The notes under the pieces: model-generated
Databases searched by the model: none
What the model saw: only the letters and a program-made list of their open reading frames with translations
Told to the model about the DNA's origin: nothing
In this document: positions 1 through 64,000 of the stretch, piece by piece
Numbering within the stretch: position 1 is the first letter of the stretch
Layout of the letters: every line of letters begins with the position of its first letter
NCBI RefSeq assembly: GCF_029278605.1
Contig: NZ_CP119572.1
Span: 868,001-932,000 of the forward strand
Direction of reading: 5' to 3'
DNA from: Cupriavidus sp. WKF15
GTDB taxonomy: Bacteria; Pseudomonadota; Gammaproteobacteria; Burkholderiales; Burkholderiaceae
Length of the DNA: 64,000 bases
Program-made: the position numbers and the translations under genes

Positions 1-1
1 C

Positions 2-916
2 CCGGAGTTCCTGAAGGAAGGCGCCGCGGTGGAAGATTTCATGCGCCCTGACCGCATCGTACTGGGTTGCAGCGCGGACGCTGCCGGGCGCCATGCCCAG
101 GCCACCATGCGCCAGCTCTATGCGCCGTTCAACCGCAACCATGAGCGCACCTTCTACATGGATGTGCGCTCGGCCGAGTTCACCAAGTACGCGGCCAACT
201 CCATGCTGGCCACGCGCATCTCGTTTATGAACGAGCTGGCCAACCTCGCCGACGAGGTCGGTGCCGATATCGAGCTGGTACGCATGGGCATCGGATCGGA
301 TCCGCGTATCGGCTACAGCTTCCTGTATGCGGGTGCCGGCTATGGCGGGTCCTGTTTCCCGAAAGACGTGCAGGCACTCATGCGCACGGCGGAGGAGTAT
401 GGCAAGCCGATGCGCGTGCTGGAGGCTGTCGAAGCCGTCAACGGGGCCCAGAAGCAGGTGCTGGGCGACAAGGTGGTACGCCGTTTCGGCGATGACCTCA
501 GCGGGCGCACCTTTGCGCTCTGGGGCCTGGCCTTCAAGCCCAATACCGACGACATGCGCGAAGCGCCTTCACGCGTGCTCGCGCGTGAACTGATTTCGCG
601 CGGCGCGACGCTGCGCACGCATGACCCGGTGTCCATGGACGAGGCCAGGCGCGCGCTGGAGGCGGATCTCGCAGACATCCCTGGCGGTATCGACAGGATC
701 AGCTTCCACACGGGCCAGATGGAAACGCTGGATGGTGCCGACGCGCTCGTGATCGTGACGGAGTGGAAGGTCTTCCGCAGCCCGGATTTCGAGCAGATCA
801 AGCGGCGCCTGAAGACGCCGGTGATCTTCGATGGCCGGAATCTGTACGAGCCGGAGGCCATGGCGCAGACCGGTATCGAATACCATGCGATCGGGCGTTC
901 GGGCGCGAAGCGCTGA
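2..916 (+). CDS. ugd: UDP-glucose 6-dehydrogenase, C-terminal part (5' end outside window)
   Basis: Oxidises UDP-glucose to UDP-glucuronate with two NAD+ in the cytoplasm, supplying sugars for polysaccharide or LPS. The frame is open to the window edge, so the N-terminal Rossmann domain lies upstream and only the last 304 codons are present. Visible are the central segment [10 protein letters not shown], the catalytic cysteine in GGSCFPKD (codon 353-355) and the C-terminal UDP-binding domain ending in FDGRNLY. The GTG at 29 is internal, not a start. The heptose kinase gene follows after 51 bp on the same strand, which suggests a shared envelope-sugar transcript. The family is clear; which polymer receives the glucuronate is unknown. 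Confidence 0.95.
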
Positions 917-967
917 ACGCATCGGCAGGCGGCCGTGTCCCAGTAGGATCGGTATGCCGGAGGAACT

Positions 968-1915
968 ATGGCTATGAATCAAATTTCGCAGGATCAGATC
1001 CGCCAGGCGCGCATCCTGGTGGTCGGCGACATGATGCTGGACCGCTACTGGTTTGGTGACGTCGAGCGTATTTCGCCGGAGGCGCCGGTTCCGGTCGTCC
1101 AGATCAAACGCAGCGATGAACGCCTGGGCGGCGCAGCCAACGTGGCCCGCAACTCGGCCGCGCTGGGTGCGCAGGTCGGCATGCTTGGCGTTGTAGGCGA
1201 AGACGAGCCAGGCCGCACCATCGAATCGTTGCTGTCAGCATGCAAGGTCCAGCCGTACCTGCACCGCGATGCCAGCGTCAACACGACGATCAAGCTGCGC
1301 GTGCTGGCCCACCAGCAGCAGCTGTTGCGCGTGGACTTCGAGAATCCGCCCACACATGAAGTGCTGCTGGGCGTGCTCGATGGTTTCCAGGAGCTCCTGA
1401 ACCAGTACGAGGTGCTGGTGCTGTCCGACTATGGCAAGGGGGGCCTGACGCACGTCGGCCGCATGGTCGAGGCCGGCCGCGCGGCGGGCCGGATGGTCCT
1501 GGTCGATCCCAAGGGCGACGACTATTCGCGCTACCGTGGTGCCACGCTGATCACGCCTAACCGTGCCGAGATCCGCCGCGTCGTCGGGGCCTGGAAAAGC
1601 GAACAGGACCTCACCGCGCGTGCCCAGAACCTGCGTCGCGACCTGCAGCTCGAGGCCTTGCTCCTGACCCGTTCGGAAGAGGGCATGACCCTGTACACGG
1701 AAGCCGAGGTCCTGCATGTCTCGGCACAGGCGCGCGAAGTCTATGATGTATCAGGTGCCGGCGATACCGTGATCGCCACGCTGGCGACCATGCTGGCGGC
1801 GGGGGTGTCGCTGAAGCAGGCCGTGCAGTTCGCCAACCGCGCGGGCGGCATCGTGGTGGGCAAGCTGGGTACCGCTGTCGTCAGCTATCCGGAGCTGTTC
1901 GGCTCGGCTGGCTGA
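968..1915 (+). CDS. rfaE1: D-glycero-beta-D-manno-heptose-7-phosphate kinase (RfaE domain I)
   Basis: Phosphorylates heptose 7-phosphate at C1 on the way to ADP-heptose for the LPS inner core. It is a 315-residue PfkB/ribokinase-fold protein: substrate region VVGDMMLDRYWFG near residue 18, GGAANVARNS at about 54, and signature 2 VSGAGDT with the presumed catalytic base Asp266. It contains the kinase domain only. Enteric HldE fuses this to an adenylyltransferase, so that step must be encoded elsewhere here. The ATG at 968 follows GGAGG (959-963). It lies between ugd and rfaD, the latter using the end product of the same pathway. Confidence 0.93.
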   Translation: MAMNQISQDQIRQARILVVGDMMLDRYWFGDVERISPEAPVPVVQIKRSDERLGGAANVARNSAALGAQVGMLGVVGEDEPGRTIESLLSACKVQPYLHRDASVNTTIKLRVLAHQQQLLRVDFENPPTHEVLLGVLDGFQELLNQYEVLVLSDYGKGGLTHVGRMVEAGRAAGRMVLVDPKGDDYSRYRGATLITPNRAEIRRVVGAWKSEQDLTARAQNLRRDLQLEALLLTRSEEGMTLYTEAEVLHVSAQAREVYDVSGAGDTVIATLATMLAAGVSLKQAVQFANRAGGIVVGKLGTAVVSYPELFGSAG

Positions 1916-1963
1916 ACGCGTACGATTTCCGGTGCCCCTGTTGAACTCTCTGTCGGACCGATC

Positions 1964-2959
1964 ATGACCATCATCGTCACCGGCGCTGCGGGATTCATCG
2001 GCAGCAACCTTGTCAAGGGACTGAACGCGCGTGGCGAGGACCAGGTTGTCGCGGTCGACAATCTCCAGCGCCCTGACAAATTCCACAACCTGGTGGATTG
2101 CGAGATTCGCGACTACCTCGACAAGGACGACTTCCTGTCCCGCTTCGAGCGCGGGGAGTTCGGCAGGGTCCGCGCGGTGTTTCATCTCGGGGCCTGCACC
2201 GACACGATGGAGCAGGACGGGCGCTACCTGATGGCGAACAACTACCGCTACAGCAAGGTGCTGATGGAGTCCTGCCTGGCGCAGGACTCGCAGTTCATCT
2301 ATGCATCGTCGGCGGCAGTCTACGGGGAGTCACAGGCATTTCGCGAAGCGCGTGAATGCGAGCGGCCGCTGAGCATCTACGGCTACTCGAAGTTCCTGTT
2401 CGACCAGGTCGTGCGCGAGCGGCTGGAGGGCGCCCTGTCGCAGGTGGTCGGCCTGCGCTATTTCAACGTGTATGGCCCGGGCGAGGCGCACAAGAATCGC
2501 ATGGCCTCGATCATCTGGCAGCAATTCGAACAATTCCGTGCCGAGGGTACGGTGAAGCTGTTCGGCGAACATGCTGGCCATGGAGCGGGTTGCCAGAGCC
2601 ACGATTTTGTCGCGATCGAGGATGTCGTCAGGATCAACCTGTTCTTCCTCGACCATCCACGCCGATCCGGCATCTTCAACGTGGGTACGGGCCAAGCGCG
2701 TTCGTTTAACGATGTGGCTTGCGTCGTGGTCAATACGCTGCGTGAGGCGGAGGGCAAGCCACCGCTGGCGATCGACGAACTGGTGCAGGAAGGGCTGCTG
2801 GAGTACATCCGCTTCCCCGACGCACTGCGTGGCCGGTATCAGAGCTTCACGCAATCGGATCTGTCGCGCCTGCGCGCCGCGGGCTATGCCACGCCCTTTG
2901 TTTCCATGGAAGAAGGTGTGGCGCGCTACTGCCAGTGGTTGCTCGATCGCTGTCGTTGA
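1964..2959 (+). CDS. rfaD: ADP-L-glycero-D-manno-heptose 6-epimerase
   Basis: Inverts C6 of ADP-D-glycero-D-manno-heptose to give the L-glycero form used by heptosyltransferases for the LPS core. It is an extended short-chain dehydrogenase of 331 residues, the usual length. The NADP-binding loop GAAGFIGSN is at residues 7-15 and the catalytic pair Tyr139/Lys143 sits in YGYSK. It begins 48 bp after the heptose kinase gene. The two glycosyltransferases at 6101 and 8169 resemble heptosyltransferases, so the pathway and its possible users are near each other. Confidence 0.95.
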
Positions 2960-3111
2960 AGGCGCCCGGCGGCGTCGTCGCGTTCGGAAACATCCTCGTG
3001 CAAGGCACGTGAACGTTTGTTTCGGCGTGCGCCGGCGCACGCGGCCGGTCCTATCCTGAGCGCACCTTGCCAATTCCGGCAAGGCAACGCAAACGGAAAA
3101 GGAACTCACCA

Positions 3112-3447
3112 ATGTTCAAGACAATGCTCAGGCGCGGCTGCCTGGCTGCAGTGGTCTGGATGTCGTTCACCGGGGCCGCGATGGCCACGGTCGATGTCAA
3201 CACGGCCGACGCATCGGCCCTGACTTCGGTGAAGGGCATCGGACCTGCAACCGCCAAGAACATCATTGACGAGCGCACCAAGCACGGGCCCTACAAGAGT
3301 GCGACGGATCTGGCCGAGCGCGTCAGCGGCGTCGGAACCAAATCGGTGGCGCGCATGCAGGAGGCTGGCTTGACGATCGGTGCCAAGGCTGCGCCGGCGG
3401 CAGCTCCGGCCGGCGCTGCCGCTGCCACTCGACCCGCCAAGCGCTGA
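3112..3447 (+). CDS. ComEA-like secreted helix-hairpin-helix DNA-binding protein
   Basis: A 111-residue exported protein, probably binding double-stranded DNA in the periplasm during uptake for transformation. This is known for ComEA and inferred here. A signal peptide ends in TGAAMA at about residue 24. Two helix-hairpin-helix motifs follow, with KGIGPATAKNI and SGVGTKSVARM, starting from the typical VDVNTADASAL. The C-terminus is an Ala/Pro-rich tail ending in basic residues. The ATG at 3112 is chosen because the signal peptide starts there; an upstream extension in frame has no such character. No other competence gene is close by. A structural role in DNA handling cannot be excluded. Confidence 0.85.
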   Translation: MFKTMLRRGCLAAVVWMSFTGAAMATVDVNTADASALTSVKGIGPATAKNIIDERTKHGPYKSATDLAERVSGVGTKSVARMQEAGLTIGAKAAPAAAPAGAAAATRPAKR

Positions 3448-3453
3448 CATGGC

Positions 3454-3490
3454 ATGGCGCCGCCGGTGCAGGGGGGCACCGCGGCGCCAT
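3454..3490 (+). terminator. Stem-loop after the comEA-like gene
   Basis: The strand folds on itself from ATGGCGCCGC (3454) to its near complement ending at 3490, with one bulge and a G-rich loop. No T-run follows, so it may be a weak or Rho-assisted terminator for the rfaD/comEA side. The rest of 3491-3718 shows nothing clear before the permease ribosome site. Confidence 0.4.
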
Positions 3491-3718
3491 GGTCCTGCTC
3501 CATCCAGTCCAGGCAACCAGGTTCCATGTTGTGCCACTGGTATGGCTCGTGCTTGTCAGACGCACGGTTCTTCGCTTGCCGACAGCGGCGGAGTATCATG
3601 CGGCAGCCCGCAACAGCCACGGTCATTCCGTCGGCCGCGCACGATCTTAAAAGCCAGGCCAGGCCTCGCCCTTTCCCGGGGGCAAGGAGAGTCAGGCAGA
3701 ACAACAGGGAGCATAACA

Positions 3719-5017
3719 ATGACGAATGGCGAGGACACAGGGTTCCTGCCGAAGTGGCGATTGAAGACGGAAGGGGTCATCGGTCCGGATGAGCGCCTGC
3801 CTGCGGGGCAGACGCTGCTCGCCGGCATTCAGCACGTGGTGGCGATGTTCGGTTCCACGGCGATCGCGCCGATCCTGATGGGCTTCAATCCGAATATCGC
3901 CATCCTCTTCTCCGGCATCGGCACGCTGATCTTCTTCCTGTGCGTGCGCGGCCGGGTGCCCAGCTATCTCGGTTCCAGCTTCGCGTTCATCGCTGTCGTG
4001 ATCGCGGCCACGGGGTACGCCGGAAGCGGGCCCAATGCCAATATCCCGGTAGCCTTGGGCGGCATCATTGCCGCGGGTGCGCTGTACACGGTGATTGGCC
4101 TTGTGGTGCAAGCGGTCGGCTATGGCTGGGTCGAACGGCTGATGCCGCCAGTGGTCACCGGTGCGATCGTCGCGGCCATCGGTCTGAACCTCGCCCCGGT
4201 GGCGGTAAAGGCCGTGAGTAGCTCGTCGTTTGACACCTGGCTAGGCCTTTTGACCGTGCTGGCAGTCGGGCTGGTGGCAGTCCGCGCGCCAGGAATGGTC
4301 GGGCGCCTTCCGGTGCTGATTGGTGGCCTGTTCGGCTACCTGTTCTACTATGCCGGCGCGAATCAGATGGGTCTCGGCAAGCCGATCGATTTTTCTGGCG
4401 TGGCGGCGGCGAGCTGGTTTGGCCTGCCGTCGTTCACTTCGCCGGTATTCGAGGCCGGCGCCATGCTGCTGATCGCGCCGGTGGCAATTGTGCTGGTGGC
4501 AGAGAACCTGGGGCACATCAAGGCCATTGGGGTGATGACGGGGCGCAACCTTGACCCATACATCGGCCGCGCCTTTATTGGCGACGGCGTCGCGACCATG
4601 CTGTCGGCCAGCGGCGGCGGCACCGGCGTCACCACGTATGCCGAGAACATGGGGGTGATGGCCGTTACCAGGATCTATTCGACGCTGATCTTTGTTGTCG
4701 CGGCCGCGGTGGCCATCCTGCTCGGATTCTCACCAAAGTTCGGTGCGCTGATCTTGACCATCCCGGGCCCGGTCATCGGCGGACTGACCATTGTGGTGTT
4801 CGGCCTGATTGCCGCCACGGCTGGCCGTATCTGGGTCCAGAATCACGTGGACTTCTCCAGTTCGCGCAACCTCATCACGGTGGGCGCCACCTTGACTGTC
4901 GCCGCGGGCGACCTGACGCTGAAGCTTGGTGGCATGACGCTGGGTGGTATCGGGACTGCAACGTTTGGCTGCATCCTGCTTTACCACCTGCTGGGCGGGG
5001 GCAACAAGGAGGCGTAA
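3719..5017 (+). CDS. NCS2-family uracil/xanthine permease
   Basis: Inner-membrane proton symporter for a nucleobase, most likely uracil. 432 residues with about 12-14 hydrophobic segments, typical of UraA-type NCS2 carriers. The N-terminus has PAGQTLLAGIQHVVAMFGST, the usual first helix of the family. In the middle is VAENLGHIKAIGVMTGRN, the conserved family segment whose glutamate contributes to substrate binding, and SASGGGTGVTTYAEN follows. The ATG at 3719 is preceded by AGGGAGC (3706-3712); the frame is open far upstream but that part is not membrane-like. upp, which would use imported uracil, lies far away at 49972. Substrate choice between uracil and xanthine is not settled by sequence. 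Confidence 0.85.
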   Translation: MTNGEDTGFLPKWRLKTEGVIGPDERLPAGQTLLAGIQHVVAMFGSTAIAPILMGFNPNIAILFSGIGTLIFFLCVRGRVPSYLGSSFAFIAVVIAATGYAGSGPNANIPVALGGIIAAGALYTVIGLVVQAVGYGWVERLMPPVVTGAIVAAIGLNLAPVAVKAVSSSSFDTWLGLLTVLAVGLVAVRAPGMVGRLPVLIGGLFGYLFYYAGANQMGLGKPIDFSGVAAASWFGLPSFTSPVFEAGAMLLIAPVAIVLVAENLGHIKAIGVMTGRNLDPYIGRAFIGDGVATMLSASGGGTGVTTYAENMGVMAVTRIYSTLIFVVAAAVAILLGFSPKFGALILTIPGPVIGGLTIVVFGLIAATAGRIWVQNHVDFSSSRNLITVGATLTVAAGDLTLKLGGMTLGGIGTATFGCILLYHLLGGGNKEA

Positions 5018-5082
5018 GCCAGCGCGGCCACACCGGGAGTGGGCCTGACCGGCCGCCTCCGGCGCGCGGCGGGGGCCTGATT

Positions 5083-5088
5083 TACAAT
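5083..5088 (+). promoter_or_regulatory. -10 element (TACAAT) of cysM
   Basis: TACAAT lies 25 bases before the cysM ATG at 5114, which would give a leader of about 20 nt. No good -35 is seen. The same hexamer precedes several other genes in this window, and an ATG at 5087 lies inside it, arguing against that upstream start. Confidence 0.5.
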
Positions 5089-5113
5089 GTGCGGGACATT
5101 TCCACTCCGCACC

Positions 5114-6016
5114 ATGGCCTACAAGACAATTGAAGATACCATCGGCAATACGCCGCTGGTCAGACTGCAGCGCATTCCCGGTGCCGCCAACGACGCACGC
5201 GGCAACGTCATTCTAGGCAAGCTTGAGGGCAACAACCCGGCCGGGTCGGTCAAGGACCGCCCGGCGGTGTCAATGATCGCCCGCGCGGAGTCGCGCGGCC
5301 GCATCAAGCCCGGCGACACGCTGATCGAAGCCACTTCCGGTAACACCGGTATCGCGCTTGCCATGGCTGCGGCAATCCGCGGCTACAAGATGGTGCTGAT
5401 CATGCCGGAAGACCTCAGCCTGGAGCGTCGCCAGAGCATGGCCGCCTATGGCGCCGAGATTATCCTGACTCCGGTGAAGGGGGGCATGGAGTACGCGCGC
5501 GACCTGGCGGATGCCATGGAACGTGACGGTAAGGGCGTTATCCTGGACCAGTTCGCCAATCCGGACAATCCACTGGCCCACTACGAAACGACCGGGCCGG
5601 AGATCTGGCGCGATACCGAAGGCCGGATCACACATTTCGTTTCGGCCATGGGCACGACCGGTACCATTACCGGTGTCTCGCGTTACCTGAAAGAGCAGAA
5701 CCCTGCCATCGAGATCATCGGTGCGCAACCGGCGGAAGGCTCGCGGATTCCCGGCATCCGCAAATGGCCGGAAGCCTACCTGCCGAAGATCTACGACCCG
5801 AAGTATGTGGACCGTACCGAGCCTGTCAGCCAGGCCGATGCGGAACACATGGCGCGCCGCATGGCGAGCGAGGAGGGCATTTTTTCAGGTATCTCGGCCG
5901 CCGGCGCCCTGTGCGTGGCCATGCGCGTTGCCGAGGAAGTGGAAAACGCGACGATCGTTTTCATCGTCTGCGACCGGGGGGACCGGTATCTGTCCACCGG
6001 GGTATTTCCCGCCTGA
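5114..6016 (+). CDS. cysM: Cysteine synthase B (O-acetylserine sulfhydrylase)
   Basis: PLP enzyme making cysteine from O-acetylserine and sulfide, or thiosulfate in the CysM type. 300 residues. The PLP lysine is Lys47 in NPAGSVKDRP, the substrate loop is EATSGNTGIA, and the glycine-rich phosphate-binding region is SAMGTTGTITG. The start MAYKTIEDTIGNTPLV matches the usual CysM N-terminus. An in-frame ATG at 5087 would add nine residues but sits inside the likely -10 element. The gene is followed after 84 bp by the convergent end of a glycosyltransferase gene, so it is probably transcribed alone. Confidence 0.93.
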   Translation: MAYKTIEDTIGNTPLVRLQRIPGAANDARGNVILGKLEGNNPAGSVKDRPAVSMIARAESRGRIKPGDTLIEATSGNTGIALAMAAAIRGYKMVLIMPEDLSLERRQSMAAYGAEIILTPVKGGMEYARDLADAMERDGKGVILDQFANPDNPLAHYETTGPEIWRDTEGRITHFVSAMGTTGTITGVSRYLKEQNPAIEIIGAQPAEGSRIPGIRKWPEAYLPKIYDPKYVDRTEPVSQADAEHMARRMASEEGIFSGISAAGALCVAMRVAEEVENATIVFIVCDRGDRYLSTGVFPA

Positions 6017-6100
6017 CGGGCGGCATCATCATGCTTCCGCGCGTCGAGGCATGCAGCCGACTGGCTTGCCAGTCGCTGCATATCAAGGCAAGGCGTGAGC

Positions 6101-7132
6101 CTAGGTCGCCGATTTGTCCCGGATCCAGCCCTGGACAATGTCAAAGACGGACTGTGGGCTGAGTTGAACCATGCAGTCGCAGGTTATGGTTTCGAGCTTT
6201 TCGCAATCCGTGCAGCTCTTCTCCCGCACCAGATTCTGAGCCCTGTTCCCAAGCGCCGCCCACCGGCCCGGGTGCATCGGACGCGTGGGCGGAAACAGCC
6301 CCAGCGTACGTTGCCCGATCGCGGCCGACAGGTGCAGTGGGCCTGTGCCGCTCGCAATCAGGCCATCCGCTTGACGGATGAATGCCGTTAGCTGGTCCAG
6401 CGTCTGCGTGCCACAAAGGTTCGTAACATTTGGCTGTTCCAGCAGTGCGCTGCCATTGGCCTTCAGCCACTCTCCTTCCTTTGCACTGCCTGTCAGCCAG
6501 AGATGGACGTCCTCTCTGCCTGACTGCATCCTGGCGAGCGTTGCGTAATGCTCGATCGGCCATTCCCGGCCATGGCCGTTGGACTTGGTGTGGAGAACGA
6601 GATTGAACGTATAGCGGCCCTGCATCTCCGCAATTGCCCTGTCCACCGGGATATCAAAGTGGTACAGGCCGGGAATTTGCTCGAGAGAGGGGATGTCGCG
6701 GCTGCCATACGGGCTCAGAAAGCGGAAATTGATCTGCGCCTCGTGTTCTTGCGTGGTGCTCTTGCTGAAGCGCACTCGCCGGTTGCAGTAGAACAGCAGG
6801 TAGAGCTTCTGGCGCGCATTGCCGATTCGGTGCCTGATCCCGGCGCGAAAGGCCGCCAGTGCCAGCTTGCGGTCAGGCTGGGCCAGGATGACGGTATCGA
6901 TGCCCGACTTCTTCAGGTAGCCGACGGGGTCATTGGCGATGTCTTCCAATTCGACGACTTCATTGATGTCGGTGCAGAGGCGAACCAGCGGCGCTGCATA
7001 GGCGCGACACAGGAAGCTGATCTTTGCAGTCGGATTCAGTTGCCTCAGTCGAGCGACCATAGGCAAAGTCAGTACTATGTCGCCGATATTGTCGGTGCGG
7101 CTGACCAGTATGTGTTTGCTTCGAATTGCCAT
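6101..7132 (-). CDS. Glycosyltransferase family 9, heptosyltransferase-like
   Basis: Likely adds a heptose or related sugar to the LPS core at the cytoplasmic face of the inner membrane. 343 residues with the two-Rossmann GT-B layout: N-terminal ILVSRTDNIGDIVLTLPMV, and a C-terminal nucleotide-binding half with LIASGTGPLHLSAAIGQRT. A late cysteine-rich stretch, SCTDCEKLETITCDC, is unusual for core heptosyltransferases and might bind a metal. It is the last gene of a leftward three-gene set (9278 to 6101), 44 bp after the GT8 gene. The acceptor and sugar cannot be told from sequence. Confidence 0.85.
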   Translation of the reverse strand: MAIRSKHILVSRTDNIGDIVLTLPMVARLRQLNPTAKISFLCRAYAAPLVRLCTDINEVVELEDIANDPVGYLKKSGIDTVILAQPDRKLALAAFRAGIRHRIGNARQKLYLLFYCNRRVRFSKSTTQEHEAQINFRFLSPYGSRDIPSLEQIPGLYHFDIPVDRAIAEMQGRYTFNLVLHTKSNGHGREWPIEHYATLARMQSGREDVHLWLTGSAKEGEWLKANGSALLEQPNVTNLCGTQTLDQLTAFIRQADGLIASGTGPLHLSAAIGQRTLGLFPPTRPMHPGRWAALGNRAQNLVREKSCTDCEKLETITCDCMVQLSPQSVFDIVQGWIRDKSAT

Positions 7133-7176
7133 TTATCTTCGATGTGAGAGCAGGGTGGTGTCATGCCATCCGGGCA

Positions 7177-8172
7177 TTACCGTCGCGCCCGCTTGCGCAA
7201 ATACCGCAAATACCACTTCAGGCTTTCCACCGGCTTGCCCTGGCGGAACATGAAGCGCGAATGCATGCGCATTTCCTTGGTGTTCCTCGGCTCCGGATCG
7301 AGCGGCATGTCGTGCCACGGTGACAATGCCAGATACTTGCGGAACATTGCCCGGGCCTCATGCCCGCTCCAGTCGGCCCATGGTTTGACCGAGCCCGCGA
7401 AATGGATGAAGACGGCCTTGCCGACCGGACGCATCGCGAAGCTGTTGACGTTCAGGTCGTGGATCAGGTCGTACAGGTAGTTCCAGCGAGGCGATATGTA
7501 CCGCGCGCGGCCATTGAGCACTTTATTTAGCGCGTCCTGGTCGTTGAAGCGCATGTCGGTGCTGGTATCGAGCAGGGCTTCCAGGGTTTGCGGCGTGATA
7601 TTCTCGGCCAGCCACTTCTCGATATTCATGAACAGCACACCGCCGTTGAAGTACTCCGCGCGCGCCAGGCCCAGTGCGGCAACGCGGCGGCGCAGCGTGA
7701 CTGGGGCGTCAGGCACGACGACGGCGATATCGTTGCTGATGTCCATGTCGACCAGCTCATCGAGGCGGCCGACACACAGGATGTCCGCGTCCAGGTACAG
7801 CACGCGCTCCGTCTGGCCGCGCAGCACTTCCGGAATCACCAGCCGCGTGAAAATCGACAGTGAATAGTGCGAGTGCCCGAGGAAATGCGAGAACTGCGTG
7901 AACGACGACAGGTCGAGCAAATGCAGCTGCGTGCTGACCGGGTACATCGCCTCCAGTTGCTTCAGGCGACGCTGGTTCTCTTCCAATGCCGAGAACGTCA
8001 GTACATGGAATGTGAAGTGCTGCCCCGGGTTGTTGTCGATGATCGAAGCGATGGTCGCGCCCATCGGTCGGAAGTAGTTGTCATCGACGCAAAAGGCGAT
8101 GTGGAACGACGGCTTGCCGTTGGTGCCCGTCAACGGAGCGGGCGCGGGGCTGGTGGGCGAGGTCAGGTTCAT
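7177..8172 (-). CDS. Glycosyltransferase family 8 (LPS glucosyl/galactosyltransferase-like)
   Basis: Retaining glycosyltransferase that probably transfers glucose or galactose from a UDP-sugar to the LPS outer core. 331 residues, GT-A fold. The N-terminus IAFCVDDNYFRPMGATIASI is the donor-binding start of GT8. The metal-binding DxD is Asp128/Asp130 in LYLDADILC, and the C-terminal motif IHFAGSVKPWADW corresponds to the GT8 H-x2-G-x2-KPW element. Its ATG overlaps the stop of the upstream GT9 gene by four bases (ATGA), which indicates coupled translation. The tail is very basic, as expected for membrane association. Confidence 0.9.
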   Translation of the reverse strand: MNLTSPTSPAPAPLTGTNGKPSFHIAFCVDDNYFRPMGATIASIIDNNPGQHFTFHVLTFSALEENQRRLKQLEAMYPVSTQLHLLDLSSFTQFSHFLGHSHYSLSIFTRLVIPEVLRGQTERVLYLDADILCVGRLDELVDMDISNDIAVVVPDAPVTLRRRVAALGLARAEYFNGGVLFMNIEKWLAENITPQTLEALLDTSTDMRFNDQDALNKVLNGRARYISPRWNYLYDLIHDLNVNSFAMRPVGKAVFIHFAGSVKPWADWSGHEARAMFRKYLALSPWHDMPLDPEPRNTKEMRMHSRFMFRQGKPVESLKWYLRYLRKRARR

Positions 8173-9278
8173 GGCATGGCCTTCATGACTTGTTCGACGG
8201 TGACGGCCTTGACCCAGTCACGTCGGTTTGCGGCGGTGATGACCGTGCTGTTGTCGCGGTCGATCGGCACCCATTCCGGGTTCTTCTGGCGCATCAGCGC
8301 AATGACCGGCACATGCACGGCATTGGCCAGGTGCATCACGGCGGTTTCCACCGAAATGATCAGATCGCATTGCGCCAGGACGGCCGGCAACTGGAAGAAA
8401 TTGTCTTCGGCGCTGAACAGCTCGGTGCGCGCCAGACCGTATCCGCTGATGACCTCCCGGGCATGCGCCAGTTCCTGCGGCACGGCATTGACAATGAAGC
8501 AGCTGTCGCGCCAGCGTGGCAGCTGCTGCATGCCCTGGATCAGCGCGGCGACCTGATCCAGCGTCCAGCAGCGCTTCTTGGTTTTGGCGTACGGATTGAT
8601 GAAGACGAGCTTTCCCTGGCGCGGAACGAATCCCCAGGCCGCCAGCGTGTCCTGCGCATACTGCTGCCATGGCGCGGGAATATCGACAAACGGAAAGCGC
8701 TCCGCAGCGCTGACTTCCAGTCCGCTGAGCTGTCGGAACCAGTGGGCGTACACGTCGCTGATATGCTGCGGCGCGGCCCGGTCGACCTTGTACGGCGGAA
8801 TCGATGCATCGAGCTTGCGGTAGGCAAGCAGGTGGTGCGGCTGATAGAAACGGACCTGCCGCGTCATGCCGACCACGAAACCGTCGGGGCTGATCGCGCG
8901 CGCGAGGTTCGCGTACTGGTGCGGGCGCAGTGTCGCGAGCGACACCACGATCGGGTAGTGCTCCTGCTGCGCTTCGCGAATGGATGCTTCGTAGAGTTCC
9001 GGGCTGTAGGTGCGCGTATAGACCTTGCTGAAGAACGGGCACGCTGCGACCCAGTCGTAGAGCGAGTACTTGCGGAGGTATTCCCAGGCCTTGGCGTCGC
9101 TGGTGCGGCGCACTTCATCGACCCACAGATGGATCTCCAGGTGCGGGTTTGCCTGCGCGAAGGCTTTGAAGAAGTTTTGCAGATAGGTGAAGTCGCCCAG
9201 GGCGAGGTGGGCGATAAACAGTATTTTCTTTGACTGCTTCAGCAAATCTGCGGGAATCAGGGTCTGGGGTTGGGTCAC
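8169..9278 (-). CDS. Glycosyltransferase family 9, heptosyltransferase-like
   Basis: First gene of the leftward glycosyltransferase set. 369 residues. The N-terminus SKKILFIAHLALGDFTYLQN has the GT9 hydrophobic strand and GD pair, and the C-terminal half carries LIISVETAVMHLANAVHVPVIA followed by an E-W-V-P motif, the ADP-sugar-binding region of the family. The start is a GTG at 9278 with a weak ribosome site. It translates into the GT8 gene with a four-base overlap. It is probably an LPS core enzyme, but it is divergent and its donor is uncertain. Confidence 0.82.
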   Translation of the reverse strand: MTQPQTLIPADLLKQSKKILFIAHLALGDFTYLQNFFKAFAQANPHLEIHLWVDEVRRTSDAKAWEYLRKYSLYDWVAACPFFSKVYTRTYSPELYEASIREAQQEHYPIVVSLATLRPHQYANLARAISPDGFVVGMTRQVRFYQPHHLLAYRKLDASIPPYKVDRAAPQHISDVYAHWFRQLSGLEVSAAERFPFVDIPAPWQQYAQDTLAAWGFVPRQGKLVFINPYAKTKKRCWTLDQVAALIQGMQQLPRWRDSCFIVNAVPQELAHAREVISGYGLARTELFSAEDNFFQLPAVLAQCDLIISVETAVMHLANAVHVPVIALMRQKNPEWVPIDRDNSTVITAANRRDWVKAVTVEQVMKAMP

Positions 9279-9315
9279 GAATGGCTCGCGGGAAGTCGCG
9301 TGGCGTCAGGCCGCT

Positions 9316-9321
9316 ATTGTA
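9316..9321 (-). promoter_or_regulatory. -10 element (TACAAT) of the glycosyltransferase operon
   Basis: On the minus strand TACAAT lies about 38 bases before the GTG at 9278, leaving a short leader. No clear -35. It is the only promoter-like element between the mltB terminator and the first glycosyltransferase gene. Confidence 0.45.
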
Positions 9322-9384
9322 AGGGAGGGCACCGGTTGGTCCGGAAATTGCCGTGGCTTTTGGCGCACAATTCGCGCGCCTAAT

Positions 9385-9423
9385 AAATTGGCCTGCCAGC
9401 AAGAGGCCGGCAGGCCGCAATTT
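9385..9423 (-). terminator. Intrinsic terminator of mltB
   Basis: On the minus strand AAATTGCGGCCTGCC pairs with GGCAGGCCAATTT around a small loop, followed by TTATT. It begins about 20 bases after the mltB stop and separates that gene from the glycosyltransferase operon transcribed the same way. Confidence 0.7.
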
Positions 9424-9442
9424 GCGTCGTGATGGCTGGGCC

Positions 9443-10549
9443 TCAGCCCATTGCTGCCTTGACGGCCTCGCCCAGCTGGTACACCGCCAGCGCGTAGAAA
9501 AAGCTGCGGTTGTAGCGGGTCAGCACATAGAAATTGCGCAGGCCGATCATGTACTCGGTAGGCTGGTCGGGCGTAGGCAGGTCGACCACGAGGACACCGG
9601 TTTCGCCTTCACGCGCCAGGTCGACGGGCTCATCGAGCCTGAGGCCGGCCTTGGTCAGCTGGTTCAGTGTCCGCGTCGGCCACGGTTCGCCGTCCGCGGC
9701 CGCGGCTGCGATGCCGCGGCTGCCTTCATCCGCGGCCAGCCGCCAGACCACGGGCCGGTTGGCCTCCCAGCCGTGCAACTGGAGAAAGCGGCCAACGCTG
9801 CCGATGGCGTCGGCGGGGCTGTTGCGCAGGTCGATGCGTCCGTTGCCGTCGTAGTCGATCGCATATTCGCGCAGGCTGGTCGGCATGAACTGCGGGATGC
9901 CGATGGCGCCGGCGTAGGACCCCAGCACGGAAAAGACGTCGGTGTGGGTGTCGCGGCACCACAGCAGATAGTCCGCAAGCTGGTTGCGGAAGAGCGTTGT
10001 CCTGGCGTCGCGGTTGGGCGTGGTCGGGTAGTCGAAGGCCAGTGTCGAGAGCGAGTCGATCACGCGGAACGTGCCCATGTCACGCCCATAGATCGTCTCG
10101 ACGCCGATGATGCCGACGATGACGGAGGCGGGCACGCCGAACTCGGCCTCGGCGCGGCGCAGCGTATCGCGGTTCTCCTGCCAGAAGCGCACGCCAGCAT
10201 TGATGCGGATCGGCTCGATGAAGCGCGAGCGGTAGGCGCGCCAGCTTTTGCGGCCTGGCGTGGCCGGCGGCAGGATCAGTCGCGCCACGGTGGCGGAATA
10301 GACGGCCTGCCCGAACCAGCCTTCCAGCGTGCCGCGGTCGAAGCCGTGGCGGCTCACCATTTCGTCGATGAAGGCTCGCGTCTGAGCGTTGTCGCGATAG
10401 CGCCCGGGTTCGATTTCTTCTTCCCGTACGCTCACGCGGCGCTTGCCGGCGGCGAGAAGGCTCGGGGAGAGGCCGCAGAGTCCCAGTGCGGCAGCGGATA
10501 GCGCGGCGCCCAGCAACGGGCGGCGCAATGAACGCTGGGTGTCGGTCAT
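9443..10549 (-). CDS. mltB: Membrane-bound or periplasmic lytic murein transglycosylase B
   Basis: Cuts the MurNAc-GlcNAc bond of peptidoglycan, forming 1,6-anhydromuramic acid, in cell-wall turnover. 368 residues. The catalytic glutamate is Glu151 in GIIGVETIYGR, followed by the family motifs TTLFRNQLADYLLWC and GSYAGAIGIPQFMP. The N-terminus is an export signal with paired arginines (RSLRRPLLGAAL), resembling a Tat signal, and has no good lipobox, unlike E. coli MltB, which is a lipoprotein. The start at 10549 is supported by AAGGAC upstream; a longer frame to 10597 lacks a ribosome site. It is divergent from the HDAC-family gene. Confidence 0.92.
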   Translation of the reverse strand: MTDTQRSLRRPLLGAALSAAALGLCGLSPSLLAAGKRRVSVREEEIEPGRYRDNAQTRAFIDEMVSRHGFDRGTLEGWFGQAVYSATVARLILPPATPGRKSWRAYRSRFIEPIRINAGVRFWQENRDTLRRAEAEFGVPASVIVGIIGVETIYGRDMGTFRVIDSLSTLAFDYPTTPNRDARTTLFRNQLADYLLWCRDTHTDVFSVLGSYAGAIGIPQFMPTSLREYAIDYDGNGRIDLRNSPADAIGSVGRFLQLHGWEANRPVVWRLAADEGSRGIAAAAADGEPWPTRTLNQLTKAGLRLDEPVDLAREGETGVLVVDLPTPDQPTEYMIGLRNFYVLTRYNRSFFYALAVYQLGEAVKAAMG

Positions 10550-10696
10550 GGTGTCCTTAGCAAGTCGCAGCGAGTATAGCGGATGGCACTCCGCCATTCC
10601 GCTGCGAATGCGGCGCTGCGACAGGCCTGGCGCGGCGCTGGGCAGCCTTGTCCTGTGCTAACGTAACGTTTGGAGACAAAAAAGCGAAGATAAGAC

Positions 10697-11620
10697 ATGC
10701 CGACGGGCTATTACACGCATCCGGAGTTCCTGCTGCATGAGATGGGTCATTTCCATCCCGAGTGCCCGGAACGGCTGCAGGCGATCGAGGATCACCTGAT
10801 TTCCCACGGCATGGACGGCCTGCTCGAACGCCGCGAGGCGACTCCCGCGACCCGCGAGCAGATCGAGCGCGTGCACGGAGCCGACTATGTCGATTCGCTC
10901 GAGCGCGCCAGCCCGGCCAGCGGCTACTATCCGATTGACCCCGACACGTCGATGAACCCGCATACGCTGGCTGCCGCGAAGCTGGCGGCGGGCGCGGCGG
11001 TGGCGGCCACCGACGCCGTCATGGCCGGCGAGGTGGAAAACGCATTCTGCTGCGTGCGTCCGCCCGGACACCATGCCGAACCCGACCGCGCCATGGGCTT
11101 CTGCTTCTTCAACAACGTAGCCGTCGCGGCGCGCCATGCGCTGGAGGCCCATGGCCTGGAGCGCGTGGCCATCGTCGATTTCGACGTCCACCACGGCAAC
11201 GGCACCGAGGCGGCGTTCCGCGGCGACGAGCGCGTGCTGATGTGCAGCTTCTTCCAGCACCCGTTCTATCCGTACAGCGGCACCGAACACATCGCCACCA
11301 ATATGGCGAACATCCCGCTGCCGGCCTACACCAACGGACTGGCCGTGCGCGAGGTGGTCGAGACCATCTGGCTGCCGCGCCTGAACGAATTCCGTCCGCA
11401 GATGCTGTTCATCTCGGCCGGCTTCGACGCACACCGCGAGGATGACCTCGGCCAGATGGGCCTGGTCGAGCAGGACTATGCCTGGATCACCGGCCAGCTC
11501 GTCGATCTGGCGCGCGCCCATGCGAACGGACGCATCGTCAGCTGCCTGGAGGGCGGCTACAACCTGAGCGCGCTGGGGCGCAGCGTGCTGGCGCACCTGA
11601 AAGTGTTGCTGGAACGATAA
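10697..11620 (+). CDS. Histone deacetylase-family amidohydrolase (class II HDAC-like)
   Basis: Zinc hydrolase of the arginase/deacetylase fold. Bacterial members remove acetyl or similar groups from polyamines or small amides. 307 residues. Seen are the active-site histidines in RPPGHHAEPD (His125/His126), the zinc ligands in DFDVHHGNGT (Asp163, His165) and the third metal ligand in GFDAHRED. The real substrate is unknown; acetylpolyamine or an amide is a family-based guess. Only 14 bp separate its stop from the enoyl-CoA hydratase gene, so the two are very likely cotranscribed. Confidence 0.9.
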   Translation: MPTGYYTHPEFLLHEMGHFHPECPERLQAIEDHLISHGMDGLLERREATPATREQIERVHGADYVDSLERASPASGYYPIDPDTSMNPHTLAAAKLAAGAAVAATDAVMAGEVENAFCCVRPPGHHAEPDRAMGFCFFNNVAVAARHALEAHGLERVAIVDFDVHHGNGTEAAFRGDERVLMCSFFQHPFYPYSGTEHIATNMANIPLPAYTNGLAVREVVETIWLPRLNEFRPQMLFISAGFDAHREDDLGQMGLVEQDYAWITGQLVDLARAHANGRIVSCLEGGYNLSALGRSVLAHLKVLLER

Positions 11621-11634
11621 GGAGGGATGCGGGC

Positions 11635-12438
11635 ATGGCCGACACCGATCCGCGCACGAGCGCGCCGCTGCTGACCGAATCGCGCGACGCCGCCGGCGTG
11701 GCGCGCCTGACCATGAATCGCCCGGAGGCGTTCAACGCGCTGTCCGAACGCCTGCTGGACGAACTGGCCGCCGCCTTCTCCCGGTTGGCCGCGGACGACA
11801 GTGTGCGAGTGGTGGTGCTGGCCGGCGCGGGCAAGGCCTTCTGCTCCGGCCACGATCTGCGCGAAATGCGCGCCGAACCGTCGCACGACTACTACCGGCG
11901 CCTGTTCGACCGCTGCACGCGCATGATGATGGCCATCCAGAAGATGCCGCAGCCGGTCATTGCGCGGGTGCATGGCATCGCGACCGCGGCGGGTTGCCAG
12001 TTGGTGGCCATGTGCGACCTGGCAGTGGCCGCCGACGATGCGCGCTTTGCCGTCTCGGGCGTCAATCTCGGCTTGTTCTGTTCCACACCGGGCGTGGCCC
12101 TGTCGCGCAACCTGTCGCGCAAGCAGGCCATGGAGATGCTGCTGACTGGCGACATGATCGACGCTGCCACCGCTTGCGCCCGAGGCCTGATCAATCGTGT
12201 GGTGCCCCTGGCGCAGCTGGATGAGGAAGTGGCACGCCTGGCCGCCAGCATCAGTGCCAAGCCGGCGGCGGCCGTGGCGGCGGGCAAGGGGCTGTTCTAC
12301 CGGCAGCTCGAAATGGGCATTGAGGCGGCCTACCAGCTGGCTGGACAGACCATGGCCTGCAACATGATGGAGGATTCGGCGCTGGAAGGCGTTCAGGCCT
12401 TCATTGAAAAGCGCTCACCCAGCTGGCGTGCTCCATGA
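11635..12438 (+). CDS. Enoyl-CoA hydratase/isomerase family protein
   Basis: Crotonase-fold enzyme, probably hydrating a 2-enoyl-CoA in fatty acid or other acyl-CoA breakdown. 267 residues. The oxyanion-hole loop is AGAGKAFCSGHDLREM and the second loop is HGIATAAGCQLVAMCDLAVA. The second loop has A-A-G-C where many hydratases have a glutamate, so isomerase or another crotonase activity is possible. AAGGAGGG just before ATG 11635 is a strong ribosome site. It probably shares a transcript with the deacylase-like gene upstream. Confidence 0.85.
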   Translation: MADTDPRTSAPLLTESRDAAGVARLTMNRPEAFNALSERLLDELAAAFSRLAADDSVRVVVLAGAGKAFCSGHDLREMRAEPSHDYYRRLFDRCTRMMMAIQKMPQPVIARVHGIATAAGCQLVAMCDLAVAADDARFAVSGVNLGLFCSTPGVALSRNLSRKQAMEMLLTGDMIDAATACARGLINRVVPLAQLDEEVARLAASISAKPAAAVAAGKGLFYRQLEMGIEAAYQLAGQTMACNMMEDSALEGVQAFIEKRSPSWRAP

Positions 12439-12494
12439 GGCATATTTCGGTGCCCTATATGCCGGGATCGCATAAGGGAATCGATAAAAATTCG

Positions 12495-12534
12495 TTAAAG
12501 GTATGAAGCGGATCGCTTAAAATGCCCGCTTCAT
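12495..12534 (+). promoter_or_regulatory. Candidate metN promoter with overlapping inverted repeat
   Basis: A -35-like TTAAAG (12495-12500) and a -10-like TAAAAT (12518-12523) are 17 bp apart. A perfect 9-bp inverted repeat, ATGAAGCGG (12503-12511) and CCGCTTCAT (12526-12534), is centred on the -10. It could be an operator for a repressor, or the first hairpin of the leader RNA. A transcript would start near 12530, just ahead of an intrinsic terminator. Confidence 0.45.
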
Positions 12535-12547
12535 AAAAAATAACGTG

Positions 12548-12592
12548 CGGCAACAGCGCTGGAGACTTTCTCGCCTGTTGCCGTTTTCTTTT
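12548..12592 (+). terminator. Intrinsic terminator in the metN leader
   Basis: CGGCAACAG (12548-12556) pairs perfectly with CTGTTGCCG (12575-12583); inside, GGAGA can pair with TCTC; TTTTCTTTT follows directly. It ends only 11 bases before the metN ATG. It could end the upstream hydratase transcript, or act as an attenuator for metNIQ. Confidence 0.8.
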
Positions 12593-12603
12593 GGTCACTT
12601 TTC

Positions 12604-13638
12604 ATGATCGAACTGCAAGGACTCTCGCAGCGTTTCCCCGGCGGGTCGGGTGAAGTGCATGCTTTGCGGGACGTCAGCCTGTCCATCGGGGCGGGCGAGG
12701 TCTTCGGCATCATCGGCCGCAGCGGCGCCGGCAAGAGCACGCTGGTGCGCGCCATCAACCTGCTCAACCGGCCCAGCAGCGGCCGCGTGATCGTCGCCGG
12801 GCAGGACCTGACCGCGCTGGACAATGGCGCGCTGCGCCTGGCGCGCCGCGACATCGGCATGATCTTCCAGCACTTCAACCTGCTGTCGTCGCGCACCGTG
12901 TATGACAACGTGGCGTTGCCGCTGGAGCTGGCAGGCAAGTCGAAGTCGGAAATCGAGGACACCGTGCTGCCGCTGCTGGACCTGGTCGGGCTGTCGGCGT
13001 TGAAGGACCGCTATCCGGCGCAGATCTCCGGCGGCCAGAAGCAGCGCGTGGGCATTGCGCGCGCGCTCGCCAGCAAGCCCAAGGTGCTGCTGTCGGACGA
13101 GGCGACCTCCGCGCTGGACCCGGAGACCACGCGCTCGATCCTTGACCTGCTCAAGCAGATCAACCGTGAACTGGGCCTGACCATCGTGATGATCACGCAC
13201 CAGATGGAGGTGATCAAACAGGTCTGCGATCGCGTCGCCGTGCTCGAAGCCGGCCGCGTGGTGGAAGCAGGGCGCGTGATCGACGTGTTCCTGCGTCCGC
13301 AGCATGAAGTCACGCGCGCCATGATCGGCGACGTGATCGCGCAGGAGCTGCCCGAGAGCGTGCTCAAGCGCGTGGAAAGCCGCCTTGGCAACGGGCGCGA
13401 CCACGTCTACCGCCTTGCCTTTACCGGCGAGGGCGTGGACCAGCCGGTGCTGGCCCAGGCGATTCGCCGCCATGGGCTCGATTTCAACATCCTGCATGGC
13501 CATATCGATGAGATCCAGGGCCAGGCCTTCGGCTCGCTGGCGATCATGGCGACTGGCGAACTGGCCGACGTGAAGGCGGCAATGGAATACCTGCAGCAAC
13601 AAGGCGTGGTGGTGGAGGAGATCGAACATGTGGTCTGA
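12604..13638 (+). CDS. metN: Methionine ABC transporter, ATP-binding subunit
   Basis: Powers import of D- and L-methionine across the inner membrane with MetI and MetQ. 344 residues. Walker [10 protein letters not shown] is at 38-46, the signature ISGGQKQR at about 141, and Walker [13 protein letters not shown] at about 161. The C-terminal 80 residues form a NIL domain, which in known MetN proteins binds methionine and inhibits transport. The start gives the standard N-terminus [11 protein letters not shown]. No Shine-Dalgarno sequence is visible because the terminator T-run occupies that place. It overlaps metI by 11 bases. Confidence 0.95.
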
Positions 13639-14281
13639 AATGTTTGACCTGTTCCTCACATCGTTCAATGAAACGCTGCTGATGGTGGCGATCTCGGGCG
13701 TGGTCGGCTCGCTGCTGGGCGTGCCGCTGGGCGTGCTGCTGCACCTGACCAATCGTGGCGGCGTGCTGTCGCACCCGCTGTTCAACCGCACCATCGGCGT
13801 GGTCGTCAATGCGGTGCGTTCGATTCCGTTCATCATCCTGCTGGTGGTGGTGATTCCGTTCACGCGCGTCATCGTGGGTTCGTCGATCGGCACCACGGCG
13901 GCCATCGTGCCACTGACCATTGCGGCGATCCCGTTCATCGCGCGCCTGGTGGAAAGCGCGCTGCGCGAGGTCGACAAAGGCCTGGTCGAGGCGGCGCAGT
14001 CGATGGGCGCCACCACCGGCCAGATCGTCTGGAAGGTGCTGCTGCCCGAGGCGATGCCTGGCATCGTGGCCGGCCTGACCATCACCTTCGTGAGCCTGGT
14101 GGGCTATTCGGCCATGGCGGGCGCGATCGGCGGTGGCGGCCTGGGCGACCTGGGCATCCGCTATGGCTATCAGCGCTACATCACCGAGGTGATGGTGGCG
14201 GTGGTGGTGATCCTGATCATCTTCGTGCAGGCCGTGCAGAGCTTTGGCGACTGGCTGGTCCGGCGCATCAGCCACCGCTGA
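13628..14281 (+). CDS. metI: Methionine ABC transporter, permease subunit
   Basis: Membrane channel of the methionine importer. 217 residues with about five transmembrane helices. The EAA loop that contacts MetN is [20 protein letters not shown], followed by [12 protein letters not shown]. The start overlaps the end of metN, giving tight translational coupling. metQ follows after 84 bp. Confidence 0.94.
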
Positions 14282-14365
14282 TCCTGACGGAATTCGGTTC
14301 ACCGGCAACTAACGAGGCTGTGCCGCACACGCGGCCAGCCGGCTACCAGAAAAGGAAGACAAGAC

Positions 14366-15163
14366 ATGCAACGTCGCAACCTGCTGCAATGGATTCTCGG
14401 CGCCGCGCTCGGCGCCACGCTGGCCACTGGCGCAATGGCCCAGGAAAAGCCGATCAAGATCGGCGTCACCGGCGGCCCGCACGCGCAGATCATGGAGCAG
14501 GTCAAGAAGGTCGCGGCCAAGGAGGGCCTGAACATCCAGGTGGTGGAGTTCAGCGACTACGTGCAGCCCAACGCCGCGCTGGCCGCCGGCGACCTGGACG
14601 CCAACAGCTACCAGCACTTGCCGTACCTGGAAGCCCAGATGAAGGACCGAGGCTACAAGTTCACGCATATCGCCTTCACGGTGACGTTCCCGATGGGAGT
14701 GTATTCCAAGAAGATCAAGTCGCTCGATCAGCTCAAGCCGGGCGCGCGCGTCGGCGTGCCGAACGATCCGACCAATGGCGGACGCGGTTTGCTGCTGCTG
14801 CAAAGCAAGGGCGTGATCAAGCTCAAGCCGAATGCCGGCCTGAAGGCGACGCCGCTGGATATCGTCGAGAATCCGAAGAAGATCCGCATCGTCGAGCTGG
14901 ACGCCGCGCAGCTGCCGCGCTCGCTCGATGACCTGGACGCCGCGGCGATCAACGGCAACTACGCCGAGTCGGCGGGTTTGTCGCCCACACGTGACGCAAT
15001 CGCCATGGAAGGCCCCAAGGGCCCCTACGCGAACCTGATCGCGATCCGCGAAGCCGACAGGAACAAGCCTTGGGTCGCCAAGCTGGTCAAGGCCTATCAG
15101 TCGCCGGAAATCAAGCAATACATCACTTCTACCTTCAAGGATTCGGTGATCACGGCCTGGTAA
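14366..15163 (+). CDS. metQ: Methionine ABC transporter, substrate-binding protein
   Basis: Binds methionine outside the inner membrane and hands it to MetNI. 265 residues, NLPA family: after the signal come IKIGVTGGPHAQIMEQVK, the conserved NAALAAGDLDANSYQHLPYL, and PNDPTNGGRGLLLL. The signal peptide ends in GAMAQ with no cysteine, so the mature protein should be free in the periplasm rather than a lipoprotein as in E. coli. AAAAGGAAGA before ATG 14366 is a good ribosome site. It is the last gene of metNIQ. Confidence 0.93.
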   Translation: MQRRNLLQWILGAALGATLATGAMAQEKPIKIGVTGGPHAQIMEQVKKVAAKEGLNIQVVEFSDYVQPNAALAAGDLDANSYQHLPYLEAQMKDRGYKFTHIAFTVTFPMGVYSKKIKSLDQLKPGARVGVPNDPTNGGRGLLLLQSKGVIKLKPNAGLKATPLDIVENPKKIRIVELDAAQLPRSLDDLDAAAINGNYAESAGLSPTRDAIAMEGPKGPYANLIAIREADRNKPWVAKLVKAYQSPEIKQYITSTFKDSVITAW

Positions 15164-15194
15164 GTCGAGGATCTCATCCAATTCGACGATGTGC

Positions 15195-15257
15195 GTGCCG
15201 CCCGCGTGGCGGCACAATCACCAGGGTGCAAGAAAGCCTGCCGGGCTATGCCCGGCA
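15195..15257 (+). terminator. Two stem-loops after metQ
   Basis: GTGCCGCC/GGCGGCAC (15195-15215, five-base loop) and TGCCGGGC/GCCCGGCA (15239-15257, loop TAT) follow the metQ stop. The second is followed by AAAATTTTGCC, a short T-run. They most likely end the metNIQ transcript. Confidence 0.55.
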
Positions 15258-15278
15258 AAATTTTGCCTATAAAATAGT

Positions 15279-15324
15279 ACGATCGTTCGAAAAATATGAG
15301 AGCCGCCAACCCGGTGGTTATAAT
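15279..15324 (+). promoter_or_regulatory. etfB promoter region with palindrome
   Basis: A consensus -10 TATAAT is at 15319-15324, 48 bases before etfB. Upstream is the palindrome ACGATCGT (15279-15286) in an AT-rich stretch, placed just above the expected -35. It may bind a TetR- or GntR-type regulator of acyl-CoA metabolism; this is inference. The -35 itself is poor, which would fit a regulated promoter. Confidence 0.45.
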
Positions 15325-15371
15325 GACGAGCGGACAAATTTCTGACTATCAGCTATCAGTGGAGTGAGCGC

Positions 15372-16121
15372 ATGAAAGTACTCGTCGCAGTCAAGCGGGT
15401 GGTGGATTACAACGTCAAGGTGCGGGTCAAGGCCGACGGCACCGGCGTGGATCTGGCCAACGTCAAGATGAGCATGAACCCGTTCGACGAAATCGCCGTC
15501 GAAGAGGCCGTCCGCCTGAAGGAAGCGGGTGTCGTGACCGAAGTCATCGCCGTGTCGTGCGGCGTGGCGCAGTGCCAGGAAACCCTGCGCACCGCCATGG
15601 CCATCGGTGCCGACCGCGGCATCCTGGTGGAGTCGAACGAAGACCTGCAGCCGCTGGCCGTGGCCAAGCTGCTCAAGGCGCTGATCGACAAGGAGCAGCC
15701 GCAACTGGTGATCCTGGGCAAGCAGGCCATCGACGACGACTCCAACCAGACCGGCCAGATGGTGGCCGCGCTGGCCGGCCTGCCGCAGGCGACCTTCGCC
15801 TCGAAGGTGGTGGTGGCCGACGGCAAGGCGTCGGTGACACGTGAAGTCGACGGCGGCCTGGAAACGCTGTCGCTGAAGCTGCCGGCCGTGGTCACGACCG
15901 ACCTGCGCCTGAACGAGCCGCGCTACGTCACGCTTCCGAACATCATGAAGGCCAAGAAGAAGCCGCTCGATACCGTCAAGCCGGAAGACCTGGGCGTTGA
16001 CGTCAAGCCGCGCCTGTCGACCGTGAAGGTGGTCGAGCCTGCCAAGCGCAGCGCAGGTGTGATGGTGCCGGACGTCGCGACGCTGGTGCAGAAGCTGAAG
16101 AACGAAGCCAAGGTTATCTGA
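15372..16121 (+). CDS. etfB: Electron transfer flavoprotein, beta subunit
   Basis: With EtfA forms the FAD/AMP heterodimer that accepts electrons from acyl-CoA dehydrogenases and passes them to ETF-quinone oxidoreductase. 249 residues, the family length. The N-terminus [20 protein letters not shown] and the region [18 protein letters not shown] are characteristic; the C-terminal arm ends in [11 protein letters not shown]. etfA follows after 18 bp, and an acyl-CoA dehydrogenase gene comes next, a natural electron donor. Confidence 0.96.
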
Positions 16122-16139
16122 GCGCGGGGGAGATAGAAC

Positions 16140-17075
16140 ATGACTGCACTCGTCATTGCTGAACACGACAATCAATCGATCAAGGCCGCCACGCTGAATA
16201 CCGTGACGGCAGCTGCCCAATGCGGCGGCGATGTCCATGTGCTGGTGGCTGGCGCCAACGCCGCCGCCGCTGCCGCTGCCGCCGCGAAGATCGCCGGCGT
16301 GTCGAAGGTGCTGCTGGCTGATGCCGCCTACTTCGGCGACGGCCTGGCCGAGAACGTGGCCGAGCAGGCGCTGGCCATTGCCAACGACTACAGCCACATC
16401 CTGGCTCCGGCCACCCCGTACGGCAAGAACATCCTGCCGCGCGTGGCCGCCAAGCTGGACGTGGCGCAGATCTCGGAAATCTCCAAGGTCGACGCCCCGG
16501 ACACGTTCGAGCGTCCGATCTACGCCGGCAACGCCATCGCGACCGTGAAGTCCTCGGACAAGATCAAGGTCATCACCGTGCGCGGCACCGCGTTCGACGC
16601 CGCTGCCGCCGAAGGTGGCTCGGCTGCCGTCGAAAACCTGCCGGCCGTGGCCGACGCAGGCGTGTCGCAGTTCGTTTCGCGCGAAGTTGCCAAGAGCGAC
16701 CGTCCGGAACTGACCGCCGCCAAGATCATCGTCTCGGGTGGCCGTGGCGTGGGTTCGGGCGAGAACTACACCAAGGTGCTGACGCCGCTGGCCGACAAGC
16801 TGGGCGCCGCGCTTGGTGCCTCGCGCGCCGCCGTGGACGCCGGCTTCGTGCCGAACGACTATCAGGTCGGCCAGACCGGCAAGATCGTCGCGCCGCAGCT
16901 GTATATCGCCGTCGGTATCTCGGGCGCGATCCAGCACCTGGCCGGCATGAAGGATTCCAAGGTGATCGTCGCGATCAACAAGGACGCCGAAGCCCCGATC
17001 TTCTCGGTGGCCGACTACGGCCTGGTTGGTGACCTGAACACCGTGGTGCCGGAGCTGGTTGCCGCACTGGGCTGA
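16140..17075 (+). CDS. etfA: Electron transfer flavoprotein, alpha subunit
   Basis: FAD-carrying subunit of ETF. 311 residues. The FAD-binding C-terminal domain is clear: [31 protein letters not shown], then [12 protein letters not shown] and [15 protein letters not shown]. The N-terminus has an alanine-rich stretch at about 40-50. It is cotranscribed with etfB. Two hairpins, including an intrinsic terminator at 17122, separate it from the acyl-CoA dehydrogenase gene. Confidence 0.96.
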
Positions 17076-17082
17076 TGCATCG

Positions 17083-17157
17083 CCGGCCGCGCGTGCGGCC
17101 GGTCCTGTAGAGATGCTGCACAAGCCGTTCCGGGCACGTCCCGCGAACGGCTTTTTC
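17083..17157 (+). terminator. Terminator(s) of etfBA
   Basis: CCGGCCGC-GCGT-GCGGCCGG (17083-17102) is followed by a second hairpin, AGCCGTTC (17123-17130) with GAACGGCT (17145-17152), then TTTTTCAT. The second is a standard intrinsic terminator. It lies about 20 bases before the next start codon, so the dehydrogenase gene needs its own promoter or read-through. Confidence 0.8.
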
Positions 17158-17177
17158 ATACACGTTTGGAGACATCG

Positions 17178-18963
17178 ATGACCTACCGCGCACCGCTCAA
17201 GGACATGCTGTTCGTGATGAACGAGCTGGCCGGGCTGGAAGCCGTGAGCAAGTTGCCGGGCCTGGAGGAAGCCACGCCGGAAACGGCCCAGGCCGTGCTC
17301 GAGGAGGCAGCCAAGTTCAATGAACAGGTGGTGGCGCCGCTCAACCGTACGGGCGACCTCGATCCGAGCAGCTGGAAGGACGGCGTGGTCACTACCACGC
17401 CGGGTTTCAAGGACGCTTTCCGCCAGTTCGGCGAGGGCGGCTGGCAGGGCGTGGTCCACCCGCAGGACTTCGGCGGCCAGGGCTTGCCCAAGCTGATTGC
17501 CACTGCCTGCAACGAGATGCTGCAGAGTGCGAACCTGTCATTCGCCCTGTGCCCGCTGCTGACCGACGGCGCCATCGAGGCACTGTTGACCGCCGGCTCC
17601 GACGAGCAGAAGTCTGTCATCCTGCCGCGCCTGATCTCCGGCGAATGGACCGGCACGATGAACCTGACCGAGCCGCAGGCCGGTTCGGACCTGGCCGCGG
17701 TGCGCACGCGTGCCGAGCCTCAGGGCGACGGCACTTACAAGATCTTCGGCACCAAGATCTTCATCACCTACGGCGAGCACGACATGGCGGACAACATCGT
17801 CCACCTTGTGCTGGCCCGCACGCCCAACGCGCCGGAAGGCGTGAAGGGCATCTCGCTCTTCGTCGTGCCGAAGTTCCTCGTCAATGCCGATGGCAGCCTG
17901 GGCGAGCGCAACGACGTGCATTGCGTGTCGATCGAACACAAGCTCGGTATCAAGGCCAGCCCGACGGCCGTGCTGCAGTTCGGGGACCATGGCGGTGCCA
18001 TTGGCACGCTGGTCGGCGAGGAGAATCGCGGCCTGGAGTACATGTTCATCATGATGAACTCCGCCCGGTTCGCTGTCGGCATGCAAGGGGTATCCGTGTC
18101 CGAGCGTGCCTACCAGCAGGCGGTGTCCTACGCGCGCGAGCGCGTGCAGAGCCGCCCCGTCGATGGTTCGGCCAGGCAGGCCGTGACCATCATCCACCAC
18201 CCGGACGTCAAGCGCATGCATGCTGACCATGCGCGCGCTGACCGAAGGCGCTCGCGCCGTGGCCTACGTGGCCGCCAGTCACAGCGACATGGCCCACTTC
18301 CACCCGGACGAAGCCGTGCGCGCGCAGAACCAGGAGATCTACGAGTTCCTCGTGCCGATCGTCAAGGGCTGGAGCACGGAGCTGTCGATCGATGTCACCA
18401 GCCTTGGCGTGCAGGTGCACGGCGGCATGGGCTTCATCGAGGAAACCGGTGCGGCCCAACACTATCGCGATGCACGTATCCTGCCGATCTACGAAGGCAC
18501 CACCGCCATCCAGGCGAACGACCTCGTCGGCCGGAAAACCTTGCGCGACGGTGGCGCGGTGGCGCGTGCGATCTGCGCCCGCATCGCGGAAACGGAAGCC
18601 GCGCTGGGCAAGCATGGCGGTGCCGCATTCACGGCCGTGCAGGCGCAACTGGCCAAAGGCCGTGCCGCGCTGGAGGCCGTGGTTGCGTTCGTCGTTGCCA
18701 ATGCGAAGTCGGACCCGAACGCGGTGTTCGCCGGCAGCGTGCCTTACCTGAAGCTGTGCGGCATCGTGTTCTCGGGCTGGCAGCTCGGCCGTGCGATGCT
18801 GGCCGCGGATGCGAAACGTGCCGAGGATCCTGGCTTCCATGACGCCAAGATCGCGACGGCGCATTTCTTCGCGGAGCATGTACTGTCGCAGGCGTCGGCG
18901 CTGCGCGATGCCATCGTCGCGGGTTCCGCGCCGGTGAATGCAGTCTCGCCTGACCAGTTCTGA
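17178..18963 (+). pseudogene. Acyl-CoA dehydrogenase (FadE-like, about 595 residues), frameshifted
   Basis: Flavoprotein that would oxidise an acyl-CoA to the enoyl-CoA and give electrons to ETF, encoded just upstream. The first frame runs from ATG 17178 (GGAG upstream) through NLTEPQAGSDLAAVRTRA, the FAD/substrate region, to HHPDVKRM near 18218. It then enters unrelated sequence. The remainder continues in the +1 frame from about 18220 to 18963 with TMRALTEGARAVAYVA, QVHGGMGFIEETG and YEGTTAIQANDL. One extra base in the run GCATGCATGCTGACC explains the shift. All expected parts are otherwise present, so this is either a recent mutation or a sequencing error. Confidence 0.85.
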
Positions 18964-18984
18964 GCTGGCGGTTTCGGCAAACAG

Positions 18985-19013
18985 AAAGGGCGGCCCGTCG
19001 GGTCGCCCTTTTT
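18985..19013 (+). terminator. Intrinsic terminator of the acyl-CoA dehydrogenase gene
   Basis: AAAGGGCG (18985-18992) pairs with CGCCCTTT (19004-19011), with inner CCC/GGG and a small loop, ending in TTTTT (19009-19013). The group II intron begins two bases after the T-run, the usual target of class C introns. Confidence 0.85.
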
Positions 19014-19015
19014 GC

Positions 19016-20867
19016 GTGCGCCCAGCATGGGCGCACTCTTGTGGGTGCAAGTCCCACCGTAAGTTGATCACAGCGAACGAAGCGAAGCGCAACTGCGTGA
19101 GGGTGACCGAGCGTGGGGAGGAAGCGTGGAGCGAAGCTGCGAGCCGAGGGACACGAACCGGATAGAAGGCGGTGCCGACCAGGACGAGCGGGCGCAATTC
19201 CGCGAAGTTCTTGTGATCAAGGGGAGGCGGCGTAAATCCGGCGGTTGTGCAGCGAAGGAGTGCGTTCTTACCTGGGGACGCCCCGCCTTGCGCCTGAAAG
19301 GGCGACGGCGTCGAGCCGGAGCGGGGTCTCAGCAGAGGTCATATTAGTTGGGGGTAGCGCCGGGAAGGCTCGAGTCCACCGACGAAGGACCGAACGAGAG
19401 GGAGTGTTCGAAGCCGTGTCGATGCAACAGGCATTGCGTCAGAAGCCCGCGCGAGCGGGGCGAGCGAGGGAAACGGACGGTGAAGCCGGCCGGGAACTCG
19501 CTCGTGACGAAGCCGGCGGCCCGCGACGCGAACCGGAGGACACAGGGTCGGCGCTGCTGGCAGCGGCGCTGACGCGAGAGAACCTGAAGCAGGCGTTCAG
19601 GCGGGTCCGACGCAACAAGGGTGCCGCTGGCGTAGACGGTCTGGATATTGATCAGACCGCTCGCCATCTGGTGTCGGCGTGGCCGGAGATTCGCCAGCAA
19701 CTGCTCAAGGGGACGTACCGGCCCAGTCCGGTACGGCGGGTAACGATTCCGAAGCCGGACGGAGGCGAGCGTGAGCTTGGTATCGCGACGGTGACGGATC
19801 GGTTGATCCAGCAGGCGCTGTTGCAGGTATTGCAGCCGATTCTGGACCCTACCTTCAGCGAGCATAGCTATGGCTTCCGTCCCGGCAGGCGTGCGCACGA
19901 CGCGGTGCTAGCCGCACAGTCGTACGTGCAATCGGGTCGGCGAATAGTGGTGGACGTGGACTTGGAAAAATTTTTTGACCGAGTCAACCACGACATCCTG
20001 ATTGATCGCCTACAGAAGCGCATCGAGGACCCCGGAGTCATCCGGCTGGTCCGGGCGTATCTGAACAGCGGGCTGATGGATGGCGGGGTGGTGCTGCAAC
20101 GGTACGAGGGCACGCCGCAGGGCGGTCCCCTGTCGCCGTTGCTGGCCAACGTGCTGCTCGATGAGGTGGACAAGGAGTTGGAGTGCCGAGGCCATTGCTT
20201 CGTGCGCTACGCCGACGATGCGAACGTGTACGTTCGCAGTCGGAGGGCGGGCGAGCGGGTGATGGCGCTGTTGCGGCGGCTGTACGGCAAGTTGCGCCTG
20301 AAGGTCAACGAGGCAAAGAGCGCGGTGGCGAGCGCGTTTGGCCGCAAATTCCTCGGCTACAGCTTCTGGGTAGCCGCAGGAGTGGTCAAGCGCAAGGTGG
20401 CCGTTAAGCCGCTGCTGACGTTCAAACAACGCATCCGCGAACTGACCGGTCGCTCAGGCGGCCGGAGTCTACGTGCGGTCGTGGAGCGGCTGCAGCCATA
20501 TGTACGGGGTTGGAAGGCCTACTTCCGGCTGGCGCAAACACCTCATGTCTGGCGAAAGCTGGACGAATGGATGCGTCATCGGTTGCGCGCGATCCAACTC
20601 AAGCATTGGCGCTACGGCACTACGATCTACCGGGAATTGCGGGCGCTGGGGGCTGCGCATGCGACAGCCCAGCGGGTGGCGGCCAACAGCCGCTGCTGGT
20701 GGCGCAACAGCGATGGCGAGCTAAACCGCGTGCTGAATATCGCCTTCTTCGACCTACTGGGGATGCCTCGCCTTGCTTAACCTCAACCTCTCGAACCGCC
20801 CGGTGCGGACCCGCATGCCGGGTGGTGTGGCAGGGGCGCAGCCCGGATGGCTGCCTCCTATGCCGAT
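19016..20867 (+). mobile_element. Group II intron, class C, with encoded reverse transcriptase
   Basis: About 1852 bp. The 5' end GTGCGCCCAGCATGGGCGCA is the class C start and domain I hairpin, followed by the GTGGGTGCAAGTCCCAC hairpin, CGTTCTTACCTGGGGA and CAGCAGAGGTCAT, all resembling the well-studied class IIC intron RNA of Oceanobacillus. Domain V is at about 20793-20829 (GAACCGCCCGGTGCGG to GGTGGTGT) and domain VI at 20830-20867 with a bulged A before TGCCGAT. The 3' end is estimated from domain VI. Insertion directly after an intrinsic terminator fits class C target choice. All parts appear intact, so it may still be mobile. Confidence 0.88.
19422..20780 (+). CDS. ltrA: Group II intron reverse transcriptase/maturase
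   Basis: Copies and helps splice the host intron. About 452 residues from ATG 19422, the chosen start because GAGAGGGA lies upstream; GTG codons at 19404 and 19416 are alternatives. RT domains are seen in order: KQAFRRVRRNKGAAGVDG, RRVTIPKPDGGERELGI, YGFRPGRRAHDA, VVDVDLEKFFDRVNHD, TPQGGPLSPLLANV and the catalytic YADD in FVRYADDANVY. The maturase domain follows (YVRGWKAYFRLA). There is no C-terminal HNH endonuclease, as is usual for class C. The gene lies in domain IV of the intron and its stop precedes domain V by about 12 bases. Confidence 0.92.
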   Translation: MQQALRQKPARAGRARETDGEAGRELARDEAGGPRREPEDTGSALLAAALTRENLKQAFRRVRRNKGAAGVDGLDIDQTARHLVSAWPEIRQQLLKGTYRPSPVRRVTIPKPDGGERELGIATVTDRLIQQALLQVLQPILDPTFSEHSYGFRPGRRAHDAVLAAQSYVQSGRRIVVDVDLEKFFDRVNHDILIDRLQKRIEDPGVIRLVRAYLNSGLMDGGVVLQRYEGTPQGGPLSPLLANVLLDEVDKELECRGHCFVRYADDANVYVRSRRAGERVMALLRRLYGKLRLKVNEAKSAVASAFGRKFLGYSFWVAAGVVKRKVAVKPLLTFKQRIRELTGRSGGRSLRAVVERLQPYVRGWKAYFRLAQTPHVWRKLDEWMRHRLRAIQLKHWRYGTTIYRELRALGAAHATAQRVAANSRCWWRNSDGELNRVLNIAFFDLLGMPRLA

Positions 20868-20870
20868 TAA

Positions 20871-20889
20871 GTCGGCCGTTGCGGCCGGC
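20871..20889 (-). terminator. Hairpin after dadA
   Basis: GTCGGCCG and CGGCCGGC pair around TTG two bases beyond the dadA stop. The T content after it is low (CTTAAT on the minus strand). It probably ends dadA transcription and protects it from the intron side. Confidence 0.5.
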
Positions 20890-20891
20890 TG

Positions 20892-22196
20892 TCAGGCCGT
20901 TGCGGGGCGGGGCACGCCGTGCGGGCGCTGCGGCTTCAGGTAGCGCGCGACCGACAGGTCGTCGGCGCGGATCGCTGGCGATTTGCCCGACACCAGGTCG
21001 GACAGCAGCTTGCCGGAGCCGCAGGCCATGGTCCACCCGAGCGTGCCGTGGCCGGTGTTCAGCCAAAGACCGCGCACCTGGGTCGGACCGACGATAGGAG
21101 TGCCGTCCGGCGTCATCGGGCGCAGGCCGGTCCAGAACGTAGCCTGGCTGACATCGCCGGCACCGGGGAACAGATCCGTCACCACGTGTTCCAGCGTGCG
21201 GCGCTTGGCCGGGTCGAGCGAGCGGTCATAGCCGACGATCTGCGCCATGCCGCCGACGCGGATGCGGTCTTCGAAACGCGTGATCGCGACCTTGTAGGTT
21301 TCGTCCAATACGGTCGACACCGGGCTGCGCGAGGCATCGGTCATCGGGACCGTGATCGAGAAGCCTTTGAGCGGATAGACCGGCAGGTTGGACATGCCAT
21401 GCAGGAACGGCTTGACCAGCTGGGTCGACCAGCTGCCCAGCGCTACCACGACGAGGTCCGCCTTCATCGCCTCGCCATCCACCACGGCGCCGGTCACGGC
21501 GTCGCCCTGGGTCATCAGGCTGTTGATGGAGCGGTTGTACAGGAATTTCACGCCCAGCATCTCGGCCATGGCCGCCAGCCGTCCGGTAAACAGCTGGCAG
21601 TCGCCGGTTTCATCGTTGGGGAGGCGCAGGCCGCCGCTCAGCTTGTGGCTGACGGCGGCCAGCGCCGGTTCGCTCGCGGCGAGTTCCTCGCGCGAAAGCA
21701 ACTGGTAGGGCACGCCGGCCTCCTCGAGCACGGCGATGTCCTTGACGGCGCCGTCGAGCTGGTCCTGCGTGCGGAAGACTTGCAGCGTGCCTTGCTGGCG
21801 GCCTTCATAGGCAATGCCGGTCTGGGCGCGCAGGTCGCGGATGCAATCGCGGCTGTATTCGGCCAGCCGCACCATGCGTTCCTTGTTGACGGCGTAGCGC
21901 TCGGCGCTGCAGTTCTGCAGCATCTGCCACATCCACTGCAGCTGGAACAGCGTGCCGTCCGGGCGAATACTCAGCGGCGCATGTTCCTGGAACATCCACT
22001 TGATGGCTTTGAGCGGCACGCCCGGAGCCGCCCATGGCGACGCGTAGCCGGGCGAGATCTGCCCGGCGTTGGCAAAGCTGGTGCCAAGCGCGGGTCCAGC
22101 CTCGCGGTCGACAACGGTCACTTCGTGACCGGCTTTGGCCAGATACCACGCACTGGTGACGCCGATGACGCCACTGCCAAGTACGAGAACGCGCAT
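20892..22196 (-). CDS. dadA: D-amino acid dehydrogenase, small subunit
   Basis: FAD enzyme at the inner membrane that oxidises D-amino acids such as D-alanine to the keto acid, passing electrons to quinone. 434 residues. The FAD loop is [19 protein letters not shown] at the very N-terminus; then [18 protein letters not shown], characteristic of DadA, and near the C-terminus [23 protein letters not shown] precedes the ATG. It is divergent from an Lrp-type regulator that probably controls it. alr, which would supply D-alanine, is separate at 39330. Confidence 0.94.
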
Positions 22197-22306
22197 GTTT
22201 CGGGGGCTCCTAACCAGGATGTCAGGGTAATGAAGGATTTGTCTCTATACTATTTAAACTAATCCAGTCATAGTTATCGAATTTCTCAGGAAAACAGGAA
22301 TAAGTC
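22197..22306 (+). promoter_or_regulatory. Divergent dadA / Lrp-regulator promoter region
   Basis: 110 bp with an AT-rich centre (22235-22290) unlike its surroundings, containing TATACTATTTAAACTAA and ATAGTTATCGAATTT. Such AT-rich, loosely repeated DNA is typical for Lrp-family binding. On the minus strand TAGTAT could be the dadA -10. On the plus strand AGGAATAA is the ribosome site of the regulator gene. Confidence 0.5.
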
Positions 22307-22810
22307 ATGAGAACGAGTCGCCAGCCCGTGCGCGCCCTTGACCGGCTCGACCGCAAGATTCTGATGCTGCTGCAGGCGGACGGCAGGATGTCGATGAAGG
22401 ACCTGGCCGAGGCGGTCGGGTTGACCATCACGCCATGCATCGAGCGGGTCAAGCGCCTGGAGCGCGATGGTGTCATCATGGGCTACTACGCGCGGCTCAA
22501 TCCGGGCCTGCTCGGCAGCGCGCTGCTGGTGTTCGTGGAAATCTCGCTGGGGAACAAGTCGGGCAATATGTTCGAGCAGTTCCGCCGTGAAGTCCTGCGG
22601 ATTCCAGAGGTGCTGGAGTGCCACCTGGTCTCCGGCGATTTCGACTACCTGATCAAGGCGCGCATCCGAGAGATCGGCGAATACCGGCGTCTGCTCGGCG
22701 ACATCCTGCTGCAGTTGCCGGGTGCGGCGCAGTCGAAGAGCTATGTGGTAATGGAAGAGATCAAGGAGACACTGGCCATCTCCGTGGAGGAGAAGGCGCA
22801 GCCAGCCTGA
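22307..22810 (+). CDS. Lrp/AsnC-family transcriptional regulator
   Basis: DNA-binding regulator responding to an amino acid. 167 residues. The winged helix-turn-helix is at about 12-60 (LDRLDRKILMLLQADGRMSMKDLAE, with GLTITPCIERVKRLERDGVI) and the ligand-binding RAM domain follows (VFVEISLGNKSG, VSGDFDYLIKARI). It is divergent from dadA across 110 bp, the classical layout of a local regulator of D-/L-alanine breakdown (DadR-like). It is followed after 2 bp by the radical SAM gene. A direct effect on dadA is inferred from position. Confidence 0.9.
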   Translation: MRTSRQPVRALDRLDRKILMLLQADGRMSMKDLAEAVGLTITPCIERVKRLERDGVIMGYYARLNPGLLGSALLVFVEISLGNKSGNMFEQFRREVLRIPEVLECHLVSGDFDYLIKARIREIGEYRRLLGDILLQLPGAAQSKSYVVMEEIKETLAISVEEKAQPA

Positions 22811-22812
22811 CG

Positions 22813-24075
22813 ATGAGACGTTCGCCGGATTCCGCCCCCGATCCGCACGGCGCGTTGCACCGCGAACGCGACGCCGAAGACGCTGGCGCCGCGGTCGGCG
22901 TTCGCGCGCCGGTGGCGCGCAAGGGGCGCGGCGCGGTCAGCAATATCCAGGGCCGCTACGAACGGGACCAGCGCGAGCCGTTTGATGACGGCTGGGCGGC
23001 GCCAGGCACCGACGAGATCGCCGGCGCCGATGATGTCGAAGATGCTGGCGACACGGCGGCGAGCCGCAAACTGATTCCGATTGTCCCAGTCGACCCGGAG
23101 CCGCTCGCGCCGCTGCGCACCGAGGTCACCATCGAGCGTGCGCGCTCCATCCTCACGCGCAATGCGTCGCCGGATATTCCGTTCGATGTTTCGCTGAATC
23201 CATACCGGGGCTGTGAACACGGCTGCATCTATTGCTTTGCAAGGCCCACGCACGCCTACCTGGACCTGTCGCCCGGACTGGATTTCGAAACCCGCCTGTA
23301 TGCCAAGACCAATGCCGCCGAACGGCTGCGCGAGGCGCTGAGCCGTCCGTCGTACCGTTGCGAGACGATCGCGCTCGGTGTCAACACCGACGCCTACCAG
23401 CCGATTGAGCGCGAGTATCGCGTGACGCGCGCCATCCTGGAGGTACTGGGGGCTTGCGACCATCCCGTGGCGCTGATCACGAAGTCCTCGTTGATCGAGC
23501 GTGATATCGACGTGCTCGCACCCATGGCGGCAAAGGGACTGGCCGTGGCGGCCGTAACGCTCACCACGCTCGACGCCGCCATTGCCCGCACGCTGGAGCC
23601 GCGGGCGGCCACGCCTTCGCGCCGCCTGCGCACGATCCGCACCTTGTCGGAGGCAGGTATTCCGGTTGGCGTGAGTATTGCGCCGGTCATTCCGTTCATC
23701 ACCGAGCCTGACCTGGAGCGCGTGCTGGAAGCTGCGCGCGAAGCTGGTGCCGTTTATGCCAACTACATCGTGCTGAGGTTGCCATGGGAAGTGCGCCCGC
23801 TGTTCGAGGAGTGGCTGCAGGCCCATTTCCCGGACCGTGCCGAGCGGGTGATGAACCGCGTGCGCGAAATGCGCGCGGGGAAGGCCTATGACGCCAGCTT
23901 CGCCACGCGCATGCGCGGAACAGGGGTGTGGGCCGATCTGATGCGCCAGCGCTTCTACAAGGCGGCAGACCGGCTGGGATACCGCTACAACCGATTCGAG
24001 CTCGATACTTCGCGATTCCGTGTGCCGCCCAGTTGGACAGCTGGCGCCGACGGCGCGCAGGGAACCTTGTTCTGA
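22813..24075 (+). CDS. Radical SAM protein, PA0069 / SplB-like family
   Basis: Uses a [4Fe-4S] cluster to cleave S-adenosylmethionine; the substrate of this family is unknown. 420 residues. The first 90 residues are charged and probably disordered. The cluster cysteines are Cys134, Cys138 and Cys141 in YRGCEHGCIYCFARPTH, with C-x3-C-x2-C spacing. Downstream are ALITKSSLIERD and IPVGVSIAPVIPFITEPDLE, conserved in the group that also includes spore photoproduct lyase. The ATG at 22813 lies 2 bp after the regulator stop. An earlier in-frame start would overlap the regulator gene and is rejected. Confidence 0.88.
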   Translation: MRRSPDSAPDPHGALHRERDAEDAGAAVGVRAPVARKGRGAVSNIQGRYERDQREPFDDGWAAPGTDEIAGADDVEDAGDTAASRKLIPIVPVDPEPLAPLRTEVTIERARSILTRNASPDIPFDVSLNPYRGCEHGCIYCFARPTHAYLDLSPGLDFETRLYAKTNAAERLREALSRPSYRCETIALGVNTDAYQPIEREYRVTRAILEVLGACDHPVALITKSSLIERDIDVLAPMAAKGLAVAAVTLTTLDAAIARTLEPRAATPSRRLRTIRTLSEAGIPVGVSIAPVIPFITEPDLERVLEAAREAGAVYANYIVLRLPWEVRPLFEEWLQAHFPDRAERVMNRVREMRAGKAYDASFATRMRGTGVWADLMRQRFYKAADRLGYRYNRFELDTSRFRVPPSWTAGADGAQGTLF

Positions 24076-24215
24076 GTGCTGGCGGCCGCTTCCTGGTCGC
24101 CAATCATGCTGCTTGCCAACTCCAGCGCGGCCCTGGCGCGGGCCGCAGGTAGCCCTGAAGACAGCGCGAGCCTGACTGCGATGGCCGCCAGGCGTCCTTC
24201 TTCATACGTAGGCAT
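23985..24215 (-). CDS. Small hypothetical protein, 76 residues
   Basis: Unrecognised. The ATG at 24215 is preceded by AAGGAG at good spacing, which is the main support. The first 45 residues, MPTYEEGRLAAIAVRLALSS and an Ala-rich helix, look like a real soluble helical protein. The last part is antisense to the end of the radical SAM gene, overlapping it by 91 bp, and looks less natural. Function unknown. Confidence 0.4.
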   Translation of the reverse strand: MPTYEEGRLAAIAVRLALSSGLPAARARAALELASSMIGDQEAAASTQNKVPCAPSAPAVQLGGTRNREVSSSNRL

Positions 24216-24270
24216 GTCAGTCTTGCTCCTTTGTACGGTCGGTGCGAGAGCCGGCCGGACGGATTGATTG

Positions 24271-24292
24271 CCGCCGGAGGCCGGCGGTTTTT
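24271..24292 (+). terminator. Intrinsic terminator downstream of the radical SAM gene
   Basis: CCGCCGG (24271-24277), loop AGG, CCGGCGG (24281-24287), then TTTTT. It is the likely end of the Lrp/radical SAM transcript, 200 bp after the stop. The remaining bases between 24216 and 24413 show no other feature. Confidence 0.7.
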
Positions 24293-24413
24293 CCAGTATG
24301 GGCGATTTGCGCAGAAGGGAAACCTGTCATCGGGCCGGCTTTGCATACGGTCAAGTCGGGCGCAGGTCGTCCCGGACCGGCGCCGGTGCCGCTTGCATTT
24401 CAGGGGCGGGGTT

Positions 24414-25316
24414 TCAGGCGTGATCCCAGTACGGCGGGTTGCCGAAGCGCGCGGCGAAGAATTCGACAAAGGCGCGCGTCTTGGCAGGAATCAGGTGGCG
24501 GCTCGGGTACACCGCCCAGATGGAGACCGCCGGCAGGACCGGGTACTCATCCAGCAGGGTCACCAGTTCGCCACTGCGCAGCAATGCGCCGACATCCCAG
24601 GTGGACTTGAGCGCGATGCCCATGCCCGCCACCAGCGCATCGCGAATGACTTCGCCGTTGTCCACGCGCAGATTGCCTTGCACGGTGACCGCGGACTCTC
24701 CGAGTGGCGTGTCAAAGCGCCAGGCGGACTGGTCGCCAAGCACCAGGCAGTTGTGGGCACGCAGGTCCTCCGGGTGCTTGGGCGTGCCATGCGCGGCAAG
24801 ATATGCAGGGGCGGCGCAGATCACGCGCCGGCTCGGGGCCAGCGCGCGGGCCACCAGCGATGAATCCGGCAGCGCTCCCATGCGCAAGGCCACGTCGATG
24901 CCGGCGTCGACCAGCGGTACAAGCTGGTCGCTCAGGCGCAGGTCGAGGCGGATTTGCGGATAGGCGTCGAGGAAAGCCGGGATCGCTGGGGAGACATGCT
25001 GTCGTCCGAATGACGCCGGCACCGTCGCGCGCAACAAGCCGTATGGCTGTTGCGCGCCCTTGCCAACTGACTGCTCGGCGGCTTCGGCCGTGGCGAGCAG
25101 GTGCTGCGCATGTTCGAGAAAGCGTTCGCCGTCGGCGGTCAGGGATAACCGGCGCGTGGTCCGGTGCAGCAGGCGGGTGCCAAGGGTCTGTTCCAGCCGT
25201 GCCAGGCGCGCACTGGCGGTGGAGGTGGAGAGCTGCAGGTCGCGTGCGGCGGCAGAGACGTTGCCCAGCAGTGCCGCGCGCGCAAAGACGGCGACATCGA
25301 GCAGGTCGAAATACAT
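24414..25316 (-). CDS. LysR-family transcriptional regulator
   Basis: DNA-binding regulator of 300 residues. The N-terminal winged helix is at 1-60 with SAAARDLQLSTSTASARLARLEQTLGTRLLHRTTRRLSLT in outline (S-x-A-A-x2-L and R-x-LEQ-x-LG-x-LLHR motifs). The effector domain begins near residue 90 (LLRATVPASFGRQHVSPAIP). The overall form is of the CrgA/DmlR-like group that often controls small aromatic or oxidative genes. There is no divergent partner: the gene upstream, a TM2 protein, runs the same way. Its target is unknown. Confidence 0.9.
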   Translation of the reverse strand: MYFDLLDVAVFARAALLGNVSAAARDLQLSTSTASARLARLEQTLGTRLLHRTTRRLSLTADGERFLEHAQHLLATAEAAEQSVGKGAQQPYGLLRATVPASFGRQHVSPAIPAFLDAYPQIRLDLRLSDQLVPLVDAGIDVALRMGALPDSSLVARALAPSRRVICAAPAYLAAHGTPKHPEDLRAHNCLVLGDQSAWRFDTPLGESAVTVQGNLRVDNGEVIRDALVAGMGIALKSTWDVGALLRSGELVTLLDEYPVLPAVSIWAVYPSRHLIPAKTRAFVEFFAARFGNPPYWDHA

Positions 25317-25360
25317 GGCTGTCCGCCGCCGGATATCGGATTACTGCGGATTGCTGCGGC

Positions 25361-25888
25361 TTACTGCGACAGCGCGCGTGCCGCTTCCACCTGCGACTCG
25401 AAAAAGGTCTGGAAGCTGATGGCAAGTCCGGCCATCAGCAGCCCGGTGCCGATCAGCAGCGAGAGGATCACCAGGATCACCACGGGCCACCCCGAGCGCG
25501 TGGGCGTGCCCGCTGGATTGAAACGGGCGTCCCATTTGTCATCGGGGCGCAGACCATAGACGATTGCGGCCAGGAAGGCGCTGATGACGGATGCGCCGCC
25601 GGCCACGGCGAATGTCCAGTTCAGCGCAGGCGATCCTGCCTCGGTCACCATGGAGGCAACACCCACGGCACCTCCCAGCGTAGCGAGCAAGTGCAGCCAG
25701 CCATACGGGTCGCGCAGTCCTCCCAGGTAGAACCGGTGCGCGCCAACACTGCCGAGCAGGAAGGCAAGCGCCACCGTCAGCAGCTTCGATCTGGACCGCG
25801 TGGACGACACGGCGGTGGGTCGGGATGCTTGTGACGCTTGGCTGGCTGCAGGCATGGGGGCAACGTGGCGAAGGGGTGCCGGCGGCAT
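25361..25888 (-). CDS. TM2 domain membrane protein
   Basis: About 175 residues with three to four hydrophobic helices. The TM2 motif is in VALAFLLGSVGAHRFYLG (helix, G-x2-G-x-HRFYLG, helix). TM2 proteins are small inner-membrane proteins of unknown role. The second half has two further helices, one being PVVILVILSLLIGTGLLMAG. Start is uncertain: the frame is open to 26086, but a -10-like TACAAT at about 25941-25946 on the minus strand overlaps an ATG there, so the ATG at 25888 (or 25855) is preferred. It ends 44 bp before the LysR gene, and both may be cotranscribed. Confidence 0.7.
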   Translation of the reverse strand: MPPAPLRHVAPMPAASQASQASRPTAVSSTRSRSKLLTVALAFLLGSVGAHRFYLGGLRDPYGWLHLLATLGGAVGVASMVTEAGSPALNWTFAVAGGASVISAFLAAIVYGLRPDDKWDARFNPAGTPTRSGWPVVILVILSLLIGTGLLMAGLAISFQTFFESQVEAARALSQ

Positions 25889-26383
25889 GCCACCGGCAGC
25901 GGTCAAGGGACTCGGCGGCAGCGGGTGCCAGCCGGGACACATTGTACGACGCCACCCCGGCAGCCTGGGCACGGGAGTGCGATGGCAGGAGCAGCTAACG
26001 CCTGGCAGAAGGGAGGACGCTATGGAAAAGGGCGCTTGCGTGCTCGCCGATATGGGTGCCGATATGGGCCTCGCCAACCAGCACAAGCGTCAATAGCATC
26101 AAGAAAAGTATCGGCAGCAACAATTTCCGGCGTGCTCAGCCAGGTTGCTCCGCAAGCGGATCATGACAGGCCCCGGCAGTTTGCCGGTCATTTGCCGTGG
26201 AGGCTGCGCCCGGCTGGTTTCCCGGCCTTGCAGGAGGTGCCGGGCAGAGGCAAGTCAGTTTGGTATGCCGTCTGCGCAGGCGGTACGCTGCGCAGACCGG
26301 GGCAGTATCGGGCGACAGCCTGTGCGCGCGTTGGGCGCGCACTCAAATAAGGACAGCAGCCAGGCCGATGAGTTCCAACGAGA
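25889..26383. other. Intergenic stretch without a clear gene
   Basis: 495 bp between two leftward genes. The minus strand holds a -10-like TACAAT near 25941 for the TM2 gene. A short hydrophobic frame (25995-26099, minus, 34 codons from ATG; upstream codons read LLLPILFL) has no ribosome site and is only a weak candidate. No repeat or RNA structure stands out. Confidence 0.4.
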
Positions 26384-26779
26384 TTAACGACCGCCGTCGC
26401 GGCCGCGAGCCTGCCAGCCAGGGCCGACGCCGGGCGGGCGGTTGTCGTTGCGATTGGCGTCGCTCTGGCTGGTGCGCTCCGGGTGGCGCGGACGGTTGTC
26501 GTCGCGGCCATTCGCGGCATTCGGCCGGCCGCTCAGGCGGTCATCGGCGCGGGCGCGCGCTTCCATGCGATCGATCTGTGCTTGCACATGGTCGCGGCTC
26601 TCGGCCCGTACGCTGGCCATTTGCCAGCCCCCCGCCGCCTGGACGCGCGGTGTGCGCGCATCGGCGTGCGGGCGAGGCCAGAACGTGACTTGTGCATGGC
26701 TTGCGGCGACGGCGCCGACCAAGCCCGCAGCTGCGAGGATGCCAGCCACCAAGTCGCGCAGGAGTGAGCGGGTGAACAT
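26384..26779 (-). CDS. Small secreted hydrophilic protein, unknown function
   Basis: 131 residues. An export signal is clear: MFTRSLLRDLVAGILAAAGL followed by VGAVAASHAQ, with cleavage after SHA. The mature part is hydrophilic and rich in Arg, Asp and Asn, with a helical stretch ESRDHVQAQIDRMEARARAD and a disordered tail containing NANRNDNRPP-like repeats. No enzyme motif is present. The start at 26779 is where the signal begins; the open frame extends to 26848 without support. It lies downstream of the sugar dehydrogenase gene in the other direction of no obvious operon. Confidence 0.6.
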   Translation of the reverse strand: MFTRSLLRDLVAGILAAAGLVGAVAASHAQVTFWPRPHADARTPRVQAAGGWQMASVRAESRDHVQAQIDRMEARARADDRLSGRPNAANGRDDNRPRHPERTSQSDANRNDNRPPGVGPGWQARGRDGGR

Positions 26780-26922
26780 GCGGAATCCCAGGATCCTGAC
26801 GCGCAGCGTTGTGGTTTCAAAGTTGGGTTCATGGTACGCATGGGGCATCGGCCCGCCTATGCCAATCGCGTTACCGGTGTAACGGATTGTTTCGGGGTAC
26901 TTTGACGGTCCGATGGCGGGCT

Positions 26923-28047
<1,125 letters not shown>

Positions 28048-28115
28048 GGCGCGCCTCCCGTCGCGGATTCCGCCACGATGCCTCCGCTCACGCACAGCGT
28101 CAACTGCCTAAGTGT

Positions 28116-28144
28116 TTGTTTGACCACGGATATTGGGCTATACT
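28116..28144 (+). promoter_or_regulatory. Promoter of the rpsP operon
   Basis: TTGTTT (28116-28121) and TATACT (28139-28144) are 17 bp apart, a good sigma-70 promoter for a ribosomal protein operon. The transcript would start near 28151, giving a 40-nt leader with GAGGA ahead of the rpsP ATG. Confidence 0.7.
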
Positions 28145-28189
28145 CTTGCGTTTCGTGTTCGAACACCAAGTTTTCTGAGGAATCATCTC

Positions 28190-28444
28190 ATGGTCGTTAT
28201 TCGTCTGGCTCGCGGCGGCAGCAAGAAGCGCCCCTTCTTCAACATCGTCGCTACCGATTCGCGCAACCGCCGCGATGGCCGCTTCATCGAGCGCGTTGGC
28301 TTCTACAATCCGCTGGCTTCGGAAGGCGAAGAAGGTCTGCGCGTGGTGCAGGACCGTCTGGCCTACTGGCAAGGCGTTGGCGCCCAGCTGTCGCCGACCG
28401 TTGCTCGCCTGGTCAAGCAGAACGCCGCCAAGGCCGCTGCCTGA
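28190..28444 (+). CDS. rpsP: 30S ribosomal protein S16
   Basis: Small-subunit ribosomal protein of 84 residues needed for 30S assembly. [20 protein letters not shown] is the standard N-terminus and [16 protein letters not shown] the conserved core. First gene of the conserved rpsP-rimM-trmD-rplS operon. An open frame reaches back to 28133 but overlaps the promoter, so 28190 is the start, with GAGGA upstream. Confidence 0.98.
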
Positions 28445-28492
28445 TAGCAGTTTGCAGCGCGTTCCCGATCGGGGCGCGTTTTCATTGCACAC

Positions 28493-29158
28493 GTGACTGA
28501 ACGAAAGCAGGGCGCCGCTGCGCCGAGGCCCTTGAATCGGCCTCAGGGCGAGTCGTCAAAGGCGGTCAAGCTGCCGGCGACGCTTCTGTCTGCCGATCCG
28601 CTGCCGGACGATCTGGTGGAGGTCGGCTATGTCGGTGCCGCCTATGGCATCCGCGGCTGGATCAAGGTCCAGCCCCATGCCGACGACGCATCCGCGCTGC
28701 TGCATGCGCGCCGCTGGTGGCTGCTGGTGCCCCCGCAGGCTGGCCTGGTGGCCGCGGCGGAGGCTTCGCATGCCCAGGCGGTCTGCGTCAGGATCGCGCA
28801 ATCGCGCGAGCACAGCGGAACCGTCGTGGCGCAGGCAACTGGCGTTTCGGACCGCAACCTGGCGGAAGCGCTCAGGGGGCGGCGCGTGTGGATCCGGCGT
28901 GAGGATTTTCCGGCGCCGGACGAGAATGAGTTTTACTGGGTGGATCTGATCGGCTGCACCGTGAGCAACGAGCAAGGCGAGTTGCTGGGCGAGGTGTCCG
29001 GTCTGATCGATAACGGGGCTCACCAGATCCTGCAGGTGGCTTACGCATTGCCCGACGGTAAGGCCGGTGAGCGGCTCGTACCGTTTGTCGATGCGTTCCT
29101 GCGTACGGTCGACACCGCGGGCAAGCGCATCGTGGTGGACTGGGGGCTCGACTACTGA
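28493..29158 (+). CDS. rimM: Ribosome maturation factor RimM
   Basis: Assists 30S head assembly and binds ribosomal protein S19. 221 residues, longer than the usual 170-180 because of a basic, probably disordered N-terminal tail of about 40 residues. The RimM barrel starts at [18 protein letters not shown]; the PRC-barrel half has [20 protein letters not shown] and [15 protein letters not shown]. The start is GTG 28493; GTG or ATG codons further in could give a shorter protein. It sits between rpsP and trmD. Confidence 0.95.
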
Positions 29159-29199
29159 ATTTGTGCCGACGCCGGTGCGGGTTCGGAGGGGGAGGGCGG

Positions 29200-29982
29200 A
29201 TGCAGTTCGATGTAATCACGCTGTTTCCCGACATGTTTCGCGCGCTGACCGACTGGGGCATTACCAGCCGGGCAGCCAAGCAGCAACGGTACGCCCTGCG
29301 TACGTGGAATCCGCGCGATTTCACCACGGACAACTACCGGACCATCGATGATCGGCCGTATGGTGGTGGTCCCGGCATGGTCATGCTGGCGAGGCCGCTG
29401 GAAGATGCGATCGATGCTGCCTCGGCGGCACAGTCGCGGGCCGGCGTGGAAGCGCCGCACGTGGTGCTGATGTCGCCCCAGGGTGCGCCGCTGACCCACG
29501 AGAAGGTCATGTCGCTCGCGCAGCGACCCGGACTGGTGTTGTTGTGCGGCCGCTACGAGGCGATCGACCAGCGCCTGATCGATCGCCGCGTGCACGAGGA
29601 AATCAGCCTTGGCGATTTCGTGCTGTCCGGCGGCGAGCTGCCCGCGATGGCATTGATCGATGCCGTGGTGCGGCACCTGCCCGGTGTGCTGGGCGATGCG
29701 CAGTCGGCGGTGCAGGACAGCTTTGTCAACGGCTTGCTCGATTGCCCGCATTACACGCGGCCGGAAGAGTATGAGGGTGTGCGGGTACCCGAGATCCTGC
29801 TCGGCGGCCATCATGCCGAGATTGAAAAATGGCGGCGCCAGCAGGCGCTGGCCAATACCGCGAGAAAGCGTCCCGACCTGATCGAGACCGCTCGCGCGCA
29901 AGGTTTGCTAACCCGTTCCGACGAGAAGTTCCTGTCGGAATGGTTGGTGAAAGAAGGGCGGGAGAATTCTCCCGCCAGGTAA
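29200..29982 (+). CDS. trmD: tRNA (guanine-N1)-methyltransferase
   Basis: Methylates G37 next to the anticodon of several tRNAs, preventing frameshifting. 260 residues of the SPOUT (trefoil-knot) class. The knot and SAM site are [15 protein letters not shown] and [33 protein letters not shown] is the standard start. The chosen ATG 29200 follows GGAGGGGGAG. It is 41 bp after rimM and 75 bp before rplS. Confidence 0.97.
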
Positions 29983-30057
29983 AACCCCATCCTCTGCCGG
30001 GGCCCGGGCAATGCCTGGGGCATCCAACGCCGGCACGATGGTTACGGAGAAAGAACG

Positions 30058-30441
30058 ATGAACATCATCGAGCAGATCGAGAAGGAAGAGATCGCGCGTC
30101 TGACCGCGAACAAGACCATCCCCGCATTCGCACCCGGCGACACCGTGATCGTCAGCGTGAACGTGGTGGAAGGCAACCGCAAGCGCGTGCAGGCTTACGA
30201 AGGCGTGGTGATTGCCAAGCGTAACCGTGGCCTGAATTCGTCCTTCATCGTGCGCAAGATCTCGTCGGGTGAAGGCGTGGAGCGTACGTTCCAGCTGTAC
30301 TCGCCGCTGATCGCCGGCATCGAAGTGAAGCGTCGCGGCGACGTGCGTCGCGCGAAGCTGTACTACCTGCGCGAGCGCTCGGGCAAGTCCGCACGTATCA
30401 AGGAAAAGCTGGTTTCGAAGGCAGCCAAGGCTGCCCAGTAA
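30058..30441 (+). CDS. rplS: 50S ribosomal protein L19
   Basis: Large-subunit protein at the 30S-50S interface. 127 residues. [39 protein letters not shown] and [18 protein letters not shown] are all conserved. GGAGA precedes the ATG. Last gene of the operon, followed by two hairpins. Confidence 0.98.
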
Positions 30442-30451
30442 GCCGGACATG

Positions 30452-30510
30452 CCGGCCGGGCCTACCGGCCGGATGTTTCCTCAGGAAGGGCACCGCAAGG
30501 TGCCCTTTTT
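30452..30510 (+). terminator. Terminators of the rpsP-rplS operon
   Basis: A GC-only hairpin CCGGCCGG/CCGGCCGG (30452-30472) is followed by AAGGGCACC, a GCAA tetraloop, GGTGCCCTT (30486-30507) and a T-run to 30510. The second is a textbook intrinsic terminator. Confidence 0.85.
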
Positions 30511-30579
30511 GCGTTTTTGGCAACTGTGCCGGATTGCTGCGCTGCCGAAAGGCGAGCATCTGTCATACTTGAACCTGCT

Positions 30580-31260
30580 ATGCGCCCCGTCTTTGACCCA
30601 GAGTCCCTTCCCATCATCGATGTCGACAAGCGCCGTCCGGCACTGAGCGCACCGCGCCTGCAGGCGGACTTCATCCGCCACCGCTTGCAGGCACCGCCCG
30701 CCTGGGCGCCCGAGCTGACCGATGAATCACGTGTCTACGACCGCAGCCGCAGCCTGCGCCAGGCTGCCGTACTGGTGCCGATTGTCGAGCGCCGCGACGG
30801 TCTGACGGTGTTGCTCACCGAGCGTAATGCCAACCTGAGTGCGCATGCGGGACAGATCAGTTTTCCTGGCGGCAGCCAGGAAGACCATGACACCAGCCGC
30901 ATTGATACCGCCCTTCGGGAAACCGAAGAAGAGGTCGGCCTGGTGCGCGACTATGTGGAGGTGCTGGGGGCGCTGCCCGATTACATCACCGGCACCGGCT
31001 TCCATGTCAGCCCGGTGGTGGGCCTGGTGCGCGACGGCTTTACGTTGCGGCCCGACGCCTCGGAAGTGGCAGATGTGTTCGAGGTGCCGCTGGCCTTCCT
31101 GATGGATCCTTCGCACCATGAGCGGCGCCTGTTCCGCTGGGTCGATGGCGAACGGATGTTCTACGCCATGCCGTTCCCGCGCGAAGGCGGTGGTCACCGC
31201 TTCATCTGGGGCGCGACGGCGGGCATGCTGCGCAACCTCTACCACCTGCTCGCCGCCTGA
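30580..31260 (+). CDS. Nudix hydrolase, coenzyme A pyrophosphatase type
   Basis: Cuts CoA or related nucleoside diphosphate compounds, as in the NudL/CoA-pyrophosphatase group. 226 residues. LLTERNANLSAHAGQISFPGG is the CoA-type motif and the Nudix box follows as ALRETEEEVGL with its metal-binding glutamates. The ATG 30580 lies 10 bases after a -10-like CATACT (30564-30569), so the message may be almost leaderless; an earlier frame from 30517 has no support. Its 3' end meets the convergent trhO gene. Confidence 0.88.
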   Translation: MRPVFDPESLPIIDVDKRRPALSAPRLQADFIRHRLQAPPAWAPELTDESRVYDRSRSLRQAAVLVPIVERRDGLTVLLTERNANLSAHAGQISFPGGSQEDHDTSRIDTALRETEEEVGLVRDYVEVLGALPDYITGTGFHVSPVVGLVRDGFTLRPDASEVADVFEVPLAFLMDPSHHERRLFRWVDGERMFYAMPFPREGGGHRFIWGATAGMLRNLYHLLAA

Positions 31261-31270
31261 CTCGCAGCCA

Positions 31271-31290
31271 GATCAGGCGGCAGCCTGATC
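31271..31290. terminator. Hairpin between convergent Nudix and trhO genes
   Basis: GATCAGGC (31271-31278), loop GGCA, GCCTGATC (31283-31290), a perfect 8-bp stem overlapping the trhO stop. Without a T-run it is at best a weak two-way terminator. Confidence 0.35.
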
Positions 31291-32121
31291 GCGCTGCCCG
31301 ATGCAATGCGGGCAACTCTTGCCGACGACGTAGTGCGGGCTTTGCTGTTCTTCCGGCGTCACCACGGCACGGCAGGCGAAGCACTGTTTCGGGCCGGCGG
31401 GCTCCAGGTTCGGATTGAGCGCGGTGCGGTAATCGAAGACGAAGCAGTCGCCGCGATAGTGGCTGCCGCCGACTTCCTCGAAATACTTGAGGATGCCGCC
31501 TTCAAGCTGGTAGACGTGGTCGATGCCGACTTCCTGCATGTGGATCGCGGCCTTCTCGCAGCGGATGCCGCCGGTGCAGAACGACACCACGGTCTTGCCT
31601 TCGAAATCCGCCTTGTGGGCTTCCACCGCTTCGGGGAATTCGCTGAACTTGGCGAGGTTGTATTCCACCACCGTATCGAACGTCCCGACCGCCACTTCGA
31701 AGTCGTTGCGCGTATCGAGCATCACCACCGGACGGCCGTCGTCGTCATGGCCCTGGTCCAGCCAGCGCTTGAGGTCGACCGGCCGCACCGACGGCGCGCG
31801 CCCTTCCTCGGGACGGATCAGCGGGCGCTTCATGGTGATGATTTCCTTCTTGGCGCGCACCAGCATGCGCTTGAAGGGCTGGTTCTCCGACAGGCTTTCC
31901 TTGGGCGCAATGTCCGCGAAGCGCGCGTCGGCATGCAGCCAGGCCATGAAGCCATCAATGGCTTCGCGCGGGCCGGCCAGGAACATGTTGATGCCTTCGG
32001 GCGCGAGCAGGATGGTGCCCTTCAGGCCAAGATCCTCGCAGCGCGAGCGCATTTCCGGCCGCAACGTCTCGATGTCGTTGAGCGAGACGAACTTGTAAGC
32101 GGAGATGTTGACGATCTGCAT
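31273..32121 (-). CDS. trhO: tRNA uridine-34 hydroxylase TrhO (rhodanese family)
   Basis: Oxygen-dependent hydroxylation of U34 in tRNA to 5-hydroxyuridine, part of wobble modification. 282 residues. N-terminal acylphosphatase-like domain, then a rhodanese domain with the active loop [11 protein letters not shown] (Cys182, Cys188). The C-terminal part has four cysteines (CFAC and CPHC), probably a zinc site, as in the longer YceA-type members. It is convergent with the Nudix gene and divergent from dnaE. Confidence 0.92.
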
Positions 32122-32290
32122 GATGGGCTGCGCTGCGCCACGCGCGCAAACGCGCGCGATAACTGCCTGATTGGAAAGGCGAAATTATAGCGCGCCGGGC
32201 CGGCGCCGGCCGGCATTTCCCAGCGTCGTCCTCGGCTATCGGGGGCGGGTGCGATGTTCCAGGCCCGGGCCGCTGCCCATGCCGAGCCGG

Positions 32291-32296
32291 TACAAT
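32291..32296 (+). promoter_or_regulatory. -10 element (TACAAT) of dnaE
   Basis: TACAAT ends only 8 bases before the likely start ATG 32304, and overlaps another in-frame ATG at 32295. Transcription from it would begin almost at the start codon. No clear -35 is present. Confidence 0.45.
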
Positions 32297-32303
32297 GTCG
32301 CCC

Positions 32304-35300
32304 ATGTCTGCCCCCCGTTTCGTACACCTTCGCGTCCATTCCGAGTATTCCGTCGTCGACGGCATCGTCCGCCTGGATGATGCCGTCAAGGCCGCGGCCG
32401 GCGATGGCATGGGCGCGCTCGCTCTCACCGACCTCGCCAATGCCTTCGGCCTGATCCGCTTCTACAAGGAAGCGCGCGGCGGCGGCGTCAAGCCCGTGGT
32501 CGGCGCCGATGTCTGGCTGTCCAATGCGGACGACCGCGACAAGCCCGCGCGGCTGCTGCTGCTGGTGCAGGACCGCATCGGCTACCTGAACCTGTGCATG
32601 CTGCTGTCGCGCGCGTGGCTGTCGAACCAGCACCGCGGCCGTGCCGAGATCGAGCCCGGCTGGTTCGGCGAGCCCGGTGAAGAGGGCCAGCCGCTGGCGA
32701 CAGGGCTGATCGCGCTGTCGGGCGCAATGGGCGGCGATGTCGGCATGGCGCTGGCCAACGGCAACGTCGATGGCGCCCGCCGTGCCGCGGCGCATTGGGC
32801 CTCCGTCTTCCCGCAGCGTTTCTACATCGAGCTGCAGCGCGCCGGTCATCCCGGCACGGATGCCTACGTGCAGCAGGCCGTGCACCTGGCCGCCGAGATG
32901 CAGCTGCCCGTGGTGGCCACGCACCCGGTGCAGTTCATGACGCCGGACGACTTCACCGCGCACGAGGCGCGCGTCTGTATCGCCGAAGGCGAACTGCTGG
33001 CCAATCCGCGCCGTACGCGCCGTTTCACCACGGACCAGTACTTCAAGACGCAGGACGAGATGTGCGCGCTGTTCGCCGACATTCCGTCCGCGCTCGAGAA
33101 CGCCGTGGAGATCGCGCGGCGCTGCAACCTGACGCTGGAGCTGGGCAAGCCGCGCCTGCCGCTGTTCCCCACGCCCGACGGCATGTCGCTCGACGACTAC
33201 CTGGTCTTCATGGCCAAGGACGGCCTGGAGAAGCGCCTGGCCGTGCTGTTCCCGGACGAGGCACAGCGCGAGGCCAAGCGGCCCGAGTACTACGCACGCC
33301 TGGAGTTCGAGACCGGCACCATCATCAAGATGGGTTTCCCGGGCTACTTCCTGATCGTGGCGGACTTTATCAACTGGGCCAAGAACAATGGCGTGCCGGT
33401 GGGGCCGGGCCGGGGCTCGGGTGCCGGTTCGCTGGTGGCCTATGCGCTGGGCATTACCGACCTGGATCCGCTCAAGTACGCGCTGCTGTTCGAGCGTTTC
33501 CTGAACCCGGAGCGGGTGTCCATGCCCGACTTCGATATCGACTTCTGCCAGCACGGCCGTGACCGCGTGATCACGTACGTGAAGGAAAAGTACGGCAAGG
33601 ATGCGGTATCGCAGATCGCTACCTTCGGCACCATGGCGGCCAAGGCCGCGGTGCGCGACGTGGGCCGCGTGCTCGACCTGGGCTACGGCTTCGTCGACGG
33701 CATCGCCAAGCTGATTCCGTTCAAGCCCGGCAAGCTCGTCACGATCGAAGAGGCCAAGAAGGAAGAGCCGCTGCTCACCGAGCGCGAGAACAACGAGGAA
33801 GAAGTGCGCCAGCTGCTGGAGCTGGCGCAGCGCGTCGAAGGCATGACCCGCAACGTCGGTATGCACGCCGGCGGCGTGCTGATCGCGCCGGGCCGGCTGA
33901 CCGATTTCTGCCCGCTCTATACGCAGGGCGCGCAGAACGACGGCATGAGCGGCGTCGTCAGCCAGTACGACAAGGACGACGTGGAAGCGGCCGGCCTGGT
34001 CAAGTTCGACTTTCTGGGCCTGACCACGCTGACCATCCTCGACTGGGCCGAGCGCTATATCCGCCGGCTGGATCCCAGCAAGGCGGACTGGAACTGCAGC
34101 CAGATCCCGCTCGATGACGGCCCCGCCTTCGACATCCTCAAGACCGCCAACACGGTCGCGGTGTTCCAGCTGGAAAGCCGCGGCATGCAGGGCATGCTGA
34201 AGGACGCCAAGCCTGACCGCTTCGAGGACATCATCGCGCTGGTGGCGCTGTACCGCCCGGGCCCGATGGACCTGATCCCCAGCTTCTGCGCGCGCAAGCA
34301 CGGCCGCGAGAAGGTGGAGTACCCGGACCCGCGCGTCGAGCCCGTGCTCAAGGAGACCCACGGCATCATGGTCTACCAGGAGCAGGTGATGCAGATGGCG
34401 CAGATCATCGGCGGCTACTCGCTCGGCGGCGCCGACCTGCTGCGCCGCGCCATGGGCAAGAAAAAGCCCGAGGAGATGGCGCAGCACCGCGTGATGTTCC
34501 GCGAAGGCGCCGACAAGAACGGTCTCTCCGCCGAGCAGGCCGACGACATCTTCGACCTGATGGAGAAGTTCGCGGGCTACGGCTTCAACAAGTCGCACGC
34601 GGCCGCGTACGCGCTGCTGGCGTACTACACCGCGTGGCTCAAGGCGCATCATCCGGCCGAATTCATGGCAGCCAACATGTCGCTGGCCATGGACGACACC
34701 GACAAGGTCAAGATCCTTTACGAGGACTGCAAGCTCAACAAGCTCGCGGTGCTGCCGCCCGACGTCAACGCCAGCGAGTACCGCTTCGCGCCGACCGATG
34801 CCAGGACCATTCGCTACGGCCTCGGCGGCATCAAGGGCTCCGGGCAGGGCGCCATCGAAGACATCCTGCGTGCGCGCGCGGAGCGGCCCTTCACGGACCT
34901 GTTCGACTTCTGCGAGCGCGTCGACCGCCGCCAGGTGAACCGCCGCACCATCGAGGCGCTGATCCGTGCCGGCGCGTTCGACAGCCTCAACGACAACCGC
35001 GCGCAATTGCTGGCCTCGGTCTCGATCGCGATGGAGGCGGCCGACCAGAAGGCCGAGTCGGCCAACCAGGTCTCGCTGTTCGACTTGATGGGAGATGCCG
35101 GCGATGCGCACCGGCCGGAACTGATCGATGAACCGCGCTGGACGCCCAAGCGCACCTTGCAGGAGGAGAAGCACGCGCTCGGCTACTACTTCTCCGGGCA
35201 CCTGTTCGATGCCTGCCGCGACGAGGTGCGCCGCTTCGTCAAGAGCACGCTGGCCGGCCTGGAAAAGGAAGTGCAGGGCAACGGCGGCGGTTTCGGCCGC

Positions 35301-35822
35301 GACGTGCGCGGCAAGACCATCGCCGGCGTGATCGCCGGGGTGCGCACGCAGATGACGCAGCGCGGCAAGATGATCATCGTGCAGCTCGACGACGGCACCG
35401 GGGTGGTGGAGATGACCGTCTTCAACGAGGTGTTCGATGCCAACCGGCATATGTTCCGCGAGGACGAGCTGCTGATCGCGACGGGCAACGCACGCCACGA
35501 CACCTTCACCGGCGGCGTGCGCTTCACGGCCGAGTCGGTCATGGACCTGGCGACGGCGCGCAGCGCCTATGCCAGTGCGCTCAGCATCGCGCTCGCACCG
35601 GAAGACTCGACCATGGAACGTTTGCGCACGGTGCTGACCCAATACCGTGCCAAGCCGCGCGATGCGGGCCCGGCGGGCCTCGGCCTGCTGGTGCGGTACC
35701 GCAATCCGAGTGCCGCGTGCGAGATCCATCTCGGACCGAACTGGCGCGTGGAGCCGGACGAAGCCCTGCTCGGTGAACTGCGGCAGTGGCTCGGCAACGA
35801 CGCGGTGGAGCTGATGTATTGA
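32304..35822 (+). CDS. dnaE: DNA polymerase III alpha subunit
   Basis: Replicative DNA polymerase. 1172 residues, full length. An N-terminal PHP domain begins [17 protein letters not shown]. The catalytic palm has [18 protein letters not shown] and the metal-binding aspartates Asp409 and Asp411 in MPDFDIDFC. The fingers region follows, then a helix-hairpin-helix, the OB domain ([20 protein letters not shown]) and the tau-binding C-terminus. It is the main DnaE1 type by its length and complete PHP domain. The ATG at 32295 is rejected because it lies in the -10 element. Confidence 0.97.
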
Positions 35823-35843
35823 AGTTCGGGGCAGGGCGCGCAA

Positions 35844-35864
35844 GGCATGGCGCCATGCCCTTTT
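35844..35864 (+). terminator. Terminator of dnaE
   Basis: GGCATGGCGCCATGCC (35844-35859) is a 16-bp palindrome, with GCGCAA/TTGCGC extending the stem around it, and TTTT at 35861-35864. It lies 22 bases after the dnaE stop. Confidence 0.6.
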
Positions 35865-35904
35865 GCGCACCTTCCGGCGCCTCTGCCGCGCCGGGGAATG
35901 CGGT

Positions 35905-35910
35905 TACAAT
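35905..35910 (+). promoter_or_regulatory. -10 element (TACAAT) of msbA
   Basis: TACAAT in CGGTTACAATGG follows the dnaE terminator. It would give a leader of about 120 nt before the GTG start at 36037. No clear -35. Confidence 0.45.
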
Positions 35911-36036
35911 GGCTGCGTTTTTTGCGCCTCTATGTGGCGTTTTCGCCATGCCGGGCAACATCCGGTAATTCCCCGGCGTTTCCCGTGCCACCCGGTCAGA
36001 CGGGTGCGCGTCGCATCTTTCAAATTAAGGGCGGTA

Positions 36037-37809
36037 GTGAGCAATCCAGCGAAGTCCGAACAATCGGCCGGACAAGACGTACAGGTAGGCAAGCGCCTGA
36101 TGGGCTATCTGCGCCCCGAGCTGCGCATCTTCATTGCCGCCATCGTGGCCATGGCCGTGGTCGCGGCCAGCGAGGGCGTGATCCCGAAGGTCGTCAACGA
36201 CTTGCTCGACAAGGGCTTTGGCGGCCAATATGCCGGCAAGCTGTGGCATGTCCCCGCCATCCTGACCGGCGTGGCGCTGATCCGCGGCGTGGCCCAGTTC
36301 GCGTCCGGTTACCTGTTGAGCCTGATCTCGAACCGCGTGCTGCTGAAGATGCGCATGCAGATGTTCGACCGCATGCTGCACGCGCCGGCCCAGTTCTATC
36401 ACCGCAATACCGCGGCGTCGCTGATCAACGCGGTGATCTTCGAGGTCAACCAGGTGCTGTCGATCCTGACCAGCGTGTTCATCACGCTGGTGCGGGACTC
36501 GCTGACCGTAGTGGCGCTGCTGATCTACCTGTTCTACACGAACTGGCGCCTGACGCTGATCGTGGCCGTGATCCTGCCCGTGATCGGCTACCTGATGTCG
36601 AAGATCAACCGGCGCCTGCGCCGCCTGAACCGCGACCACCAGACCCTGACCAACAGCGCTGCCTATGTGGTCGAAGAGGCCGCAGGCGGCTTCAAGGTCG
36701 TGAAGCTGCACGGCGGCGAGGCTTACGAGATGAACCGCTTCCGCGCCATGGCGGAGCGGCTCAAGAACTACTCGATGCGCATGGCCGTGGCCGGCGGCCT
36801 GAACCAGCCCGTGACGGCTTTCCTTGCCGCGCTGGCGCTGTCGGTCATCATCACCATCGCCATGATCCAGGCGCAGGGCAACCAGACCACGATCGGCGGT
36901 TTCACCGGTTTCGTAATGGCCATGCTGCTGCTGATCTCGCCGCTCAAGCACCTGACGGACATCAACCAGCCGCTCACGCGCGGCCTGACCGCGGCCGAAC
37001 TGATCTTCCGCCTGATCGACGAGCCGGTGGAGCCGCAGGACGGCGGTGTGCGCATCGAACGTGCCAGGGGCGACCTGGTGTTCGAGCGCGTCGGCTTCCG
37101 TTATGGCGAAGGCATGCGTGCGGCGCTGGAGGGCATCGATATCCGCGTGCCCGCCGGCGAGGTGGTGGCGCTGGTCGGTCCGTCGGGCAGCGGCAAGACC
37201 ACGCTGGTCAACCTGGTGCCGCGCTTCTTCGACCCGAGCGACGGCCGCATCCTGCTGGATGGTCACGCCATCGGCGATATCGCGCTGCGCGAGTTGCGCA
37301 ACCAGATCGCCTTCGTGAGCCAGGACGTGGTGCTCTTCAACGACACGGTTGCCGCCAACGTGGCGTATGGGGTCGGCCCGGAAGACAAGATCGATATGGC
37401 GCGTGTCGAACGTGCGCTGCAGGCCGCCTACCTGACCGATGTGGTGAAGAACCTGCCCGAAGGCGTCAACACGAACATTGGCGACAACGGCATGAAGCTC
37501 TCTGGTGGCCAACGCCAGCGCCTGGCCATCGCTCGTGCGATCTACAAGGATGCGCCGATCCTGATCCTGGATGAAGCCACCTCGGCGCTCGATTCGGAAT
37601 CCGAGCGCCAGGTGCAGGCCGCGCTCGAAGCGCTGATGGTCGGCCGCACGACGCTGGTGATCGCGCACCGCCTTTCCACCATCGAGAACGCCGACCGCAT
37701 CGTCGTGCTCGACCATGGCCGCGTGGCGGAGCAGGGCACGCACGAGGAGCTGCTGGGCGCCAACGGCCTGTACGCCGGGCTGCACCGGATCCAGTTCGCT
37801 ACACACTGA
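36037..37809 (+). CDS. msbA: Lipid A export ABC transporter (ATP-binding/permease)
   Basis: Flips lipid A-core across the inner membrane using ATP. 590 residues: a transmembrane half of six helices (about 30-330) followed by the ATPase domain. Walker [10 protein letters not shown] begins at residue 381, the signature [14 protein letters not shown] at 488, and Walker B is [15 protein letters not shown]. The GTG start at 36037 has GGGCGG upstream; an open frame continues to 35863 but is not protein-like. Some members transport other lipids, but size and sequence fit MsbA. It complements the LPS genes at the start of the window. Confidence 0.93.
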
Positions 37810-37881
37810 TCCTGGCTGCCGGCTCGCGGTTTGCGCCTTCGCTACAATGGGCCGACAACAACGACCGCGAGAGAGACAGCC

Positions 37882-38472
37882 ATGACCCGCCCGGCCCTTC
37901 CCATCAGCCGTTACCCGGTACCCGAACTGAAGGCGCTGCCCGACGACATCCGGCAGCGCATCCTCGAAGTCCAGGAAAAGGCCGGCTTCGCGCCCAACGT
38001 CTTCCTGACGCTGGCCCACCGGCCCGACGAGTTCCGCGCCTTCTTCGCCTATCACGACGCGCTGATGCTGAAGGACGGCGGCCTGACCAAGGGCGAGCGC
38101 GAGATGATCGTGGTGGCCACGTCGGCGGCCAACCAGTGCCTGTACTGCGTGGTCGCGCACGGCGCCATCCTGCGCATCTACGAGAAGAAGCCGCTGGTGG
38201 CCGACCAGGTCGCGGTGAACTACCTGAAAGCCGATATCCCGCCGCGCCAGCGAGCCATGCTCGATTTCGCGCTGAAGGTGTGCCAGGCCTCGCACGAGGT
38301 CGGCGACGCCGACTTTGCGGCGCTGCGCGAGCATGGCTTCAGCGACGAAGACGCGTGGGACATCGCCGCCATTACCGCGTTTTTCGGCTTGTCGAACCGC
38401 ATGGCCAACACCATCAGCATGCGCCCGAACGACGAGTTCTTCCTGATGGGCCGCGTGCCCAAGAGCAAGTAA
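37882..38472 (+). CDS. Peroxidase-related protein, AhpD/carboxymuconolactone decarboxylase family
   Basis: Probable thiol-dependent peroxidase or reductase. 196 residues with the AhpD-type active site NQCLYCVVAHGA: Cys86, Cys89 and His93. TLAHRPDEFRAFFAYHDALM and LTKGEREMIVVATS are typical of the uncharacterised peroxidase-related subfamily. The ATG 37882 follows GAGAGAGAC, and a -10-like TACAAT is at 37843-37848. The physiological partner is unknown; no ahpC is nearby. Confidence 0.88.
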   Translation: MTRPALPISRYPVPELKALPDDIRQRILEVQEKAGFAPNVFLTLAHRPDEFRAFFAYHDALMLKDGGLTKGEREMIVVATSAANQCLYCVVAHGAILRIYEKKPLVADQVAVNYLKADIPPRQRAMLDFALKVCQASHEVGDADFAALREHGFSDEDAWDIAAITAFFGLSNRMANTISMRPNDEFFLMGRVPKSK

Positions 38473-38500
38473 GCGTGTGCTTGTGCGCTGGGCCGCATGA

Positions 38501-39010
38501 TCAGCGAATCTCGGCGCACTCCCCGTTGCTTGGATTGAACAGCACCGGCCATGCCTGCTCATAGATGCCGGGTGTGCAGCGCTGCTGGCAATTGGCGTGT
38601 GCGAGCGTGACGCGCCGCGGGTCCTGCCAGATCAGCAGCCTGCATTGGGTGCCATCGGTGGCCTCAAGCACGATATGCGGCGTCTTCTGGACTTGCTTGA
38701 AATCCGCCAGGTCGAACTGGCAGGTTCCGCGCTTGGATACCCACAGCTTCCACTTCAGGGACTTCACGTCATTGGCGACTACGCGCATCACCGCGTCTTC
38801 GCGGAAACCGTCGTCTTCCGTCCGGCGGCAGGTGCCGGCCAGGCTGATGTCGTGCGCCGCGATCGGCGTGGCGCGTGGTTTTTCGGGGGCGGGGGCTGCG
38901 GCCACGGGCGCTGGAGGAGGCGGAGGTGCCCGACGGGCGATGGGCAACTGCTCGCAGGCAGTGCACAAGATCATGGCCAAAAAGCATGGGGCCAAATGCG
39001 CGGCTTTCAT
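38501..39010 (-). CDS. Cysteine-rich exported protein, probable lipoprotein
   Basis: 169 residues, family not recognised. The N-terminus MKAAHLAPCFLAMILCTACE is an export signal with a cysteine suitable for lipid attachment, although the lipobox is not ideal. A proline/alanine linker (APPPPPAPVAAAPAPEKP) is followed by a compact domain with several cysteines (GTCRRTEDDG, GTCQFDL, TQCRLL, ANCQQRC, GECAEIR) that could form disulfides. It is convergent with the AhpD-like gene. Function unknown; an envelope role is inferred from the signal. Confidence 0.72.
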   Translation of the reverse strand: MKAAHLAPCFLAMILCTACEQLPIARRAPPPPPAPVAAAPAPEKPRATPIAAHDISLAGTCRRTEDDGFREDAVMRVVANDVKSLKWKLWVSKRGTCQFDLADFKQVQKTPHIVLEATDGTQCRLLIWQDPRRVTLAHANCQQRCTPGIYEQAWPVLFNPSNGECAEIR

Positions 39011-39329
39011 CCGGGTACCTCACTACTGAACGCCTTGGACCTGCGGGCTGCCGCCCGCGCTTGTCGATGGGATGGCGTTAACTGAGTTATAGCGGATCGC
39101 CACGAACGCGCATGGTCATGAGGATCACTTGCGCGTAGGTAGAAACACCACCCCCTTTCGCTGGCGAACCGTCGATCGCTTTGTCGCTTGCCCGAATTTG
39201 GAAGCCGTTACTGAAAAGTGCGTGAATTTCAGTAACAAAGCCTGCTTCAACGTCGATACGATAGTCGGTGCTCTGGGACCAGAGCGGATCACCAGTCATT
39301 CCTGCGGCAACCCGGATAGCGACAACGAT
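39011..39329. other. Intergenic region upstream of alr
   Basis: 319 bp between the exported-protein gene and alr. It contains the inverted repeat at 39207-39236. No SD-led ORF was found. The frame continuous with alr runs back to 39129 but includes the repeat and is not protein-like. Confidence 0.5.
39207..39236 (+). promoter_or_regulatory. Perfect 10-bp inverted repeat upstream of alr
   Basis: GTTACTGAAA (39207-39216) and TTTCAGTAAC (39227-39236) are exact complements separated by 10 bp. They lie 94 bases before the alr ATG. Centre-to-centre spacing of 20 bp puts both arms on one face of the helix, as for a dimeric repressor or activator. No regulator gene is beside it. Confidence 0.55.
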
Positions 39330-40430
39330 ATGCCCCGCCCCATCTCCGTGACCATCCACCGGTCCGCGCTCGCCAACAACCTGGCCATCGCGCGGCGCCT
39401 CGCACCCGCATCGAAAGTCTGGGCCGTGGTAAAGGCCAATGCCTATGGCCACGGCATCGCCCGGGTCTACCAGGCGCTTGCGTCGGCCGACGGCTTCGCG
39501 CTCCTGGACCTGCACGAAGCGGCCCAATTGCGCGACCTGGGCTGGGCCGGGCCGATCCTGCTGCTGGAGGGGTTCTTCGACGACAGCGATATCGCGCTGC
39601 TCGCCTCGCTGCGCCTGACCACGGCGGTGCACGGAGAAGAGCAGTTGCGGATGCTGGAGCTGGCATCGCGCGATGGCCGGCTGGCGCCGCGATCGCTCGA
39701 CGTCTGCCTGAAACTGAATTCCGGCATGAACCGTCTCGGCTTCAGTCCGCAAGAGTACGGCGCGGCCTGGCGGCGCCTGAGTGACATTGCCGCGGTGAGG
39801 TCGGTGACCCACATGAGCCATTTTTCCGATGCGGATACCGACAAAGGCGTCACGGAACAGGCGGCAACTTTTTACGCTGCCACGCGCGGCCTGCCGGGGC
39901 AGGTCTGCATCGCGAACTCGGCGGCGACCATGCGTCATGCCGATTGCCACGCGGACTGGGTGCGGGCAGGCATCATGCTGTACGGCGCCGCGCCGTCGGG
40001 CTGCGCCAGGGATCTGGCCGGCACAGGACTGCAGGCTGCACAGACGCTTGCCAGCCGGATACTGGGCGTGCAGGAGCTGCAACCCGGCCAGTCGGTTGGC
40101 TATGGCTCGCACTATGTCGCGACGCGACGCCAGCGTATCGGCATCGTCGCTTGCGGCTATGCCGATGGCTATCCGCGCACAAGCTCTTCGCACACGGAGC
40201 ATTTCGCGCCGGTTCGCGTCGGCAACCGGAACACACGCACGGTCGGACGCATATCGATGGACATGCTGGCAGTCGATCTCAGCGAGTGTCCCGAGGCCAA
40301 TGTCGGCACGCCGGTCGAACTCTGGGGCCGGCACGTTCCGATCGACGACGTTGCCGCGGCGGCGGGCACGATCGGGTATGAGCTGATGTGCGCGGTGGCA
40401 CCGCGCGTCCCGGTTGTCGTGGCGGACTGA
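39330..40430 (+). CDS. alr: Alanine racemase
   Basis: PLP enzyme interconverting L- and D-alanine, for peptidoglycan or for D-alanine breakdown. 366 residues. The PLP lysine is Lys35 in [10 protein letters not shown] and the catalytic tyrosine Tyr258 in [10 protein letters not shown]; the C-terminal beta domain begins after it. The ATG 39330 gives the normal N-terminus [17 protein letters not shown]. Whether it is the biosynthetic Alr or the catabolic DadX is open; dadA is 17 kb away, so it is not in a dad operon. Confidence 0.93.
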
Positions 40431-40470
40431 CGGATAGCGATCACCCGCCGCGTGTAGCGGGGGCGCCTGG

Positions 40471-41931
40471 CTACATCAGGATGATGTCGTACTGCTCCTG
40501 GTGGAACGTCGATTCCACCTGCAGCGAGATCGGCTTGCCGATGAAGTCGCCCAGCATCGCCAGGTGCTGGCTTTCCTCTTCCAGGAACAGGTCGATGACT
40601 TCCTGCGACGCCAGGATGCGGAACTCGCGCGGGTTGAACTGGCGCGATTCACGCATGATCTCGCGCAGGATGTCGTAGCACACCGTGCGCGGCGTCTTGA
40701 CCTGGCCCTTGCCCGTGCACACCGGGCACTGCTCGCACAGCACGTGCGCGAGCGATTCGCGCGTGCGCTTGCGTGTCATCTCGACCAGGCCGAGCTGCGA
40801 GAAGTTGTTGACGGTGATGCGCGTGCGGTCGCGCGACAGCGCGCGCTTGAGTTCCGACAGCACCGCCTCGCGGTGCTCGACATTCTCCATGTCGATGAAG
40901 TCGATGATGATGATCCCGCCCAGGTTGCGCAGGCGCAGCTGGCGCGCAATGGTGTGCGCGGCTTCGAGGTTGGTCTTGAAGATCGTGTCGTCGAAGTTGC
41001 GCGCGCCGACGTAGCCCCCGGTGTTGACGTCGATCGTCGTCATCGCCTCGGTCTGGTCGATCATCAGGTAGCCGCCGGACTTCAGGTCCACGCGCCGCGA
41101 CAGCGCCTTCTCGATCTCGGCGTCGATATTGAACAGGTCGAAGATCGGCCGCTCGCCGGCGTAGTGCGACAGGCGCGGCAGCACCGCCGGCGTGTATTCC
41201 TGCGCGAACTCCACCAGCCGCTGGTAGTTCTCGCGCGAGTCGATCTGGATCACGCCAGTGGCGTCGTTGATGAAGTCGCGCAGCACGCGCTGGGCCAGGT
41301 CGAGGTCCTGATAGAGCAGGCTCGGCGCCGGCTGCGTGGTGGCGTTCTGGCGGATCACGGCCCAGATCTTGCGCAGGTAGGCGATGTCATTGCCCAGTTC
41401 TTCGTCGCTGGCTTCCTCGGCGATGGTGCGCACGATGAAGCCGCCGCGCTCGTCGGCCGGCACCAGGCCCTGCACGCGGCTGCGCAGCGCCTCGCGGTCA
41501 ACCTCGCCTTCGATGCGCTGCGAAATGCCGATGTGCGGGTCCTGCGGCAGGTACACGAGCGTGCGCCCGGCAATGCTGACCTGCGTGGACAGGCGCGCGC
41601 CCTTGGTGCCGATCGGATCCTTGATGACTTGCACCATCAGCGCCTGGCCTTCGAACAGGGTCTTCTCGATGGCGAGCTGGGTGCCGTTCTTGTCTGGATC
41701 GCGCGGGTGCCAGATGTCGGCGACGTGCAGGAAGGCGGCGCGTTCCAGGCCGATGTCGATGAAGGCCGACTGCATGCCCGGCAGCACGCGCACGACCTTG
41801 CCCAGGTAGATGTTCCCGACCAGTCCGCGCGTCAGGGTGCGCTCGACATGCAGTTCCTGGACGGCGGCCTGCTGCACGATGGCAACGCGCGTCTCTTGGG
41901 GCGTGATGTTGACGAGGATGTCTTCAGTCAT
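40471..41931 (-). CDS. rng: Ribonuclease G
   Basis: Endoribonuclease of the RNase E/G family that matures the 5' end of 16S rRNA and degrades some mRNAs. 486 residues, without the long C-terminal scaffold of RNase E. An S1-like domain is at about 38-120 (GNIYLGKVVRVLPGMQSAFI), the catalytic DNase I-like domain includes MTTIDVNTGGYVG, and the zinc-link cysteines are in CEQCPVCTGKG. Last gene of the leftward purD-to-rng run, 74 bp after maf. It is convergent with alr. Confidence 0.94.
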   Translation of the reverse strand: MTEDILVNITPQETRVAIVQQAAVQELHVERTLTRGLVGNIYLGKVVRVLPGMQSAFIDIGLERAAFLHVADIWHPRDPDKNGTQLAIEKTLFEGQALMVQVIKDPIGTKGARLSTQVSIAGRTLVYLPQDPHIGISQRIEGEVDREALRSRVQGLVPADERGGFIVRTIAEEASDEELGNDIAYLRKIWAVIRQNATTQPAPSLLYQDLDLAQRVLRDFINDATGVIQIDSRENYQRLVEFAQEYTPAVLPRLSHYAGERPIFDLFNIDAEIEKALSRRVDLKSGGYLMIDQTEAMTTIDVNTGGYVGARNFDDTIFKTNLEAAHTIARQLRLRNLGGIIIIDFIDMENVEHREAVLSELKRALSRDRTRITVNNFSQLGLVEMTRKRTRESLAHVLCEQCPVCTGKGQVKTPRTVCYDILREIMRESRQFNPREFRILASQEVIDLFLEEESQHLAMLGDFIGKPISLQVESTFHQEQYDIILM

Positions 41932-42005
41932 GGCGGATGAAACGCGTTGCCGGTGTACCGGCGATGTATTGTCTGCCCGGACTGGCAGGCTTTGGCAGGT
42001 GCCGT

Positions 42006-42608
42006 TCAGAACCTCAGGCGGGCCTGCCTGAGTAACGCAGCCGTCTCAAACAGGGGCAGTCCCATGATACCTGAATAGCTGCCTTCGATCCGCTCGACGA
42101 ACTCCGCCGCGCGCCCCTGGATGCCGTAGGCGCCGGCCTTGCCGAGCGGCTCGCCGCTGGCGACGTAGCCTTCGATCTCGGGCGTGGTCATCGCACGGAA
42201 TGTGACGCGCGAGATCGACAGGGCATGATGCATGCCCAGCGTCGAGACCACGGTCACGGCGGTCAGCACGCGGTGCGTCGTGCCGGACAGCGCGGCCAGC
42301 ATGGCCGCGGCGTCGGCGCCGTCGGCCGGCTTGCCGAGGATGTCACCGCCGAGGCACACGGTGGTATCGGACGTGAGCACGGGGGCGTCGGGCAGCGCGC
42401 GCCGTTCGCGGCGCCGCAGCGCGGCTTCGGCTTTGAGCGCGCAGACGCGCTGGACATAGTCGTCGGGGGTCTCGCCGGGCTGTACGACTTCCAGCGACTC
42501 CGCGTCTTCGTCATCATCGGCGAGTAGCAGTTCATAGCGCACGCCGAGCTGCGTCAGCAGTTCGCGGCGGCGCGGGCTCTGGGAGGCGAGATAAAGGTAG
42601 TCGTGCAT
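42006..42608 (-). CDS. maf: Maf-family nucleotide pyrophosphatase
   Basis: Hydrolyses non-canonical or modified nucleoside triphosphates; the subgroup substrate (dTTP/UTP or m7GTP) is not settled. 200 residues. [19 protein letters not shown] is the family start; the catalytic region is [18 protein letters not shown], with threonine where many members have [24 protein letters not shown] is conserved. The ATG 42608 is chosen, since the GTG just before it adds one residue. It lies 82 bp after rlmH. Confidence 0.9.
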
Positions 42609-42690
42609 CACGGCGGGCGGGAGCGGAAGATTCGGGAACAGGCGGGCCCGGGGGGCCGCCCAAGGCCCGCATTGTACTGCCGGTGCCGGC

Positions 42691-43170
42691 TCAGGCCCGG
42701 TGATAAGGGTGGTTCTGCGTGACCGACCAGGCGCGGTAGAGCTGCTCCGCCAGCAGCACGCGCACCATGCCGTGTGGCAGCGTAAGGCTGGACAGCCGCA
42801 GCAGCGTTTGCGCCCGCGCCTTCAGCGCGGGATCGAGGCCGTCGGCCCCGCCGATCAGGAACGCGACATCGCCGCCTTCGCGCTGCCAGTCGGTGAGCTG
42901 GCCGGCGAGCTGCACGGTAGTGAAATCGCGCCCGCGCTCGTCCAGTGCCACGATGCGGCACTGCCGCGACAGCGATCCCAGCACCGCGTCGATGCGCGCG
43001 GCTTCGCGCTGCATCACGGTGGCGGCGTTATTGGAGGAGGAGCGGGTTTCGGGCTTGACCTCGCGCAGTTCGATGCGCAGCTCTGGCGGCATGCGCTTGG
43101 CATACTCGTTGAAGCCAGTTTCGATCCAGCCAGGCATCTTGTGGCCGACCGCGACGATGACCAGTTGCAT
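42691..43170 (-). CDS. rlmH: 23S rRNA (pseudouridine-1915-N3)-methyltransferase
   Basis: Methylates pseudouridine 1915 in helix 69 of 23S rRNA. 159 residues, SPOUT fold. [20 protein letters not shown] is the typical N-terminus, and the knot has [17 protein letters not shown] and [20 protein letters not shown]. It is encoded after rsfS, as in most proteobacteria. Confidence 0.96.
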
Positions 43171-43215
43171 GGGGTGTATTGCCGCGCGGCCGCAGCCGCG
43201 CGCGCAAGTTCAGAC

Positions 43216-43941
43216 TCAGGCCGAGCGCGTGGTGCGCTTGCGGGCTGCCGGCTTGGCGGCGCCGGTCTTGGCAGCACCGGTCTTGGCCGCGCCAGTCTTG
43301 GCCGCGGTGGTACGCGTGGCGGTCTTGCGCGCCGGGGTGCCGGCGGCCGTCTTGCGCGGCGCGGCGGCGCGCGTGGCGGGAGTCTTGGCGGCAGCGGTCT
43401 TGCGGGCCGGCTTGCGGATGGTGGCGATGGCGTCCGGATCGGTGTCCTCGTGGCCCATCGGAGGCGAGGGCTCCTTCATGCCTTCGGGCAGGCGGGCCAG
43501 CGCCGGGCGCAGGTTGCTGGCACGGCGCGCGCGCGGTGCCGGCGCTTCGTCTTCGTCATCGTCCATCGGCTCGCTGGCCTTGGCCAGGCCCTTGGCGGCG
43601 GCGAGCTTCATGCGCACCGGCTTGTCGCCCCAGATCTCTTCGAGGTTGTAATACAGGCGCAACTGCGGCTGCAGGATGTGCACCACCGCGTCGCCGCAGT
43701 CGACCAGAACCCATTCGCCGGTTTCCAGGCCTTCCACCGCAACGATATGGCCGCCGGCTTCCTTCACCGTGTCGCGCACCGACGCCGCCAGCGCCTTGGT
43801 CTGGCGGTTGGATGTCCCGCTGGCAATCACCACCCGGTCGAACAGCTCGGTCAGGTGGGTGGTGTCATACACCTTGATGTCCTGCGCTTTGACATCCTCG
43901 AGGCCGTCGACGATGGCGCGTTGCAGTTTGCGAATATCCAT
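43216..43941 (-). CDS. rsfS: Ribosomal silencing factor RsfS with a long basic tail
   Basis: Binds L14 and blocks joining of ribosomal subunits in poor nutrition. The N-terminal 115 residues are RsfS: MDIRKLQRAIVDGLEDVKAQ, IVAVEGLETGEWVLVDCGD, VVHILQPQLRLYYNLEEIWG. The family is usually 105-130 residues, but this protein has 241. The extension is acidic at first (EPMDDDEDEAPAP), then strongly basic with Ala-Lys-Thr repeats such as KTGAAKTGAAKTGAAKPAARK, like a histone H1 tail. The start at 43941 gives the family N-terminus. It is in the nadD-rsfS-rlmH order. Confidence 0.93.
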   Translation of the reverse strand: MDIRKLQRAIVDGLEDVKAQDIKVYDTTHLTELFDRVVIASGTSNRQTKALAASVRDTVKEAGGHIVAVEGLETGEWVLVDCGDAVVHILQPQLRLYYNLEEIWGDKPVRMKLAAAKGLAKASEPMDDDEDEAPAPRARRASNLRPALARLPEGMKEPSPPMGHEDTDPDAIATIRKPARKTAAAKTPATRAAAPRKTAAGTPARKTATRTTAAKTGAAKTGAAKTGAAKPAARKRTTRSA

Positions 43942-43984
43942 GGTGCGTTCTTGTTCAGCTGAAATCATTGGGGGGGCGGCCGGC

Positions 43985-44704
43985 TCAGGGCTGTCCTGAG
44001 GCGGGGCGGTAGAGCCCGCGGCTCGCGATGTAGTGTGCCACGCCGGCTGGCAGTTGGTCATCCGCCGGGAGGCCGGATGCCAGGCGCTGGCGCAGGCCGG
44101 TGGAAGACAGGTCGACGGCGAGCGTCTGGTCGATCCACATCCGGCCGGAGGGCGTGCATTGTATCAGGTGCGTGTCGGCCTGGCGCGCGACCAGTGCTTC
44201 GCGCACCGGTCCTTCGAGTTCAGACAGATCGAAGCCAGGGCGCGTGGCGGTACAGAAGTGCACATGCGCGAACAATTCCTGCCAGCCGTGCCAGGTATGC
44301 AGGCGCAGGAGCTGGTCGGCGCCCATCAGCCAGCACAGCGACGCCTCGGGGCCGTATTCATCGCGCAGCTGGCGCACGGTGTCGATGGTGTAGCTCGGGC
44401 CCTCGCGGTCGACTTCCATCCGGCTCACGCGGATCTTTGCGGAAGTGCCGGTCAGGGCGGCGGCCGCCAGCTCGGTCATGGCGAACCGGTCCGCGGCCGG
44501 GGTCACGTCGGCACCTTTCTGCCACGACTGGCCGGTCGGGATCCATACCAGTTCATCGAGCGCCAGGTGGTCGATACAAAGGCTGGCCAGTGCCACATGG
44601 CCGATATGGGGTGGGTCGAAAGTGCCGCCGAGGATGCCCAGGCGGTACGGGCGGGCGTCTTTGCCGGCATTGGCCGGCACGTCGTCTTGGTCGGGATGTG
44701 CCAT
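43985..44704 (-). CDS. nadD: Nicotinate-nucleotide adenylyltransferase
   Basis: Makes nicotinate adenine dinucleotide from NaMN and ATP, in NAD synthesis. 239 residues. The nucleotidyltransferase motif GILGGTFDPPHIGHVALA carries the ATP-binding HxGH, with LVWIPTGQSWQK and SYTIDTVRQL after it; the late ISSTGLRQRL-type motif is here LSSTGLRQRL. The N-terminus has about 20 extra residues. It begins 10 bp after hemF. It links to the nicotinate theme only by metabolism: it uses nicotinate for NAD, while the cluster at 51-64 kb degrades it. Confidence 0.95.
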   Translation of the reverse strand: MAHPDQDDVPANAGKDARPYRLGILGGTFDPPHIGHVALASLCIDHLALDELVWIPTGQSWQKGADVTPAADRFAMTELAAAALTGTSAKIRVSRMEVDREGPSYTIDTVRQLRDEYGPEASLCWLMGADQLLRLHTWHGWQELFAHVHFCTATRPGFDLSELEGPVREALVARQADTHLIQCTPSGRMWIDQTLAVDLSSTGLRQRLASGLPADDQLPAGVAHYIASRGLYRPASGQP

Positions 44705-44714
44705 ACGGTTGCCG

Positions 44715-45626
44715 TCAGGCCCAGTCGCGCGCCGGCAGGAAGTCGGTGTACAGCGCGCTTTCGGCGCTACCCGGCTCCGGCTGCCAGTCGTAGCGCCATG
44801 TCACCTGCGGCGGCATCGACATCAGGATCGATTCGGCGCGCCCGCCGGACTGCAGCCCGAACAGCGTGCCGCGGTCGAACACCAGGTTGAATTCGACATA
44901 GCGGCCGCGGCGGTAGGACTGGAAATCGCGCTCGCGCTCGCCGTACGGGGTGTCCTTGCGGCGCTCCAGGATGGGCTGGTAGGCGTCCATGAAGGCATCG
45001 CCGACGCTGCGCATCATCTCGAAGCTGCGCTCGAAGCCCAGGGCCGAGAAGTCGTCGAAGAAGATCCCGCCAATGCCGCGCGCCTCGCCGCGGTGCTTGA
45101 GGAAGAAATAATCGTCGCACCACTGCTTGAAGCGCGGGTACAACTCGTCGCCAAACGGGGCCAGCGATGCCTTGCAGGTGCGGTGGAAATGCGCGCAGTC
45201 GTCGGCGTTGCCGTAGTAAGGCGTCAGGTCCATGCCGCCACCGAACCACCAGACCGGATCGGCATCGGGCCTGGTGGCGATGAAGCAGCGCACGTTCATG
45301 TGCACGGTGGGCACGTACGGGTTGCGCGGATGGAACACCAGCGACACGCCCATGGCTTCGAAGCCGCGCCCGGCAAGCTCGGGCCGGTTGGCGCTCGCCG
45401 ACGGCGGCAAGGTGTCGCCGGTGACGTGCGAAAAGCCCACGCCGGCACGCTCCATCACGGTGCCGCCCTCCAGGATGCGGGTGCGGCCACTGCCGCGCAG
45501 GCGCTCGGTGGGCGGCTTTTCCCAGGCGTCGGTCAGGAACGGCTGTCCGTCGATGGCGGCGACGGCGTCGGTGATGCGGTCTTGCAGACCGAGCAGGTAG
45601 GCACGGACTGCCTGGGAATCGATCAT
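44715..45626 (-). CDS. hemF: Oxygen-dependent coproporphyrinogen III oxidase
   Basis: Decarboxylates coproporphyrinogen III to protoporphyrinogen IX in aerobic haem synthesis. 303 residues, cytoplasmic. Typical regions: [19 protein letters not shown] in broken form ([16 protein letters not shown]), [28 protein letters not shown], and [15 protein letters not shown]. The ATG 45626 is chosen; an upstream frame to 45656 lacks support. It has a likely -10 at 45707-45712 and a strong hairpin in the leader. Confidence 0.96.
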
Positions 45627-45660
45627 GGCGTGTAGGGGCGGGGGCCCCGGATGCAAGGGC

Positions 45661-45712
45661 GGCCGTGCCGGCGTCTGGCCGGCACGGCCGTCATGGGAGT
45701 GTCACGATTGTA
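45661..45712 (-). promoter_or_regulatory. hemF -10 element and leader hairpin
   Basis: Minus-strand TACAAT at 45707-45712 lies about 80 bases before hemF. Between them is a perfect 12-bp stem, GGCCGTGCCGGC (45661-45672) and GCCGGCACGGCC (45678-45689), loop of five. It could end purD transcription or structure the hemF leader. No T-run follows. Confidence 0.45.
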
Positions 45713-45812
45713 ACGGCTGGCGCGGCACTTGCCGGCGCGCGCCGTCCGCACGTGACGGGCCGCCAGGGGCCGGTCGGGCCCGGTGGCGGCGTCACACCGG
45801 TCACACCGGCGC

Positions 45813-47081
45813 TCAGCGCTTGATGGCGCGGTAGCCGATATCGGTACGGTATTGCATGCCATCGAAATGGATCTGCTCCACGGCGGCGTAGGCGGCGCGC
45901 TGCGCGGCCTTGACGGTATCGGCCAGGCCCACCACGCAGAGCACGCGGCCGCCCGTGGTCAGCAGCGTGCCGTCCTTGAGCGTGGTGCCGGCGTGGAACG
46001 TCACGCTGTCGTCGGTTTCGGCCGGGATGCCGGTGATGGCGTCGCCCTTGCGCGGCGCGTCGGGATAGCCGTAGGCCGCAATCACCACGCCCAGCGCGGT
46101 GCGGCGGTCCCAGTCCAGTTCGACTTCGTCGAGCTTGCCCGACACGGCCGCGTCCATCACGTCGACCAGGTCGGTCTTCAGGCGCGCCATGATCGGCTGG
46201 GTTTCCGGGTCGCCCATGCGGCAGTTGAATTCCAGCGTCTTCGGGTTGCCGTCCTTGTCGATCATCAGGCCGGCGTACAGGAAGCCCGTGTACGGAATGC
46301 CGTCCTTTTCCATGCCGCGCACGGTCGGCAGGATGATCTCGCGCAGCGCGCGCGCATGCAGCGCGGGCGTGACCACCGGCGCGGGCGAATAGGCGCCCAT
46401 GCCGCCGGTGTTGGGGCCGGCGTCGGCGTCCAGCAGGCGCTTGTGGTCCTGGCTGGTGGCCAGCGCCAGCACGTTCTTGCCGTCGACCAGCACGATGAAG
46501 CTGGCCTCCTCGCCGTCGAGGAATTCCTCGACCACCACGCGCGCGCCGGCGTCGCCGAGCTTGTTGTCGGCCAGCATCATGTCGACCGCGGCATGGGCCT
46601 CTTCCAGGCTCATGGCGACGACCACGCCCTTGCCGGCCGCCAGGCCGTCAGCCTTGATCACGATCGGCGCGCCCTGCGCGTCGATGTAGGCGTGGGCCTG
46701 GGCGGCATCGGAGAAGGTCTGGTAAGCCGCCGTCGGAATACCGTGGCGGTGCATGAAGGCCTTGGCGAAGTCCTTCGACGACTCGAGCTGCGCGGCGGCC
46801 TGGGTCGGGCCGAAGATGCGCAGGCCCTTGGCGCGGAACACGTCCACGATGCCGGCGGCCAGCGGCGCCTCGGGGCCGACAACGGTGAAAGCCACGCCTT
46901 CGCGCTCGGCAAAGGCAGCCAGCACTTCCGGATCCGTCAGCGGAACATTCTGCAGGCGCTTGTCGAGCGCGGTCCCGCCATTGCCTGGTGCCACGTACAC
47001 CACCTGCAACTTGGGGGATTGGGCCAATTTCCAGGCCAGCGCGTGTTCACGTCCACCCGAGCCGACAACCAATACTTTCAT
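45813..47081 (-). CDS. purD: Phosphoribosylamine-glycine ligase (GAR synthetase)
   Basis: ATP-dependent joining of glycine to phosphoribosylamine, the second step of purine synthesis. 422 residues, ATP-grasp fold. MKVLVVGSGGREHALAWKLAQ is the family start, VVGPEAPLAAGIVD follows, IKADGLAAGKGVVVA is the ATP-grasp lid, and EFNCRMGDPETQ the metal site. The start 47081 lies only 29 bases after a terminator-like hairpin, so expression may depend on read-through or a promoter inside yebC. Confidence 0.96.
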   Translation of the reverse strand: MKVLVVGSGGREHALAWKLAQSPKLQVVYVAPGNGGTALDKRLQNVPLTDPEVLAAFAEREGVAFTVVGPEAPLAAGIVDVFRAKGLRIFGPTQAAAQLESSKDFAKAFMHRHGIPTAAYQTFSDAAQAHAYIDAQGAPIVIKADGLAAGKGVVVAMSLEEAHAAVDMMLADNKLGDAGARVVVEEFLDGEEASFIVLVDGKNVLALATSQDHKRLLDADAGPNTGGMGAYSPAPVVTPALHARALREIILPTVRGMEKDGIPYTGFLYAGLMIDKDGNPKTLEFNCRMGDPETQPIMARLKTDLVDVMDAAVSGKLDEVELDWDRRTALGVVIAAYGYPDAPRKGDAITGIPAETDDSVTFHAGTTLKDGTLLTTGGRVLCVVGLADTVKAAQRAAYAAVEQIHFDGMQYRTDIGYRAIKR

Positions 47082-47109
47082 GATCCACTGCCAGAAAAGA
47101 AACGCATGC

Positions 47110-47140
47110 AAAAAGGCGGCAGCCTGTTCGTGCTGCCGCC
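47110..47140 (-). terminator. Intrinsic terminator between yebC and purD
   Basis: On the minus strand GGCGGCAGC pairs with GCTGCCGCC around an eight-base loop, followed by TTTTT (47110-47114 on the plus strand as A5). It sits between yebC and the closely following purD. Confidence 0.8.
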
Positions 47141-47160
47141 GGAGGGGCTATTCAGTCTAG

Positions 47161-47886
47161 TTACTCTTCGATGACTGCGTTGGTGAAGACTTCCTGCACG
47201 TCGTCCAGGTTTTCCAGGGCGTCCAGCAGCTTCTGCATCTTCACCGCGTCGTCGCCCGAGAAATCGACTTCGTTCTGCGGCTTCATCACCACGTCGGCCA
47301 CTTCGGCCTTGAAGCCGGCGGCTTCCAGAGCCGCCTTGACCGCGGAAAAATCGTTCGGCGGGCAGGTGACTTCGATCGAGCCGTCTTCATTGGTGACGAC
47401 GTCGTCGGCGCCGGCTTCCAGCGCGGCGTCCATCAGCTTGTCTTCCGGCGTGCCCGGCGCGAACAGGAACTGGCCGCAATGCGTGAACATGAAGGCCACC
47501 GAGCCTTCGGTGCCCATGTTGCCGCCGTGCTTGGAGAACGCGTGGCGCACTTCGGCCACGGTGCGGGTGCGGTTGTCGGTCAGGCAGTCGACGATGATCG
47601 CGGCGCCGCTCAGGCCGTAGCCTTCGTAGCGGATTTCCTCGTAGTTCACGCCTTCCAGGCCACCCACGCCGCGCTGGATCGCGCGCTGGATGTTGTCCTT
47701 GGGCATGTTGGCGTCCATCGCCTTGTCCATGGACAGGCGCAGGCGCGGGTTGGAGTCGGGATCGCCGCCGCCGAGCTTGGCGGCAACGGTGATTTCCTTG
47801 ATCAGGCGGGTCCAGATCTTGCCGCGCTTGGCGTCAGCGGCGGCTTTCTTATGTTTGATATTGGCCCATTTCGAGTGACCGGCCAT
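47161..47886 (-). CDS. yebC: YebC/PmpR-family transcription or translation regulator
   Basis: Member of the YebC/TACO1 family, reported as DNA-binding regulators and, for some members, as factors easing translation at proline runs. 241 residues, full length. [23 protein letters not shown] is the signature N-terminus in outline, followed by [20 protein letters not shown] and [19 protein letters not shown]. The role here is not determined by sequence. First gene of the leftward set; two direct repeats lie upstream. Confidence 0.95.
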
Positions 47887-47941
47887 GATTCTCTCCGAAG
47901 CGGAAAACGTGAGGTTGTGCGGGAAGGCTGCAGCTTGCGCG

Positions 47942-47980
47942 CGCCGGGTACTGCCGGGTCATCGCCGGGTACTGCCGGGT
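47942..47980. repeat. Tandem 18-bp direct repeat upstream of yebC
   Basis: CGCCGGGTACTGCCGGGT occurs at 47942-47959 and again at 47963-47980 with CAT between; a partial CGCCGGGTGACGGGT follows near 47992. The unit itself contains two GCCGGGT steps. It lies between divergent yebC and the HerA-like gene. It may be a regulator-binding array or slippage product. Confidence 0.6.
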
Positions 47981-48106
47981 ATAAAACGGGCGCGCCGGGT
48001 GACGGGTAGGCCCGGCTGCTGGCTATAATCAGCCGATGATTTTATCACGCGGCCCCGCCTGCGCCGCGCCTGTGGCCAGCCGCCACGCTTCCCGATCCTA
48101 GACACC

Positions 48107-49633
48107 ATGGCCGAACCTATCCTGATCGCCAAGAACGCCGAGCACGAACTGGCCCTGCTGCCGCAAATGGGCAACCGGCACGGACTGATTACCGGCGCCA
48201 CCGGCACCGGCAAGACCGTGACGCTCCAGACGCTGGCGCAAGGCTTTTCCCGGCTCGGCGTGCCGGTCTTCATGGCTGACGTCAAAGGTGACCTGACCGG
48301 CATTTCCCAGCCTGGCCAGCCTGCGGAGAAGCTCAAGGCCCGCCTGGCGGAACTGAGCCTGCCCGAGCCGGCATGGGGCGGCTGCCCGACCACGCTTTGG
48401 GACGTGTTCGGCGAGAAGGGCCATCCGGTGCGTGCCACCATTTCGCACATGGGCCCGCTGCTGCTGTCGCGCATGCTGGAGCTGAACGACACCCAGCAGG
48501 GCGTGCTCAACCTGGTGTTCCGCATTGCCGACGCCAATGGCCTGCTGCTGCTCGACGCCAAGGACCTGCGCGCGATGCTCCAGTACGTGGGCGACAACGC
48601 GGCCCGGTTCACCACCGAATACGGCAATATCTCCGCCGCCTCGATCGGCGCGATCCAGCGCGGCCTGGTGGCGCTGGAATCGCAGGGTGCGGACCTGTTC
48701 TTCGGCGAGCCCATGCTGAACCTGGAAGACTTCATCCAGACCGACAAGGGCCAGGGCGTGGTCAACATTCTGGCGGCGGACAAGCTGATGAACTCGCCCA
48801 AGCTCTACGCCACATTCCTGCTGTGGATGCTGTCCGAGCTGTTCGAGAAGCTGCCCGAGGCCGGCGACCTCGACAAGCCCAAGCTGGTCTTCTTCTTCGA
48901 CGAGGCGCACCTGCTGTTCAACGACGCGCCCGAGGCGCTGCTCGACAAGATCGAGCAGGTCGTGCGGCTGGTGCGCTCGAAGGGCGTCGGTGTGTACTTC
49001 GTCACGCAGAATCCGGGCGATATCCCCGATACCGTACTGGGCCAGCTCGGCAACCGTGTGCAGCACGCGCTGCGCGCGTTCACGCCGCGCGACCAGAAGG
49101 CGGTCAAGGTGGCGGCTACGACCATGCGCGCGAACCCGAAGCTCGACCTGGAAACCGTCATTGGCGAACTGGGCGTGGGCGAGGCGCTGGTGTCGCTGCT
49201 CGACGCCAAGGGCACGCCGGGCGTGACCGAGCGCGCATGGGTGCTGGCGCCGGGCAGCCGGATCGGCCCGATTACCGACGACGAGCGCAAGCAGCTGATT
49301 GCGACATCGCTGGTGGCGGGTACGTACGAAAAGGCGATCGACCGCGAATCGGCCTACGAGAAGCTGCGCGGCAGCGTGGCGCCGGCGGCGAACGGTGGCG
49401 GCGCCACGGCGCAGAAGCCGTCGGCCGGCGCGCCAGCCGAAGCGGGCGGATGGCTGGGCACCGCCGGCGAGATCTTCGGCACGCTGACCAAGGGTACCGG
49501 CAAGAGCGGCCGCGGCGACTCGATTTTGGAGTCGATGGCCAAGTCGGCCGCGCGTACCGTCGGCTCCCAGGTCGGCCGCGAACTGATCCGCGGCGTGCTG
49601 GGCAGCCTGCTGGGCGGTGGCAAGAAGAAGTAA
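48107..49633 (+). CDS. HerA-like ATPase (DUF853 family)
   Basis: FtsK/HerA-type ATPase thought to act as a DNA translocase or helicase; cellular role unknown. 508 residues. Walker [13 protein letters not shown], Walker [14 protein letters not shown], sensor region [20 protein letters not shown], and [18 protein letters not shown] near the arginine finger. The C-terminus has an Ala/Gly-rich linker and a hydrophobic tail, [18 protein letters not shown], possibly membrane-associating or a helical cap. A consensus -10 TATAAT is at 48024-48029. Divergent from yebC; convergent with the next small gene. Confidence 0.9.
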
Positions 49634-49640
49634 GCGCCGC

Positions 49641-49823
49641 TCAGTCCGAGCCGTTCTGCGACGCGGGCCGGCTTCCCGCGGCGGCCTTGGCGGCTGCCGC
49701 GTCTTCGCGCATCTTGCGGCTGAACATCCGCGCGAAGAACCACGCCATGCCGATGATAAAGACGATGACCGCGAGGCTCATCAGCCCGGTGCCGGTCGTG
49801 AACAGGATCTTGAAGGCTTCCAT
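49641..49823 (-). CDS. Small membrane protein, DUF3149-like
   Basis: 60 residues with one transmembrane helix (LMSLAVIVFIIGMAWFF) and a basic cytoplasmic tail. It resembles the short DUF3149 proteins found in betaproteobacteria; function unknown. GGGAG precedes the ATG 49823 at good spacing. It is convergent with the HerA-like gene, the stops being 7 bp apart. Confidence 0.75.
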   Translation of the reverse strand: MEAFKILFTTGTGLMSLAVIVFIIGMAWFFARMFSRKMREDAAAAKAAAGSRPASQNGSD

Positions 49824-49971
49824 GCGGATCTCCCAGTGAGATATCGACGTGTTGCAGCACAAGCTGTGCGACGTCGAGTGTAGGGAGGCGCGCTTGCGGG
49901 GTCGTTGAGTAGGATCAAGCCCTCGCCAGCCAAGAAAGTCGGGGGCCAGCCCACGCCGGCCCGCCGCGGCG

Positions 49972-50622
49972 TCAGTTCTTGGTGCCGAACAGGCGGTCGC
50001 CCGCGTCGCCGAGGCCCGGCACGATGTACGCGTGGTCGTCCAGATGGCTGTCGAGCGACGCCACGTACAGCTTCACGTTCGGGTGGGCCTTGTGGAACAC
50101 CTCAACGCCCTCGGGCGCCGCCACCAGCGCGACGAAAGTGATGGCCTCGTCCTTCACGCCGCGGCGCTTCAGCACATCCACGGCATGCGCCGCCGAGTAA
50201 CCGGTGGCAACCATCGGATCGCACAGGATGAAACTGCGGTCTTCCACGTCCGGCAGGCGCACCAGGTATTCCACCGGACGGTGCTGCTCGTCGCGGTACA
50301 CGCCGATATGCCCGATCCGCGCCGACGGGATCAGCTCCACCAGCCCATCGCTCATGCCGACACCGGCGCGCAGCACCGGCACGATGGTCAGCTTCTTGCC
50401 CGCGATCACCGGCGCGTCCAGCGGCACCAGCGGCGTTTCGATATGCCGCGTGGTGAGCGGCAGGTGGCGCGTGATCTCGTAGCCCATCAGCAGCGTGATC
50501 TCGCGCAGCAGCTCGCGGAAGGTGCGCGTGGACGTGTCCCGGTCGCGCATATGCGAGAGCTTGTGCTGGATCAGCGGGTGGTCGAGGATGTACAGGCTGG
50601 GGAAACGCGGATCTTGTTTCAT
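49972..50622 (-). CDS. upp: Uracil phosphoribosyltransferase
   Basis: Salvages uracil to UMP with PRPP. 216 residues. The PRPP-binding loop is [39 protein letters not shown] holds the flexible region, and the C-terminus [15 protein letters not shown] is the uracil-binding end. The NCS2 permease at 3719 would supply substrate. It lies downstream of the transporter gene in the same direction, with 171 bp between. Confidence 0.96.
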
Positions 50623-50793
50623 GGCGGGCGGCGAAGGCTCGGCGGGAGAGGGGTGAAGCGGGCGGCCCCGGTCTTGTGGATCGGGGCGCCGCGCCGTTGT
50701 AGCGGGATTGTAATGGAAGCGGGCCGCCGCGCGGCTGCGGCGGATCCTGCCTGTCGCTACGTTTCCGGACCTGCCGTGCCGGCAGGCCGCGCG

Positions 50794-52194
50794 TCAGTCG
50801 AGCGCCCGGTTCTTCGACTCGATATCGACCATGTAGATCGCGAGCGCCGCCACGGCCAGGAACGATGAGAGCAGCACCAGGGCCAGCGTGAAATGCGTGG
50901 TCATGACCGGGGCAACGATGGCCGGCGCGAACAGGCCGCCGAAGCGGGCCATGGCGCCCGCCGTACCCATCCCGCTCGCGCGCAGGTCGGTCGGATACAC
51001 CTCCGGCGTGAAGGCGTAGAGCGCGCCCCAGGTGCCGAGCAGCGAGAAGCTCATCAGCAGGGTGGAGCCGACCACCAGCGCGGGAGACTGGCCCAGGCTG
51101 TAGAGCATGCAGCCCGCGGCGCTGAGCAGCAAGAAGCCGATCAGCGTCGGCTTGCGGCCCCAGCGCTCGACGCCATGCGCGGCAAGCGCGAAGCCCGGCA
51201 GCTGCACCAGCGCGAGCAGGATCAGGAAGACCTGGCCGCGCATGAAGCCGAAGCCCTGGCCGGCCAGCTTCACCGGCAGGTAGACGAAGACGCCGTAGTA
51301 GGCGATCGAGATCAGCGCCCACGCCACCAGCAGGCTGATGCTGCGGCGACGGAAGCCGGTCGCGAACAGCGCCAGCACCGACTTGCGCTCCATCTTCTGC
51401 GGCTCGAGCGCGCCGATTTCAACCGAAACGCGATTGGCGGCCGCTACACGCTGCAGCACCGCGCGTGCCTCGGCCGAGCGTCCCGACTTGTTCAGGTAAA
51501 GCGGCGACTCGGGCACGAAGAAGCGGCAGACCACGCCGACCAGCGCAGGGATGCCGGTGACCAGGAAGATCAGGCGCCAGGCTGCATCGCCGTGCGAAAC
51601 GGCGATCAGCGCCAGCACCGCCAGCAGGATCGTGCCGACGGCCCAGAACGATTCCAGCAGGACCAGCCAGCGGCCGCGACGGTCCGAGGGCAGGAACTCG
51701 GCCATCATGGTGTAGTCGACGGGCAGGGTGCCGCCGACGCCGATGCCGGTCAGGAAACGCAGCACCAGCAGCCACTGGAAATCCGGCGCGAACGACGACG
51801 CGACACCGCAGATGGCGTCGATGACCACCGCCATCATCAGCACGGGCCGGCGGCCGATCCGGTCGGCCAGGCGGCCGAACGCGAACGCGCCGATCAGCAT
51901 CCCGACAAAGAACATGGTTCCGGTCTGCAGCGCCGTGGGCACGGGAATGCCGAAAGTCTTGGCAATCGAGGGCGCGGTGAAGCCGATCGACAGCACCTGC
52001 ATCGCGTCGGCGAGCCAGACCAGGCCGAAGATCACGAACAGCCGGTACTGGAAGCGGCCGACGCCGGCGGCGCGGATGCCTTCCTCGATCGTGATGGCCC
52101 GGGACGTTGTTGCCCTCGGGTTCGACGGCGGGGCCGAGCTTACCGACGCGTCAGCGATGGTCGTGGGGGGCATGGATGAAATGGATGACGACAT
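50794..52194 (-). CDS. MFS transporter, NiaP-like, candidate nicotinate importer
   Basis: 466 residues with 12 transmembrane helices, SP/aromatic-acid symporter branch. The cytoplasmic loop 2-3 motif is GRLADRIGRRPVLM, and helix 4-5 has RFLTGIGVGGTLPVDYTMMAEFLP, characteristic of the NiaP/benzoate group. The second half repeats the motif as GVERWGRKPTLI. The N-terminal 35 residues are Ser/Pro-rich and probably cytosolic. Its place beside the nicotinate-degradation genes, in the same direction as nicCA, makes nicotinate uptake likely; this is inference. The leader has tandem 8-bp repeats. Confidence 0.85.
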   Translation of the reverse strand: MSSSISSMPPTTIADASVSSAPPSNPRATTSRAITIEEGIRAAGVGRFQYRLFVIFGLVWLADAMQVLSIGFTAPSIAKTFGIPVPTALQTGTMFFVGMLIGAFAFGRLADRIGRRPVLMMAVVIDAICGVASSFAPDFQWLLVLRFLTGIGVGGTLPVDYTMMAEFLPSDRRGRWLVLLESFWAVGTILLAVLALIAVSHGDAAWRLIFLVTGIPALVGVVCRFFVPESPLYLNKSGRSAEARAVLQRVAAANRVSVEIGALEPQKMERKSVLALFATGFRRRSISLLVAWALISIAYYGVFVYLPVKLAGQGFGFMRGQVFLILLALVQLPGFALAAHGVERWGRKPTLIGFLLLSAAGCMLYSLGQSPALVVGSTLLMSFSLLGTWGALYAFTPEVYPTDLRASGMGTAGAMARFGGLFAPAIVAPVMTTHFTLALVLLSSFLAVAALAIYMVDIESKNRALD

Positions 52195-52197
52195 TTT

Positions 52198-52225
52198 GTC
52201 TACCTGTCTACCTGTCTACCTGTCT
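52198..52225 (-). repeat. Tandem 8-bp repeats carrying the transporter ribosome site
   Basis: Three exact copies of AGGTAGAC (plus strand GTCTACCT, 52198-52221) and a partial fourth lie directly before the transporter ATG 52194, separated by AAA. Each copy offers an AGG Shine-Dalgarno core; the nearest is 8 nt from the start codon. A further copy of GGTAGACA is found at about 52433-52440. Confidence 0.75.
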
Positions 52226-52371
52226 GTTAGAGGGCTGTTTCCTGAACCCGGATGCACACGTCTGTCGAAGCAGGGGGCCGGACCAGTGCGCGGGTCCAGA
52301 CTGACGCGTGATGCTGTCGCGCCGCCGATTGCAACGTAACGTTGGGGGGCTTCAATCGGGCGAAGCGAGAA

Positions 52372-52419
52372 CTATGCCGGGAGCACTCTGGCCATGCATG
52401 GGTGATGTGGATACGTCAT
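52372..52419 (-). CDS. Possible 15-codon leader ORF upstream of the transporter
   Basis: ATG 52419 follows AAGGAG with a 5-nt gap, an ideal ribosome site. The peptide MTYPHHPCMARVLPA ends in TAG at 52372, 178 bp before the transporter start. It may be a leader peptide that governs the transporter, or the remnant of a decayed gene. The peptide has no recognised motif. Confidence 0.35.
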   Translation of the reverse strand: MTYPHHPCMARVLPA

Positions 52420-52534
52420 CGTGACTCCTTATTGTCTACCCTTGGTGGTTTTCTGGTCTTGTATTCATCGTGGCACGCAATCGCGGTGCGCGCTCCTTGT
52501 CCTGGAATGCACCGCTGCATGCCCTGCTCGCACT

Positions 52535-52576
52535 CATGTAGTGCGTGCTACATGATCGTTCAGCGTAAGCTACATG
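52535..52576. promoter_or_regulatory. Inverted repeat with third half-site, candidate operator
   Basis: CATGTAG (52535-52541), six bases, CTACATG (52548-52554), and CTACATG again at 52570-52576, two helical turns further on. It is upstream of the transporter in its direction of transcription. It could bind a dimer plus an additional subunit. Confidence 0.5.
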
Positions 52577-52762
52577 AAAGGGGCCGGCAAGGCCGATCTG
52601 CGGTTTTCTCCTCGGGGTTTTCCCGCGCGCCGCCATGCGTGCGCAGGCAGGGTCTCCTGTGCGGCGGAACACCGCCGTCAGTGGTTCCGCCGGACACGGC
52701 ATGTCCTCGTCCGGCAGGTGGAAATGGTGCGCGGCGATCGTGCCGCGCAGGTCTCCATCAGG

Positions 52763-55699
52763 TCAGTGCGCGGGTGCCGCGCGCAGGCGCGCGACGGTGG
52801 CCTCTACGTCCTGCCACGCGGGTTTGTCGGGCGCGAAGCGCGCGCGCAGATATTGCGTGACCGCGGTGACCTGCTTGTCGTCCAGGCTGTCGGCGTAAGA
52901 CGGCATGGCGCCGAGCGTGCTGTTCGGCGGCGCCGGCATGCCTTGCAGCAGCACCTGGATCACATTGTCGGGCCGGTCGCTGTGCAGGTTCGTGTTGAGT
53001 GCCAGCGAAGGCTTCACGCCGAACTGGCGCATGCCCTGCTCTGACTGGTGGCACACGGCGCACGCGCTCTGGTACAGGCGCGCCGCGGGGCCGCCCAGCG
53101 ATCTGGCTGCCTCGGCGCTGCGCCGCTCGTACTGCGCGGCCTGCGCGGTGATTTGCGCGGGCGCGGGCGGCGGGGCGCTGAACGACGCGACGTAGTGCGC
53201 AATGGCGCGCACATCCGATTCCGGCAGTTGCGCCAGCTCTTCCACGACGGGAGCCATCGGCCCCGCGGCAGCGCCGTGGTGCGCGGCATAGCCACCGCGC
53301 AGGTAGGTGAACAGGGCGTCTTCGGTCCACGGTACCGGCGCGCGCGACAGCGCGGTCAGCGCGGGCGCATCCCAGCCTTCGGCGGTGCCGCCTGTCAGGT
53401 AGTGGCGCCCGCCTTTCTCGCCGCCGAGTGCGTTGCGCGGCGAATGGCAGGCGCTGCAATGACCCAGGCCCTCGGCCAGGTAAGCGCCGCGGTTCCATTG
53501 CGCCGATCGCGTGGCATCCGGCTGGAATGGCGCGTTACGGTGGAACAGCAGGTTCCAGCCGGCAAGCAGCGGACGCAGGTTGAACGGGAAGGCCAGTTCG
53601 GTGCGCGGCACGCTGGTCTTCACGGGCTCGGCCGACATCAGGTAGGCATACAGCGACTGCATGTCGGCATCACTGATCTTCGCAAAGGCCGTGTAGGGAA
53701 ACGCCGGGTACAGCCGGCGGCCGTCGCGATGGATGCCTTCGCGCATGGCGCGCTCGAATGCGGCGAATGACCACGTGCCGATGCCAGTCTCGGCGTCGGG
53801 CGTGATGTTGGTGCTGTAGACCGTGCCGAACGGCGTTTCCAGCGCCAGGCCGCCGGCATTCTTCACGCCGCCCGGTGCGGTATGGCAGACCGCGCAGTCG
53901 CCGGCGGCCGCTACCAGCCGTCCGCGTTCGAGCGTCGCGGCCGAATAGAAGCCGGGTTCCGGCGGCGCCACGGGTGCGATGGGCGCGCGCCACGGCAGCA
54001 CCGTCGCGCACAGGCCGGCAGCGGCGGCGGCCGCGGCGGCGAGCCAGCCGCGCTTGCTGCGGCGCTTCTCAGGCGGTTGCGTGTCCAGTGCCAGGCGGAT
54101 GCACTCGGCGCTGAACGGCGGTTCGCGCAGGCGTACGCCGGTGGCATCGAAGATCGCGTTGGCGACGGCCGCCGCCGCAGGCAGTGTCGCGGCGGGGCCG
54201 GCGGCCAGGGTATTGCGCGTAGCCAGGGTGCCGGCCATGCGGATTTCCGGCACGTTGGTGCAGGTCACCGTGGGCAGTGTGTCTGATGCCTCCGGCTGCC
54301 CGGCGGGCCATGCATCAAAGCCGGACGCTGGCGCGGTCAGCTGCCTTGCGGCCTGCGCCACCACGTGTTCGAGTGCTGGTGAAGCGGGCGTGGCGCGCTG
54401 CGGCACGGCCGCTTCGCTGTCGTGACCGATGGTCACACGCGTGACGGCGAGTTCGCCGGTGGTGCCATCGACTTCCACTTCCGCGACCCACGCCGACCAG
54501 CTTTGCGCATCATCGCTCTCTACGGCATGCGCATACGCGAAGCCGCGACCACGACGCACGTTGCCCGAGCGCGCAGCGCCGGCACGCGGCGCTGACGGGT
54601 TCCATCCGGCGCGTTCGGCCACGTCGCGAACCAGCGCCGCGCCGCGCGCGTCGTCGAGGTGTTCCAGCCGCAGTGCTACCGGATCGGCGCCGGCACTCGC
54701 GGCAATCTCGTCAAGGTGCGATTCCTGCGCGAATACCCGTGCGCGGGCGCTGGCGAGCGGTGCATCCGGCGAGCCGGCATCCGCACCGGCAGCGCTGATG
54801 TCGATGTTGGGGATACGGTACGGCGGCAGCACGCTGTCGCTCGCTTGCGCGTCGCCGGCGACTTTGGTCACCGGAGCCGGCGTATGGGTCAGCCACAGCG
54901 CGAGCGGCAGGGCCGGCGCTGCGGTGCCGCCATGCGTGGCGGCGTACGCGTCGATGACGGCGCCGGCGCGCGCGCTGTCGATGTGCCAGTCCAGCGTCGC
55001 ATCGGCCAGCCCGATGTCTTCAGCGGTAATGGTTCGCCGCACGCAGCAGCCAGCGGCGTGCGCCATCAGCGCGGCGTCGGCGGCGGCATGGTGCGCGAGC
55101 AGGCCAGGATCGGCACTGTCGTCGGCGCTTTGCCAGCACACCAGCGTGACTTGATGTTCGGCGATGCCAAGCAGCGCGGCCAGTTCGGCACGCAGCGCGC
55201 CCGGACGCGTGCTGGGCAGCCAGACGTGCAGCGTGCCGTCGCGCCAGTCCGCGACCGCCGTACACGTCGCTGTCGCTGCCTCCACGCCAGCCAGCGGCCA
55301 CTGGTAGTGCTGTGCCTGGCGTGCGCACGACTGTGCAAGCGCCCCCGCGGCGTTGCCAAGCTGCGCGAGCGCCTGCCGCCGTACGGGTGCCGTATCCGCT
55401 GCTGGCGCAGCGGTCCAGCGCGCGCGCAGTGAAGCAGCCGCGTGCGCGGCCTGTTCGGGGGTGTCCGCCACCACGCCAGCGAAGTTGTTCCTGACGACGA
55501 TGGCACGCACGCCCGGCGCCGCCGCGGCAGCGTCCTGGTCCTCCACGCCGAGCAGGCGCGCTACGAGCGGCTCGCCGCCGGCCCAGCGCAGTCCGGGCGG
55601 GCGCAGCACATGGGCGGACAGGCAGCGCGGCAATGGCGGCGGGCTCTCCGCCGTCATCGAGACCGCGGTGCCGGAGCGGAGTGCCAGCGTGTCGTTCAC
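52763..55699 (-). CDS. NicB-like protein: degenerate Mo-hydroxylase domain fused to triheme cytochrome c
   Basis: Likely electron-transfer subunit of nicotinate dehydrogenase, which converts nicotinate to 6-hydroxynicotinate. 978 residues from GTG 55699, which overlaps the nicA stop (GTGA). Residues 1-530 resemble the Mo-binding subunit of xanthine dehydrogenase relatives (VFAQESHLDEIAASAGADP, NAIFDATGVRLREPPF) but have lost the glycine-rich cofactor loop near 190 and the catalytic glutamate, G-E being replaced by G-P in LAAGPAATLP. A membrane helix is at about 551-572. Three haem sites follow: CAVCH (602), CSACH (748), CAVCH (880). No N-terminal signal: the first domain should be cytoplasmic and the cytochromes periplasmic. 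Confidence 0.85.
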   Translation of the reverse strand: MNDTLALRSGTAVSMTAESPPPLPRCLSAHVLRPPGLRWAGGEPLVARLLGVEDQDAAAAAPGVRAIVVRNNFAGVVADTPEQAAHAAASLRARWTAAPAADTAPVRRQALAQLGNAAGALAQSCARQAQHYQWPLAGVEAATATCTAVADWRDGTLHVWLPSTRPGALRAELAALLGIAEHQVTLVCWQSADDSADPGLLAHHAAADAALMAHAAGCCVRRTITAEDIGLADATLDWHIDSARAGAVIDAYAATHGGTAAPALPLALWLTHTPAPVTKVAGDAQASDSVLPPYRIPNIDISAAGADAGSPDAPLASARARVFAQESHLDEIAASAGADPVALRLEHLDDARGAALVRDVAERAGWNPSAPRAGAARSGNVRRGRGFAYAHAVESDDAQSWSAWVAEVEVDGTTGELAVTRVTIGHDSEAAVPQRATPASPALEHVVAQAARQLTAPASGFDAWPAGQPEASDTLPTVTCTNVPEIRMAGTLATRNTLAAGPAATLPAAAAVANAIFDATGVRLREPPFSAECIRLALDTQPPEKRRSKRGWLAAAAAAAAGLCATVLPWRAPIAPVAPPEPGFYSAATLERGRLVAAAGDCAVCHTAPGGVKNAGGLALETPFGTVYSTNITPDAETGIGTWSFAAFERAMREGIHRDGRRLYPAFPYTAFAKISDADMQSLYAYLMSAEPVKTSVPRTELAFPFNLRPLLAGWNLLFHRNAPFQPDATRSAQWNRGAYLAEGLGHCSACHSPRNALGGEKGGRHYLTGGTAEGWDAPALTALSRAPVPWTEDALFTYLRGGYAAHHGAAAGPMAPVVEELAQLPESDVRAIAHYVASFSAPPPAPAQITAQAAQYERRSAEAARSLGGPAARLYQSACAVCHQSEQGMRQFGVKPSLALNTNLHSDRPDNVIQVLLQGMPAPPNSTLGAMPSYADSLDDKQVTAVTQYLRARFAPDKPAWQDVEATVARLRAAPAH

Positions 55700-56193
55700 G
55701 GCTGCGCTCCTTGCGCGCATTCGCGCTGCAGGACCGCCGCGCGCAGCACGGCGCGCACGATCTCCACGTGCGTGCCGCAGCGGCACAGGTTGAAGCGCAG
55801 CGCTTCGCGGATCTCGGCCTCGCTCGGGTCCGGATTCTCCGCGAGCAGCGCCTTCGCGGTCATGATCATGCCGTTGAGGCAGTAGCCGCACTGCGCGGCC
55901 TGCTCGTCGATGAACGCCTGCTGCACCGGGTCGGGGTGCGCGGGCGTGCCCAGTCCCTCCAGCGTGGTCACGTCATGGCCAAGCACGGCCTTCACCGGCA
56001 GCACGCACGAGCGCGCGGCGGTGCCGTCCACCAGCACCGTGCAGGCGCCGCACTGGCCCAGTCCGCAACCGTACTTCGGGCCATTGCAGGCCAGGTCGTT
56101 GCGCAGGATATAGAGCAGTGGCGTGTCGGGCGCCACGCAGACCGTATGGTCGGCGTGGTTGACATGCAGCGTCAGGGGGCGGGGCGCGTTCAT
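55696..56193 (-). CDS. nicA: Nicotinate dehydrogenase small [2Fe-2S] subunit
   Basis: Iron-sulfur subunit that carries electrons from the Mo centre to the cytochrome. 165 residues. The plant-type cluster is Cys43, Cys48, Cys51, Cys63 (GCGLGQCGAC), and the second cluster near the Mo site is Cys102, Cys105, Cys137, Cys139 (CGYCLNG and NLCRCG). No TAT or other signal is seen, so the complex faces the cytoplasm. It overlaps the NicB-like gene by four bases and follows nicC by 127 bp, probably one transcript from the nicC promoter. Isoquinoline oxidoreductase small subunits are similar; context favours nicotinate. Confidence 0.92.
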   Translation of the reverse strand: MNAPRPLTLHVNHADHTVCVAPDTPLLYILRNDLACNGPKYGCGLGQCGACTVLVDGTAARSCVLPVKAVLGHDVTTLEGLGTPAHPDPVQQAFIDEQAAQCGYCLNGMIMTAKALLAENPDPSEAEIREALRFNLCRCGTHVEIVRAVLRAAVLQRECAQGAQP

Positions 56194-56320
56194 CGGGGGC
56201 AGGGGGCGGTTTGAACATCACGCATCGCTGCGCCGCGCCCCTTCATGGCGAGGGGCTGTGGCGCGTCGGACCCATACAGCGGCGACACCGGCCGTACGGG
56301 CAAACCGGCTCAGGCGGACA

Positions 56321-57580
<1,260 letters not shown>

Positions 57581-57682
57581 GCCAGATTTGCATCACCCTA
57601 TGGAAAACCCTGATGTTGATGTGATCGCCATCGGGTTTCTCCCAGTAATGGCGAATTTATGCGCAAATTAAGGGCATCAGCT

Positions 57683-57700
57683 ATTCAGTGCGCACTGAAT
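57683..57700. promoter_or_regulatory. Perfect 18-bp palindrome between the two nic promoters
   Basis: ATTCAGTGCGCACTGAAT reads the same on both strands. It lies midway between the two promoters, 30 bp above the nicE -35 element. It is probably a binding site of a second regulator or an activator; the AGTGT repeat of the promoters is a different sequence. Confidence 0.6.
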
Positions 57701-57729
57701 GAGTGCTCTTTTCGGTGCGCAGAATCTGT

Positions 57730-57758
57730 TTGCGCATATATAGTGTGTACACTACAAT
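57730..57758 (+). promoter_or_regulatory. nicE promoter with operator in the spacer
   Basis: TTGCGC (57730-57735) and TACAAT (57753-57758) are 17 bp apart. AGTGT-GT-ACACT (57742-57753) fills the spacer and touches the -10 element. A repressor bound there would block polymerase. The transcript would start near 57765, serving nicE, nicD, nicX and nicF. Confidence 0.7.
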
Positions 57759-57845
57759 CAATCGCAACCGCGGACGACCGGCATCACTGCCGGGAGCGGC
57801 CGGGTAGACAAGGCATTCCCAAGACAACAGATGACGGAGTCGACA

Positions 57846-58598
57846 GTGCAGAAAGTTTTCCGAATCGGCCAGATCGTGCCGAGCTCCAACACCACGATGG
57901 AAACCGAGATCCCGGCCATGCTGACCGCGCGGCAGCAGGTCCGCCCCGAGCGCTTCACCTTCCATTCCAGCCGCATGCGCATGAAGAAGGTGGTCAAGGA
58001 AGAACTGGCCGCGATGGATGCCGAATCCGACCGCTGCGCCGTGGAGCTTTCCGATGCGCGCGTGGACGTGCTCGGCTACGCCTGCCTGGTCGCGATCATG
58101 GCGATGGGGCACGGCTACCACCGCAAGTCGGAGCAGCGCCTGAAGGCCCACACCGTCGAGAATGGCGGCGACGCCCCGGTGATCACGAGCGCCGGTGCGC
58201 TGGTTGACGCACTCAAGGTGATCGGCGCGAAGCGCATCGCCGTGGTCGCGCCGTACATGAAGCCGCTGACCGAGCTGGTGGTCGACTACATCCGAAACGA
58301 AGGCTACGAAGTCGTCGACTACCGCGCACTGGAAATCCCGGACAACCTCGAAGTGGGCCGCCACGATCCCGCCAAGCTGCCGGGTATCGTCGCGCAAATG
58401 AAGATTGCCGATGTCGATGCCATCGTGCTGTCGGCCTGCGTGCAGATGCCGTCGCTGCCGGCCGTGGCCAAGGTCGAGGCGATGACCGGCAAGCCGGTGA
58501 TCACCGCGGCCATCGCCACCACGTATGCGATGCTGCGCGCACTGGACCTGGAGCCGGTCGTGCCGGGTGCCGGCGCGCTGCTGTCGGGCGCCTACTGA
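57846..58598 (+). CDS. nicE: Maleate cis-trans isomerase
   Basis: Converts maleate to fumarate, the last step of nicotinate breakdown. 250 residues, Asp/Glu racemase fold. FRIGQIVPSSNTTMETEIPA is the family N-terminus, and the two catalytic cysteines are Cys80 in GYACLVAIMAMG and Cys198 in LSACVQMPSL. The GTG at 57846 is preferred because GGAG lies 7 nt before it and the length equals other NicE proteins; an ATG at 57831 is possible. First gene of nicEDXF. Confidence 0.93.
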   Translation: MQKVFRIGQIVPSSNTTMETEIPAMLTARQQVRPERFTFHSSRMRMKKVVKEELAAMDAESDRCAVELSDARVDVLGYACLVAIMAMGHGYHRKSEQRLKAHTVENGGDAPVITSAGALVDALKVIGAKRIAVVAPYMKPLTELVVDYIRNEGYEVVDYRALEIPDNLEVGRHDPAKLPGIVAQMKIADVDAIVLSACVQMPSLPAVAKVEAMTGKPVITAAIATTYAMLRALDLEPVVPGAGALLSGAY

Positions 58599-58608
58599 GG
58601 GCCGCACC

Positions 58609-59442
58609 ATGAGCACCTTCCTCTATGGCGGCAACGTCCAGGCCAATGACATCCGTCAACACTATCTGCGCTACGGTGGCAACGATGGCGAGCGCGCGTC
58701 GCGCGACGCCGTGATCATCGTGCCGGGCATCACGAGCCCGGCGATCACCTGGGGCTTCGTCGGCGAACAGTTTGGCCAGCACTTCGATACCTACGTGCTG
58801 GACGTGCGCGGCCGCGGCCTGTCTGAAGCGGGCGACACGCTGGACTATAGCCTCGATGCGCAGGCCACCGACGTGATCGCCTTCGCGCAGGCATTGGGCC
58901 TGCAGCGCTACGCGATCGTCGGCCACTCGATGGGCGGACGCATCGGCGTTCGCGCCGCGCGGCAGCAACCGGCAGGCCTGACGCGCCTGGTGATGGTCGA
59001 TCCGCCGGTCTCTGGCCCGGGCCGCCGCGCTTACCCGGCGCAACTGCCCTGGTATATCGATTCGATCCGCCTCGCGCGCGCCGGCATCGACGCCGAGCGC
59101 ATGCGCCGCTTCTGCCCGACCTGGACGGAAGAACAACTGCGCCTGCGCGCCGAATGGCTGCACACCTGCGACGAACGCGCGATCCTGGCGAGCTTCAACG
59201 GCTTCCATGAGGACGACATCCACGCCGACCTGCCGCACGTGTCGGTGCCGACGCTGCTGATGCGGGCGGGCCGCGGCGACGTGGTGCGCGATGAGGACGA
59301 ACAGGAAATCCGCACGCTGCTGCCGGGCGTGCTGGTGAGCCACGTGGCCGATGCCGGCCACATGATCCCATGGGACGACGAGGCCGGCTTCTACCGTGCC
59401 TTCGGCGATTTCCTCGGCGCGCCATTGCCCGCGCTGGCCTGA
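58609..59442 (+). CDS. nicD: N-formylmaleamate deformylase
   Basis: Alpha/beta hydrolase that removes formate from N-formylmaleamate, giving maleamate. 277 residues. The nucleophile is Ser107 in VGHSMGGRIG, with Asp131 in MVDPPVSG and His251 in ADAGHMIPWD completing the triad. It starts 10 bp after nicE. The general fold occurs in many esterases, but the position between nicE and nicX fixes the role. Confidence 0.92.
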   Translation: MSTFLYGGNVQANDIRQHYLRYGGNDGERASRDAVIIVPGITSPAITWGFVGEQFGQHFDTYVLDVRGRGLSEAGDTLDYSLDAQATDVIAFAQALGLQRYAIVGHSMGGRIGVRAARQQPAGLTRLVMVDPPVSGPGRRAYPAQLPWYIDSIRLARAGIDAERMRRFCPTWTEEQLRLRAEWLHTCDERAILASFNGFHEDDIHADLPHVSVPTLLMRAGRGDVVRDEDEQEIRTLLPGVLVSHVADAGHMIPWDDEAGFYRAFGDFLGAPLPALA

Positions 59443-59465
59443 TTACCGCGATCGGAGGAGCGAAC

Positions 59466-60545
59466 ATGCCCGTAAGCGATTACGACCTGACCCAGGCGTG
59501 GAAGCAGGTGCTCACGCTGTCGAAGCTGGAAGCCGGCCAGACGGTCACGGTGTTGACCGGTGCCGCCACGCATCCGCAGACATTGCGTACCGCCATGGTG
59601 GCGGCCGCGTCGATGGGCACCATCGTCAACCGGCTCGACCTGCCGCCGGTCAATGGCGAGAAGGCGCTGAGCCGCGACGCACTGGCCTATCTCGGCACCA
59701 CGCCGCTGACCGGCAACCGCGCCGCCATTGCAGCGCTCAAGGCGAGTGATCTTGTGCTCGACCTGATGACGCTGCTGTTCTCGCCCGAGCAGCACGACAT
59801 CCTGAGCGGCGGCACGAAGATCCTGCTTGCGGTGGAGCCGCCCGAGGTGCTCGTGCGCATGGTCCCCACCGAAGCCGACCGCAAGCGCGTGAAGGCCGCC
59901 ACGGCGCGGCTGTCGCGCGCGCGGGAAATGCATATCGTCTCCGACGCGGGCATGGACTTGCGCTGCAGCCTCGGCGAGTTCCCGGCGATCAGCGAGTACG
60001 GCTTCGTCGACGACCCCGGCCGCTGGGACCACTGGCCGAGCGGCTTCGTGCTGACGTGGCCGAACGAAGGCGGCACCAACGGCACCATCGTGCTGGACCG
60101 CGGCGACATCCTGCTGCCGATGAAGTCTTATATCCAGGAGCCGATCCGCATCAAGGTCGAGGGCGGCTATGTGAGGGCGATCGAAGGCGGGCTCGATGCC
60201 GAGCTGCTGGCCGACTACATGGCATCGTTCAACGACCCGGAAGCGTATGCGATGTCGCATATCGGCTGGGGCCTGCAGCCGCGCGCGAGCTGGTCCGCGC
60301 TGGCCATGTACGACCGAGAGGCCACCATCGGCATGGACGCACGCGCATTCGAAGGCAACTTCCTGTGCTCGTTCGGCCCCAACAACGAAGCGGGCGGCAG
60401 CCGCACTACCGCCTGCCATATCGATATCCCGGTGCGCCGCTGCACGGTCAGCCTCGACGGCGAGCCCGTGGTGGCGCGGGGCAAGGTGACGGACGGCCAC
60501 CACGCGCCCGTCAACACTTTATTCAAGGACGCCAGCCATGCATGA
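59466..60545 (+). CDS. nicX: 2,5-dihydroxypyridine 5,6-dioxygenase
   Basis: Fe(II) extradiol-type dioxygenase that opens the ring of 2,5-dihydroxypyridine to N-formylmaleamate. 359 residues, a fold related to M29 aminopeptidases. The iron ligands are expected in MSHIGWGLQPRASW and TTACHIDIPVRRC, where His and Asp are present. GGAGGAG precedes ATG 59466. It overlaps nicF by eight bases. This is the diagnostic gene of the pathway. Confidence 0.94.
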   Translation: MPVSDYDLTQAWKQVLTLSKLEAGQTVTVLTGAATHPQTLRTAMVAAASMGTIVNRLDLPPVNGEKALSRDALAYLGTTPLTGNRAAIAALKASDLVLDLMTLLFSPEQHDILSGGTKILLAVEPPEVLVRMVPTEADRKRVKAATARLSRAREMHIVSDAGMDLRCSLGEFPAISEYGFVDDPGRWDHWPSGFVLTWPNEGGTNGTIVLDRGDILLPMKSYIQEPIRIKVEGGYVRAIEGGLDAELLADYMASFNDPEAYAMSHIGWGLQPRASWSALAMYDREATIGMDARAFEGNFLCSFGPNNEAGGSRTTACHIDIPVRRCTVSLDGEPVVARGKVTDGHHAPVNTLFKDASHA

Positions 60546-61185
60546 CGAAGTCCAGACCTACCAGCGGCAAGGCTTTGGCACCGCCATGGAGATCCGGCCG
60601 CCGTACGGGCTGCTGATCATCGATTTCGTCAACGGCTTTGCCGATCCGAGGGTCTTTGGCGGCGGTAATATCCCGGAGGCCATCCGCAATACCCGGCCGC
60701 TGCTGCGCGCGGCGCGCGAGCAGGGCTGGCCGGTGGCGCACAGCCGCATCGTGTTTGCCGATGACGATGCCGATCACAACATCTTCACGCTGAAGGTGCC
60801 CGGCATGCTGACGCTCAAGGAAGACAGCCACAACAGCGCGATCGTGCCGGAGCTGGCGCCGGCAGCCGGCGAGCTGGTGGTGCGCAAGACCGTGCCGTCG
60901 GCGTTCTTCGGTACCTCGCTCGCGGCGTGGCTCACGCAGCGCGGCGTGCAGACGCTGCTGGTGGCCGGCTGCGTCACCAGCGGCTGCGTGCGCGCGAGCG
61001 TGGTCGACGCGATGTCGCTCGGCTTCCGGCCGCTGGTGCTGTCGGACTGCGTCGGCGACCGCGCGCTCGGCCCGCACGACGCGAACCTGTTCGACATGGA
61101 GCAGAAGTACGCCACCGTGCTGAGCCGCGACGAAGCGCTCGCGCAGATCGCGCAGCGCGCGGCGGGCGTGCGCGCGGCGGCCTGA
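60538..61185 (+). CDS. nicF: Maleamate amidohydrolase
   Basis: Hydrolyses maleamate to maleate and ammonia. 215 residues, isochorismatase-like fold. The triad is Asp29 (LLIIDFVNGF), Lys117 (VVRKTVPSAF) and Cys150 (GCVTSGCVRAS). The ATG lies inside the nicX stop region, giving strong coupling. Last gene of the rightward operon; it is convergent with the TetR regulator gene after 27 bp. Confidence 0.93.
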   Translation: MHDEVQTYQRQGFGTAMEIRPPYGLLIIDFVNGFADPRVFGGGNIPEAIRNTRPLLRAAREQGWPVAHSRIVFADDDADHNIFTLKVPGMLTLKEDSHNSAIVPELAPAAGELVVRKTVPSAFFGTSLAAWLTQRGVQTLLVAGCVTSGCVRASVVDAMSLGFRPLVLSDCVGDRALGPHDANLFDMEQKYATVLSRDEALAQIAQRAAGVRAAA

Positions 61186-61212
61186 CGCGTGCCGGCGAGA
61201 CCGATACGCCGC

Positions 61213-61956
61213 TCAGCCGGCCATCGCGCTGCGTTTCCGGGCCGGCTTGCCGGAAGGCCTGGCCGGCGCGGGCGGGGCGTCGGGGACGGCGCCGGGCACC
61301 GCCACGGCGCGCAGCACCGTCTGCTGGATCACATCGCGCCAGTGCGACACCGCGGCCGGGCTCATCATGGGCTCGCCAAGAAAGGCGCTGAGCGTATGAT
61401 GGTTCGAGTTATAGAAGTAGCCGAGCGAGGCGATCACCATGTAGACGTCGCGCGCGCCGGCGTCGGGTCGGAACAGGCCCGACGCCTTGCCGCGCGACAG
61501 GATACCGTCGAGCACGGACAGCGCGTAGCTGGAAATGTCGCGCAGCCGCACGGACTTGCGCGCGTGCTTGCCCTGGCTGATGTTCTCGCTAGTGAGGATC
61601 GCGACGAACTCCGGGTGCTCGAGGTAGTAGTGCCAGATGAAGTCGATGAGCTGCGAGAGCGCGCGCACCGGATCGGCCGCGTCGAGTTCGCCTTCGAGTT
61701 TCTGCTCGGCTTCATTGAGCTGCAGGTAGATGGTCTCCAGGACTTCGACGAACAGCTTTTCCTTGCTGCCGAAGTAGTAGTAGATCATCCGGTCGTAGGT
61801 CTTGGCGAGCGAGGAAATGCGTTCGATGCGGCCGCCGTCGTAGCCGCGCTGCGCGAAGACCTTGATGGCCGCCTTCAGGATCCGGTCGCGGCTGTCCTGC
61901 GCCTGCCGGGCGCGCGTGCCGACTGCCGCGCGCTGGGTTGCGGTCTTGAGGGTCAT
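61213..61956 (-). CDS. TetR-family regulator, NicS-like
   Basis: Probable repressor of nicotinate genes. 247 residues from ATG 61956. The helix-turn-helix is at about 22-65 (ILKAAIKVFAQRGYDGGRIERIS, KTYDRMIYYYFGSKEKLF); the ligand domain follows, and a Pro/Ala-rich basic tail ends the protein. In Pseudomonas putida a TetR protein (NicS) represses nicAB and a MarR protein (NicR) the other genes; no MarR gene is in this window. The start at 62097 is rejected because it would cover the divergent promoter. The minus-strand -10 TATACT (61994-61999) is a candidate. Confidence 0.88.
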   Translation of the reverse strand: MTLKTATQRAAVGTRARQAQDSRDRILKAAIKVFAQRGYDGGRIERISSLAKTYDRMIYYYFGSKEKLFVEVLETIYLQLNEAEQKLEGELDAADPVRALSQLIDFIWHYYLEHPEFVAILTSENISQGKHARKSVRLRDISSYALSVLDGILSRGKASGLFRPDAGARDVYMVIASLGYFYNSNHHTLSAFLGEPMMSPAAVSHWRDVIQQTVLRAVAVPGAVPDAPPAPARPSGKPARKRSAMAG

Positions 61957-62050
61957 GTTGGATGGCTCGGCATGAGGTCTGTGTCTGGCAGGCAGTATAA
62001 CGGTGGCATCGAGGGTGCCGCCTGAAGCGAAGCGGCAAAATTCACGAGCT

Positions 62051-64000
62051 ATGACTGCGACAATCCTCGATTCCGTTCCCGAGGCGGAGGCCTCCACCCC
62101 GCGCGCGCAGCGCCTGGCGCTGCTGCAGGCCAGCGGCGTGCTGCTGGTAACGCGCGCCCCGCAGGCGGCGGCGCGTCCCGCGCCAGGCCAGCCGGGCGCC
62201 GCGTCGGACTATGTGCCGGCGCTGCCCGATATCTTCGTGGCCGTGCGCGATACCGGCGAGGTGCTCGCCTTCAACGGCCATGTCGACCTGGGCACCGGTA
62301 TCCGCACCGCGCTGGCGCAGATCGTCGCCGAAGAGCTCGACGTGCCGCTCGCGCGCGTGCGCATGGTGCTTGGCCATACCGAGGCCACGCCCAACCAGGG
62401 CCCGACCATTGCCAGCGCGTCGATCCAGATTTCCGCCATCCCGCTGCGGCGCGCGGCCGCGCAGACGCGCGCATGGCTGCAGACGCGCGCGGCGCAGCAA
62501 CTGGGCGTGGCGCCGGAAACGCTGGAGGCCGACGACGGCGTGTTTCGCGTAAAAGGCGTGCAGGACGGCATCGGCTACGGCGCCCTGGTGGCCGGCGGAC
62601 ATGTCGAGCTGCCGCTGGCCGACGACGTGCCGACCAAGCCGGTCGAGGCCTATCGCATTGTGGGCCGTGGCGCGGGCCGCGTGGATATCCCCGACAAGGC
62701 GCGCGGGGTGCTGACCTTCGTGCATGACGTGCGCGTGCCCGGCATGCTGCATGGCCGCGTGGTGCGCCCGCCGTACGCCGGCCGCGATGCCGGCGATTTC
62801 GTCGGGACCAGCCTGCTGGAAGTCGATCGCGATTCCGTGCGCGATGTGCCGGGACTGGTCGACGTCATCGTGCAAGGCGATTTCGTCGGCGTGGTCGCCG
62901 AGCGCGAGGAGTACGCGGTATTGGCGGCGCGGCGCCTGCGCGTGCGCTGGAAGCCGGTCCCGCCGCTGCCGGCGCTCGACGATCCCGAGCCTGTGTTGCG
63001 TGCCAATCCGGCCACGCGCCGCGCCTTGCTGGACGACGGCGAGATGCCGGCGGCCAATGCCGGCACTACGCTGGCACGCCACTATGTCTGGCCTTACCAG
63101 ATGCACGGCTCCATCGGCCCGTCATGCAGTGTGGCGGACTGGCGCGAGGACGGCCTGACGGTATGGTCGGGCACACAGAACCCGCATGTACTGCGCATTG
63201 ACCTGGCGCGGCTGTCCGGACTTGGCGAGGACAGCATCGAGATCGTGCGCATGGAGGCCGCAGGCTGCTACGGCCGCAATTGCGCCGATGATGTTTGCGC
63301 CGACGCCGTGCTCCTTTCGCGCGCGGTGGGCCGCCCGGTGCGCGTACAGCTCTCGCGCGAGCAGGAACACCTGTGGGAGCCCAAGGGTGCGGCGCAGCTG
63401 ATGGACGTCAGCGCGACGCTTGGCGCCGGCGGCGAATTGCTCGGCTACGACTTCGTCAGCCGCTATCCGTCCAACGATGCGCCGACGCTGGCGCTGCTGT
63501 TGACCGGGCAGGTGCCCAATGCGCCGTGCATGCTCGAGATGGGCGACCGCACCGCGGTGCCGCCATACGCCTACGCGGGCCGCCGCATCGGCTGCGACGA
63601 TACGCCCGCCATCGTGCGTGCATCGTGGCTGCGCGGGGTATCGGCACTGCCGAATACGTTCGCGCATGAATGCATGATTGACGAACTGGCGAGCGAGGCC
63701 GGCACGGACCCCGTGGACTTCCGCCTGCGCCACCTGCCGGACGAACGCGCCGCCGACCTGCTGCGCGCCGTCGCGCAAGCCGCGGGCTGGCAACGCGGGA
63801 CACAGGGTTCACGCGGCGTACCGGATGCGGACGGCAAGCTGCGTGGCCGCGGCGTGGCCTACGCGCGCTATATCCACAGCCGCTTTCCGGGCTTCGGCGC
63901 GGCGTGGGCCGCATGGATCCTCGATGTTTGCGTCGATGCCGACACTGGCCAGATCGCCGTCGAAAAGATCGTCGTGGGCCAGGACACCGGCATGATGGTC
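62051..64000 (+). CDS. Molybdenum hydroxylase large subunit, NicB/IorB-like (3' end outside window)
   Basis: Probable catalytic subunit of nicotinate dehydrogenase, partial: 650 codons open to the window end. The arrangement begins with the cofactor domain (NGHVDLGTGIRTALAQI from residue 76), then the aldehyde oxidoreductase a/b hammerhead (VHDVRVPGMLHGRVVRPPYA), and the second cofactor region GCYGRNCADDVCADAVLLS at 405, with intact glycines. LPNTFAHECMIDELASEAG is also canonical. The part holding the catalytic glutamate lies beyond the window. No signal peptide. It is divergent from the TetR gene by 94 bp and has only a weak ribosome site. Confidence 0.87.
   Translation, partial: MTATILDSVPEAEASTPRAQRLALLQASGVLLVTRAPQAAARPAPGQPGAASDYVPALPDIFVAVRDTGEVLAFNGHVDLGTGIRTALAQIVAEELDVPLARVRMVLGHTEATPNQGPTIASASIQISAIPLRRAAAQTRAWLQTRAAQQLGVAPETLEADDGVFRVKGVQDGIGYGALVAGGHVELPLADDVPTKPVEAYRIVGRGAGRVDIPDKARGVLTFVHDVRVPGMLHGRVVRPPYAGRDAGDFVGTSLLEVDRDSVRDVPGLVDVIVQGDFVGVVAEREEYAVLAARRLRVRWKPVPPLPALDDPEPVLRANPATRRALLDDGEMPAANAGTTLARHYVWPYQMHGSIGPSCSVADWREDGLTVWSGTQNPHVLRIDLARLSGLGEDSIEIVRMEAAGCYGRNCADDVCADAVLLSRAVGRPVRVQLSREQEHLWEPKGAAQLMDVSATLGAGGELLGYDFVSRYPSNDAPTLALLLTGQVPNAPCMLEMGDRTAVPPYAYAGRRIGCDDTPAIVRASWLRGVSALPNTFAHECMIDELASEAGTDPVDFRLRHLPDERAADLLRAVAQAAGWQRGTQGSRGVPDADGKLRGRGVAYARYIHSRFPGFGAAWAAWILDVCVDADTGQIAVEKIVVGQDTGMMV

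Follow-up and report, generated by a model that had tools for sequence, protein, structure and literature searches.

The window analysed here, the whole stretch of 64,000 nucleotides from Cupriavidus sp. WKF15 (G000:C1:868001-932000), contains a nicotinate degradation (nic) cluster in which nicB2 encodes a triheme membrane cytochrome whose N-terminal half is a degenerate molybdenum (Mo) hydroxylase domain. On balance, we favour the reading that this pseudoenzyme half goes back to the duplication of a fused NicB, in which an intact Mo domain and the cytochrome share one chain, and that it lies in the cytoplasm, where it would dock the small subunit NicA and/or the intact Mo subunit NicB1 for the entry of electrons. 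The three-part layout is widespread: we read 73 NicB2 genes, none of which has the catalytic and cofactor elements in place, and the description of the degenerate domain given by the first-pass annotation is true well beyond this window.

The cluster comprises nicT, nicB2, nicA and nicC on the minus strand, and nicE, nicD, nicX, nicF and nicB1 on the plus strand. Gene names are based on Pfam matches and on what we take to be the usual nic gene order. The order given for Delftia in an excerpted account (PMC4572682) was used as well. On the minus strand, nicT (50794..52194) encodes an MFS transporter (Pfam MFS_1), with an NCBIfam match to the aromatic acid/H+ symport family below the cut-off, nicC (56321..57562) encodes an FAD monooxygenase (FAD_binding_3), and nicA (55696..56193) encodes a [2Fe-2S] small subunit of 165 aa in which both [2Fe-2S] domains (Fer2 and Fer2_2) were found and whose gene overlaps the start of nicB2 by 4 bases. 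On the plus strand, the maleate-isomerase-like gene nicE (57831..58598; Amdase), named from the nic order, is followed by nicD (58525..59442), an alpha/beta hydrolase gene (Abhydrolase_1), nicX (59370..60545) and nicF (60538..61185), which encodes an isochorismatase-fold amidohydrolase (Isochorismatase). The Pfam scan returned no family above the cut-off for nicX, presumably the gene for 2,5-dihydroxypyridine dioxygenase, a name and identity that we assume from its place in the nic order; it adjoins other nic genes in 63 of the 72 loci with a split NicB. Between nicF and nicB1 lies a TetR regulator gene on the minus strand (61213..62097; TetR_N and TetR_C_29). From their subunit features and this context, with nicC-, nicE-, nicD-, nicX- and nicF-like genes adjoining, NicA, NicB1 and NicB2 are assigned as a putative nicotinate dehydrogenase of the NicAB type.

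The nicB2 gene (52763..55699, minus strand; 978 aa) is a real open reading frame with a GTG start, as judged from its translation, its Pfam match and 73 homologous genes including its own. The first-pass annotation had recognised in it a part resembling a Mo subunit and a triheme cytochrome, and both are borne out: residues 143-187 match MoCoBD_1 above the cut-off (6.2e-07), a genome search with the part of NicB1 inside the window ranks the nicB2 region second, behind only NicB1 (E = 2.7e-41, 35% identity), and the translation contains three haem motifs, CAVCH at residues 602-606 (53882..53896), CSACH at residues 748-752 (53444..53458) and CAVCH at residues 880-884 (53048..53062), all on the minus strand. 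Residues 398-427 resemble MoCoBD_2 weakly (0.054, below the cut-off), and the aligned identity of NicB2 to NicB1 is 33%. Three CXXCH motifs were found within the last 430 residues of all 73 NicB2. The domain, which extends over residues 20-543 (54071..55642, minus strand), has the fold of a Mo subunit as judged by fold matching; the genome search and the fold match place the resemblance to NicB1 far beyond chance, and chance similarity was ruled out.

In NicB1 and in fused NicB, the cofactor and the catalytic base are carried by three elements whose roles are those of the xanthine oxidase family: an N-terminal segment, GHVDLGTG, the loop GCYGRN and the glutamate of the GxGES motif. NicB1 (62003..64000, plus strand, continuing to about 64330 past the end of the window; start GTG at 62003 or ATG at 62051; MoCoBD_1 and MoCoBD_2), which the first-pass annotation had called an intact paralogue, is complete when read beyond the window end (775 aa from the GTG at 62003; L009:2003-4330) and has all three elements, with the GCYGRN loop at 63263-63280. 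NicB2 of the window lacks the elements that the same annotation had reported missing: alignment shows that the GCYGRN loop is gone, that G-E is replaced by G-P where the catalytic glutamate would be (Pro502; 54194..54196, minus strand), and that nothing in NicB2 corresponds to some 240 residues at the N-terminus of NicB1, GHVDLGTG among them. Alignment and motif searches found neither the glutamate nor the loop elsewhere in the 978-residue protein. The GCYGRN loop and GHVDLGTG are each present in 73 of 73 NicB1 and 26 of 26 fused NicB and in 0 of 73 NicB2. GxGES is present in 72 of 73 NicB1 (the exception, L029, being truncated where the locus ends) and in 26 of 26 fused NicB, whereas at the aligned place it occurs in 0 of 44 representative NicB2; the aligned column retains E in 9 of these 44, never within GxGES, and the sole GxGES-type string in NicB2, GGGES of L166, lies in a linker, away from the aligned glutamate. 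The cofactor loop, the N-terminal cofactor half and the glutamate motif that mark a catalytic Mo hydroxylase are thus found in NicB1 and missing from NicB2, and these alignments and counts identify the N-terminal domain of NicB2 as a Mo-hydroxylase pseudoenzyme.

We searched a profile of the NicB2 domain in genome sets at the level of order (399 genomes), class (369), phylum (398) and family (299). These sets overlap; with all searches counted, 1466 genomes were covered. The sequence read comprised 79 stretches selected by hand, each no longer than 20 kb, a further 13 that completed genes, and 29 named loci. Loci L123-L202 were chosen by hand from the profile matches to span genera, so that the counts given here cover this selection of many more matches; L201 was left out of the counts, and L188 and L130, cut by locus ends, were first listed apart, the gene of L130 being later read as L209. 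Among the genomes searched, the closest named relative of the window genome is C. yeoncheonensis (89%). Three architectures were found. In type (a), a fused intact NicB has NicA directly upstream (26 of 26). Type (b) consists of NicA, NicB1 and NicB2 with the degenerate domain; its 73 NicB2 include three near-identical pairs (70 clusters at 98%), and a NicA-type gene lies directly upstream in 72 of 73, the remaining one being cut by a contig end. Type (c) comprises five systems (L143, L144, L154, L156 and L158) with a NicA-like protein, a Mo subunit and a cytochrome without the domain, and no nic gene nearby. The cytochrome part of NicB2 is separated from the stop of NicA by about 512-614 residues in Cupriavidus, Pusillimonas, Halomonadaceae and the coded families f4 and f49, about 477 residues in Alloalcanivorax and 329-517 residues in the Burkholderia-type group; NicB2 of the window has about 545 residues before the helix.

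This helix is the single predicted membrane helix of NicB2 (residues about 551-569; 53993..54049, minus strand), identified by hydropathy and by a charge bias, with KRRSKR on its N-terminal side. The N-terminal flank has more lysine plus arginine than the C-terminal one in 72 of 73 NicB2, with one tie, and the same bias is seen in 23 of 26 fused NicB (2 ties, 1 reversed). Since c-type haems are attached in the periplasm, this bias points to a cytochrome outside and a pseudo-domain inside. A Tat signal with a hydrophobic run was found in 7 of 7 Mo subunits from five type (c) loci and two outgroup loci that showed no cytochrome (the type (c) count covers five of six systems without the domain, the sixth being L217), and in 0 of 73 NicB1 and 0 of 26 fused NicB (0 of 99). 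As the five cytochromes were sorted by absence of the domain, only their Tat signals are independent evidence. Comparison of the Mo-subunit N-termini, SRRSFLKAGGMLLVTL in L143 vs. QRLALLQASGVLLVTR in NicB1 of the window, suggests that the latter looks like a remnant of a Tat signal, and comparison of NicA N-termini by eye revealed no export signal in either type. From the absence of export signals in NicA and NicB1, together with the charge bias, we infer that both are cytoplasmic, as is the pseudo-domain. A loose twin-arginine match is kept in 2 of 71 NicB1 and 1 of 26 fused NicB, and these 3 of 97 N-termini count against the pseudo-domain being a cytoplasmic anchor.

The main argument for such an anchor, drawn from sequence comparison, is the contrast between type (c) and the nic-type systems: where the catalytic parts are outside, the cytochrome would need no inner domain, whereas soluble parts inside would need a handle on a membrane protein. 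The pseudo-domain is the one large portion of NicB2 placed in the cytoplasm and the most likely docking site for NicA and/or NicB1; it is probably kept as a handle that holds the soluble working part of the enzyme at the membrane. The scaffold role suggested in the first-pass annotation is the best-supported reading, with the docking itself inferred from sequence. Under the anchor reading, NicA and/or NicB1 would dock on the pseudo-domain at the membrane, and electrons from nicotinate hydroxylation would pass from Mo through the two [2Fe-2S] clusters of NicA to NicB2 and on to the respiratory chain. From the cytoplasmic clusters to the periplasmic haems they may travel by way of membrane ubiquinone, among other possibilities; a path over one cofactor-free helix has no obvious mechanism, so that the topology reading could be wrong. 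Also against the anchor, only 7 of the 26 fused loci have at least three other nic genes within the stretch read, and nicotinate is a putative substrate of many fused relatives. A more far-reaching history, which we put forward tentatively and as falling somewhat short of probable, is that loss of the Tat signal moved a periplasmic respiratory enzyme to the cytoplasm while its cytochrome stayed in the periplasm. The enzyme would first have been fused to this cytochrome and, after the duplication, held by a pseudoenzyme serving only as a cytoplasmic dock; electrons would cross the membrane from the [2Fe-2S] clusters inside to the haems outside, perhaps via ubiquinone bound near the dock.

The pseudo-domain could instead replace one half of a dimer of Mo subunits, fused NicB being a homodimer through its Mo domains and NicB1 pairing with the inactive NicB2, mainly for stabilising or maturing NicB1 or NicA. 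Several members of the family dimerise through their Mo subunits, the core that survives in NicB2 is the C-terminal lobe, and nicA and nicB2 form a gene pair whose members are absent together from one genome, all of which speak for this pairing; the relative PaoABC, however, is a single heterotrimer, and the Burkholderia-type group no longer has the hammerhead or the first Mo lobe. We regard the explanation as an unlikely candidate.

The loss of this first half in the Burkholderia-type group, together with an evolution rate of the pseudo-domain two to three times that of NicB1, also counts against the anchor, as slow decay would give the same picture. We consider it improbable, however, that the domain has no role and is a decaying remnant, left in place by the rarity of a deletion reaching exactly up to the helix. 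The region between the stop of NicA and the cytochrome shortens in steps, with lengths of about 329-614 residues, and the copies in L226 and L227 are very eroded, both of which would fit such decay, but the dN/dS of the pseudo-domain is well below 1, and by this measure it is under purifying selection. Invariant residues are common to the pseudo-domains across families; a hand-written check of core motifs missed 2 to 10 of the 73 NicB2 per motif, so that the core is conserved but not uniform. AF2 gave a confident fold for most of the domain, which supports the prediction that it folds, although residues about 430-500 of the window domain and, in both models, the cytochrome half are poor, and the arrangement of the domains was therefore not read from the models. 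Complete loss of the domain was observed in 0 of 73 NicB2, although domain-free cytochromes exist among relatives (8gy3_A; L143, L144, L154, L156 and L158).

The NicB1 rows of the split systems group with L150 and L152 in the Mo tree as a single clade (SH-aLRT 99) that lies nested within the fused NicB, and in the tree of shared columns, 22 pseudo-domains form one clade (99). A single fused row, L173, falls within the pseudo group of the cytochrome tree, weakly supported (84 and 87); L173 lies outside that group in the Mo trees, and a single clade is not rejected by the cytochrome data (AU p = 0.394). All trees come from a short ('quick') search, and the pseudo-domain tree took in 22 of the 44 representatives. 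Several independent origins of the pseudo-domain were rejected, as the trees do not require them, and a single duplication of an intact fused NicB is the most likely source of the split layout. In the simplest history, supported by the trees and the motif counts, an intact fused NicB (Mo domain plus cytochrome, as in many relatives) would have been duplicated, one copy losing the cytochrome to become the soluble catalytic NicB1, and the other losing the first about 240 residues and the cofactor and catalytic residues to become NicB2. 

The tree position also bears on whether NicB1 belongs to another enzyme. On the 3' side of nicB1, on the opposite strand, are genes for a MarR regulator and a TctC-family protein; no NicA-like gene lies beside nicB1, a whole-genome search giving only NicA itself in the region and placing the next NicA-like genes at a distance of some 168 kb or more, or on different contigs. 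The small subunit of its own that would have assigned NicB1 to a different enzyme was thus looked for, and none adjoins it. That NicB1 is part of another enzyme, with NicB2 and NicA forming a separate protein, is very improbable and was rejected: nicB1 is ~6 kb from nicA-nicB2 and on a different contig in two genomes, but it has no neighbouring small subunit, groups with nic-type Mo domains in the tree, shares 68 of 72 split loci with nicC and 63 of the 72 with nicX, and is accompanied by NicB2 in 71 of 73 cases.

If correct, the anchor reading would make NicB2 a clear case in which the catalytic domain of a redox enzyme has taken on a structural, anchoring role, with every stage, from intact fusion through split pair to eroded core, readable in living species. 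It also poses the wider question of how, in nicotinate respiration generally, c-type haems in the periplasm receive electrons from a molybdenum hydroxylase in the cytoplasm. When genomes are annotated, nicB2 should not be taken for a catalytic 'nicotinate dehydrogenase subunit B'.

The nicotinate dehydrogenase NicAB of Pseudomonas putida KT2440, reportedly described by Jimenez et al. in 2008, is said to combine the cytochrome and an intact Mo domain in a single polypeptide. It resembles the system in the window in its [2Fe-2S] subunit NicA, its Mo domain, its cytochrome and the genes nicC, nicD, nicE, nicF and nicX. It differs in that the window has a separate catalytic Mo subunit and a cytochrome chain that keeps only a degenerate copy, the single chain of the fused relatives being split here into NicB1 and NicB2.

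The first-pass annotation's claim of a new architecture does not stand, as the three-part layout is already in print: a tripartite NicA/NicB1/NicB2 is reported in an excerpted account for Burkholderia gladioli and Bordetella (PMC10269826), and nicA, nicB1 and nicB2 are named in Delftia in another (PMC4572682). Compared by description rather than by strain sequences, these excerpts give the same three genes in nic loci, and the portions consulted (PMC10269826, PMC4572682) contain no statement on N-terminal degeneracy or placement of NicB2; in the present survey, Burkholderia-family copies of NicB2 are mostly shortened. In the literature searched, we met no account that calls NicB2 a pseudoenzyme or places it inside the cell. 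New here are the spread of the layout over several families, its most likely single origin from fused NicB, the purifying selection on the pseudo-domain and its predicted fold, as well as the loss of the Tat signal and the proposed cytoplasmic placement, which would give a reason for the anchor.

Among solved structures, the closest cytochrome to NicB2 is 8gy3_A (E = 3.1e-101) of the membrane-bound aldehyde dehydrogenase of Gluconobacter oxydans (PDB 8gy3); its 444 aa include no Mo-like domain and align only from NicB2 residue 558 on, whereas the pseudo-domain has 8gy3_C as its best fold match and matches the profile of that chain in one colinear stretch. NicB2 thus shares a homologous three-haem cytochrome with the periplasmic 8gy3-like or L143-type systems, but the L143-type cytochrome is without the N-terminal Mo-like domain, which is the defining feature of that type, and the L143-type Mo subunits carry a Tat signal in 5 of 5 cases vs. 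0 of 73 for NicB1, a comparison drawn from the L143-type loci.

Partners of the split system (NicA, NicB1 and NicB2) are not always found together in the relatives. Genome G1304 (loci L136 and L204) carries NicB1, the intact separate Mo subunit, together with nicC, E, D, X and F, and a search of this genome for NicB2, the membrane three-haem cytochrome with a degenerate Mo-hydroxylase domain, and for a close NicA found neither; it holds a split system from which the NicA-NicB2 pair has apparently been lost. The greatest erosion among the NicB2 domains seen was in L226 and L227 (genomes G1122 and G1155), and in both genomes NicB2 and NicB1 (L150 and L152) lie on separate contigs, so that any complex of the two would have to form from proteins encoded far apart.

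In genome G1370 (L148 and L149) a split nic system coexists with an intact NicB of the fused kind. This fused NicB adjoins NicA, other nic genes being absent nearby, and may act on another substrate. An additional set of NicA-like, Mo-subunit-like and cytochrome-only genes was observed in G1140 (L217).

The cytochrome paralogues L218 (G1122:C2:882306) and L221 (G1140:C1:1461581) belong to other enzymes, and their matches each contain one in-frame TGA. The genome from which the window comes has a NicA-like gene (G000:C1:1792138-1792602) whose match likewise contains one. The conjugative plasmid pBYT5-1 of Pseudomonas sp. BYT-5 (L239) carries a stretch of NicB-type cytochrome with an IS6100 element ~450 bases away; no gene is entered at that place in the PLSDB table, which is incomplete.

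The window also contains a group II intron (19097-20780, + strand), identified by a match to Rfam RF02001 (107 bits, 19097-19267) followed by a reverse transcriptase/maturase ORF (19245-20780) with RVT_1 and GIIM domains.

In the NicB1 piece scanned with Pfam (window 62003-64000), MoCoBD_2 (residues 62-184) precedes MoCoBD_1 (residues 333-560), which is a circularly permuted order; alignment shows that NicB1 has this order in common with fused NicB.
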